A DNA stretch of 38,241 nucleotides from a virus. The translations under genes and the position numbers were made by a program. Positions 1 to 38,241 of the stretch are shown piece after piece. The stretch covers positions 1 to 38,241 of the IMG/VR virus record IMGVR_UViG_3300042691_022738, one strand, 5' to 3'. The first letter of the stretch is position 1, and every line of letters starts with the position of its first letter. The notes under the pieces are model-generated. The model ran no database searches and was not told where the DNA came from. It saw only the letters and a list, made by a program, of their open reading frames with translations.

Positions 1-2
1 CC

Positions 3-1862
3 ACAACAGGTGCTAACATCACCGGTACACTCAATGCTACCGGCAATGCCAACGTGGGCAATCTTGGCACTGCTGGAGCTATCACAGCCACTGGCAACAT
101 CACCGGAGGAAATCTTACTACCACTGGTACGGCCAACATTGGTACCCTCACAGTCAATGGTGGATCCACATTTACAGGTAATCTTTTACCGTCAGCCAAC
201 GTCACTTACAATATTGGATCACCTACCCAACGTTGGAAAGAAATATTCTTAGCAGCCAATACCATTGACATTGGCGGCGCTCTCATATCCGCAGACATAG
301 CCACTGGTAGTTTGATACTGACCGGGCCTGATGGTGCTGAATTTATTTTAACTGGTACAAGTCCTACCACCTCTGTAGGTCAATTTGGTATGATAGAGAT
401 CAGCAATGCTATGAGTTCTCACAATACCACAACAGGTGCTCTCACTGTGGTAGGCGGTGCTGGTATTGGTGGTAATATAAACGTAGGCGGTATTATTGAT
501 GTTGTTGGTAATTCGATATATTTGGGTAATCTTTTACTTAAAGACAACGGATCAAATATATTTGGATTATATGCCTCAGATGGAACAACTCCAGCTACTA
601 TCAGTCAAAGTTCTGTTGATACTACAAAAATTTCCAATGGTACTTCAAATGTACAGGTGGTATCTGCCAACTCTAATGTTACAATCGGTATTGCTGGTAC
701 GTCTAATGTTTTAGTAGTATCTTCAAGTGGAGCTAATGTTGCAGGCACGCTAGGAGTCACAGGTAATATCACTGGTGGTAATGTCTCTGGTACATTGTTG
801 ACCGGCACATTGACAACAGCCGCGCAACCTAATGTGACCAGTCTTGGCACATTGAATGGGTTGACCATCTCTGGCAATCTTTCTGTAGCAGGCAATGTCT
901 CTATTACAGGCAATGTAAACTATGCCAATGTGACCGATCTGGTAGTAGGTGATCCTTTGATATTCTTAGGAGCCAACAATACCAGTAACTTGGTAGATCT
1001 TGGTTTCATAGTAACCTATGATGACGGTGTGGATCAACACGGTGGCTGGGTGCGAGATGCTACCGACGGTACATGGAAACTGTTTGGTAATGTGGTACCA
1101 GAGCCAACCACTACAGTAAATTTTACCAATGCAGTGTATCAACCCATGCTCAGCGGCGCTATCACCAGCACCGGATCAGTCTCTGCCACTGGTAATGTTA
1201 CTGGTGCTAATGTTACGTCCAACGCTCTAGTATCTACAGTAACGCTGTCTGTTACAGGAAACGCCAATGTTGGTAATCTTGGTACTGCTGGTGTTATCAC
1301 AGCTACCGGCAACATCACCGGAGGAAATCTTACTACCGGTGCACAGGTAGTAGCAACGGGCAACATCACAGGTGGCAATATTGTTACAGCTGGACAAGTA
1401 ATAGCTACAGGCAATATTCACGGCGCTCTGATTAAAGCGTCGTCTAACGTTGAAATACAGAATCGCGGAATACTCTATCTCAATGACAGCGATAACAGCA
1501 ACTATATAGGACTTAGGTCACCGGCTACACTTACTGGCAACTATACCTATATATTCCCTACTGGTTATGGCAACGCTGACCAAGTGCTCAGTACCAATGG
1601 GTCAGGTGGGCTAAGTTGGGTAGATCAAACAGGAGGAGGCGGTGGTAGTTCAGCAACAAGTTATCCCAACAGCACAGTGTCACCAGTTCCTGGATCTACT
1701 GGAAATTTTGATCTTAGCTTTAATTTTGTGCAAACTTCACAGGAAACGCCGTTTGAGTCATCGGCTACTGACGCTTTTGGGGTAAACTTAGGTGAAGTTT
1801 ACAGCATGATGGATCCCGGCGGAGAAGTATTAGAACCTGTGGATCTTGGAATACTAACCTAA
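3..1862 (+). CDS. Repetitive tail fibre protein, 5' truncated by window edge
   Basis: The open frame runs in from the left edge (619 codons visible, stop TAA at 1860-1862), so the true start lies outside the window; the GTG at 54 is only an internal codon. The protein is built of short Gly/Asn/Thr repeats of the form ATGNITGGN and GNVTGANV, typical of beta-helical or trimeric phage fibres. In the middle is a module beginning VVGDPLIFLGANN, followed by a GGWVRDATDGTWKLF stretch (about 950-1090), which I recognise from fibres of T4-like aquatic phages. Near the C-terminus a segment of the type GNADQVLSTNGSGGLSW and a Gly-rich linker precede a non-repetitive tail. Role inferred: distal fibre or host-contact protein. 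The gene is followed by a late promoter overlapping its stop codon and by another fibre gene. Confidence 0.8.
   Translation, partial: TTGANITGTLNATGNANVGNLGTAGAITATGNITGGNLTTTGTANIGTLTVNGGSTFTGNLLPSANVTYNIGSPTQRWKEIFLAANTIDIGGALISADIATGSLILTGPDGAEFILTGTSPTTSVGQFGMIEISNAMSSHNTTTGALTVVGGAGIGGNINVGGIIDVVGNSIYLGNLLLKDNGSNIFGLYASDGTTPATISQSSVDTTKISNGTSNVQVVSANSNVTIGIAGTSNVLVVSSSGANVAGTLGVTGNITGGNVSGTLLTGTLTTAAQPNVTSLGTLNGLTISGNLSVAGNVSITGNVNYANVTDLVVGDPLIFLGANNTSNLVDLGFIVTYDDGVDQHGGWVRDATDGTWKLFGNVVPEPTTTVNFTNAVYQPMLSGAITSTGSVSATGNVTGANVTSNALVSTVTLSVTGNANVGNLGTAGVITATGNITGGNLTTGAQVVATGNITGGNIVTAGQVIATGNIHGALIKASSNVEIQNRGILYLNDSDNSNYIGLRSPATLTGNYTYIFPTGYGNADQVLSTNGSGGLSWVDQTGGGGGSSATSYPNSTVSPVPGSTGNFDLSFNFVQTSQETPFESSATDAFGVNLGEVYSMMDPGGEVLEPVDLGILT
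93..122 (+). repeat. 30-nt exact direct repeat, copy 1, in fibre gene
   Basis: The 30 bases at 93-122 recur exactly at 1308-1337. The flanks (about 51-92 and 1266-1307) are also similar but diverged at several positions. Both copies encode the same NITGGNLTT segment within the fibre repeats. Confidence 0.9.
1308..1337 (+). repeat. 30-nt exact direct repeat, copy 2, in fibre gene
   Basis: Second copy of the repeat at 93-122, in the same reading frame and 1215 bases downstream. 1215 is a multiple of 3, so recombination between the copies would keep the frame while deleting 405 codons. Confidence 0.9.
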
Positions 1863-1869
1863 ATAAATA
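1859..1869 (+). promoter_or_regulatory. Late promoter, tandem TAAATA core
   Basis: CTAAATAAATA contains two overlapping TAAATA cores (1860-1865 and 1864-1869). This matches the T4 late consensus TATAAATA read by the phage sigma factor gp55. The first core overlaps the stop codon of the upstream fibre gene. A normal leader with a CAGGAG Shine-Dalgarno precedes the ATG at 1888. Confidence 0.7.
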
Positions 1870-1887
1870 AAGAAACAGGAGAATTCA

Positions 1888-2748
1888 ATGCCAACCGTTT
1901 TACAGTTCCGTAGGGGAACCACAGCACAAAATAACTCGTTTACCGGCTCAGCTGGCGAGCTCAGCATTGACACTGATTTAGATGTAATCCGTGTGCATGA
2001 TGGATCACATCCTGGCGGATATCCATTGATAGGCGCGAATTCAACACAAACCATGCTCAATAAAACATTGGGCAATGTAGTAATGTCTGGCACTATCACT
2101 GCCAATGGCGGAGTTGGAGCTTCAGGACAAGTTCTTGCCAGCACTGGCTCTGGAGTTACGTGGACTACAGCTTCTTCTATAGCTGATGGAACTTCTACAA
2201 TGGCTGTTATTAGTTCGGGTGGTAACATCCGAGCCAATGTAGGCGGCGCCACTATAGCAACATTTTGGTCAGGTGGTATCAACAATGGGCAAGCCAATGG
2301 TGTAGGTAATATCGGAACATCAAGCAGTTACTTCAATACAGTATTTGCCAAAGCCACATCAGCTCAGTACGCTGACGTTGCAGAATATTATCTAGCAGAT
2401 GCAGATTATCCCGTTGGTACTGTTTTGATTATTGGTGGTGACCAAGAAGTTACACAAAGCAACATAGTTGGTCAAACTTCAATTGCTGGTACTGTGTCTG
2501 AAAATCCAGGAGTATTGATGAACCGTGGGCTGACAGGTGACCATGTTGCGGCAGTGGCACTGTTGGGACGGGTTCCTTGTCGAGTGATTGGGCCAATAAA
2601 CAAAGGTGATCTACTGATGAGCAGTGAAATTTCTGGCGTAGCCTGCAAGATGGAAAACTATGTTCCAGGATGTGTGATAGGCAAAGCGTTAGATAGCTAT
2701 TCAACTGAAACTGAAGGAACCATTGAAATCATGGTAGGAAGATTATGA
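1888..2748 (+). CDS. Fibre protein with Mtd_N-like N-terminus and G2-peptidase-like C-terminus
   Basis: 286 aa. Residues about 5-48 (LQFRRGTTAQN ... GELSIDTD ... IRVHDGSHPGGYPL) match the N-terminal module seen in the major tropism determinant and many phage fibres. A glycine-rich middle follows. From about residue 160 (QYADVAEYYLADADYPVGTVL, then GRVPCRVIGPINKGDLLMSS and GCVIGKALDSY) the protein resembles the C-terminal domain of phage tail proteins related to the peptidase G2 intramolecular chaperone; I did not identify the autocleavage residues. The start has a GGAG ribosome site 8-10 nt upstream. The stop overlaps the next gene as ATGA, so the two are probably translationally coupled. Likely a short fibre or receptor-binding subunit. 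Confidence 0.75.
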   Translation: MPTVLQFRRGTTAQNNSFTGSAGELSIDTDLDVIRVHDGSHPGGYPLIGANSTQTMLNKTLGNVVMSGTITANGGVGASGQVLASTGSGVTWTTASSIADGTSTMAVISSGGNIRANVGGATIATFWSGGINNGQANGVGNIGTSSSYFNTVFAKATSAQYADVAEYYLADADYPVGTVLIIGGDQEVTQSNIVGQTSIAGTVSENPGVLMNRGLTGDHVAAVALLGRVPCRVIGPINKGDLLMSSEISGVACKMENYVPGCVIGKALDSYSTETEGTIEIMVGRL

Positions 2749-3419
2749 TCAACAAAGAACGATATAGAGCAAACTACGATGGCGAATTTGTCATCACAAA
2801 GATTATCTACAGAGATGGTCAAAAGATCACAGAAAAAGAATACATTGAAAACCCCATAATCAACCAACACATCTCAGGACGTGCAGTTGTGATTGGTGCT
2901 GGGCACAGCCTAAGACAGGATGTGGTAACTGCTGTGTCCAATCATGGTGGTGGATTGTTAGGACAGAAAAAGTTACAGACCTATGGCTGTGAAGGTACTT
3001 GGAAAAAAATGCATTTGGATTTTTGCGTTGAATATGATATTCCAACTCTCAATGAAATTATCGCATCCAATTACAGTGAAAAGTCGGTGGTGTATACTTT
3101 GATCACTAACTGTTTGAAAATGCCAGGCGAGTTTTATCTTATTCCTTACTGTCTCAGACTAGCACCCCCAGCCGCTGCCGCATATCTTGCCGCATTTGAT
3201 GGACACAACGAAGTGTTCTTGTTAGGAGTAGATGGCACAACTAGCGAACATCACATTGATCACAAACATATAATTGATATTAAACAGGTACTTGCGGCAT
3301 ATCCAAATACCAAGTTTTATTTTGTTACAGATCATGCCGCTCCACACAACGAGTGGCGTGCATTTAAAAATGCGGAAGTTTTAGATTACAGACAGTTTGT
3401 ACTTCACTGTGATGTTTGA
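2745..3419 (+). CDS. Unknown protein downstream of fibre genes, Rossmann-like N-terminus
   Basis: 224 aa, coupled to the upstream fibre gene by an ATGA overlap. The segment RAVVIGAGHSLRQDVVTA (about residues 46-63) looks like a nucleotide-binding beta-turn-alpha element. Another hydrophobic strand with an acidic end (EVFLLGVDGTTSEHH) occurs near residue 165. This pattern recalls the Rossmann-like DUF115/sialyltransferase-type proteins (VIGAGPSL), but I cannot assign an activity. The C-terminus converges with the NUDIX gene and overlaps it by 16 bases. Position suggests fibre assembly or modification; that is inference only. Confidence 0.7.
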   Translation: MINKERYRANYDGEFVITKIIYRDGQKITEKEYIENPIINQHISGRAVVIGAGHSLRQDVVTAVSNHGGGLLGQKKLQTYGCEGTWKKMHLDFCVEYDIPTLNEIIASNYSEKSVVYTLITNCLKMPGEFYLIPYCLRLAPPAAAAYLAAFDGHNEVFLLGVDGTTSEHHIDHKHIIDIKQVLAAYPNTKFYFVTDHAAPHNEWRAFKNAEVLDYRQFVLHCDV

Positions 3420-3829
3420 TACTGTTGTTGTACAGCAACCATTTTTTGTTTTACTTCTTCAAAATTCACAGTTGACCAAAGCCCTGGATGCAATGGTTTG
3501 GGCCAGGTAGTCGAGTCAATCCAGGCCCAGCCATGATGTTCATCATTGAGTATGGGTGTAAACTCCGTGGATACACTGCAAAAAAATGTGTGATAAGAAA
3601 AATTACCGTCAGGACTGGTAAATTTTTCTATGGGTACTAGCTTTATTTCTTCGGGCCAATGGCCTAGCTCTTCGATGCATTCTCTTTTGATAGTTTCTAA
3701 CAAAGTTTCATCACGATGACACTTGCCTCCAGGCAACCCCCAGGTTCCAGGATTACGATCATCATTGCGCAACAGGTAAAGATATCTGTTGGTAGTGACT
3801 GAGTAGAACCAAACACCCACTGCGTTCAA
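3404..3829 (-). CDS. NUDIX hydrolase (MutT-like)
   Basis: About 141 aa from the proposed TTG start at 3829. The NUDIX box spans residues 35-57 (GGKCHRDE, seven residues, RECIEELGH) and fits G-x5-E-x7-RE-U-x-EE-x-G, so the metal-binding REUxEE core is intact. NUDIX enzymes hydrolyse nucleoside diphosphates linked to another moiety; the substrate here is unknown. An ATG at 3898 is also in frame but would overlap gp15 by 73 bases. The TTG has GGAG 9 nt upstream and overlaps the gp15 stop as TTGA, and from it the protein begins NAVGVWFY, where NUDIX domains usually begin. I prefer the TTG. Last gene of the minus-strand gp14-gp15 block. Confidence 0.85.
   Translation of the reverse strand: MNAVGVWFYSVTTNRYLYLLRNDDRNPGTWGLPGGKCHRDETLLETIKRECIEELGHWPEEIKLVPIEKFTSPDGNFSYHTFFCSVSTEFTPILNDEHHGWAWIDSTTWPKPLHPGLWSTVNFEEVKQKMVAVQQQYQTSQ
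3424..3447 (+). terminator. Weak candidate terminator after fibre operon
   Basis: GTTGT (3424-3428) can pair with GCAAC (3435-3439) across a 6-nt loop, including one G-T wobble pair, and is followed by a run of six T at 3442-3447. It lies just after the stop at 3419 and inside the 3' end of the opposing NUDIX gene. The short stem keeps this tentative. Confidence 0.3.
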
Positions 3830-5214
3830 AGTACCAAACTCCAAGATCCTGCTGGATACAATCCCTGATAACTCTTGAGCCACTGACCTTGAGCCCATCG
3901 ATATTGTATACCGGTGGTAAGATTAGTGACATATTGCACGTCACTGACATTGGTATGTAAGAATGCAATGTTCCATTTTTCACCGTCGTATTCAATGATA
4001 TCGTTGGCTGTGGCGTATAGGATTTCGCCGTTGACTCCTGTCCATGCCTCTGCACCACTGTTAAAATTAGCGGCGCCAGTGTCACCTACCAACAAATATC
4101 TTTGGCCAGTGGCAGCTACCGGAAGTCCTTCTCCGGGCCCATTTCTTTGAGGATCAACTATAGCATTCACTGGTTGTAAGGTATTTTGTGGTATGGTATC
4201 TTCATCTACTGTGAACAATAGAAATCTATCATCGCTGGGATGATAGGCCACTGTTCCTACTATTATAGTTTCATCAAATGGATTGTCAAGTCTGACTTGG
4301 CTTATTCCATTCTGTAAATCACCAAACATGTTGACCACAGCATGCCACATCAAATTGCTAGGCGGAGATTGATCTGGGTTGATCGTTCCTTCACCTTCGA
4401 CCACTGCGCTGGACTGTAGCACCTGTAGTTGGTTACCGATCAACAACACTTGATAGTTGTACGGCGTAAATTTTTGTCTTGTGCCCAATAGCAAATCATT
4501 ATTGGTGATCGCTTCTACGGCATCACCTTGTGCATCGTACATGGACGCAATGATTTTTTGTACTACACCTAATTTCTTGACCTTGGCAGGAGGCGATATC
4601 CAAATGGGCAATGTAAATTGCAGGCTGGCAATGTCTATAGGATCTTCAGTACCTTGAGGAATACTGCGAGAAGTCCACGTCACCGATTCAAGCTCGCATA
4701 CACTTAAACTAGTCCAATCTAGATAATTATCAGTGCTTTGTATTTCTAATGCTGGATTGAACAAAGTTAAAATCTGTTCTAGTATCTGCAATTTTTGATT
4801 GGTATTGCTGGTCCATAGATCCAACCGTATGCCAAGATTAAACGGAACAGGCATCAGTCTTTCTACAGTAAATGCATTGCCCTGGGTAGTTTCGTAGGTG
4901 TCTGTGTCCTGATCGTAATAGCGTTGGCGCACATTTTGTTTGTCAACAAAATATGGTTCTTGCACACGATCTCTAGCGTATTCAAGTTCTGTTATATAAA
5001 AAGTCATCAGCGGTGTGCTTGGTAAGGCAGAAGCTGAGTTATTCTGAAGCACAGTTTGTGCCTGGCGACTAGCATCACCGTAACGGATAGGTACACGTAA
5101 CAATGCCGCTGTTCCTTCAGCATCTTTGCCGTACTCTACTTGAAAGTTTGAAAAAATCCTTGTAAATTGCAACAAGAATCTACGTATTTGTTCATCATAA
5201 AAAAATTGTTGCAT
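3826..5214 (-). CDS. 15: Tail sheath stabiliser/completion protein, gp15-like
   Basis: 462 aa. The N-terminal half resembles T4 gp15: MQQFFYDEQIRRFLLQFTRIFSN, then LRVPIRYGDASR (39-50), a LPSTPLMTFYITELEYARDR stretch (64-83) and PVPFNLGIRLDLWTSN..Q.LQILEQIL (122-149), ending with the PIWISPPA segment near 203-210. T4 gp15 caps the tail terminus and joins it to the neck. T4 gp15 is about 272 aa, so roughly 190 residues are added at the C-terminus. That extension includes NDIIEYDGEKWNI (404-416) and YRWAQGQWLKSY (438-449), which look like small beta decorations. It lies 3 nt downstream of gp14 and is coupled to the NUDIX gene. Confidence 0.8.
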   Translation of the reverse strand: MQQFFYDEQIRRFLLQFTRIFSNFQVEYGKDAEGTAALLRVPIRYGDASRQAQTVLQNNSASALPSTPLMTFYITELEYARDRVQEPYFVDKQNVRQRYYDQDTDTYETTQGNAFTVERLMPVPFNLGIRLDLWTSNTNQKLQILEQILTLFNPALEIQSTDNYLDWTSLSVCELESVTWTSRSIPQGTEDPIDIASLQFTLPIWISPPAKVKKLGVVQKIIASMYDAQGDAVEAITNNDLLLGTRQKFTPYNYQVLLIGNQLQVLQSSAVVEGEGTINPDQSPPSNLMWHAVVNMFGDLQNGISQVRLDNPFDETIIVGTVAYHPSDDRFLLFTVDEDTIPQNTLQPVNAIVDPQRNGPGEGLPVAATGQRYLLVGDTGAANFNSGAEAWTGVNGEILYATANDIIEYDGEKWNIAFLHTNVSDVQYVTNLTTGIQYRWAQGQWLKSYQGLYPAGSWSLVL

Positions 5215-5217
5215 AGT

Positions 5218-6591
5218 TTAGCTCGATGGTTGTCCAGGTTGTGTAGGCGGATACGGATTGGCAGTTTTGTCTCCACCGTCGTTGCCATTGTCGGCCAGGG
5301 GTTTGAGTATCTCGCTAAGACTTTGACGACTAGGTATATTGCCTTGATCCGCAGTGGATGTAGTGTATGTATTATTGACGAAACTGCTACGCAAAGTATT
5401 GTTACTGGTTCCAGGAGTGAGATTGGTACGAACATTGTCTTCAATTTTGAGCCAACTACGACCGTTGTAACGGAACAACCGGTTTGGAAAATAATCCAAT
5501 CTCAATGCATAATCTCCATCGTTAGGGTTTGGAGGAAAGCTAATTCCAGGAGTCACAGGCAATCCATTGGGTGCGATTCCGTCCCCGGTGAGATAGCCCA
5601 TGGTGTAACCATCGCCACGAGGAGTCAGCGGCTCTCCGTCGGCATCAACATTGGTAGTGTCAACATCAATGTATGTGTTATCAGCAGTGGTACTATATGG
5701 ATCACCAGGAGTTCCATCGGGGTTTGTGGGCACAATATAGAACTTAACAGTGTCGTATCCACTGAGAGGAACTTCAAATTCTGCCTGTGTGAGTATAGCA
5801 TCGTTAAGTTGGTAATCTTTAGTCCGAGTACCAATACTTTCTTGTATAGTGGCGGGCGTGTATGTTTCCCAATAAGTGGTATTGGTTATAGCTGTTCCTA
5901 CAGGAACATTGGTCTTAGCACGATAATAAGTGTTGCCATCTAAAACTTTAGATCCTGTAGGATAATAATTACCTGGATCCCAAATGTTTTCCTCTGCAAA
6001 CGGACGTTTGAGTATGTTGTTATATTCTTGTGCTCCAACCAAAGGAGTGGCTTTTACACGCCACAGATGTGGTAACCAAGTTTGACTGAAACCTTCACTT
6101 GCAAATGCCGCGTCTTGTATTACATAGTATCTTGGTAGTGCTTTGGGCAAGTCTGTGTTTAACGGATTGTAATCTCGCAAGTTTGGAAACTCTAACACGT
6201 CTCCAGACATGAGTTTGCGACCTATGCTGTTGATCATGTCGTTGTAGTGGAATGTGATAAACAGTGTGTCGTTGTTTAAAAACAAACCAAATTGCGTCAA
6301 ATCAAAATCTATGTCTTGTTGATTGTAAACACCACGCATGACATAGACATTGGGACTGTACACACGATCTCGGTTTTCTATCAACAGCAAGTCTTCAACA
6401 AACAGAGGATTTTCGTAGCCATAGGATGGTTGAGTAGCATCCTGGCTGGGCACATCAGGTGTGGCTTGCGGGCCTAAATACTTGTGGACGTAAATATCCA
6501 AACCGCCCACAGTGTACATTTCAGCAATGGTGCGATCTAAAAATTTGTAGTCGTTTTGACGATTTGGGCGATAAAGACTTAATCTAGGCAT
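5218..6591 (-). CDS. 14: Neck protein, gp14-like, with carbohydrate-binding-like insert
   Basis: 457 aa. The N-terminal half (DRTIAEMYTVGGLDIYVHKYLGP; VEDLLLIENRDRVYSPNVYVMRGVYN; ISDL-type LMSGDVLEFPNLRDYNP) is of the T4 gp14 neck family, which with gp13 forms the collar joining head and tail. T4 gp14 is 256 aa; this one has about 200 extra residues. Residues about 203-246 (W, Y-x-x-G-x-x-V, G-x-x-Y-x-A, W) resemble a CBM5/12 chitin-binding module, and a second FRYNGRSWLKI element lies further on. The ATG has no Shine-Dalgarno. It sits 7 nt after a late promoter core on the minus strand, predicting an almost leaderless transcript. Confidence 0.75.
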   Translation of the reverse strand: MPRLSLYRPNRQNDYKFLDRTIAEMYTVGGLDIYVHKYLGPQATPDVPSQDATQPSYGYENPLFVEDLLLIENRDRVYSPNVYVMRGVYNQQDIDFDLTQFGLFLNNDTLFITFHYNDMINSIGRKLMSGDVLEFPNLRDYNPLNTDLPKALPRYYVIQDAAFASEGFSQTWLPHLWRVKATPLVGAQEYNNILKRPFAEENIWDPGNYYPTGSKVLDGNTYYRAKTNVPVGTAITNTTYWETYTPATIQESIGTRTKDYQLNDAILTQAEFEVPLSGYDTVKFYIVPTNPDGTPGDPYSTTADNTYIDVDTTNVDADGEPLTPRGDGYTMGYLTGDGIAPNGLPVTPGISFPPNPNDGDYALRLDYFPNRLFRYNGRSWLKIEDNVRTNLTPGTSNNTLRSSFVNNTYTTSTADQGNIPSRQSLSEILKPLADNGNDGGDKTANPYPPTQPGQPSS

Positions 6592-6598
6592 AGTCTAG

Positions 6599-6604
6599 TA
6601 TTTA
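6599..6604 (-). promoter_or_regulatory. Late promoter of gp14 operon
   Basis: On the minus strand the sequence is ATAAATA-CTAGACT-ATG: TAAATA core at 6604-6599, seven bases, then the gp14 start at 6591. By T4 spacing (+1 is six bases after the core), transcription would begin 2 nt before the start codon. Confidence 0.65.
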
Positions 6605-6612
6605 TGGGTAGG

Positions 6613-6641
6613 TTGACCAGAAAATCCAAAACTGCTAAAAT
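6613..6641 (+). promoter_or_regulatory. Sigma70-type promoter, extended -10
   Basis: TTGACC (6613-6618), a 17-nt spacer, then TAAAAT (6636-6641) preceded by TGC, an extended -10. It matches the bacterial consensus at 5 of 6 positions in each hexamer. The predicted start (about 6647-6648) coincides with the ATG of the next gene. Confidence 0.65.
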
Positions 6642-6646
6642 ACTAT

Positions 6647-6913
6647 ATGAACCTGGAAAATTGGCAAGAATTTTCAGATCGGCTAGATCAAACCCACTCG
6701 CAGGCTTTAAAACTAAAGTTTGGGATAAAAGAGCTTTGGACTATGTATCGCAACGTCCAGACTCTGTTGCGCCTAGCCAGCATTGAAATGGTTGAATGTC
6801 GCCGTCGTAAAAAAGCCACAGGCAAATATGTGGAAATCATGCAACAGGCAGAAGAAGCCTTGAAAAATTTTGAAAACCATGTTATACTTGCAACATTGAT
6901 GAAAAAGGACTGA
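6647..6913 (+). CDS. Small helical protein of unknown function
   Basis: 88 aa, mostly charged and predicted helical by eye (SDRLDQTHSQALKLKFGIKEL; VECRRRKKATGKYVEIMQQAEEALKNFENHV), with no recognisable motif. The start is directly below a good sigma70-type promoter, so it may be expressed early from a leaderless message. No Shine-Dalgarno is visible. The next gene starts 2 nt after its stop, supporting an operon. The overlapping 60-codon frame at 6604-6786 begins upstream of the -10 and is rejected. Confidence 0.65.
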   Translation: MNLENWQEFSDRLDQTHSQALKLKFGIKELWTMYRNVQTLLRLASIEMVECRRRKKATGKYVEIMQQAEEALKNFENHVILATLMKKD

Positions 6914-6915
6914 CC

Positions 6916-8091
6916 GTGAAAACAGCTCAAACACTCAAACCCGCCAAACCCCTGCATATTCGATCTGCGGATACCAAATACATGGGTGACGAACCCGCTT
7001 GGAAATTCCAGCCCGAAGCCGACCGTCGTGTGAGCAGTTTGGCCAATGCATTCAATTGGTACAATTATTATCTTGGCAAGAAAGAAGTCAAAGAGTTTGT
7101 AGCAGATTGGTTGGATCGTCACGAGGACAAAAATGCCAAAACGTTTCGTAGTATTCCTGAACAGGGCATACCTAGCACCATGGGTTGGCTTTGCCGCATG
7201 AATACCATGGGTCTAGACCTTACCGAGCACGAACTATTATACATCGAAAATCAAGTATCAGAACTGTTGAACAAGTATAAACCGGCCAAGAAGCTTTCAG
7301 CCAAGGCACAGGAATCTGCAGATGCCAAAGCGGAACAACAAGCAGAAACTGCTCGCATTACCATACAAGATCGTTTGCGTGAAAAAGTCAGTGAATGCGC
7401 CGGCGAAATTGAAGGATTGTTTGACGACTTTATCATAGCTGGTGCCAAGATGTCAGCAGATTACAAGCCCATTACCTTGATACGAGGTATGAACATCGCT
7501 CCGCAGATGGTCAATACTATCGTGGATGACTGGAAAAAGCGTGTGGCAGAATTCGAAGAAGCCATTGCAGGACGTGATGCACAGTTAGTAGAAGGCTACA
7601 GTCCTTGGACAAAAACACAGCTCAAGAACTTTGTGAAGTTCGGGGAGCAAGTCATTGCAGACTGTGGTAATTATGTGCAGATCAAGAAAGTAGAGCGCAA
7701 ACCACGTGCTAAAAAAACAGTGAGTCCAGAAAAACTATCTGCTAAATTCAAGTTCTTGAAGGAGTTTACAGAACTCAAGCTCAAATCAGAGTTGCCTTCT
7801 AAATTGGTTGGTGCCAGCGAAGCATGGCTATACGATACCAAAAAACGCAAGCTCATTCACGTTGTAGCAGATACCCATGCTGGGTCGGTCAGTGTTAAAA
7901 GTTCCAGCATCGTGGGCATGGATACAGTACAAAGCCAACAAAAAACCCTGCGCAAGCCCGCTGAACAGCTCAAGGCCTTGTTAGCTGGGGGCAAACCAGC
8001 ATCACGCAAGTATTTCAAAGACATCAAAGCCACAGAAACCAAGTACAATGGGCGTGGCAATGAGAACTTGATCATACTCAAAGCCTACTAA
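6916..8091 (+). CDS. Unknown 391-aa protein upstream of gp13
   Basis: Starts at GTG (6916) with AAAAGGA about 9 nt upstream, 2 nt after the previous stop. The N-terminal part (TLKPAKPLHIRSADTKYMGDEPAW ... ANAFNWYNYYLGKKEVKEFVADWL) is followed by Ala/Lys-rich helical stretches, with two PAKKLSAKA / PEKLSAKFK-like segments. The C-terminus contains SEAWLYDTKKRKLIHVV and ends KATETKYNGRGNENLIILKAY. I recognise this as a conserved hypothetical of T4-like aquatic phages but cannot give a function. The TAA stop (8089-8091) doubles as the first three bases of the gp13 late promoter core. Confidence 0.7.
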   Translation: MKTAQTLKPAKPLHIRSADTKYMGDEPAWKFQPEADRRVSSLANAFNWYNYYLGKKEVKEFVADWLDRHEDKNAKTFRSIPEQGIPSTMGWLCRMNTMGLDLTEHELLYIENQVSELLNKYKPAKKLSAKAQESADAKAEQQAETARITIQDRLREKVSECAGEIEGLFDDFIIAGAKMSADYKPITLIRGMNIAPQMVNTIVDDWKKRVAEFEEAIAGRDAQLVEGYSPWTKTQLKNFVKFGEQVIADCGNYVQIKKVERKPRAKKTVSPEKLSAKFKFLKEFTELKLKSELPSKLVGASEAWLYDTKKRKLIHVVADTHAGSVSVKSSSIVGMDTVQSQQKTLRKPAEQLKALLAGGKPASRKYFKDIKATETKYNGRGNENLIILKAY

Positions 8092-8094
8092 ATA
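8089..8094 (+). promoter_or_regulatory. Late promoter of gp13
   Basis: CTAAATA (8088-8094), overlapping the stop codon of the upstream gene. Predicted start point by T4 spacing is G8100, inside the 5' arm of the hairpin at 8095-8113. Confidence 0.65.
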
Positions 8095-8113
8095 CTGGGG
8101 CAAGGAGCCCCAG
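8095..8113 (+). promoter_or_regulatory. Hairpin presenting the gp13 ribosome-binding site
   Basis: CTGGGGC (8095-8101) pairs perfectly with GCCCCAG (8107-8113). The 5-nt loop is AAGGA, the Shine-Dalgarno sequence, and the ATG follows at 8114. In a read-through transcript the SD would be held in a tight GC-closed loop. A late transcript starting near 8100 would lack most of the 5' arm. No T-run follows, so it is not a terminator. Confidence 0.7.
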
Positions 8114-8884
8114 ATGGTAGATCAAAACGAAGCAACCCTAGAAACACTCAAACAAAATCTCATTGAGTATGCACGTCTAACTCTGGGTGACCAGATAGTG
8201 GATCTTGAACTAGACCCACTGCATTATCAAGCGGCATATCAGCGCACCATTGGCACCTATCGTCAGCGGGCACAAAATGCCTATGAAGAATGCTATATCT
8301 TTTTAACACTGCAAGAAGATCTCAATATCTATACTTTGCCACAGGAAGTACAGAGTGTTCGCCAAGTGTTTCGACGTACCATTGGCAACAGTCAAGGTCC
8401 ATACTCATCCAGCTTTGATCCATTTAGTTCAGCCACTCTCAACACCTATTTGTTAAATTACAGCAGTGCCGGCGGTTTGGCCACTTACGATTTTTACACA
8501 CAGTATGTAGAGTTGGCCGCTCGTATGTTTGGTGGATTTATGAACTACACTTGGAACCCTGTGACCAAGCAACTGCAATTCATACGTGATCCCAAAGGTA
8601 CCGGTGAAACTGTTTTGCTTTGGGTTTACCAACTCAAACCAGAAATAGCTCTATTGAGTGATTGGCAAATACAGCAATGGATACGTGATTATTTTGTGGC
8701 TGCCTGTAAAATGATCATTGGCGAGGCACGTGAAAAGTTTGCTCAAATAGCAGGACCACAAGGTGGCACCAGCCTAAACGGTGCCGCTCTCAAAGCCGAA
8801 GCACAGACTCAAATGGATCTCAAAATCGAAGAGCTCAAGCTCTATGTAGATGGCTCAGAGCCGTTGACCTTTGTTATAGGTTAA
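8114..8884 (+). CDS. 13: Neck/head completion protein, gp13-like
   Basis: 256 aa. The pattern LKQNLIEYARLTLGDQIVDLELDPLHYQAAYQRTIGTYRQRAQNAYEE, followed by YIFLTLQEDLNIYTLPQEVQSVRQVFRRTIG and later VLLWVYQLKPEIALLSDWQIQQWIRDYFVAACKMIIGEAREKFA, is that of the T4 gp13 neck family. With gp14 it completes the filled head and docks the tail. T4 gp13 is about 309 aa. Unusually, gp13 is on the opposite strand to gp14 and gp15, which in T4 follow it directly. Expression is probably late, from the promoter at 8089. Confidence 0.8.
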   Translation: MVDQNEATLETLKQNLIEYARLTLGDQIVDLELDPLHYQAAYQRTIGTYRQRAQNAYEECYIFLTLQEDLNIYTLPQEVQSVRQVFRRTIGNSQGPYSSSFDPFSSATLNTYLLNYSSAGGLATYDFYTQYVELAARMFGGFMNYTWNPVTKQLQFIRDPKGTGETVLLWVYQLKPEIALLSDWQIQQWIRDYFVAACKMIIGEAREKFAQIAGPQGGTSLNGAALKAEAQTQMDLKIEELKLYVDGSEPLTFVIG

Positions 8885-8892
8885 ATCCCCTC

Positions 8893-8921
8893 TTTAACTA
8901 AATCAAAATCTATGCTATACT
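8893..8921 (+). promoter_or_regulatory. Sigma70-type promoter of dexA, extended -10
   Basis: TGC-TATACT (8913-8921) is a strong extended -10; the -35 (TTTAAC, 8893-8898, 17-nt spacer) is poor. The -10 region shares the block CTATGCTAyACT with the gp32 promoter. Counting -7 at 8921 puts +1 at 8928, the A of the dexA ATG, so the message would be leaderless. Confidence 0.6.
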
Positions 8922-8927
8922 ATCAGC

Positions 8928-9449
8928 ATGGATCTCATGATAGACATTGAAGGATTGGGCACAGGCCCAGACACTACTATTTTAACAATAGCCGCACAGG
9001 GGTTTGATCCCTTGGGCTCGGGCTATCATGAGCAATATTTCTATGCTCGTATAGAACTAGAAAGCCAGGAAAATCGTAGCATACAACAAAGCACTATTGA
9101 CTGGTGGGCCACGCAACCTGCGGCCGCACGTAATGAAGCCTTTGGCGAGGACAATCGAGTACCGCTGGATCAAGCTCTTGAAGGGCTGGGAAAAATGGCC
9201 TGGCATGCCAAACGAATCTGGGCCAACGGTCCTACCTATGACATGAACATACTTGAACATGCCTATAAAAGCTATGGCAAGCCCATACCATGGCAATTTT
9301 ACAATGTGCGCGATGCTAGAACAGTGTACGGACTGTGGCCCGAGTTGCCTAAACCACCCACCAGCCATCATGCTCTGGAAGACTGCAAGCGACAAATTGA
9401 CATGTTGCAGGACACACTACGACATTTAAACATAAAGGAACTGAGATGA
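8928..9449 (+). CDS. dexA: DexA-like 3'-5' exonuclease (DEDDh fold)
   Basis: 173 aa. DEDDh residues are visible: D6 and E8 (LMIDIEGLG), D105 (GPTYDMNIL), and H147/H148 with D152 (SHHALED). The motif QQSTIDWWATQ (53-63) is diagnostic of the DexA/Rv2179c-like branch; T4 DexA has STIEWW. Expected role: 3'-5' exonuclease on DNA or RNA. No Shine-Dalgarno precedes the ATG, which coincides with the predicted start of the host-type promoter. The stop overlaps the gp1 start as ATGA, so exonuclease and kinase are translationally coupled. Confidence 0.85.
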   Translation: MDLMIDIEGLGTGPDTTILTIAAQGFDPLGSGYHEQYFYARIELESQENRSIQQSTIDWWATQPAAARNEAFGEDNRVPLDQALEGLGKMAWHAKRIWANGPTYDMNILEHAYKSYGKPIPWQFYNVRDARTVYGLWPELPKPPTSHHALEDCKRQIDMLQDTLRHLNIKELR

Positions 9450-10105
9450 TCATTGGAGTATGCGGATTTATCGGAAGCGGCAAAGATACCATTGCTGACT
9501 ATCTTGTTAACATACACGAATATCGTCGAGAGAGCTTTGCTAACACGCTGAAAGATGCTGTGAGTGCAGTGTTTGGCTGGGACAGAACCATGCTGGAAGG
9601 GCGCACCAAACAAGCTCGTGAATGGCGTGAACAAGTAGATCCATGGTGGAGCAAACGCTTGGATCGAGCAATCACTCCACGTTGGATCCTACAATACTGG
9701 GGTACAGAAGTGTGCCGTCGTGGATTTCATGATGATATCTGGATTGCCAGCTTAGAAAACAAACTGCGTAACAGCAGTGACAGTGTGGTAATTTCGGACT
9801 GTAGATTCCCCAACGAAATCAAAGCCATACGAAATCAGGGCGGAATTGTTTTGAGGGTAGTACGTGGTCCAGAACCCGAATGGTATGACGATGCTGTGGC
9901 CGTAAATGCAGGACCAAAGCATATTGGGTGGTCATTGAGCAAAGATCGTCTGGAAAAATTCAATGTACATGCCAGCGAAACTGCCTGGGTTGGCACAGAC
10001 TTTGATATTGTGCTAGACAACAATGGCACCCTAGACGAACTTTATAAACAAGTCAACGATCTTCTTCAAGATCTCCACGACGCCAAGGCAAATCGGCTCG
10101 AGTGA
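9446..10105 (+). CDS. 1: Deoxynucleoside monophosphate kinase, gp1-like
   Basis: 219 aa. Begins MIIGVCGFIGSGKDTIADYL with a P-loop at residues 7-15. It continues with FANTLKDAVSAVFGWDRTMLEGRT and ILQYWGTEVCRRGFHDDIW, then VVISDCRFPNEIKAIRNQGG, which matches the T4 gp1 dNMP kinase family. The enzyme converts dNMPs (including modified ones in T4) to dNDPs for phage DNA synthesis. It overlaps dexA by ATGA. The last 53 bases are antisense to the 3' end of the zinc/HNH-like gene. Confidence 0.9.
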   Translation: MIIGVCGFIGSGKDTIADYLVNIHEYRRESFANTLKDAVSAVFGWDRTMLEGRTKQAREWREQVDPWWSKRLDRAITPRWILQYWGTEVCRRGFHDDIWIASLENKLRNSSDSVVISDCRFPNEIKAIRNQGGIVLRVVRGPEPEWYDDAVAVNAGPKHIGWSLSKDRLEKFNVHASETAWVGTDFDIVLDNNGTLDELYKQVNDLLQDLHDAKANRLE

Positions 10106-10400
10106 TTTCAACTGTGCAATTTAAACAAACGCTTTTGAGATTGCGCAGTTCAGAATTATTGAGATTGCCATCCATGTGATACACCAAAATTTGTGCGGCG
10201 CTTTTGGCTCTAAAACCACAACGATCACAGATCATTTTTTTCTTATAACCAGCTGATTGCCATCTAGACACAGCTGGTTTTTGTTTGCGACCTTTGCGGA
10301 TGCAAGTGTCACAACGACTGCGATAGTAAACTCTTTCATTCTTATAACAGTTTACAGCGGCTGGTCTCTTGGCGCAGGCTTTACATATAGGTCTGGACAT
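10053..10400 (-). CDS. Small zinc-cluster protein, HNH-like C-terminus
   Basis: 115 aa, very basic, with three Cys pairs or knuckles: C6-x2-C9 with C30-x2-C33, C58-x2-C61, and C92-x2-C95. The segment VYHMDGNLNNSELRNLKSVCLNC (res 73-95) has the H...N...N...CxxC layout of an HNH/treble-clef nuclease, although the usual second His is not evident. It could be a degenerate homing-type nuclease or a DNA-binding regulator. The ATG has no Shine-Dalgarno and follows a late promoter core by exactly 5 nt. The 3' end overlaps gp1 on the other strand by 53 bases. Confidence 0.7.
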   Translation of the reverse strand: MSRPICKACAKRPAAVNCYKNERVYYRSRCDTCIRKGRKQKPAVSRWQSAGYKKKMICDRCGFRAKSAAQILVYHMDGNLNNSELRNLKSVCLNCTVEITRADLPWRRGDLEEDR

Positions 10401-10405
10401 GCAGA

Positions 10406-10411
10406 TATTTA
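10406..10411 (-). promoter_or_regulatory. Late promoter of the zinc/HNH-like gene
   Basis: Minus strand reads GTAAATA-TCTGC-ATG: core at 10411-10406, five bases, then the start codon at 10400. T4 spacing puts +1 on the A of ATG. Confidence 0.6.
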
Positions 10412-10463
10412 CCCAAAACCTTACGTAAGGGCAAGTATAGACGGTGGTTTTAGTGCCTGCCGC

Positions 10464-10469
10464 TAAATA
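10464..10469 (+). promoter_or_regulatory. Late promoter of tail sheath gene
   Basis: CTAAATA at 10463-10469, with about 30 nt of leader after the predicted +1 (10475) and an AAAGGAA Shine-Dalgarno before the ATG at 10504. This is a conventional leadered late promoter. Confidence 0.65.
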
Positions 10470-10503
10470 TGAATAGCACTTTTTATATTAAAGGAACAGA
10501 CAC

Positions 10504-13500
10504 ATGGCACTAGTTTCCCCAGGCGTAGAAGTTACAATCATTGACGAAAGTAACTACTTACCAGCCCCAACTAATTCAGTACCGTTCATCTTGATCGCAA
10601 CAGCGCAGAACAAGATCAGCGGTAGCGGTGTAGGCGTAGCAGCCGGCACTACAGCGGCCACCGCAAACAACGTTTATTTAATCTCTTCACAGAGAGATTT
10701 GGTCAATACATATGGTAATCCATTCTTCTACAAGACTTCTGCAGGCACCCCAATCAACGGATACGAACTCAATGAATATGGGTTGCTGGCCGCCTGGTCA
10801 GTGTTGAACATCAGCAATCGTGCTTATATACAACGAGCAGACATTGATCTATCAGAACTTGTGGCCACACTAAATCGTCCCACAGGCGATCCCGACAACG
10901 GTACCTACTGGTTAGATACCTTGTCTACTGCTTGGGGAATTTTTGAGTGGAGCTATACAACCAATACATTTGTACTAAAAACTCCTGTTGTCATTACCAG
11001 CACTGACGATCTTGAATCTGGCGTGCCCAAAGATTCTATTGGCAACATTGGCGACTACTGTGTAGTAGCTACCAATGCCAACAATCCTGTGTATTTTAAG
11101 ACTCCAGGCAATGTCAACAGCGATCCTGTTGTGCCAGCCAACACATGGGTATTGGTTGGCAGCGATGATTGGAAAAATTCATGGCCTTCAGTGATAGCCA
11201 ACAATACTAACCCATCATTGACAGCTGGCAACACATTCTACCTCAACGACATTCTAATAACTGTTCCCGTTTCACCCAATAACAATGTTAACGGATTGGT
11301 TAGCGTAATCAATAGTGGCGTTCCAGGGGTAAGCGCAATCAACAACAGTGGAAAACTACAACTGTATCTTGATTCTTATGCAGAAAACAATGATTCTAGT
11401 GCAGGCGGTGGTGTGCTCTTTGTTGATGCAGGAACAGGTACTGTTTTGACCGACCTTGGTATCACTGCCACAACATACTATGCACCAGCCTTGCAACAGT
11501 CGCCAAGCTATACAGTGCCACAGTGGAGATCGACCAGCACAGAGCCACATCCAAGTGGATCGGTATGGAACAAGATCAACAATGTTAACCAAGGTACCGA
11601 CCTTGTAGTTAAGAAATTTAGTTCACCATTGGCTCTTTTTGTACAACAAAATTGCCCAGTTTACGAAAATGATGAAAGTGCAAACAAAGCATTGGACCCA
11701 TCTGGTGGCGGCCGTAATATCACTGTTGGTAGTACCTATGCACAATACAATGTAACTCCAATTGACAATTTGTCTGGTACAATTTTAGATACATTTACTC
11801 TCAAAATTTATGAGCGAAATGCTATTGGCGCCACAATCATCAATGGAGCAACTACTACACCAACCTTTGTTAACTCTGAAACATTTACAATTTCTTATAG
11901 CACAAAGAATTCTTCAACTTTGAGCACACCAGTCACAGCCACACTGGGCGGAACCACAGCCACAGACTTTGTGACAGCATTCTTGGCAGTGATTCCAAGC
12001 GGTGCTCCTGTGACAGCTGGAGTCAACAGCGATGGATCCATCCAGATACAGCACACTCAAGGTGGTGTGATTGTGCTTGATGATACATCTGGTACACCAG
12101 TAACAGATGCTGGTATCAATACCAGCGTGGTAGGTGTTCGATATACCAATCCAGATGATCCCACAGGTTCATTGACTCTCAGCAATTGGGTAACTTTGAC
12201 ATACACAGCCAGCGACACTGCTCCAGATCAAAATCCAGCAGACGGACGTTTGTGGTACTACAGCGCCACAGATCAAGTTGACATTATGATACAAAACAAT
12301 GGCAACTGGGTTGGTTATAAAACTGTTTCCAACGATGTTAGAGGTTTTGACCTAACACAAACAGATCCAAATGGTCCTATTATCTCTACCACTGCGCCGA
12401 CTGAACAAAGCAACGGTGGTGTCTTGGAACCAGGCGATTTATGGATTGATACCAGTGATTTAGAAGCATACCCAATTATCAAACGTTGGGAAACAGTGGA
12501 CGGACAAGACCAATGGGTGCTGATAGATAACACAGATCAAACCACTGAAAATGGTGTGTTGTTTGCTGACTTCCGTTGGGCACCCAATGGCGACACAGAT
12601 CCAATCACTGATCCAATTCCAACCATTACAAGTTTGTTGTCATCGAACTATCTGGATCTAGACGCACCAACTGCTACTCTTTATCCAGAAGGTATGTTGG
12701 GCTTTAATCTACGTCGCTCAGGATTCAACGTCAAGAGCTTCCAGGTTGATTATTTCAATGCTACCAGCTTCCCCGATGAGGTACTGCCAACAGTCAAGAA
12801 TGCATGGGTCACTGCCAGTGGACTACAAAACAATGGTGCTCCATACATGGGACGCAAAGCAGTTCGACAAATGGTTGTTGCCGCAATGAAGGCATCCATT
12901 GATGGAAATCAGGACCTGCGTGAAGAACAGCGCCAGTTCAACTTGCTTGCTACACCTAACTATCCAGAGTTGATTCCCAACATGGTAGCACTCAACAACG
13001 AGCGTAGCAACACTGCATTTGTCATTGGCGATACACCAATGCGCATGCCTGACAACGCCGATGCTATCACAGCCTGGGCAACAGATGCATTTGGTGTTGG
13101 CACAGACTCTGAGGACGGATTGGTAACAGCAGATCCTTACTTGGGCACATTCTATCCAAGCTGTCAAACCACAGATCTTGGCGGATCAGTTGTGGTACAA
13201 CCACCAAGTCACATGATGCTACGTACAATTTTACGCAGTGACGAAGTGAGCTTCCCTTGGTTAGCACCGGCTGGCACACGTCGTGGTGTGGTAGACAATG
13301 CGTTTGCCTTGGGTTATGTTGATGCACAGACCGGACAGTTTATTTCTACTGCTATCCGTCAAAGCATTCGTGACACCTTGTATGAAAACAAGATTAACCC
13401 AATCACATTCATACCAGGCACAGGCATCACCAACTACGGTAACAAGACCGAAGCTGGCACACCTAGTGCATTGGATCGTATCAACGTGGCACGATTGGTA

Positions 13501-13815
13501 GCATTCCTCCGCGCTAGACTCGAAACCATTGGTAAGACATTTGTGTTTGAACCCAATGATCAAATCACACGTGATGAGATTTCAAATGCATGTGAAAACT
13601 TGCTCAATGACTTGGTTGCAAAACGCGGCATCTACGATTATCTAGTGGTTTGCGATGAAAGCAACAACACACCAGCTCGTATCGACAGAAACGAACTGTT
13701 TGTTGATATTGCGATCGAACCAGTCAAAGCAGTTGAATTCATCTACATCCCTGTTCGAATCAAGAACACAGGTGAGATTGCATCAGGGCAGGTTGCAACA
13801 TCAAGTACCGTCTAA
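10504..13815 (+). CDS. 18: Tail sheath protein, gp18-like
   Basis: 1103 aa. The N-terminus MALVSPGVEVTIIDESNYLPAPTNSVPFILIATAQNK and the C-terminal region (INVARLVAFLRARLETIGKTF; DQITRDEISNACENLLNDLVAKRGIYDYLVVCDESNNT; VDIAIEPVKAVEFIYIPVRI) are characteristic of contractile tail sheaths. T4 gp18 is 659 aa, so more than 400 residues are inserted, mainly in the middle (about residues 120-750). These are Thr/Asn-rich and include W/Y-G-W elements such as GRLWYYSATDQVDIMIQNNGNWVGY and LEPGDLWIDTSDLEAYPIIKRW. The insertions probably decorate the outside of the sheath. An intrinsic terminator follows directly. Confidence 0.9.
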   Translation: MALVSPGVEVTIIDESNYLPAPTNSVPFILIATAQNKISGSGVGVAAGTTAATANNVYLISSQRDLVNTYGNPFFYKTSAGTPINGYELNEYGLLAAWSVLNISNRAYIQRADIDLSELVATLNRPTGDPDNGTYWLDTLSTAWGIFEWSYTTNTFVLKTPVVITSTDDLESGVPKDSIGNIGDYCVVATNANNPVYFKTPGNVNSDPVVPANTWVLVGSDDWKNSWPSVIANNTNPSLTAGNTFYLNDILITVPVSPNNNVNGLVSVINSGVPGVSAINNSGKLQLYLDSYAENNDSSAGGGVLFVDAGTGTVLTDLGITATTYYAPALQQSPSYTVPQWRSTSTEPHPSGSVWNKINNVNQGTDLVVKKFSSPLALFVQQNCPVYENDESANKALDPSGGGRNITVGSTYAQYNVTPIDNLSGTILDTFTLKIYERNAIGATIINGATTTPTFVNSETFTISYSTKNSSTLSTPVTATLGGTTATDFVTAFLAVIPSGAPVTAGVNSDGSIQIQHTQGGVIVLDDTSGTPVTDAGINTSVVGVRYTNPDDPTGSLTLSNWVTLTYTASDTAPDQNPADGRLWYYSATDQVDIMIQNNGNWVGYKTVSNDVRGFDLTQTDPNGPIISTTAPTEQSNGGVLEPGDLWIDTSDLEAYPIIKRWETVDGQDQWVLIDNTDQTTENGVLFADFRWAPNGDTDPITDPIPTITSLLSSNYLDLDAPTATLYPEGMLGFNLRRSGFNVKSFQVDYFNATSFPDEVLPTVKNAWVTASGLQNNGAPYMGRKAVRQMVVAAMKASIDGNQDLREEQRQFNLLATPNYPELIPNMVALNNERSNTAFVIGDTPMRMPDNADAITAWATDAFGVGTDSEDGLVTADPYLGTFYPSCQTTDLGGSVVVQPPSHMMLRTILRSDEVSFPWLAPAGTRRGVVDNAFALGYVDAQTGQFISTAIRQSIRDTLYENKINPITFIPGTGITNYGNKTEAGTPSALDRINVARLVAFLRARLETIGKTFVFEPNDQITRDEISNACENLLNDLVAKRGIYDYLVVCDESNNTPARIDRNELFVDIAIEPVKAVEFIYIPVRIKNTGEIASGQVATSSTV

Positions 13816-13832
13816 CGGTATCGGCAATGCAG

Positions 13833-13861
13833 AAAAATGGGGCTTAGGCCCCATTTTTTTT
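13833..13861 (+). terminator. Rho-independent terminator after tail sheath gene
   Basis: AAAATGGGGC at 13833 onward pairs with GCCCCATTTT ending at 13858 (11 bp including A-T pairs, TTAG loop), and the T-run continues to 13861. It lies 18 nt after the gp18 stop and upstream of the tube late promoter, so sheath and tube are transcribed separately. Confidence 0.85.
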
Positions 13862-13875
13862 GATCTCATCTGCCA

Positions 13876-13881
13876 TAAATA
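13876..13881 (+). promoter_or_regulatory. Late promoter of tail tube gene
   Basis: ATAAATA at 13875-13881. Predicted +1 is 13887, leaving a short leader with an AGGAGAGA Shine-Dalgarno before the ATG at 13905. A weak 5-bp inverted repeat, ATTAC (13882-13886) and GTAAT (13900-13904), would bracket this SD only in read-through RNA. Confidence 0.65.
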
Positions 13882-13904
13882 ATTACATATTAGGAGAGAG
13901 TAAT

Positions 13905-14522
13905 ATGTCTATCGCATCGCTAACAAAAATGACAGTGCCTTTGGCCAGTGACCAATCCAGTCCAACGCAAGGCTTGTTGATGCCAAAATTAAAGTATCGC
14001 TTCCGTGCGGTATTTGAGAACTTTGGTGTAAGCACACCACGTACAGAATTGACCAAACAGGTCATTGACTTTACACGCCCCTCGGTGAGTTTTGAAGAAA
14101 TGCAAGTTCCGATCTATAACTCCACCATTTATTTGGCTGGCAAATACAGTTGGGAAGCAATTTCTGTTAACCTACGTGATGATGCAGGTGGCAACGTGGC
14201 CAAGTTGGTAGGCGAGCAGTTACAGAAACAGTTAGACTTCATGGAACAAGCTTCAGCCAGTTCAGGTATTGATTACAAGTTTACAACACGTTGCGAAATA
14301 CTGGACGGTGGCAACGGAGCCGCACAACCTGTGGTACTTGAAACTTGGGAATTGTATGGTTGCTATTTGACATCAGTCAACTACAACGATCTCAACTACA
14401 GCGAAAGTGCTCCTGTGACAGTCACTATGAACATCCGCTTTGACAACGCTATCCAAACTCCTATTGGTTCTGGTGTTGGCGCCACAGTTGGAAGAACTCT
14501 CGGCGACGTAATAACAGGATAA
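13905..14522 (+). CDS. 19: Tail tube protein, gp19-like
   Basis: 205 aa from the ATG at 13905, chosen because AGGAGAGA lies just upstream and the 13860 start lies upstream of the late promoter. The segment MPKLKYRFRAVFENFGV, then QVIDFTRPSVSFEEMQVPIYNSTIYLAGKYSWEAISVNLRDDAGG and the C-terminal ETWELYGCYLTSVNYNDLNYSESAPVTVTMNIRFDNAIQ, is the T4 gp19 family. It polymerises to form the inner tube. Followed 5 nt later by a second, larger tube-like gene. Confidence 0.9.
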   Translation: MSIASLTKMTVPLASDQSSPTQGLLMPKLKYRFRAVFENFGVSTPRTELTKQVIDFTRPSVSFEEMQVPIYNSTIYLAGKYSWEAISVNLRDDAGGNVAKLVGEQLQKQLDFMEQASASSGIDYKFTTRCEILDGGNGAAQPVVLETWELYGCYLTSVNYNDLNYSESAPVTVTMNIRFDNAIQTPIGSGVGATVGRTLGDVITG

Positions 14523-14527
14523 CGGTC

Positions 14528-15730
14528 ATGGCCTTTGGACAGGACTTCCTCAAGGGGTTCTTTGGAAGTGACTATCTAAAGGACTACACACACGCCAGCA
14601 AGACTTTCCGTGCCAACGGTTATGAGCTGGCGCCTCGTTATAAATTTTTATTTCACGTTTACTTCAATCTCAACACAACTGAAATTCCAAAACTAAAAGA
14701 AGTTTTTGACAAAACAGATCAACAGAATCTCAGTCTCTTGGTCAAGACTGTGCAACTTCCTAACTATCAAATTGACGTTGAGACGATGAATCAATACAAT
14801 CGTAAACGATTGGTACAGAAAAAAATTGATTATAATCCTTGCCAACTTTCGTTTCATGATGACGGCAACGATCTCATTCGTAATATGTGGTACAACTACT
14901 TTGCCTACTATTACAAAGACCCCACACAGCAATATTGGAGCACCCCAGTCACACAAGGCAGCCTAGGACAAAGCGGTAATGGCGGAGATCCCAAACTCAG
15001 TTACAACGGCAGAGACATCTATACCGACCAGCGCACTGTAAACGATTGGGGATACATTGGCGAGAGCTATAGCGATGGTGCCGCTGGCGTCACTGGCAAA
15101 CCGCCCTTCTTCAAAGACATAACCATATACGGGTTTGATCAACACAAATTCTGCGCCTACGTATTGATAAATCCCATGATCAGTGAATGGCGACATGATA
15201 CATATGACTATAGTCAGGGCGGCGGACTCATGGAGCATCAGATGACAGTAAAATATGAAACAGTAAAATACTATCAAGGTCGTCTTGACACTGCACGTCC
15301 CACAGCCAATGCCAAAGGCTTTGCTGATCCTGCACACTACGATACTGTTCGCAGTCCGCTGAGTCGTCCAAGCAGTGCAAGCATACTTGGTCAAGGTGGC
15401 GCAATTGATACCATTGGAGGCATTGTGAACGATTTACAAAGCGGATCAGTGTTGGGTATCATTGGTGCTGTACAAAAGGCGGGGTCAGTGTACCAAACGT
15501 TCAAAGGCAAGAATCTACAAAGCATTATACGAAACGAAGCCAATGCTGTGGCCAAGGATGTCATACGCGGTCAGTTACCGGGTGCAGTCAGACAGATTGC
15601 CAACACTGCCGACGGATTCTTCTTTCCAAAAGTACCAGCTCAACAAAATTCAACTACAACCAACCCAGCCACTCCTAGATCAGCCACACCAACTCTAACA
15701 GGCCCAGCCACACAGGAAGTTCCACGATGA
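14528..15730 (+). CDS. Second tail-tube-fold protein, possible tube initiator or terminator
   Basis: 400 aa, 5 nt after gp19, with AGGATAAC before the ATG. Residues about 33-115 (APRYKFLFHVYFNL; LSLLVKTVQLPNYQIDVETMNQYNRKRLVQKKIDYNPCQLSFHDDGNDLIRNMWYNYFAYYY) and about 200-255 (ITIYGFDQHKFCAYVLINPMISEWRHDTYDYSQGGGLMEHQMTVKYETVKYYQG) follow the tube-fold pattern seen in gp19, gp54 and gp48. The C-terminal 120 residues are low-complexity Ala/Gln/Pro-rich. In T4 the tube-fold paralogues gp48 and gp54 start the tube on the baseplate. That is the likely role here, but which one it matches I cannot say. Confidence 0.65.
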   Translation: MAFGQDFLKGFFGSDYLKDYTHASKTFRANGYELAPRYKFLFHVYFNLNTTEIPKLKEVFDKTDQQNLSLLVKTVQLPNYQIDVETMNQYNRKRLVQKKIDYNPCQLSFHDDGNDLIRNMWYNYFAYYYKDPTQQYWSTPVTQGSLGQSGNGGDPKLSYNGRDIYTDQRTVNDWGYIGESYSDGAAGVTGKPPFFKDITIYGFDQHKFCAYVLINPMISEWRHDTYDYSQGGGLMEHQMTVKYETVKYYQGRLDTARPTANAKGFADPAHYDTVRSPLSRPSSASILGQGGAIDTIGGIVNDLQSGSVLGIIGAVQKAGSVYQTFKGKNLQSIIRNEANAVAKDVIRGQLPGAVRQIANTADGFFFPKVPAQQNSTTTNPATPRSATPTLTGPATQEVPR

Positions 15731-16086
15731 GTACAATAAACTACGCAGACCCCAAAGTTGATCTCACAGTAAAGGTGTTTGACAACTTTTATAATTTTGC
15801 CACAGAAGTTCCTGTGGATCAGTATGATGTGGTCTATAGTTACTTTGCTAAAGTTTTCAAAGACAAACTGGCAGCTCAAAATTTCACAGTGAGTCTTTTC
15901 CAAGTGGCCGAATATCAAAAACGACCAGTGCTCGATCTTCTAGCTGAGATTGAAGGTCAGAATCAGCTTGAACTAACATCAACATTGTGTTACTATCTCA
16001 ACAATCAACGCAGTAATGCTACTTTGTTGGGCGTAAACGCATTGTTGACTCCCAACTACTATGCGGCTCGCAATGTGCTACCATGA
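15727..16086 (+). CDS. Unknown structural-region protein
   Basis: 119 aa, overlapping the upstream tube-like gene by ATGA and gp4 by ATGA, so it is the middle gene of a tightly coupled trio. Sequence contains VFDNFYNFATEVPVDQYDVVYSYFAKVFKDKLAAQNFTVSLFQVAEYQKRPVLDLLAEIEGQ, then LELTSTLCYYLNNQRSNATLLGVN, and looks helical throughout. No family motif recognised. The position between tail tube and head completion genes suggests a virion assembly role; that is inference only. Confidence 0.7.
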   Translation: MSTINYADPKVDLTVKVFDNFYNFATEVPVDQYDVVYSYFAKVFKDKLAAQNFTVSLFQVAEYQKRPVLDLLAEIEGQNQLELTSTLCYYLNNQRSNATLLGVNALLTPNYYAARNVLP

Positions 16087-16517
16087 GCAGGAATTATGCA
16101 CAAGGGTTTTTTGAAGTACGAAACCCACAAAAATACGTAGGCAAAGGCAAACCCAAATATCGTTCAGGTTGGGAACAGGCCTTCATGCGTTTTTGTGACA
16201 ACAACGACAACATAGTTCAATGGGCCAGCGAGTCAATTTCCATACCCTATCGTCATCCACTCACAGGAAAGATGACCAACTATATTCCAGACTTCTTGAT
16301 ACAGTATCGCACTAGAAATAACACTGTAGTCACAGAGCTGATTGAAATCAAACCCAAAAAACAAAGCATACTAGAAAGCAAGGCATCGGTTAGAGACCGT
16401 GCTATTGTTGCTGTAAATTATGCCAAATGGGACGCCGCAACCAAGTGGTGTCGACGCCAGGGCTTGCAATTTCGGGTAATCACAGAAGACGATATCTTCC
16501 GCAACGGCAAGAAATAA
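16083..16517 (+). CDS. 4: Head completion nuclease, gp4-like (TnsA fold)
   Basis: 144 aa. YRSGWEQAFMRFCD (26-39), YRHPLTGKMTNYIPDFLIQY (56-75) and ELIEIKPKKQ (85-94) form a PD-(D/E)xK site with E31, D70, E88 and K90, as in T4 gp4 (also called 50/65) and TnsA-type endonucleases. T4 gp4 acts at the portal vertex after packaging, before the neck is added. Overlaps the preceding gene by ATGA. The TAA stop is immediately followed by the inverted repeat and late promoter of the terminase small subunit. Confidence 0.88.
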   Translation: MSRNYAQGFFEVRNPQKYVGKGKPKYRSGWEQAFMRFCDNNDNIVQWASESISIPYRHPLTGKMTNYIPDFLIQYRTRNNTVVTELIEIKPKKQSILESKASVRDRAIVAVNYAKWDAATKWCRRQGLQFRVITEDDIFRNGKK

Positions 16518-16535
16518 TGCGGTAAATACCCGCAT
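16517..16535 (+). promoter_or_regulatory. Inverted repeat with late promoter in its loop, covering gp16 start
   Basis: ATGCGG (16517-16522) pairs with CCGCAT (16530-16535); the loop is TAAATAC. The late core TAAATA is at 16523-16528 and the start codon ATG at 16534, five bases later, so its A and T lie in the 3' arm. Predicted +1 is the A of ATG. In read-through RNA the start codon is paired; in a promoter transcript the 5' arm is missing. Confidence 0.65.
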
Positions 16536-17025
16536 GACTAAGAAATTAGAGGAACTTTTCGATCTTCCACTCAAGGAGGATTCCGCCGATGATGCCCTGC
16601 CTGGCAACGACATTGAAACCAACTTGCCCGTTCTTCCAGATGCATTAGAAAAACTTGACAAAATTGAAGCCGCATTGCCGGCTGTGCGTGGACTGGAAGC
16701 CAGTGATGCAGAAATGGACGATCTAGCGGCCAAAGCCACAGAAAGCTTCAATGATCTCATGGATTTGGGCATGAATGTAGACAGCCGCTACGCCAGTGAA
16801 ATTTTTTCTGTGGCCAGCACCCTGTTAGGGCATGCGATCACAGCCAAAACAGCCAAGCTCAACAAGAAACTAAAAATGATTGATCTACAGCTTAAAAAAG
16901 CCAAGTTTGATCGTGATGGCGCCAACGGTGAAGAGTCAGCTATTGCCACAGGCACAGGACACATACTTGATCGCAACGAACTCTTGGAGCGATTGGTCAA
17001 GCGCGAACAACCAAAGAAGCCCTAA
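16534..17025 (+). CDS. 16: Terminase small subunit, gp16-like
   Basis: 163 aa. An acidic N-terminus (KLEELFDLPLKEDSADDALPG) is followed by a helical core with SRYASEIFSVASTLLGHAITAKTAKLNKKLKMIDLQLKK (about 93-131) and GTGHILDRNELLERLV. This layout matches T4 gp16, whose central helices form the ring that stimulates gp17 during packaging. There is no Shine-Dalgarno, and the next in-frame ATG is too far in, so the ATG at 16534 must be used. It probably sits at the very 5' end of the late mRNA. gp17 is not adjacent but 6.7 kb downstream. Confidence 0.75.
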   Translation: MTKKLEELFDLPLKEDSADDALPGNDIETNLPVLPDALEKLDKIEAALPAVRGLEASDAEMDDLAAKATESFNDLMDLGMNVDSRYASEIFSVASTLLGHAITAKTAKLNKKLKMIDLQLKKAKFDRDGANGEESAIATGTGHILDRNELLERLVKREQPKKP

Positions 17026-17030
17026 TAGGC

Positions 17031-17036
17031 TAAATA
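17031..17036 (+). promoter_or_regulatory. Late promoter of the capsid-cargo cluster
   Basis: CTAAATA at 17030-17036, predicted +1 at 17042, then an AGGGGA ribosome site before the ATG at 17054. It heads the run of coupled genes 17054-23140. Confidence 0.65.
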
Positions 17037-17053
17037 TGATATAGGGGATTGAT

Positions 17054-17656
17054 ATGAAAACTTTTGCAGAATACTTAACAGAATCCAAACACACATACAA
17101 CTATCGCATCAAGATAGCAGGCGACGTTGACAGTGGATTTATGAGTGAGTTTAAAGAAAAACTCAAACAATTTGATGTGGTGTCAATGACGGCACCCAAG
17201 AAAACACCAGTGCAGAAAGAACTAACGGACTTTCCACAGTACAACAATGAAAGCATGACATTCATGGACGTGGTGTTTAATTACCCAGCAACACCTCCAC
17301 AGATAACACAGATCGTTCAGTTATTGGGCATGGATCCAAACCGTGTGATCATGCAAGATACCAAGTATGCTGATTCAATTGATCAAGAACGTGACACACA
17401 AGAATCTGAAAGTAAAAATCTGTTGACAGACACTGATTATCCTGCTCCCAACAAAGAGCAAAAAGCCTTGAGTAAAGACTACGCAACTGGCCCCTATGAT
17501 CATGCAGTGGTTAAAAATGCTTACAAGAGTGACTTCACAGTGGCTGGTGGTAAAACTCCTCCAGCAGTGACATCAAATGAATTTCCAATGGGTGACAAGA
17601 GCCCTGTTGGAACTACAAAAAATAGATTGCCAGCTGTACGCAGTAACGCCAGATAA
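17054..17656 (+). CDS. Head protein candidate with capsid-targeting-like N-terminus
   Basis: 200 aa. The N-terminus MKTFAEYLTE|S closely resembles the T4 internal-protein capsid-targeting sequence (MKTYQEFIAE in T4), ending in the L/I-x-E motif cut by the gp21 prohead protease. The rest contains NYRIKIAGDVDSGFMSEFKEKLKQFDVVSMTAPKKTP, MTFMDVVFNYPATPPQITQIVQLLG, and a long Asp/Lys/Pro-rich C-terminus. I recognise it as a conserved T4-like aquatic-phage protein without known function. The predicted role, packaging into the prohead and cleavage, rests on the N-terminus only. Confidence 0.75.
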   Translation: MKTFAEYLTESKHTYNYRIKIAGDVDSGFMSEFKEKLKQFDVVSMTAPKKTPVQKELTDFPQYNNESMTFMDVVFNYPATPPQITQIVQLLGMDPNRVIMQDTKYADSIDQERDTQESESKNLLTDTDYPAPNKEQKALSKDYATGPYDHAVVKNAYKSDFTVAGGKTPPAVTSNEFPMGDKSPVGTTKNRLPAVRSNAR

Positions 17657-17667
17657 GGAAAACAAAA

Positions 17668-19161
17668 ATGAAGAACATGTATGAAATACTTGATAGAATG
17701 AATTTGCTGGAAGGCAAAGGTAGCAAACCTGATTTCCTTGATCTAGACAACGATAAAAATCGCAAAGAGACAATGAAGGCAGCGGCTGCAGATGCTGACA
17801 AGCCTAAAAAGGCCTTTTCAAAGATGGACGAAGCCGACATGGAAGAAGGCAATCGTTTTACTGGTAACCTTGCCAAGGCTCGTGCCGCTGGGTTGAAGAA
17901 AGCCGACTTAGATGGTGACGGCGACATGGAAACAGTACGTGAAGAAAATCTTGACGAACTTGACATGAAGTTACTCAAAGGCCTGCAAGGTGCTATGAGC
18001 AAGACTCAAAAGGATTCTGAAAGCGATCGCAACATACACAAGAAGTATGGTTATCGCAGTGACCGTGATGACACTGGCAACGATGATGACTATGACGAGC
18101 ACGGCAATCTCAAAGACAAGAAAAAAACCAAAAGCAAAGATGACGGTCCAAAGAAAAAAGGCCGTCCAGCAGGCACAGGTCGTAAACTTGGCGCCAAAGG
18201 TCCCACAGGCAAGAGCAAACTGCTCCGCATGAAAGAAGATGAAATGATTTCTTTGGTGGACAAAGGCGAATATGACCGCGAAGGCGACATGGCACGTGAA
18301 CAGTTACACACTGCTGCCGAAGCCGCAAAAGAATTGCACGACATACTTGATGCAGATGAGAATTTGCCAGAGTGGGTACAATCAAAAATTACCAAGGCTT
18401 TGGATTACTTGGACACAGCACGTGACTACATGAAAGCATCAGATGCTGAAGATGGAGAAGAAGTCATGCCCGAGCGCAAACTGTCAAAGCCCGAAATGAA
18501 CAAGCGCGAAAAGTTTGTGAAGTCAATGAAGAAATCCAAAGGCGACTTTGAAAAGCGTTATGGCGAGCGCGGTGAAGAGGTGATGTATGCTACCGCCACC
18601 AAGATGGCCAAGAAAAAAGGCAAAGAGGAAACTGAAGAGTCCACAGTGGCTGGGTCAGTGGCAACTGCTCCTGCCGAAAGCGGAAAAGGAAAAAAAGGTA
18701 TGGTATTTGGTAAAGGTGTGTATGAAGGTCAAATTGCTGAAAGCTTTGAAAAGAAACTCACTGCACTTACTGAAGGCATGAGTATCAACATGAGCATGGG
18801 CGAAGAAGGTCAAAAGAGTTTGACAGTCACTGCCACAGACGAAGATGCTGAACAGTTGGCTATGATTCTTAAAATGGCAGGCCTGGGTTCCAGTGCAGGA
18901 CACAAAGAAGTATGTCCAGTGTGCGGATCTGCAGATTGTGGTTGCGAGCAAATGGATGAAGACTATTCCAACAGCCCAGACGAAGAAACACAAACCACAG
19001 ACTACATGACCAAAACCATTGCCGGCGGTTTAAACAAGCCCAAGCGCGATGTTGCAGGCAACGGCCAGACCACTGTGCCTGTGTCAGCTGTTCGTGTACA
19101 AGAAGAAGCAGACATTGAGTCACATTTGACCAATCTTTACAAACAGTTTAAAGCACAATGA
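17668..19161 (+). CDS. Large charged prohead/scaffold-like protein with Ca-binding-like loops
   Basis: 497 aa with AAGGA upstream. Very Lys/Asp/Glu-rich. N-terminus MKNMYEILDRMNLLE|G ends in an L-x-E|G site; other such sites are QIAE|S and ALTE|G (about residues 350-370). Two D-x-D-x-D loops, FLDLDNDKN (23-31) and ADLDGDGD (79-86), resemble EF-hand or dockerin loops. Further blocks are LPEWVQSKITKALDYLDTARDYM and KRYGERGEEVMYATATKMAKKKG, known to recur in aquatic T4-like phages. A CPVCGSADCGC knuckle sits near residue 414. The features fit a cleaved prohead core or cargo protein, but no function is proven. Confidence 0.75.
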   Translation: MKNMYEILDRMNLLEGKGSKPDFLDLDNDKNRKETMKAAAADADKPKKAFSKMDEADMEEGNRFTGNLAKARAAGLKKADLDGDGDMETVREENLDELDMKLLKGLQGAMSKTQKDSESDRNIHKKYGYRSDRDDTGNDDDYDEHGNLKDKKKTKSKDDGPKKKGRPAGTGRKLGAKGPTGKSKLLRMKEDEMISLVDKGEYDREGDMAREQLHTAAEAAKELHDILDADENLPEWVQSKITKALDYLDTARDYMKASDAEDGEEVMPERKLSKPEMNKREKFVKSMKKSKGDFEKRYGERGEEVMYATATKMAKKKGKEETEESTVAGSVATAPAESGKGKKGMVFGKGVYEGQIAESFEKKLTALTEGMSINMSMGEEGQKSLTVTATDEDAEQLAMILKMAGLGSSAGHKEVCPVCGSADCGCEQMDEDYSNSPDEETQTTDYMTKTIAGGLNKPKRDVAGNGQTTVPVSAVRVQEEADIESHLTNLYKQFKAQ

Positions 19162-19784
19162 AATCTTTAAAAGACTATCTTGCCGAATCGCAACAATGGA
19201 TGGAGAATCCAGCAGTGGGCGATGACTTTGCTATCAACATCAAAGAAGATTGTTTGATTGAAAGTCACATCATTGCTGTTGAAGAAGATAGACTGTGCAT
19301 TGAAGCAGACAGCAAACTCATTGCCATACTAGAAAGCTATGGATACACAGTAGAAGATACATGCTCAGAGTGTATGCAAGAAGCTTGCGGATGTGTTGAT
19401 GAAATGATGAGCGTGGATGACACTCTGGTCAGTGAAGATCCCACAGAAGAAGAGCCACCAAGCATGACCATACCAGCCACAGATGGTACCACAGAAGATG
19501 ATCCCATTGGCGAAGCTGAATATCAAGGCCGCAAAGTGCCATTGGGTAAACCCATGCGTGGTGATACAAAAAAATTCAAAGTGTATGTCCGAGACCCTGC
19601 CACTGGCAATGTTAAAAAAGTAAACTTTGGTCACGGTGGTACCACAGCCAAACGATTGGGTCAAAAGACCATGAAGATCAAAAAATCAAATCCTGCACGT
19701 CGCAAGAGTTTTAGAGCACGTCATAACTGTGACAACCCAGGACCAAGAACAAAGGCACGTTATTGGTCGTGCCGTGCGTGGTAA
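19158..19784 (+). CDS. Capsid-targeted-like protein with basic DUF5872-like C-terminus
   Basis: 208 aa, coupled to the upstream gene by ATGA. N-terminus MKSLKDYLAE|S is of the capsid-targeting/gp21 type. An acidic middle holds CSECMQEACGC. The basic C-terminal 90 residues (GRKVPLGKPMRGDTKKFKVYVRD; VNFGHGGTTAKRLG; NPARRKSFRARHNCDNPG, then KARYWSCRAW) match the module I know from phage proteins as DUF5872. The basic, Cys/His-bearing end could bind DNA. An acidic half that may be lost by proteolysis and a basic half that is retained would fit an internal head protein; this is inference. Confidence 0.75.
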   Translation: MKSLKDYLAESQQWMENPAVGDDFAINIKEDCLIESHIIAVEEDRLCIEADSKLIAILESYGYTVEDTCSECMQEACGCVDEMMSVDDTLVSEDPTEEEPPSMTIPATDGTTEDDPIGEAEYQGRKVPLGKPMRGDTKKFKVYVRDPATGNVKKVNFGHGGTTAKRLGQKTMKIKKSNPARRKSFRARHNCDNPGPRTKARYWSCRAW

Positions 19785-19799
19785 TAAGGAAAAAATAAA

Positions 19800-20078
19800 A
19801 TGGCCGCAAACGTATATACATCATTGGGGAATGCAACAGTTTACACAGATAAACTACAAATAGCCACAGGTGCTAATGCTGTTACATATCAAGCCTATGC
19901 CACCGCACTGGGTAGCGCCGATCCTGTGGGTAATATCTATTCTGCACCAATCACAATACCGGCTAACACTGTGTTTGAAGTCTATGCTGGCGCTGGAAAC
20001 AAAGTCACTGTTACAGGAACACCGTTTACTGCTCTTGAATTAGGAACAGCAAGCTCGGCTCAAGAAAGCGTGTTCTAA
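19800..20078 (+). CDS. Small beta-rich protein of unknown function
   Basis: 92 aa, AAGGA upstream of the ATG. Alternating Val/Thr/Ala strands (NATVYTDKLQIATGANAVTYQAYATALGS; YSAPITIPANTVFEVYAGAGNKVTVTGTPFTALELG) suggest a small beta-sandwich. It lacks the capsid-targeting N-terminus of its neighbours. Decoration or virion protein is possible from the shape and location, but no family was recognised. Confidence 0.65.
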   Translation: MAANVYTSLGNATVYTDKLQIATGANAVTYQAYATALGSADPVGNIYSAPITIPANTVFEVYAGAGNKVTVTGTPFTALELGTASSAQESVF

Positions 20079-20080
20079 AC

Positions 20081-20452
20081 ATGCGAGCACGTGAATTCAT
20101 TGCCGAACGCCGAGGTAAAATCAGCCACAGGCATCAACAGGCCACACGTGGGCTTGATCTCTTTCGTGATAAAAAACGAACCAATTCGGACTACGTACTT
20201 AATCGTGTGATGATGGCTGTGGCCTCAGCTGACGGCACAGACGCTCCTATTGAAATGGATCAACAGAGTTGGGTAGGTACTCGAAGATCAGCGCATCCCT
20301 ACACACAAGAAGAACAAAACATGCTCAAGCAGGCATTCCGTGCCGCTGGAGCAGAATATGATGACGTCAACAACGGCGACATGGATAGTCAAGAAATGAA
20401 CGATGTCAACAAACAAAGTCCTGTCAAAGGATTCCGAGGTTATCCGCGATGA
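20081..20452 (+). CDS. Capsid-targeting-like small protein, paralogue A
   Basis: 123 aa, 2 nt after the preceding stop. N-terminus MRAREFIAE|R looks like a shortened capsid-targeting tag with an I-x-E end. The middle has SDYVLNRVMMAVASADGTDAPIEMDQQSWVGTRRSAHPYTQEEQNMLKQAFRAAGAEYDDVN, a segment conserved in aquatic T4-like phages. The C-terminus QSPVKGFRGYPR is shared with the next gene. Coupled to that gene by ATGA. No catalytic motif seen. Confidence 0.72.
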   Translation: MRAREFIAERRGKISHRHQQATRGLDLFRDKKRTNSDYVLNRVMMAVASADGTDAPIEMDQQSWVGTRRSAHPYTQEEQNMLKQAFRAAGAEYDDVNNGDMDSQEMNDVNKQSPVKGFRGYPR

Positions 20453-20835
20453 GAGCACGTGAGTTTATTGTAGAACAACAAGATCTTGCTCCAGAGCAAG
20501 AAGCACCCATGCGTCAGACATATACTATACCTGGACTCAGTGCCAGTGATCCCTACAACAACTATAGATTTGGTGTGGCTATGGCTCGCGCCAGGGCCGA
20601 CTACCGTGCAGACGACGTCAACCCTTATAAACCTGAGTGGTCAAAAGAAACACCATTTGGTGAACACGGTGTGGTAGTGGGCATGAATGCAGGTATTCGT
20701 CCTGTGATTGATGCGGCACTGCGGATGACTGGAACCAAAGGTGGTAAAAAATTAGTAACCTCTGCTGACAGTGAAGAGCCAGACTTGGTTCAAATCAACA
20801 GCCCTATCAAAGCATTTAAAGGATATCCACGATAA
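20449..20835 (+). CDS. Capsid-targeting-like small protein, paralogue B
   Basis: 128 aa. It has the same two ends as its upstream neighbour: MRAREFIVE|Q at the N-terminus and NSPIKAFKGYPR at the C-terminus. The middle differs and contains NYRFGVAMARARADYRADDVNPYKPEWSKETPFGEHGVVVGMNAGIRPVIDAALRMTG. The stop overlaps the next start as TAATG. The shared ends with a different core look like a tag-and-cargo arrangement or a diverged duplication. Confidence 0.72.
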   Translation: MRAREFIVEQQDLAPEQEAPMRQTYTIPGLSASDPYNNYRFGVAMARARADYRADDVNPYKPEWSKETPFGEHGVVVGMNAGIRPVIDAALRMTGTKGGKKLVTSADSEEPDLVQINSPIKAFKGYPR

Positions 20836-22436
20836 TGGCCTATCCAGAACCAACAGAAGTCGCACCATGGTATCTACGTAATATAACGCAGGCCCTGGAG
20901 CTGGACGAAGCCACTGGCAACGTATTTGTCCGCACCAATGCTTCCATACTTGGCAATGTGAGTGTGGGCAATGTCAGCATTGGCGCACTGGGTAATGTTG
21001 ATCTCTCAGGAAACTCATTGCCAGTCACAGTTTCATCTGGCAACGTCACAGTATATCAAGGAACCACACCCTGGGTGATCTCTGGCAACACGGTGGTGTC
21101 AGGTAATGTGGGTATTCTGGGCAATGTCAACGTCACACAAGGCACAAGTCCTTGGGTAGTGTCGGGCAATGTGGGTATAACAGGCACGGCCAATGTTGTG
21201 TTGGCCGATGATGCCAATGTTGTTATTTCAGGATTTTCGGGTGCCACAGCAGACGCATTTGGTCGACTGCGTGTGTCAGAGCCATTCACCTTGTTTGACA
21301 GCCAGGCACGCTACTACGATCACGGTCAGTTTGCTTCCAATGTAGCAGGCACAGGCAACGTTGTGTATGTTGCCGCACAGAGTTCTTACCAACTCAACGT
21401 AGGATCCGCATCGGGCGATTCGGTGTTGAGAGAAACACTGAAACCTTTTCCATATCAGCCAGGCAAGAGCCAACTGACCATGAACACATTCTGTTTTGAT
21501 ACACCCAAAACAAATCTGCGCCAACGTGTGGGACTGTTTGATGCCAATGATGGCGTGTTCTTTGAAAACGACGGCACCTATAACTACTTTGTGATACGTT
21601 CGGGATCAACTGGTGCGGAAGAACGTGTGCGCCAGGATTCCTGGAATGTTGATAATCTTCTTGGTGGCGGTGGAACATCTAACCCATCAGGTATTACGCT
21701 GTACCCACAACGCACACAGATCATGTTTGCCGATGTGGAGTGGTTGGGCGTGGGCTCGGTGCGTGTGGGTTTTGTAATCGACGGCGCCTATGTTAACTGT
21801 CACATATTCAATCACGCCAACCAATCGGGCAACACTAAGGTCTACATGACCACGGCCACCTTGCCCATACGCTATGAAATAACCAACACTGGCGCTGTCG
21901 CCGGCGACAGCATGATGACACAGATCTGTAGCACAGTGATCTCTGAAGGTGGATTCCAACTGAGTGGATCAGGCAATCCTCGAGCAGCCAGCCATGCATT
22001 GGGCACTCCAGTGCGGTTGCCCAATGATCAGAGTTTTAAACCAGTGATTGCCATCCGCCTCAAAAGCACCAATCTCAATGCCGTGGTCATACCCATAAAC
22101 TACAGCTTGGTACCTGTGGCTGCCAGCATATTTCAATATCGCATCTATAAAAAAGCCATCACATCAGGTGGAACATGGACGGATTCGGCCGCCGACAGTT
22201 CAGTGCAATACAACCTCGCTCCCACAGCCTTGGTGTCAGGCGACATTGCTGAACAGTCGTTCATAAACTCAACCAACCAAAGCACAGGATCACCCACACA
22301 GGAAATATTCACATTTGAATATCAACTGGAGCGAGAGCCTTTTACTGGCACACCATACGAGTATGTGATTACCATGGCCACAATCGGAACCAACCAAGAC
22401 GTATATGCCAGCGTAGAATGGCAGGAGATAACATAA
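20835..22436 (+). CDS. Virion/fibre structural protein with GTxPWVxSG repeats
   Basis: 533 aa, start overlapping the upstream stop (TAATG) with AAGGA 11 nt before. Residues about 33-130 are beta-repeat (GNVSVGNVSIGALGNV) with two copies of QGTTPWVISGN / QGTSPWVVSGN, a motif common in phage fibres. The next block, DAFGRLRVSEPFTLFDSQARYYD, begins a long beta-rich domain typical of a structural protein conserved in T4-like and other large phages. It is probably a head-attached fibre or baseplate protein; the exact place in the virion is unknown. The stop overlaps the nuclease start (TAATG). Confidence 0.7.
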   Translation: MAYPEPTEVAPWYLRNITQALELDEATGNVFVRTNASILGNVSVGNVSIGALGNVDLSGNSLPVTVSSGNVTVYQGTTPWVISGNTVVSGNVGILGNVNVTQGTSPWVVSGNVGITGTANVVLADDANVVISGFSGATADAFGRLRVSEPFTLFDSQARYYDHGQFASNVAGTGNVVYVAAQSSYQLNVGSASGDSVLRETLKPFPYQPGKSQLTMNTFCFDTPKTNLRQRVGLFDANDGVFFENDGTYNYFVIRSGSTGAEERVRQDSWNVDNLLGGGGTSNPSGITLYPQRTQIMFADVEWLGVGSVRVGFVIDGAYVNCHIFNHANQSGNTKVYMTTATLPIRYEITNTGAVAGDSMMTQICSTVISEGGFQLSGSGNPRAASHALGTPVRLPNDQSFKPVIAIRLKSTNLNAVVIPINYSLVPVAASIFQYRIYKKAITSGGTWTDSAADSSVQYNLAPTALVSGDIAEQSFINSTNQSTGSPTQEIFTFEYQLEREPFTGTPYEYVITMATIGTNQDVYASVEWQEIT

Positions 22437-23140
22437 TGAAAAAGTTATTGTTAGTATTATTGTTTACTCCGCTGGCAGCATGGGCACAGATCAACGCTCA
22501 ATGTCCACAGTTTACTAGCCATGGCACACCTGCTTATCAAGCACAGCCCGGCGATCAAGAACTGTGTAGAACAAACTATGCTGTAATACATCGTTGTTCA
22601 GTCAAAGCTCCTGTGGCAGTGTTTGAACATTTAACTGTGGCTTCAATGACAGGTCCTGCCAAACGCAAAGACAACTTCCGTCCTGATCCTGATGTGCATG
22701 AACAATGTCGTGCCACACTGGCAGACTATGCCACCGTGGGACGTACACACGATCGCGGTCACATGGCACCAGCTGGGAACAACACAACCAATGATCAAAT
22801 CATGAGCGAGAGTTTCTTCTTGTCAAACATGGTAGCGCAAGTGGCCAACAACAACCGTGGCATTTGGAAGCAGTTGGAAACATGGGAACGTGATTGGGCC
22901 AGCAAAGGTGGTGACTTCTACATCATCTCAGGTGGTATATTTGATCCTGGTCATCCTGTCACAGGCAACAACCTAGGCATACCCACACGTCTATACAAAG
23001 TCATACACGAAAAAACATCAGGGCAGACCATGGCCTACCTAATGCCCAATGCTCCTCTACCCGTGGCGGATTTGCCCAAGTATCAAGTGCCTCTACCAGC
23101 AGTAGAAGAGGCCACTGGCATGCGTTTTCCTTTTAAATAA
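22436..23140 (+). CDS. Secreted DNA/RNA non-specific endonuclease (Serratia type)
   Basis: 234 aa from the ATG at 22436, chosen because GGAG lies upstream and the protein then begins with a clean signal peptide: MKKLLLVLLFTPLAAWAQ, with likely cleavage after AWA or AWAQ. The catalytic motif DRGHMAPAGNN (106-116, H109 general base) and the metal-ligand segment FFLSNMVAQVANNNRGIWKQLE (N131) are intact. Four cysteines early in the mature part (23, 44, 54, 91) suggest disulfides in the periplasm or outside. The family cleaves DNA and RNA without sequence preference. Coupled (TAATG) to a virion protein gene, and convergent with HNH (8-nt overlap). Confidence 0.88.
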   Translation: MKKLLLVLLFTPLAAWAQINAQCPQFTSHGTPAYQAQPGDQELCRTNYAVIHRCSVKAPVAVFEHLTVASMTGPAKRKDNFRPDPDVHEQCRATLADYATVGRTHDRGHMAPAGNNTTNDQIMSESFFLSNMVAQVANNNRGIWKQLETWERDWASKGGDFYIISGGIFDPGHPVTGNNLGIPTRLYKVIHEKTSGQTMAYLMPNAPLPVADLPKYQVPLPAVEEATGMRFPFK

Positions 23141-23669
23141 CTTTGGATTTTGATTCTTTGAGACCCAGGTAAGCATTCCAGCTGGGATGACGAACACCTG
23201 TATAAGTGCTTTTCACTGAATTGACCAAGGCCCAGTAATTGGGTTTCACTGGAGTTTTGTTTGGCCTCCAGATCTTTGATCCTTTTTCAGCATTGCACTC
23301 TTTACATGCTGTGACACAATTTTCCCAACTGGTAACACCACCGTGACTACGAGGTAGCACATGGTCTATGGTTAGTTCTCGACCGTTGAAAGTGTCATCA
23401 CAGTATTGGCAAGTAAACAGATCACGTAGATATAGATTTTGTCTACTGAACCGCATGCCTCCGTTTTTACCAAAACCTCGTTTGGTCACGGCCACAGCGG
23501 GTACACGCATCTCTAGTCGAGCACTGCGTACAGTCCAATCATCATACCATTCCAGCACTTGGATTTTGTCCAGGAAGAACAGCTTGATAGCAGTTTGCCA
23601 ATCTATGGTTGAAAGTGGCAAGTAGTTGACCGGTTGATAGTCCGGTGCTAATATTAGCGTATCGCTCAT
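23133..23669 (-). CDS. HNH endonuclease next to large terminase
   Basis: 178 aa from the ATG at 23669, chosen because the longer frame to 23714 would start upstream of the late promoter. HNH site: C87-x2-C90 (CQYC), TIDHVLPRSHGG (D102-H103), N117 (ENCV) and C122-x2-C125 (CKEC), a complete treble-clef nuclease. The N-terminus (ILAPDYQPVNYLPLSTIDWQTAIKLFFLDKIQVLEWY) is of the widespread stand-alone HNH family also found in bacteria. No Shine-Dalgarno; the ATG follows the late core by 5 nt. HNH proteins next to terminases help packaging cleavage in some phages; a host-derived or homing role is also possible. Confidence 0.85.
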   Translation of the reverse strand: MSDTLILAPDYQPVNYLPLSTIDWQTAIKLFFLDKIQVLEWYDDWTVRSARLEMRVPAVAVTKRGFGKNGGMRFSRQNLYLRDLFTCQYCDDTFNGRELTIDHVLPRSHGGVTSWENCVTACKECNAEKGSKIWRPNKTPVKPNYWALVNSVKSTYTGVRHPSWNAYLGLKESKSKVI

Positions 23670-23674
23670 AAGAA

Positions 23675-23680
23675 TATTTA
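23675..23680 (-). promoter_or_regulatory. Late promoter of HNH gene
   Basis: Minus strand ATAAATA-TTCTT-ATG: core at 23680-23675, five bases, then the start at 23669, so +1 is predicted on the A of ATG. The 38-nt divergent gap to gp17 shows no TAAATA on the plus strand. Confidence 0.6.
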
Positions 23681-23707
23681 TGTGTGTATATTTTGGTAAG
23701 TAATTGT

Positions 23708-25273
23708 ATGTCAAAGAGTTTAGAAGGTGTACTGGTAAAAGCCCCGCATAGGCGGCATCCTTATACCGAACAACAAATAGATGAATTTGTGGCTTGCGCT
23801 GATCCTGTAATGGGTCCGCAATACTTCATGAGTCATTTCTTCTACATCCAACATCCCTTGCATGGCAAGATGTTGTACCAGCCCTATGAATTCCAAGATC
23901 GACTGATAGAAACATATCACAATTATAGATTCTCTATCTCCATGATGCCTAGGCAAACGGGTAAATCGACTTCGGCCGCAGGCTATCTTTTGTGGTATGC
24001 TATGTTTGTGCCAGACTCCACAATCCTTGTGGCCGCACACAAGTATTTGGGTGCGCAGGAGATCATGCAACGTGTACGCTATGCCTATGAAGCCTGCCCA
24101 GATCACATCCGAGCTGGTGTGACAAGTTATAACAAAGGAAGCATAGAGTTTGACAACGGCAGTCGAATAGTAGCACAAACCACTACAGAAAACACAGGTC
24201 GTGGTATGTCAATTACACTCCTATACTGTGACGAGTTTGCATTCGTGCGACCCACCATAGCCAAAGAGTTCTGGACTTCCATTACCCCCACACTGTCAAC
24301 AGGTGGTAAAGCAATCATAACATCAACACCCAACTCAGACGAAGATCAGTTTGCGTTGATCTGGAAGATGGCCAACAAGCTGGAAGATGAATACGGCAAT
24401 CCCACAGAAATGGGACAGAACGGATTCCGTACTTTCCGTGCATTCTGGAGAGAGCATCCTGACAGAGACGATGCTTGGGCGTCACAACAACGTGCCATAC
24501 TGGGCGAAGAACGTTTCCGCAGAGAAATGGACTGTGAATTCATCATTGACGATGAAACCTTGATTGCTCCTACCAAACTGATTGATCTAACATCGCAGGA
24601 TCCTTTGTACAAAACAGGACAGGTGCGTTGGTTCAAACGGCCACAACCGGGTAACATATATGCAGTGGCTCTTGACCCTAGTCTAGGCACAGGAGGAGAT
24701 CCTGCGGCCATACAGGTGTATGAAGCCAACACCACTGAGCAAGTAGCAGAATGGCGGCACAATAGAACTGATATTCCAAGCCAAGTACGCATTCTTGCCG
24801 ACGTTTGCCGACACATCAACGAGTCTGTAAAAGATTCAAAAAGCATCTACTTCACTGTAGAAAACAATACCATTGGAGAAGCCGCACTGATATCCATAGC
24901 AGAATACGGGGAAGAAAACATACAAGGCTACTTCCTCAGCGAGCCCAACGGCGGTAGTGGCCGCAGATATCGCAAAGGATTCAACACCACAAATAGGCCC
25001 AAACTAGCGGCCTGCGCCAAACTGAAAAACTTGATAGAAACAGGTCGTATGAAAATACATTCTGCCAGTTTAATAACCGAACTCAAGAGCTTTATTGCAC
25101 ACGGTGCAGGATATGCCGCAAAAGTGGGCGAAACAGACGATCTTGTCATGGCCACAATCCTAGCAGTGCGCATGATGCAACTGCTACAGAGCTATCATGC
25201 AGAGTTAGACACACAACTGCGCGATCACAGCGATAACATGATAGAACCCATGCCCTTTGTTGCTGTATTCTAA
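23708..25273 (+). CDS. 17: Terminase large subunit, gp17-like
   Basis: 521 aa from the ATG at 23708 (MSKSLEG...), preferred over the 23684 frame extension; the upstream ribosome site is weak. ATPase motor: MMPRQTGKSTSAAGY (Walker A, 79-93), LLYCDEFAFV (Walker B, 171-180, D175-E176) and ITSTPN coupling motif (204-209). RNase H-like nuclease: AVALDPSLGTGGDPAA (319-334, D323), VENNTIGEA, and ETDDLVMAT near the C-terminus. It packages DNA into the prohead with gp16. T4 gp17 is 610 aa. It lies far from gp16, separated by the cargo cluster and nuclease. Confidence 0.92.
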   Translation: MSKSLEGVLVKAPHRRHPYTEQQIDEFVACADPVMGPQYFMSHFFYIQHPLHGKMLYQPYEFQDRLIETYHNYRFSISMMPRQTGKSTSAAGYLLWYAMFVPDSTILVAAHKYLGAQEIMQRVRYAYEACPDHIRAGVTSYNKGSIEFDNGSRIVAQTTTENTGRGMSITLLYCDEFAFVRPTIAKEFWTSITPTLSTGGKAIITSTPNSDEDQFALIWKMANKLEDEYGNPTEMGQNGFRTFRAFWREHPDRDDAWASQQRAILGEERFRREMDCEFIIDDETLIAPTKLIDLTSQDPLYKTGQVRWFKRPQPGNIYAVALDPSLGTGGDPAAIQVYEANTTEQVAEWRHNRTDIPSQVRILADVCRHINESVKDSKSIYFTVENNTIGEAALISIAEYGEENIQGYFLSEPNGGSGRRYRKGFNTTNRPKLAACAKLKNLIETGRMKIHSASLITELKSFIAHGAGYAAKVGETDDLVMATILAVRMMQLLQSYHAELDTQLRDHSDNMIEPMPFVAVF

Positions 25274-25279
25274 TAAATA
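25274..25279 (+). promoter_or_regulatory. Late promoter of the gene after gp17
   Basis: ATAAATA-CTAAACT-ATG: core 25274-25279 overlapping the end of gp17's TAA region, seven bases, then the start at 25287. The 16-nt block is nearly identical to that of gp14 (one base differs in the spacer). Predicted +1 is 2 nt before ATG. Confidence 0.65.
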
Positions 25280-25286
25280 CTAAACT

Positions 25287-26693
25287 ATGAGTCAATCCAA
25301 CACAGCCTCCCAACAACTTTACGATTTGCTAGTCAGCAGAGATTTTGATCCAGAAGCCTTGGATGCTACAGGCAAACCTGCAGACGATCCTGCTGATGCT
25401 GAAATCATCAGCTTTGACTACAAAACCGATGAGAAAAACTACGGTGCTGTGGTATTGGTGCTGGACGGTGACAACAACTTAGATATCTACTTTGGCGACA
25501 ACATGGGTCGCGCCATGGAAGGCGATGACCGCAGTGAGTGGTACGATTTCCTTTACCTTGTGCGTATGTTTGCCAAGCGTAACTTGCTGACATTCAGCCT
25601 TAAAAATCTATCCAGACTCAAATACAACATGAAGACCATGGCTGCTGTAAAAGAAAGTATCTTTGAAGGCTACTACGGATCTCGTAAAATCAGCTACAGC
25701 GACCAACCGCAGAAAACAAGACTGCGTATCAAACACAGCAAAGACCTTGAAGAAGGTGAAGCACGATATCGCAACATTGAAAGCATCTATGTTGAAAATG
25801 CACAAGGCGAAAGATTCAAAGTACCTAGTCGTAGTTTGATGCACGGTCGTATGATAGCACGACATGTGGCCGAAGGTGGCAATCCCTACGATGCCTTTGG
25901 CCAGCATATCAACGAAATGGTCGAAGAGATGCACACATTGGCAAACTTTGTGAGAGCATCCAAAAACAAGAACTACGATGGCGATGCCAATCACATGGTA
26001 GAGTCTGCCATACGTCATTACTCTGAACTCAAAGCCAAGGCCAAACGCATGATTGGACGCCGTGGCTATCATGAAGCACGTGAACAGTTTGATCCTGCAG
26101 AGATTACTCCAGTGAACGAAGCAGTAGAGACCATTAGAGAATTATTTGTACAACACACATTGGATCCTCGCATAGAACACGCATTGCCACTGTTGGCAAA
26201 ACTACAAGAAGCACCAATGAAAGAAGCTGATCAATTTGCATCTTGGGCAGACAACATCATGGAAGGCACCTGGGCATTACCAGAAACTCCAGAATCAGTT
26301 AAAAAATTACAAGACCTAATGAGCAAAGATCTCATTGTTGGTCCCGATGCTACCAATGCCACAGAACAATTATATGATCTAGTGGGTGATGATGTGTTGT
26401 TTGATATCCTGGAAGAGATTGCAGAAATCAATCCTGACGCCAATGTCTGGGATGACGCTCGTGTACAACGACGTTTTGACGAACTAGGTATCCCCATGGC
26501 AGATATCACTGATCAAGCAGACTTTGACAACAGCTATGACGCTGATAACACAGACACACAACAAGTAAAAGAAAGTTCATGCAACATGACTCGTGAAGGA
26601 ACAGAGTGTCCTGTGCATGGCATGAACGAGTGTGGCATGTACGAACACAAAACTGAGCTAGAAAGAATTAGATCACTCGCCGCAGTACAATGA
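25287..26693 (+). CDS. Probable prohead/virion protein downstream of gp17
   Basis: 468 aa, conserved hypothetical. Contains DYKTDEKNYGAVVLVLDGDNNLDIYFGDNMGRAMEGDDRSEWYDFLYLVRMFAKRNLLTF (about 45-104) and a long helical region. Several L/I-x-E|A/G sites fit gp21 protease: SIFE|G, NIME|G, KLQE|A. Near the C-terminus CNMTREGTECPVHGMNECG forms a possible zinc site of a type seen in other aquatic-phage head proteins. Expressed probably late from a near-leaderless mRNA with no Shine-Dalgarno. Overlaps the next gene by ATGA. A prohead core or internal head protein is the best guess. Confidence 0.7.
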   Translation: MSQSNTASQQLYDLLVSRDFDPEALDATGKPADDPADAEIISFDYKTDEKNYGAVVLVLDGDNNLDIYFGDNMGRAMEGDDRSEWYDFLYLVRMFAKRNLLTFSLKNLSRLKYNMKTMAAVKESIFEGYYGSRKISYSDQPQKTRLRIKHSKDLEEGEARYRNIESIYVENAQGERFKVPSRSLMHGRMIARHVAEGGNPYDAFGQHINEMVEEMHTLANFVRASKNKNYDGDANHMVESAIRHYSELKAKAKRMIGRRGYHEAREQFDPAEITPVNEAVETIRELFVQHTLDPRIEHALPLLAKLQEAPMKEADQFASWADNIMEGTWALPETPESVKKLQDLMSKDLIVGPDATNATEQLYDLVGDDVLFDILEEIAEINPDANVWDDARVQRRFDELGIPMADITDQADFDNSYDADNTDTQQVKESSCNMTREGTECPVHGMNECGMYEHKTELERIRSLAAVQ

Positions 26694-27265
26694 ACTGTTA
26701 TCGCGTAAATTCTCAGCTTTGGCTCACTGACAATTTTTTCTCTCCAGAACGTTTTGCGGAGATTAAAAATCTCTATCGCAACAATCGTGTGCCATTTACC
26801 ATGCAGTACGACAACAGATTGTTGACACCTTGGGACTCCACTCCTGAACTACAACAAATAGTACAACAACAAACCGATCAAATATCAAACATAGTAGGGC
26901 AACCGTTGTCACCGCAGGTGGCCTACGTCAGTATTGATCTAGCTGGCAGTTCAATCATGATGCACAGACTACATCCTGACATCTATGTACAGGTACAGAT
27001 AGTGTTGGGCGAGACTTCAAATGCCATGATGGATTTTGCTTTTTGTCACGAAACCGAAGTAAATCAAACTTCGCAAGTAGATTATCAACCCAATCGTCGA
27101 CTCACTAGGCATGATGTAGACATAGCACATTATCGTCCCAATGCCGCTTCAATCTATGTCAATCAACCTCGTGGATTTGTGGGCATGCTTGGAAGAGTTC
27201 CGGATAACACAGTTAGAGAAGTTCTGGTGCTCAGTTACACACGTTGTACTGAAACACAACACTAG
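26690..27265 (+). CDS. 2OG-Fe(II) oxygenase-like protein, possibly degenerate
   Basis: 191 aa. NSQLWLTDNFFSPERFAEIKNLYR at the start and MHRLHPDIYVQVQIVLGE (91-108) fit the prolyl-hydroxylase-like cupin fold with an HxD at H95/D97. The expected distal His is missing where GFVGMLGRV stands (162-170). The end TVREVLVLSYTR could supply the arginine. So it may be an inactive relative, or an unusual active one. It overlaps the upstream gene by ATGA and converges with another 2OG-like gene, overlapping by 35 bases. Confidence 0.6.
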   Translation: MNCYRVNSQLWLTDNFFSPERFAEIKNLYRNNRVPFTMQYDNRLLTPWDSTPELQQIVQQQTDQISNIVGQPLSPQVAYVSIDLAGSSIMMHRLHPDIYVQVQIVLGETSNAMMDFAFCHETEVNQTSQVDYQPNRRLTRHDVDIAHYRPNAASIYVNQPRGFVGMLGRVPDNTVREVLVLSYTRCTETQH

Positions 27266-27794
27266 TTCTAGTCCCTGATCCTTGTATTACCTGATGCAGT
27301 TTTGAATCCACATTGAGGTTGATATAGCCGTGATTTGGTTTTATTGCAATTTCATATGCAGGATCAACGTGCATGAATTCAACACCGTGGCAGGGTTGAT
27401 CTGATCCAGAATGCACATCCACATACACTTGATAGGTCACAACAATGTCTAGGGAATCTGAGTGTGGCTGACAACCAAAGTTAGGCAGATCCAGCCAGTA
27501 CTTCACAATCATAAGGTTGAGATCTTTTCCGGTGAGCTTGTTGAGTTCAGGAATAATGTCCAACCCAATCTGTTGTAAACGATTGTAATCCGTTCCGGGT
27601 TTCAACCATAATCTATGATGTGGCCTAGTGACTTCAAATTCGTTGCCTTCGTTGATCACAATGTCTTGTAACCATTTCAATGTGTCGGAAGAGAAGCACT
27701 GATCTATTTCCCAACAGTTTGGAGCCACTGATTTGACTAAACTGATTTCGTCATATATCTTGACTTGCTGTGCAGATGTGTTATACTGTGTCAT
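27231..27794 (-). CDS. 2OG-Fe(II) oxygenase-like protein
   Basis: 187 aa from the ATG at 27794 (MTQYNTS); the longer frame to 27833 starts upstream of the late core, so it is less likely. Metal and cosubstrate residues: QPHSDSLDIVVTYQVYVDV (H111, D113), LHQVIQGSGTRTSVVFQY (H167, R176), a full HxD...H...R set. Such enzymes hydroxylate proteins, nucleic acids or small molecules; the target is unknown. They are frequent in T4-like phages of aquatic bacteria. No Shine-Dalgarno; start codon 7 nt after TAAATA. Confidence 0.75.
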   Translation of the reverse strand: MTQYNTSAQQVKIYDEISLVKSVAPNCWEIDQCFSSDTLKWLQDIVINEGNEFEVTRPHHRLWLKPGTDYNRLQQIGLDIIPELNKLTGKDLNLMIVKYWLDLPNFGCQPHSDSLDIVVTYQVYVDVHSGSDQPCHGVEFMHVDPAYEIAIKPNHGYINLNVDSKLHQVIQGSGTRTSVVFQYNVCN

Positions 27795-27801
27795 ATGCTG
27801 A

Positions 27802-27807
27802 TATTTA
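27802..27807 (-). promoter_or_regulatory. Late promoter of the minus-strand 2OG-like gene
   Basis: Minus strand TTAAATA-TCAGCAT-ATG: core at 27807-27802, seven bases, then the start at 27794. Confidence 0.55.
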
Positions 27808-27849
27808 AGTGCGTAACTCAAAAGTCTAAACAAAAATTACCTTTTGACG

Positions 27850-27877
27850 TTGACATGCTAAATATCTATGCTACACT
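27850..27877 (+). promoter_or_regulatory. Overlapping sigma70-type and late promoters of gp32
   Basis: TTGACA (27850-27855, perfect -35), 16-nt spacer, and TGC-TACACT (27869-27877, extended -10). The late core CTAAATA (27858-27864) lies inside the spacer. gp32 could therefore be transcribed both early by host polymerase and late by the gp55-type system, with starts near 27884 and 27870. Confidence 0.7.
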
Positions 27878-27940
27878 CAGTTGGGTGTATGCAAGGCATA
27901 TATAGGCAATTTAAAATTTCTTGAAAGGACAATTTCTATT

Positions 27941-28930
27941 ATGGCATCATTATCTGAAATCCGCGCTAGACTGCAAGCCGCAGAGTCTAACAAAGGCGGT
28001 AATCAACAAGCAGGCGGCGACAACGCAATTTACCCCCATTGGAATATCGCAGAAGGCGCAAGTGCAACACTTCGTTTCCTTCCTGACGGTGATTCAAAGA
28101 ACACTTTCTTCTGGGTAGAACGTGCAATGATCAAACTTCCATTCAACGGCATCAAAGGCGAAATGGACTCTAAACAAGTTCAAGTTCAAGTTCCTTGCGT
28201 TGAGATGTGGGGCGAGGCTTGCCCAATCCTAGCAGAAGTACGCACATGGTTCAAAGACAAAGCTCTTGAAGACATGGGTCGTAAGTATTGGAAAAAGCGT
28301 AGCTACATCATGCAAGGCTTTGTTCGTGAGAACCCACTTGCTGATGACAAGAATCCTGAAAATCCAATTCGCCGATTCATCATTGGCCCTCAGATTTTCC
28401 AAACAATCAAATCAGCACTCATGGATCCAGAATTGGAAGAGTTGCCAACTGATTTGATGCGTGGTCTGGATTTCCGTATCACCAAGACATCAAAAGGTGG
28501 ATACGCAGACTACTCCACAAGTAAATGGGCTCGTAAGGAAAGTGCATTGACTGAAGCAGAACAAGCCGGAATTGAAGCTCATGGTTTGTTTACGCTCTCC
28601 GACTTCCTTCCTAAGAAACCATCAGAGGCTGAACTCAAAGTTATCAAAGAAATGTTTGAAGCTTCAGTGGATGGCAAACCTTACGATCCTGACCGTTGGG
28701 GTGCGTACTTCCGCCCTGCTGGTGTGTCGGCTCCGCAAGGTTCTTCCGCAGGCTCTGAAACTGTAGCAGAACAAGCCGCACCAGTGGCCAAGGCCGCGCC
28801 TGTTTCTTCTACCAGCTCGTTTGATGAAGAAGACGATGCACCGGCTGCCACAGCACCGGTTGAAGCCAAACCAACTCAGAAGGCTGAGGACATTTTGGCA
28901 ATGATTCGCGCTCGTCAGAACAAGCAGTAA
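27941..28930 (+). CDS. 32: Single-stranded DNA-binding protein, gp32-like
   Basis: 329 aa from the ATG at 27941, with AAAGGA 11 nt upstream, rather than the extension to 27881. N-terminal basic region (SEIRARLQAAESN), then YPHWNIAEGASATLRFLPDGD, KRSYIMQGFVRENPL and the FIIGPQIFQTIKSALMDPELEELPTD block typical of T4-type gp32. The zinc site of T4 gp32 (His plus three Cys) is not fully present: only C86 and C94 are seen. The acidic linker FDEEDDAPA is followed by AEDILAMIRARQ, the likely partner-binding tail. It coats ssDNA and works with UvsX and UvsY downstream. Confidence 0.85.
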   Translation: MASLSEIRARLQAAESNKGGNQQAGGDNAIYPHWNIAEGASATLRFLPDGDSKNTFFWVERAMIKLPFNGIKGEMDSKQVQVQVPCVEMWGEACPILAEVRTWFKDKALEDMGRKYWKKRSYIMQGFVRENPLADDKNPENPIRRFIIGPQIFQTIKSALMDPELEELPTDLMRGLDFRITKTSKGGYADYSTSKWARKESALTEAEQAGIEAHGLFTLSDFLPKKPSEAELKVIKEMFEASVDGKPYDPDRWGAYFRPAGVSAPQGSSAGSETVAEQAAPVAKAAPVSSTSSFDEEDDAPAATAPVEAKPTQKAEDILAMIRARQNKQ

Positions 28931-28937
28931 ACATCTG

Positions 28938-28943
28938 TAAATA
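28938..28943 (+). promoter_or_regulatory. Late promoter after gp32
   Basis: GTAAATA at 28937-28943. Predicted +1 is 28949, inside the 5' arm of the hairpin at 28943-28971. Confidence 0.55.
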
Positions 28944-28971
28944 ACGCCACAAGGTTAATTCTTGTGGCGTT
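28943..28971 (+). promoter_or_regulatory. 11-bp hairpin between gp32 and radical SAM gene
   Basis: AACGCCACAAG (28943-28953) pairs perfectly with CTTGTGGCGTT (28961-28971) around a GTTAATT loop. No clear T-run follows (TACTAATTTT), so termination would be inefficient at best. The 3' arm contains a TTG in frame with the radical SAM gene (28962), and the 5' arm and loop hold AAGG. Confidence 0.7.
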
Positions 28972-28982
28972 TACTAATTTTA

Positions 28983-30584
28983 ATGACCTTATTACATTCA
29001 AAAGATCTACTCAAACATGTAGAGTCAGCATACGCATACAAGGTAATTGGAGTAGTTGATCTTGATTGGTTAAGTAGTCAACCAAGATATGTGTTATACC
29101 AATTACTAAGACAATGGTACAAATCGGCCTACGACAACAATGAAAGAATTGTGTTGTTTAGTCGCGATAGAGTGTCATTTCAAATGCTGACACATATCCA
29201 GAAGTGTGCATCACTGATAGACATTTCTAATTTTTTTATTTTGATATGTAGCCCAGAATTTTCTAATGAAGATTTTGAATTAGTTAGAACACAACATTCT
29301 TGTGATGAATGTGTGTTTTCATCCTTGCACATAAACTTTCAAGATAATTTGACTTATGCACAACTCAATACTAATTTTGAACTACCAGATAGTTTTTGTT
29401 TTAGTCCTTGGGCACATTTGGAAATAGCCAGTAACGGTGAATTCAAACCTTGTTGCGTCTACAAAGAATCAATCACTACCAGCAATGGAATACCCTACAA
29501 CATCAATTCACACTCAGTGGCCGAAGTGTATAACAGTGATTACTCAAAACAACTTCGTCAACAATTTTTGTCAGGCAACAAACCTGTAGGATGCCAAAAT
29601 TGTTGGTATAAAGAACAACATGGTGGCAAATCCAATCGAATGTGGACAACTGATCATTTAGGTAGCCGCGCCCACTGTTTGCACGTGGAACAAGATCAAT
29701 TATCTAATCTAATCAGCTTGGACATCAAGATGGGAAACTTGTGTAATTTTAAATGTAGGATTTGTGGCCCAGACGGTAGCTCAAGAATCGCAGAAGAGCG
29801 TGCAAAGCATTTTGAATTTAAGACTGATTTAAAACTGCTCAATCAACAAGGACAATGGGTTGAAAACCAAAAAATTTGGAAAATGTTTGAAAATTTAGGC
29901 AGTCAATTGGTTAACGTTGATTTTTATGGTGGGGAACCTTTTTTGATTCGTCAACATGAAGTCTTTTTGGACTTTCTTATCAAACATAACTATGCCAAGA
30001 ACATCAGACTTCATTACAACTCCAATGGTTCAATTTATCCGACTCATTTGATTGATAAATGGCAATGGTTCCGTCAGGTAGACATCGCCTTTAGTATAGA
30101 TAACATAGGTACAAGATTTGAACTCGAGCGTGGAGGAAATTGGAAAAAAGTAGAAGAAAACTTAGACAATTTTCTTCGCTCAAAACTCCCTAACATGATT
30201 TTAAGTGTGTACCCTACAGTCAGCATACAAAATGTATATTATTTGGATCAACTAATTGCATGGTTTGAAACTAAAAATTTTAATGCATTGGTATGGAATC
30301 TACTTGAAGATCCAAAATATCTCAGCGTCATAAACATGAATCAAGACTTGACTAAATTGGTGTTAAAAAAATTACAAACAATCGATAATGATAAATTGGA
30401 AAAATACAATTTAAAATCAATAATTGAATTGTTGAAAAAGCAAAAACATTCATCAAACTCGATTGACCAACTGGCAGAATATATGTTAAAATTAGACAAT
30501 ATCAGAAATCAAAAATTTTATGAAACACACAGCGAAATAGCCGACATCATCTACAAAGGAAAAAATCATGGGCAAACCATTTGA
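28983..30584 (+). CDS. Radical SAM protein with N-terminal twitch-like cysteines
   Basis: 533 aa from the ATG at 28983; a TTG at 28962, with AAGG 8 nt upstream but inside the hairpin, is an alternative. The radical SAM motif C254-NFK-C258-RI-C261 (MGNLCNFKCRICGP) binds the SAM cluster, and VDFYGGEPFL lies downstream. Before it, FCFSPWAHLEIASNGEFKPCC (about 138-158) and GCQNCWYKE (203-211) give a second Cys set, as in twitch/SPASM radical SAM enzymes. No substrate peptide is visible nearby. The region is markedly AT-rich (30361-30420: 10 G/C in 60), unlike its neighbours, suggesting recent acquisition. It overlaps UvsX by 17 bases. Confidence 0.82.
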   Translation: MTLLHSKDLLKHVESAYAYKVIGVVDLDWLSSQPRYVLYQLLRQWYKSAYDNNERIVLFSRDRVSFQMLTHIQKCASLIDISNFFILICSPEFSNEDFELVRTQHSCDECVFSSLHINFQDNLTYAQLNTNFELPDSFCFSPWAHLEIASNGEFKPCCVYKESITTSNGIPYNINSHSVAEVYNSDYSKQLRQQFLSGNKPVGCQNCWYKEQHGGKSNRMWTTDHLGSRAHCLHVEQDQLSNLISLDIKMGNLCNFKCRICGPDGSSRIAEERAKHFEFKTDLKLLNQQGQWVENQKIWKMFENLGSQLVNVDFYGGEPFLIRQHEVFLDFLIKHNYAKNIRLHYNSNGSIYPTHLIDKWQWFRQVDIAFSIDNIGTRFELERGGNWKKVEENLDNFLRSKLPNMILSVYPTVSIQNVYYLDQLIAWFETKNFNALVWNLLEDPKYLSVINMNQDLTKLVLKKLQTIDNDKLEKYNLKSIIELLKKQKHSSNSIDQLAEYMLKLDNIRNQKFYETHSEIADIIYKGKNHGQTI

Positions 30585-31626
30585 CGTATCAAAATTCCGC
30601 AAGGAAATTACCAAGAGTATCGACGGTTTGTCGATTGGGTTCAACGATCCCACAGACTGGATCTCTACAGGCAACTATGCTTTAAATTATCTTATCTCAG
30701 GAGACTTTAACAAAGGTATTCCTTTGGGCAAGGTCACTGTGTTTGCTGGTGAATCGGGTGCAGGTAAGAGCTATATCTGTTCAGGCAACATCGCCAGGAA
30801 CGCACAACAACAAGGTATCTTTGTTGTGTTGATTGACAGTGAAAACGCCTTGGACGAAGATTGGCTCAAGGCCTTGGGTGTGGACACGTCAGAAAGCAAA
30901 CTGCTTAAATTAAGCATGGCCATGATTGACGATGTGGCCAAGACCATTTCAACATTTATGGCCGACTATAAAGCATTACCAGATGGTGAACGCCCCAAGG
31001 TCATGTTTATCATTGACAGCTTGGGCATGTTGTTGACACCCACAGACGTAAATCAGTTTGATGCAGGCGAAATGAAAGGCGACTTGGGTCGTAAACCCAA
31101 AGCACTCACAGCACTGGTTCGTAACTGTGTAAACATGTTTGGTAGTTACAATGTAGGCTTGGTATGTACAAATCATACCTATGCGTCACAGGACATGTTT
31201 GATCCTGATGACAAGATCTCCGGTGGACAAGGCTTTATCTATGCAAGCTCAATTGTTGTTGCTATGAAAAAGATGAAGCTCAAAGAAGATGAAGATGGCA
31301 ACAAGATTTCAGAAGTCATGGGTATCCGTGCTGGCTGTAAGGTAATGAAAACACGCTATGCCAAACCTTTTGAAGGCGTGCAGGTCAAGATTCCTTATGA
31401 AACAGGCATGAATCCCTACAGCGGTCTTGTAGACTTGGCCGAAAAGAAAGGCCTGTTAAAGAAAGATGGTAACCGACTGATGTTTGTTACTTCGGATGGT
31501 GAGATCATCAAACAGTTCCGCAAGGCCTGGGAGTCAAACGAAGAAGGTTGTTTGGACAAGGTCATGGCTGACTTTGCAAATCAGAAGGAAACAGTAAGTA
31601 CTGAAGATACAGCCACGGAGGAATAA
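30568..31626 (+). CDS. uvsX: UvsX recombinase (RecA-like)
   Basis: 352 aa, AAGGA before the ATG. Walker A GESGAGKS at 61-68, Walker B VMFIIDS at 145-151, and the region LVCTNHTYASQDMFDPDDKISGGQGFIYASSIVVAMKKMKL is that of T4 UvsX. It forms filaments on ssDNA and drives strand exchange with gp32 and UvsY. T4 UvsX is 391 aa. Acidic C-terminal tail (STEDTATEE). Confidence 0.95.
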   Translation: MGKPFDVSKFRKEITKSIDGLSIGFNDPTDWISTGNYALNYLISGDFNKGIPLGKVTVFAGESGAGKSYICSGNIARNAQQQGIFVVLIDSENALDEDWLKALGVDTSESKLLKLSMAMIDDVAKTISTFMADYKALPDGERPKVMFIIDSLGMLLTPTDVNQFDAGEMKGDLGRKPKALTALVRNCVNMFGSYNVGLVCTNHTYASQDMFDPDDKISGGQGFIYASSIVVAMKKMKLKEDEDGNKISEVMGIRAGCKVMKTRYAKPFEGVQVKIPYETGMNPYSGLVDLAEKKGLLKKDGNRLMFVTSDGEIIKQFRKAWESNEEGCLDKVMADFANQKETVSTEDTATEE

Positions 31627-31629
31627 CGG

Positions 31630-32199
31630 ATGCCTCAGTACCACCAAATGGTTGATATTCAAATCCAACATGATTGGACAAAGACCATGGATGTTACTCG
31701 CAAAGTGTTATCTTTAAAAGATTCTGTGGAACAAAGCACAGAGTTTGGATACAGTGATCATTATGATCTAGGACAGCTAGGTAACATCAGCGATCATCGG
31801 TTGAGCGAATCGTGGTATAGAATTTCGAGTCAACTAATTCGAAACACTATGCCATGGTTGCCTTTGCTACTTGATGTTCTCAAAGATCTTGGGCCGGACC
31901 ACGGAGACATCAGTTATCTTTCTGGCGACGCCGGAGTACATATTGATCAAAAGACCACTCCGTCGGCGTTGAATTATATTTTTTATAATACCGACCCTGA
32001 TGCATATACATGGATCCAAGATGAGTCGGGCTACGAAGAAGTTTATCCTAGCATTATAAATACCTCTGTAATTTTAAACGCACATGTACCACACGGTATA
32101 AAAAATAACGGAGATCGATGGGCACTGAGTATTCATTTCAATGCTGATTATGAAACAACAAAACAGTGGTTTGATCGAAATCCCTTGCTCAAAATTTAA
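31630..32199 (+). CDS. 2OG-Fe(II) / aspartyl-hydroxylase-like protein
   Basis: 189 aa, GGAGGAATAACGG before the ATG. GVHIDQKTTPSALNYIFYN (102-120) gives H104-x-D106; INTSVILNAHVPHGIKNNGDRWALSIHFN (143-171) gives H155 and R163. This HxD...H...R layout matches aspartyl/asparaginyl-hydroxylase-type cupins. Target unknown. It lies between uvsX and uvsY, 3 nt after uvsX, and is probably in the same transcript. Confidence 0.75.
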   Translation: MPQYHQMVDIQIQHDWTKTMDVTRKVLSLKDSVEQSTEFGYSDHYDLGQLGNISDHRLSESWYRISSQLIRNTMPWLPLLLDVLKDLGPDHGDISYLSGDAGVHIDQKTTPSALNYIFYNTDPDAYTWIQDESGYEEVYPSIINTSVILNAHVPHGIKNNGDRWALSIHFNADYETTKQWFDRNPLLKI

Positions 32200-32219
32200 C
32201 AGTAAAATAATAAGGAGTC

Positions 32220-32462
32220 ATGATGTCGGTAGAATTAGTAAAAGAAACATGGATTGAATTAAAACGCTATATCAATTCAGTAGATCGTAACGAAGCCGCA
32301 GAAACAATAGTTGCCATTCTCATCGACAATGATGTTGACGCTGATGAAATCAAATCTGTTTTCAAAGGGGATGGGGATATCAAACGTGCATTGGCCGACT
32401 ATCTCAAAGAAGAAGAAGAGCTTGAGGAAGAGGAAGAAGACGAATACGACGACGAGTATTGA
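32220..32462 (+). CDS. Small acidic protein, unknown
   Basis: 80 aa, AAGGAG upstream; starts at ATG 32220 or the next ATG at 32223. MSVELVKETWIELKRYINSVDRNEAAETIVAILIDNDVDADEIKSVFKGDGDIKRALADYLK is helical and is followed by a run of Glu and Asp to the end. I recognise a conserved small protein found near uvsX in aquatic T4-like phages, without known function. The acidic tail may mimic DNA, a guess only. Confidence 0.75.
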   Translation: MMSVELVKETWIELKRYINSVDRNEAAETIVAILIDNDVDADEIKSVFKGDGDIKRALADYLKEEEELEEEEEDEYDDEY

Positions 32463-32498
32463 TGAAACAACTATTTTTCAAATTAGAAAAAGGACAGT

Positions 32499-32951
32499 AT
32501 GTGGTATAGTCGAGTAGTAGCAAATCTAGGAGCGATACCCGATTTCATAGCACACTATGAACGTGAGCTGGATGGAGCTCGACGAGAATGCCGAATTGGT
32601 GGCATGGTAGAACACAACATCAAAGAGCTTCCCGGTATCACCGAACATCGATTTAATCAACTACAAGAGATAGAAGCCATACTGAACTATCTCAATATCC
32701 AACTACGCAAGATCCGTAGACGTCATTTTCAAAAGTATCTAGAAGGCTATGCCCGTGCTTTAACGTCAAGAGATGCCGAAAAGTATGTGGATGGCGAAGA
32801 CGAAGTCATAGACTTTGAAACCATTATCAACGAAGTTGCGTTACTGCGTAATAAGTGGCTGGGCATAATGAAGGGCCTTGATACCAAACAATGGCAGATG
32901 GGCCATATAGTTCGGCTGCGTACAGCAGGCATGGAAGACATACAAGTTTAA
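32499..32951 (+). CDS. uvsY: UvsY-like recombination mediator
   Basis: 150 aa, AAAAAGGA before the ATG. ITEHRFNQLQEIEAILNYLNIQLRKIRRRHFQKYLEGYARALTSRDAEKYVDGEDEVIDFETIINEVALLRNKWLGIMKGLDTKQWQMGHIVRLRTAG fits the T4 UvsY pattern (RR-x-x-F helix, D-x-E-K-Y segment, C-terminal RAxxM). UvsY loads UvsX onto gp32-covered ssDNA. T4 UvsY is 137 aa. Located one accessory block after uvsX, as expected. Confidence 0.85.
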   Translation: MWYSRVVANLGAIPDFIAHYERELDGARRECRIGGMVEHNIKELPGITEHRFNQLQEIEAILNYLNIQLRKIRRRHFQKYLEGYARALTSRDAEKYVDGEDEVIDFETIINEVALLRNKWLGIMKGLDTKQWQMGHIVRLRTAGMEDIQV

Positions 32952-32952
32952 C

Positions 32953-33975
32953 ATGCATCGTGCAAGACTGCAGGACAATTTTATTTTTTACGACGCATGG
33001 AGAGATCTACCATCAGAAATCCTGCGATCAACAGACATCAACGAAACAGTCATCAATGATCTAACAATGTTAGGATTAACTGTTGATGATATTAAAAAGT
33101 ACACCTGGGTCATTGACTTAAAACCCGAAGGCATTGATCACAGTGATATCAATCATCTGTTTGTGTTTTTGACTTCCCAAGGGCTATTGCCATCACAGTT
33201 TCGTGTGGCGTTTAGTTCGGTGGTGGATACAAGTCAATTGCCATATCCAGCAATTTGCTTACCCACGCGGTTGATATACAACGGCAACTGGTTTATGCAT
33301 TTAGAGCACTATCATGTCAACTGGGAAGAGCTAGAGATCACACACAAGTTAGTATGTCTCATGCGTAGACCAAGTATATCTCGAGGTAATATAGCAAAGA
33401 GATTATTATCCAAGTTTCACAAAGATGAACTTATAATGACTTTTGGGACCAATGGGGTTGAGCCCAGCGATGATATTAAAAAGCTCGTCTGGCCACAACC
33501 GTATCCTATGATTGTGGATCGCCCAATGGCGGATCAAGTTTTTCAGCACAGAATAGATCATGACTTCTTTTATAGAGCACCTGTGAATCTTGTAGTGGAA
33601 AGCTCTAGTCAACTTGATCCTAATACATGGCGCAGTATTTTTATCACAGAAAAAACATTTAAAGCCATGGCTTGGTATCAGTTTCCATTGTGGTATGCAG
33701 TTCCTGGCCTAGTTGATCAAGTAAGAAACATGGGATTTGATGTGTTTGATGATGTGTTTCAAAATCACAGCTATGATCAAATTCAAGATCCTTGGGTAAG
33801 AATGACACAGGTAATATTGTTGGCTAGACAAGTTTGTAATTTAGATTTAGTGGAATTGAGGAAGCAACATTGGCATCGCCTTCAAAATAATGCTGAGTTG
33901 ATAAAAGAGATACATACAACAGCTATTAGCCAACACACAGAAAAATTGGACGAATTGATTTATGGCAACTTTTAA
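32953..33975 (+). CDS. Putative glycosyltransferase-like protein
   Basis: 340 aa, starts 1 nt after the uvsY stop. LVCLMRRPSISRGNIAKRLLSKF (133-155) and VNLVVESSS (211-219), then FITEKTFKAMAWYQFPLWYAVPGLVDQVRNMGFDVFDD (230-267) and HSYDQIQDPWVRM, follow the TEKTFK-type pattern of GT10/exostosin-like glycosyltransferases found in phage and marine bacteria. The acceptor is unknown. Overlaps the next gene by 14 bases. First gene of the glycan-related block. Confidence 0.55.
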   Translation: MHRARLQDNFIFYDAWRDLPSEILRSTDINETVINDLTMLGLTVDDIKKYTWVIDLKPEGIDHSDINHLFVFLTSQGLLPSQFRVAFSSVVDTSQLPYPAICLPTRLIYNGNWFMHLEHYHVNWEELEITHKLVCLMRRPSISRGNIAKRLLSKFHKDELIMTFGTNGVEPSDDIKKLVWPQPYPMIVDRPMADQVFQHRIDHDFFYRAPVNLVVESSSQLDPNTWRSIFITEKTFKAMAWYQFPLWYAVPGLVDQVRNMGFDVFDDVFQNHSYDQIQDPWVRMTQVILLARQVCNLDLVELRKQHWHRLQNNAELIKEIHTTAISQHTEKLDELIYGNF

Positions 33976-34720
33976 AAATTCTCAGGACAGTCATGAGCAT
34001 AGTTTAAGAACGCTCAATGATCTATACGAACATGACGATTTTATGGAAAGTGTTGGTCGTGTTGTAGATCTTGGTTGCGGCTCAGATGCTTTAGATTTAC
34101 AATGGTGGGCCAATCGTACCACTAGAGATGATGATCCTATCCCGTTGAACATACAGTGCGTGGGCATAGATCAAATTGACGGTATTGGACGAGAAGCAAG
34201 AGAGCTTAAGATAGCATATCAGCGCAGTGACTTAGAAACCATAACTCAAACCAAACGTCCTTTTGATATAGTATGGTGCCATGACACTTTCCAGTACATG
34301 ACCAATCCTTTACAGGTTTTAAAAAATTGGAGAGGCCTATGTGCTCAAAATGGTATGTTTGTATTGATCGTGCCACAGACTACCAATATGGAATTCAATC
34401 GACAGGCATTTGATCAACAGTCTGGTTGTTATTACAATCACACCATGGTCAGCTTGATACACATGTTGGCGGTCTCAGGGTGGGACTGCCGTTCGGGCTT
34501 CTTTAAAAAACAGCCAAACGATCCTTGGTTACATGCTATAGTGTACAAAAGCGATCAAGAACCCAGCGATCCTAGAAATTCATCCTGGTACAGCCTGGCA
34601 GAAAAAGGCTTGTTGCCTGCTTCTGCTGAAGAATCAATCAACAAATATGGCTACTTACGACAGCATGATCTTGTATTACCATGGATTGATAAAAGCCTAT
34701 CCTGGATGGGACATCAGTAA
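33962..34720 (+). CDS. Class I SAM-dependent methyltransferase
   Basis: 252 aa. Motif I VVDLGCGSDA (34-43), acidic VGIDQIDG after strand 2, and FDIVWCHDTFQYMTNPLQVLKNW (post-I/motif IV) show a Rossmann methyltransferase of the small-molecule or glycan type. No DNA methylase motif (DPPY/NPPY) is present. Overlaps the upstream GT-like gene, so they are coupled. Confidence 0.75.
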   Translation: MATFKNSQDSHEHSLRTLNDLYEHDDFMESVGRVVDLGCGSDALDLQWWANRTTRDDDPIPLNIQCVGIDQIDGIGREARELKIAYQRSDLETITQTKRPFDIVWCHDTFQYMTNPLQVLKNWRGLCAQNGMFVLIVPQTTNMEFNRQAFDQQSGCYYNHTMVSLIHMLAVSGWDCRSGFFKKQPNDPWLHAIVYKSDQEPSDPRNSSWYSLAEKGLLPASAEESINKYGYLRQHDLVLPWIDKSLSWMGHQ

Positions 34721-34745
34721 TACAGCAACCGTAATATGTGCCTAT

Positions 34746-34753
34746 TATAAATA
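34746..34753 (+). promoter_or_regulatory. Late promoter TATAAATA of the cytidylyltransferase gene
   Basis: A full T4 consensus TATAAATA at 34746-34753, five bases (TGCAC), then ATG at 34759. Predicted +1 is the A of that ATG. Confidence 0.7.
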
Positions 34754-34758
34754 TGCAC

Positions 34759-35523
34759 ATGAATAAAATCGTATTAGTCACAGGTGGGTTTGATCCCATA
34801 CATTCAGGCCACATCGCGTATTTCAAAGCAGCCAAAACCCTAGGCGACATTCTCATAGTTGGATTGAACTCCGACGAATGGCTTGAGCGTAAAAAAGGCC
34901 GAGCATTCATGCCGTGGAATGAACGGTTATGTGTTATAAACAATCTTGCAATGGTAGATGAAGTTTATACATTCAACGATGACGATGGATCAGCCAAACA
35001 CTTCATACAGCAAGTCAGGGCCCATTACCCCACAGCAGAGTTAATATTTGCCAATGGCGGGGATCGCACAGATAAAAATATTCCAGAAATGGATGTTGTA
35101 GACTCCAATCTTAAGTTTGTGTTTGGAGTGGGTGGATACGACAAAGCCAATTCCAGTAGCTGGATCTTGGAAGAATGGCGAGCACCCAAGACGGAACGTG
35201 CCTGGGGCTACTATCGTGTGCTACACGAACCTAACTCACAGGTCAAGCTCAAAGAACTCACAGTGGATCCTGGCAAAACACTCAGCATGCAACGTCACGA
35301 AGACCGCGGTGAACTTTGGTTTGTCAGCGAAGGTGAAGCCACTCTGTACACCATAAACAGAAAATCAGACGCAGAGCTACATGGTCGCTACACAAAAAAT
35401 CAAATGATAGTGATCAATCGCAGAGAATGGCATCAATTGGCCAACGAAGGCACAGAACCGTTAAAAGTGATAGAAATACAGTACGGCGATCGTTGCGAAG
35501 AAACTGACATAGAACGAAAATGA
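34759..35523 (+). CDS. Cytidylyltransferase-cupin fusion
   Basis: 254 aa from the ATG at 34759; the GTG at 34738 and ATG at 34753 lie before or inside the promoter. N-terminal nucleotidyltransferase: KIVLVTGGFDPIHSGHIAYFKAAKTLGD with HxGH at 15-18, like RfaE/TagD-type cytidylyltransferases. From about residue 150, WGYYRVLHEPNSQVKLKELTVDPGKTLSMQRHEDRGELWFVSEGEA is a ManC/PMI-type cupin that normally holds the M6P isomerase site. The fusion suggests activation of a sugar- or polyol-phosphate to a nucleotide sugar. No Shine-Dalgarno. Overlaps the GT8-like gene by ATGA. Confidence 0.8.
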   Translation: MNKIVLVTGGFDPIHSGHIAYFKAAKTLGDILIVGLNSDEWLERKKGRAFMPWNERLCVINNLAMVDEVYTFNDDDGSAKHFIQQVRAHYPTAELIFANGGDRTDKNIPEMDVVDSNLKFVFGVGGYDKANSSSWILEEWRAPKTERAWGYYRVLHEPNSQVKLKELTVDPGKTLSMQRHEDRGELWFVSEGEATLYTINRKSDAELHGRYTKNQMIVINRREWHQLANEGTEPLKVIEIQYGDRCEETDIERK

Positions 35524-36209
35524 ACGACATCATTCCTATCTTCGTGGGCTATGATCCTAGAGAAGCCATAGCTTATCATACCTGTGTAAATTCAATCATA
35601 CGACATGCTACCCGTCCAGTGGCCATACATCCTGTGGCATTGAACTTATTCAAAGACTACGATGAAACACATACCGACGGTAGCAATCATTTCATCTACA
35701 CTAGATTTCTAGTTCCGCATCTCATGAACTGGCATGGCTGGGCCATCTTTATCGATGGTGACATGATTGTGCGTGATGACATTACTAAACTGTGGAACTT
35801 GCGAGAAATGGACAAAGATGTCATGGTAGTCAAACACGACTACAAGACTCGTATGCCCGTCAAATACTTAGGAGCAAAAAATGAAGACTATCCTCGAAAA
35901 AATTGGAGTAGTGTTATTCTGTGGAATTGTAGTAGCTTTCCTAACCGGCGACTTACTCCCGAATTCGTCCAACAATCCACCGGCAGTGAGCTCCACCGCT
36001 TCTCGTGGATAGACGATGAGCGTATTGGTGAACTACCACCAGAATGGAACTGGTTAGATGTTGAATACGAACAAAATCCTCAAGCAAAACTAGTACATTA
36101 CACACTAGGAACACCGTGCTTTCATGAGTTTTCTACCCAGGGCAACTTTGCCGATGAGTGGCACCGCGAACGTATTCTCACAGAGTACTGTCAGCAACGA
36201 ATCAACTAA
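35520..36209 (+). CDS. GT8-like glycosyltransferase
   Basis: 229 aa. IIPIFVGYDPREAIAYHTCVNSIIRHA at the start and WAIFIDGDMIVRDDITKLW with the metal-binding D79-x-D81 fit the glycosyltransferase family 8 or related fold. NWSSVILWNCSS (about 128-139) and VHYTLGTPCF (200-209) fit the later motifs. Coupled to the cytidylyltransferase by ATGA, so nucleotide-sugar making and transfer may be linked. Converges with another GT8-like gene (4-nt overlap). Confidence 0.75.
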   Translation: MNDIIPIFVGYDPREAIAYHTCVNSIIRHATRPVAIHPVALNLFKDYDETHTDGSNHFIYTRFLVPHLMNWHGWAIFIDGDMIVRDDITKLWNLREMDKDVMVVKHDYKTRMPVKYLGAKNEDYPRKNWSSVILWNCSSFPNRRLTPEFVQQSTGSELHRFSWIDDERIGELPPEWNWLDVEYEQNPQAKLVHYTLGTPCFHEFSTQGNFADEWHRERILTEYCQQRIN

Positions 36210-36847
36210 ATCCAGTGCTGTTGCACCAATGGATGATAGCCCATGGTGCTAGGCTTTTGTGATACTTTTCTAAACATCAACATTTTTATTTGACTGAGAT
36301 CTCTATGTGCATCTTTGTAGTTGGCAATGTGAAACCACTCCGCAGGGCAATGATCAGTTAACACAGTGTGTTGAGCATGCTCGCTAATAATAGCTTGATC
36401 ACCATACAAAGGCGGAACACTGTACAATGATTGCCAATGGCTCAATGGCTCACCGATAAATGTGTTCCAAAGATAACTATGGTCTCCTTGCCAATACATG
36501 AACGCACTGGAATGTATATTTTTGTCTGCTTCAATCCACATCACAAAGGATTGATGTTGAATACGTTCAATTATATCATCAATGTTGCCACAAATCACAG
36601 TGTCTAGATCTATGTACACAGTGGGTCCTGACAGCAATCCAGGTTTGAACATTTGCATTTTTGACCAAAATCCATGATCCCCAGATTGTAATTCAATTCG
36701 TTCACAGTTGACCTCACAGTCACTAAAACAAATAAAACGATGTGGTTGTGTTAGATTACGTTGTACACCGCGTTGTAGTTTGTCAACCCAGACAGCATCG
36801 TATCCTACCTTCCCACCTTGCCGTAACACACATACAACGTTAAGCAT
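36206..36847 (-). CDS. Second GT8-like glycosyltransferase
   Basis: 213 aa. VYIDLDTVICGNIDDIIE (77-94) carries the DxD (D80, D82), and FWSKMQMFKPG (60-70) is the preceding conserved element. GDQAIISEHAQH later fits the acceptor loop of this fold. It is the last gene of a minus-strand trio with two methyltransferases, overlapping the middle one by 8 bases. The donor sugar is unknown. Confidence 0.72.
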   Translation of the reverse strand: MLNVVCVLRQGGKVGYDAVWVDKLQRGVQRNLTQPHRFICFSDCEVNCERIELQSGDHGFWSKMQMFKPGLLSGPTVYIDLDTVICGNIDDIIERIQHQSFVMWIEADKNIHSSAFMYWQGDHSYLWNTFIGEPLSHWQSLYSVPPLYGDQAIISEHAQHTVLTDHCPAEWFHIANYKDAHRDLSQIKMLMFRKVSQKPSTMGYHPLVQQHWI

Positions 36848-37379
36848 AACGTTCCAACACCAGTAGCCCAGATCCGCGATTGCAGTGTTCTATAATATGC
36901 CATTCATGATTGTGATGCAAAAATACAATCACAGCTTCAAACACTCCGGGCCACTCAGTGGGATCGTGAAGCACAATATACTTTTGAGCATGACAAGCAT
37001 GACGGTCTAGCTCTGCTAGACAATGCTGTTTGGTATGTACAGTGTCAATAAACAGTAAGTCACAGGGTTCAATGTCTATTTCTAAACTGTTGGCTATGGC
37101 AAACTCAAAGTCAGTGCCATTGAGTTCAGCACAGTGTTTCAATTCGTCTAGCACAGTTAAGTTAGCATTGGTGATATCATAGCTTCGTAGTTTTTTTGGA
37201 TTTCCGGCAAGCCAGGCACAGGTACTGAGTCCAGTATAAACTCCAAACTCTACTATGCTGTCAACTTGACTGGCATACTTCTTATAAGTGTCAAATCTAG
37301 TTGGGCTGTCGCCTAACCATTTGGTAGGATGTATTTTTAATTCAACAAAGTCTTGTTGAAGTTCTTGTAGTGTTCTCAT
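36840..37379 (-). CDS. Class I methyltransferase-like protein
   Basis: 179 aa. SIVEFGVYTGLSTCAWL (41-57) is motif I of the CmcI/methyltransferase-24 type; RSYDITNANL and IEPCDLLFIDTVHTKQHCLAELDRHACHAQKYIVLHDP (about 107-144) are strands 4 and 5 with the LLFID...H pattern. Such enzymes often act on sugars or small molecules. It overlaps both neighbours (8 and 4 bases). Confidence 0.7.
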   Translation of the reverse strand: MRTLQELQQDFVELKIHPTKWLGDSPTRFDTYKKYASQVDSIVEFGVYTGLSTCAWLAGNPKKLRSYDITNANLTVLDELKHCAELNGTDFEFAIANSLEIDIEPCDLLFIDTVHTKQHCLAELDRHACHAQKYIVLHDPTEWPGVFEAVIVFLHHNHEWHIIEHCNRGSGLLVLERYA

Positions 37380-37921
37380 TGTTTTCTTAACCAGTATACA
37401 CCCAGCTTGCTTTTTTGGCTTTTACGATACGAGTCAAATACATAGTGCCCCCAAGTATCCATAACTTCATCGTGACTCCAGTCATCTTTGACATGTGCTT
37501 CGTGAGGGTTTTCATAGGCATGTTCGTCCTGCGGCATGTGTCTGATGGGGATGCTCACAATCAGTGTGTCTGCTACAGAAAGAATACGGTCAACCAAGGC
37601 AACAGCATCCGTTTTGGTCATATGTTCTAGTACATCACCTGCAATGACCACACTGGGATTTAATTCGTTCCAGTTCACAGTTCTCACATCTTGGTTTAGC
37701 ACACGAGTATACCGGCTTTCCAACTGAAATTCTTCAATGTATGGTTTCCAAATTTCTACACCGATCCAGGTTGCATTTGTGCAACACCCAGCTTCTTCTT
37801 TGATCAATTTGATATAGGTGCCTGACCCAGGGCCAATATCCACCACTGTGGTAATTTTTGATTCGTTGCTTTGAAACCATGCTAGAGTTTCGGCTTTGCC
37901 TGATTTGAGACTGAATGACAT
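37376..37921 (-). CDS. SAM-dependent methyltransferase
   Basis: 181 aa from the ATG at 37921 (MSFSLKSGKAETLAWF), chosen because AAGGAAAA lies upstream and the longer frame to 38038 overlaps the divergent gene and promoter. Motif I TTVVDIGPGSGTYIKLI (24-40), WIGVEIWKPY, and VVIAGDVLEHMTKTDAVALV (motif IV region) are clear. Substrate unknown. First gene of the minus-strand glycan-related trio. Confidence 0.78.
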   Translation of the reverse strand: MSFSLKSGKAETLAWFQSNESKITTVVDIGPGSGTYIKLIKEEAGCCTNATWIGVEIWKPYIEEFQLESRYTRVLNQDVRTVNWNELNPSVVIAGDVLEHMTKTDAVALVDRILSVADTLIVSIPIRHMPQDEHAYENPHEAHVKDDWSHDEVMDTWGHYVFDSYRKSQKSKLGVYWLRKQ

Positions 37922-37947
37922 TTGTTTTCCTTGGTAGTGTGGTATGC

Positions 37948-37961
37948 TATAAATATTTATA
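37948..37961. promoter_or_regulatory. Palindromic bidirectional late promoter
   Basis: TATAAATATTTATA is a perfect 14-nt palindrome, so it carries a full TATAAATA on each strand (plus 37948-37955, minus 37961-37954). It lies between two divergent genes (37921 on the minus strand, 37977 on the plus strand). Confidence 0.7.
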
Positions 37962-37976
37962 TACATATATAAACCA

Positions 37977-38241
37977 ATGAAAGCCTTTATCATCCATCTT
38001 CCAGACCGTCCGCACAGTGTTGCGCACTCGGCCAGCATGTTAAAAACACTGCAATCCTACAACATTGATGCCGAACTGTTTGAAGGAATACGAGGAGATG
38101 TAGCAGTAAAATTGGCACAACGAGCCGGCAAAGTTCTGTATCCTTACAGCATAAAGAACAGACAGCTGGATGACAAAGATATCAAAGAACTCATACGACC
38201 TGAACTCTACGAAGACTTTAAAAAACGCTATCAATACAAGA
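37977..38241 (+). CDS. Putative glycosyltransferase, GT25-like, 3' truncated by window edge
   Basis: 88 codons visible from the ATG at 37977 with no stop before the edge. The start MKAFIIHLPDRPHSVAHSASMLKTL and then IDAELFEGIRGD resemble the N-terminal INLDR...R...L...G...E.F.A..G pattern of family 25 (LPS-type) glycosyltransferases. It is transcribed divergently from the methyltransferase trio across a bidirectional late promoter. The leader from the predicted +1 (37961) is about 16 nt, without an obvious Shine-Dalgarno. Assignment rests on the first 40 residues. Confidence 0.6.
   Translation, partial: MKAFIIHLPDRPHSVAHSASMLKTLQSYNIDAELFEGIRGDVAVKLAQRAGKVLYPYSIKNRQLDDKDIKELIRPELYEDFKKRYQYK

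Follow-up and report, generated by a model that had tools for sequence, protein, structure and literature searches.

A conserved hairpin at the late promoter of the neck gene gp13 in T4-like jumbo phages, predicted to silence its read-through RNA

Introduction

Several genes of phage T4 (e, soc, 49, I-TevI, I-TevII and segB), as well as mobE of Aeh1, have leaders in which the Shine-Dalgarno sequence (SD) is structured only in read-through RNA (PMC3014915, PMC2988022). In leaders of the gene e type the late promoter is placed so that late RNA misses the 5' arm of the structure. Leader RNA structure is also found at the late structural genes 25 and 38 of T4, whose split ribosome binding sites carry it between the SD and the AUG, where it raises translation (PMC3014915). 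Late cores before structural genes are known from the ATAAATA late promoters of CBB and GAP32; the CBB paper predicted the same late motif by a Buttimer-type MEME analysis, and in the part of its text covered here hairpins are absent and the word 'hairpin' does not occur (PMC5259590).

Here we describe the leader of a gp13-like gene in a window of 38,241 nt, which is the whole stretch of DNA analysed, a 38-kb IMG/VR fragment of a T4-like phage. The leader resembles the gene e type in that its SD is predicted to be structured only in read-through RNA, its late promoter is placed so that late RNA would miss the 5' arm, and predicted opening costs are similar. It differs in that the gene concerned codes for a neck protein (gp13) in T4-like jumbo phages, in that the SD of the window's clade sits in a loop of 3-5 nt with the arm starting directly past the core, and in that the switch is retained across most of a deep gene family in several geometries. 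With genes 25 and 38 it shares a structured leader at a late structural gene, and with CBB and GAP32 a late core before one. A split ribosome binding site of the gene 25/38 type was ruled out, because the SD lies inside the hairpin loop.

Results

The original prediction described a perfect hairpin, CTGGGGC-AAGGA-GCCCCAG, before the gp13 start codon with a late core just upstream, and both are exact in the window sequence (Table 1). The 3' arm ends at 8113 and adjoins the ATG (8114-8116), the core lies directly 5' of the hairpin, and the stop codon of the upstream ORF overlaps that core. The extended form of the core is CTAAATA (8088-8094), short of the full TATAAATA. The seven-pair stem consists of six G-C pairs and a single A-U pair. 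The predicted folding energy of the 19-mer is -13.3 kcal/mol (z -3.3), a stability that 0/200 shuffles reached. Perfect stems of at least 7 bp are by themselves common: Markov sequence contains about 11 of them per strand in 38 kb. For stems that have at least six G-C pairs and a loop of 3-6 nt, the chance expectation over the whole window is 0.33, and the gp13 hairpin is the sole one. It additionally holds the SD in its loop and adjoins both the start codon and the late core. The AUG is partly enclosed as well, two of its bases being paired in an outer helix confined to the window's subclade. Because this helix pairs 8085-8090 with 8115-8120, the hairpin with its flanks folds at -19 kcal/mol.

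Table 1. Features of the gp13 leader and its surroundings in the window.
Feature	Position	Strand	Basis
Late-promoter core TAAATA (T4-type), expected +1 at 8100	8089..8094	+	sequence; T4 octamer spacing (PMC2988020)
Hairpin 5' arm CTGGGGC, mostly upstream of the expected late +1	8095..8101	+	sequence, fold
Loop AAGGA with SD (AAGGAG including the first G of the 3' arm)	8102..8106	+	sequence
Hairpin 3' arm GCCCCAG, adjoining the start codon	8107..8113	+	sequence, fold
Outer helix 8085-8090 / 8115-8120 in read-through RNA, window subclade only	8085..8120	+	fold
Proposed regulated gene, gp13-like neck / head-tail adaptor	8114..8884	+	phrog_211 E 1.6e-25; homologous to annotated jumbo-phage neck proteins
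Upstream co-directional gene (phrog_11903, function unassigned), putative source of read-through	6916..8091	+	E 8.7e-65; TAA 8089-8091 overlaps late core
Sigma70-like promoter TTGACC-N17-TAAAAT with extended -10 TG, before two small-to-medium co-directional ORFs	6613..6641	+	conserved in relatives
Further sigma70-like promoter, TTGAAA-N17-TATACT (extended -10 TG), immediately 5' of the upstream gene	6860..6888	+	sequence

The T4 late-promoter octamer spans about -13 to -6 (PMC2988020), and the +1 in the window is therefore expected near 8100. We compared read-through and late RNA by the cost of opening the whole initiation region; the unpaired probability of the SD was dropped as a measure, since loop-type hairpins make the SD look 'unpaired'. 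Gene starts in the scan were set by simple ORF rules. For the window leader the predicted cost is 13.3 kcal/mol in read-through RNA versus 3.5 in late RNA, in line with the earlier view that the former would fold the hairpin and the latter would not. The late transcript was modelled from 8101, one base past the expected +1, and 8100 gives the same value. When RNA starts were stepped through the leader, the cost was about 9.7 kcal/mol from 8095-8096 and 3.5 from 8100 onward.

The excess cost of read-through over late RNA was at least 4 kcal/mol in 86/93 gp13 leaders (median 9.5), while differences of at least 8 occurred in only 2-5% of non-late genes. A start at least 4 nt past the core removes at least half of the cost in all 86 strong leaders, and at a 5-nt offset the drop is complete in 94% of them. 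Where core and SD are about 25 nt apart, with the SD downstream, the arm nevertheless precedes the core, a position that spacing does not force. In essentially every strong leader the 5' arm thus lies upstream of the start expected from the core, as predicted for an arm that late initiation would cut.

Applied to T4, the same opening-cost scan ranks e, I-TevII, 49, segB and I-TevI at the top, genes that we take to be these from their coordinates and in part from their N-terminal sequences. All five have been described or implicated as such cases (PMC3014915, PMC2988022), which agrees with the original prediction that gene e and a few others are silenced in this way in early read-through messages. 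With the known cases on top, the mechanism is therefore already known. What appears to be new is the gene concerned, together with the conservation across the family and the change of geometry within it: a literature search, for which subscription journals were mostly out of reach, returned no description of the switch in these phages. T4 gene 13 itself, located after wac (L175, about 3593-3640), has a GGGGCC-GCAA-GGCCCC hairpin just before its SD with no TAAATA core, and is therefore a different arrangement.

Homologues of gp13 are encoded by the isolated jumbo phages Atu_ph07, PA5oct, K64-1/RaK2, 121Q, CBB, BF and Munch. TAAATA precedes gp13 in 80/80 first-scan relatives, and the 12 isolates that we examined have it as well. 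In most first-scan relatives the hairpin begins 0-2 nt past the core and the SD (GGAG) occupies a loop of 3-5 nt, and the arm letters vary: CTGGGGC/GCCCCAG, TGGGAC/GTCCCA, TAGGGAAC/GTTCCCTA, TAAGGAAC/GTTCCTTA, TTGAGAAC/GTTCTCAA and AAGGGGAAC/GTTCCCCTT. Pairs were counted from the loop outward; MAFFT columns lose the stem register because loop length varies between 3 and 5 nt, and pair counts on the alignment were not used. When 3' arms were re-dealt among 24 distinct leaders, the observed pairing was never reached in 20,000 tries. On the gene tree, six pairs require at least 17 two-sided Watson-Crick changes. G-U pairs occur in the stems, and the SD is the only part conserved in sequence. The proposed check for conserved pairing in related phages thus came out in its favour. 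Drift of an arm without compensation had been named as evidence against a switch; most leaders compensate, but a few drift (L013, L050, L058, L072 and L076).

The hairpin also takes other forms. In jumbo phages of enterobacteria and Xanthomonas it is the 3' arm that contains the SD, and the 5' arm coincides with the late core or precedes it. The distant jumbo phages K64-1, 121Q, CBB, BF, Munch and XaC1 have helices of 9-13 bp with the anti-SD arm at or upstream of the core, as in the K64-1 leader ATAGCACCTC-taaata...-GAGGTGCTAT-ATG; the arms are GCACCCCTA...TAGGGGTGC in Munch, ACCCCTAAATATG...CATGTTTAGGGGT in CBB and BF, and AATCCTCTAAA...TTTAGAGGATT in XaC1. The core can also lie inside the loop, as in L286 (TCTCCTGCCA-ATAAATAC-TGGCAGGAGA) and likewise L289. 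L015 and its near copies have lost the loop-type hairpin, and an upstream arm hides the SD, whose predicted unpaired probability is 0.01 in the long RNA versus 0.66 in late RNA.

In 121Q (KM507819.1 260959; L090 2402) the annotated gp13 start ATGAGGTGC falls on the SD. This start is likely misannotated, and an in-frame ATG 15 nt downstream suits the hairpin and the relatives better.

Two sigma70-like promoters precede gp13 on the same strand (Table 1), and between them and gp13 no + strand terminator was found in the window. A promoter of the TTGACC/T-N17-TATAAT type precedes the homologous upstream gene in most relatives checked, with 0-1/60 shuffles as good, the count being 0 in most cases. 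In enterobacterial phages this upstream position is taken by metabolic genes (nudix, glutaredoxin, macro domain). Strong hairpins were found at 81/108 loci with a co-directional neighbour versus 0/13 with a neighbour on the opposite strand; the 27 co-directional loci lacking one include PA5oct. Because the independent strand flips number 3-4, this contrast in gene order is only suggestive of a tie between hairpin and co-directional neighbour and is not significant alone.

At L202-L208, where the neighbour lies on the opposite strand, gp13 is preceded by TAAATAATGTATATG or similar with no SD, a leaderless-like neck gene.

The late machinery was examined across the relatives. In the IMG/VR genomes TAAATA occurs upstream of starts 82 times in sense versus 14 in antisense, mostly 15-30 nt before the ATG. 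A gp55-type late sigma factor (phrog_12791, E 1.5e-73 in G002) is present in relatives and absent from the 38-kb fragment of the window. Where a late core is present, the upstream arm of a gene pairs better with that gene's own SD than with the SDs of other genes (0/5000 permutations, both groups), whereas non-late genes show no mean shift. Opening-cost differences are likewise greater in late genes (P 6e-5 and 4e-6). By duplex energy there is also a small excess among the IMG/VR non-late genes when the strongest cut-off is applied (6.2 vs 2.9%).

Similar arrangements occur at other late genes. The tail sheath genes of K64-1 (L114 2420) and CBB (L136 13797) have AATCCTCCAA/TTGGAGGATT-type helices around their late cores, rank among the hits of the opening-cost scan and are predicted to be silenced. 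A 2591-aa ORF of G002 (L107 289-8064, minus), with weak similarity to phrog_22593, and its twin of G005 in L164 have a helix TTCCTGAGTTATG...CATAAACTCAGGAA around the late core, with the SD hidden.

Discussion

Together, the sequence comparisons argue that the gp13 hairpin is real and under selection and that it forms an RNA switch of the kind seen at T4 gene e, with silencing as its predicted effect, and very probably a cis-acting timing switch. Early transcription from the sigma70-like promoters at ~6613 and ~6860 would cross the phrog_11903 gene into gp13. In this long RNA the 7-bp hairpin by the AUG would lock the SD in its loop, so that the 30S subunit could not bind and no neck protein would be made early. 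Late in infection, a gp55-type sigma factor would initiate from TAAATA at ~8100, within the 5' arm. The late RNA would retain two arm bases and expose the SD at 3 nt from its 5' end, allowing translation of gp13. The original interpretation, a hairpin that folds in read-through RNA and is cut by the late start, is supported in silico by the conserved pairing, the core, the placement of the arm, the sigma70-like promoter, the late sigma factor of relatives and the T4 control; its use would be to prevent premature synthesis of the neck protein. Weighing against this reading are the incomplete core of the window, the 27 co-directional loci that lack a strong hairpin and the small number of strand flips behind the orientation contrast.

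The main rival is translational coupling, in which gp13 translation would depend on a ribosome that terminates on the upstream gene and opens the hairpin with its footprint. In most relatives 20-28 nt separate the upstream stop from the gp13 start, and here this stop overlaps the core, where a ribosome that terminates might open the hairpin; the hairpin, moreover, occurs only with a co-directional neighbour. However, hairpins are kept where the stop is farther away (41 nt in L036, 76 nt in L030, about 47-57 nt in K64-1, CBB and BF), and coupling explains neither the constant position of the 5' arm ahead of the late start nor the presence of a dedicated late promoter placed so as to remove the arm. 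We consider coupling unlikely as the explanation, though it could operate alongside silencing. A hairpin that is present in late RNA too and helps it, by protecting the 5' end or positioning the SD as in T4 genes 25 and 38, has precedent in the beneficial leader structures of T4 (PMC3014915). In genes 25 and 38, however, the structure lies between SD and AUG, whereas at gp13 the SD is within the hairpin. The arm, moreover, is cut by the expected late start, and arms of the K64-1/CBB type lie at or before the core and therefore cannot be in late RNA, which leaves this reading very improbable.

We give an equally slim chance to a protein-binding site, be it an operator dyad in the late-promoter DNA or a hairpin bound by a translational repressor. 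The dyad beside the promoter is perfect, and in T4 I-TevI is known to repress its own expression at a late promoter (PMC2988022), yet complementarity is kept while arm sequences and geometry vary freely, with G-U pairs in the stems and sequence conservation in the SD only. The GGAG in the loop could also suggest a processing site at which RegB-like cleavage destroys the read-through mRNA. This we rejected as hardly credible: a RegB homologue was found in 0/13 relatives, while the T4 positive control was found, the window itself covering a fragment of its genome; moreover, RNA within a structure is shielded from RegB, and the site here lacks the A-rich 3' context (PMC3014915). An intrinsic terminator was rejected too, since on the + strand the hairpin is followed by ATGGTAGATC, with no U tract; a terminator match on the minus strand carries just a weak T run, at a place where no gene ends.

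A gene e-type switch at gp13 would carry a mechanism known from few T4 genes over to an essential structural gene, in a phage group that is widespread and for the most part uncultured, and selection would here preserve the logic while the RNA structure turns over. The original prediction had missed the family-wide rule, the several geometries and the other late genes such as the tail sheath genes of K64-1 and CBB. We lean slightly towards the joint claim that in the jumbo T4-like group an anti-SD arm fused to the late core is a general control layer, arising whenever an early gene lies upstream, at the gene for the neck protein as well as at tail sheath genes (in K64-1 and CBB) and several large or unknown late genes. 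If so, arms would be re-invented in differing geometries, and late genes amid early genes would stay untranslated until their own promoter fires. The gp13 case also yields a sequence test for late genes read through early, corrects gene starts and promoter maps and, as a by-product, provides a scan that places the known T4 cases on top.

Additional late cores in the window

Other late cores in the window show further arrangements. A tRNA-methyltransferase-like ORF (37376-37960, minus) has an AT-rich palindromic late core region with a predicted opening cost of 13.7 versus 1.3 kcal/mol. At 28938-28971 an 11-bp hairpin (AACGCCACAAG/CTTGTGGCGTT) directly follows TAAATA; the listed TTG start at 28962 lies inside it, and the real start may therefore be downstream. 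Past the tail sheath gene, an 11-bp terminator-like hairpin, AAAAATGGGGC-TTAG-GCCCCATTTTT, occupies 13833-13858, and the next late core is at 13876. Finally, at the late cores TAAATACTAGACTATG (gp14-like gene, 6604-6589, minus) and TAAATACTAAACTATG (25274-25289) the expected +1 lies about 2 nt before the ATG, and the late mRNAs made there are possibly leaderless.
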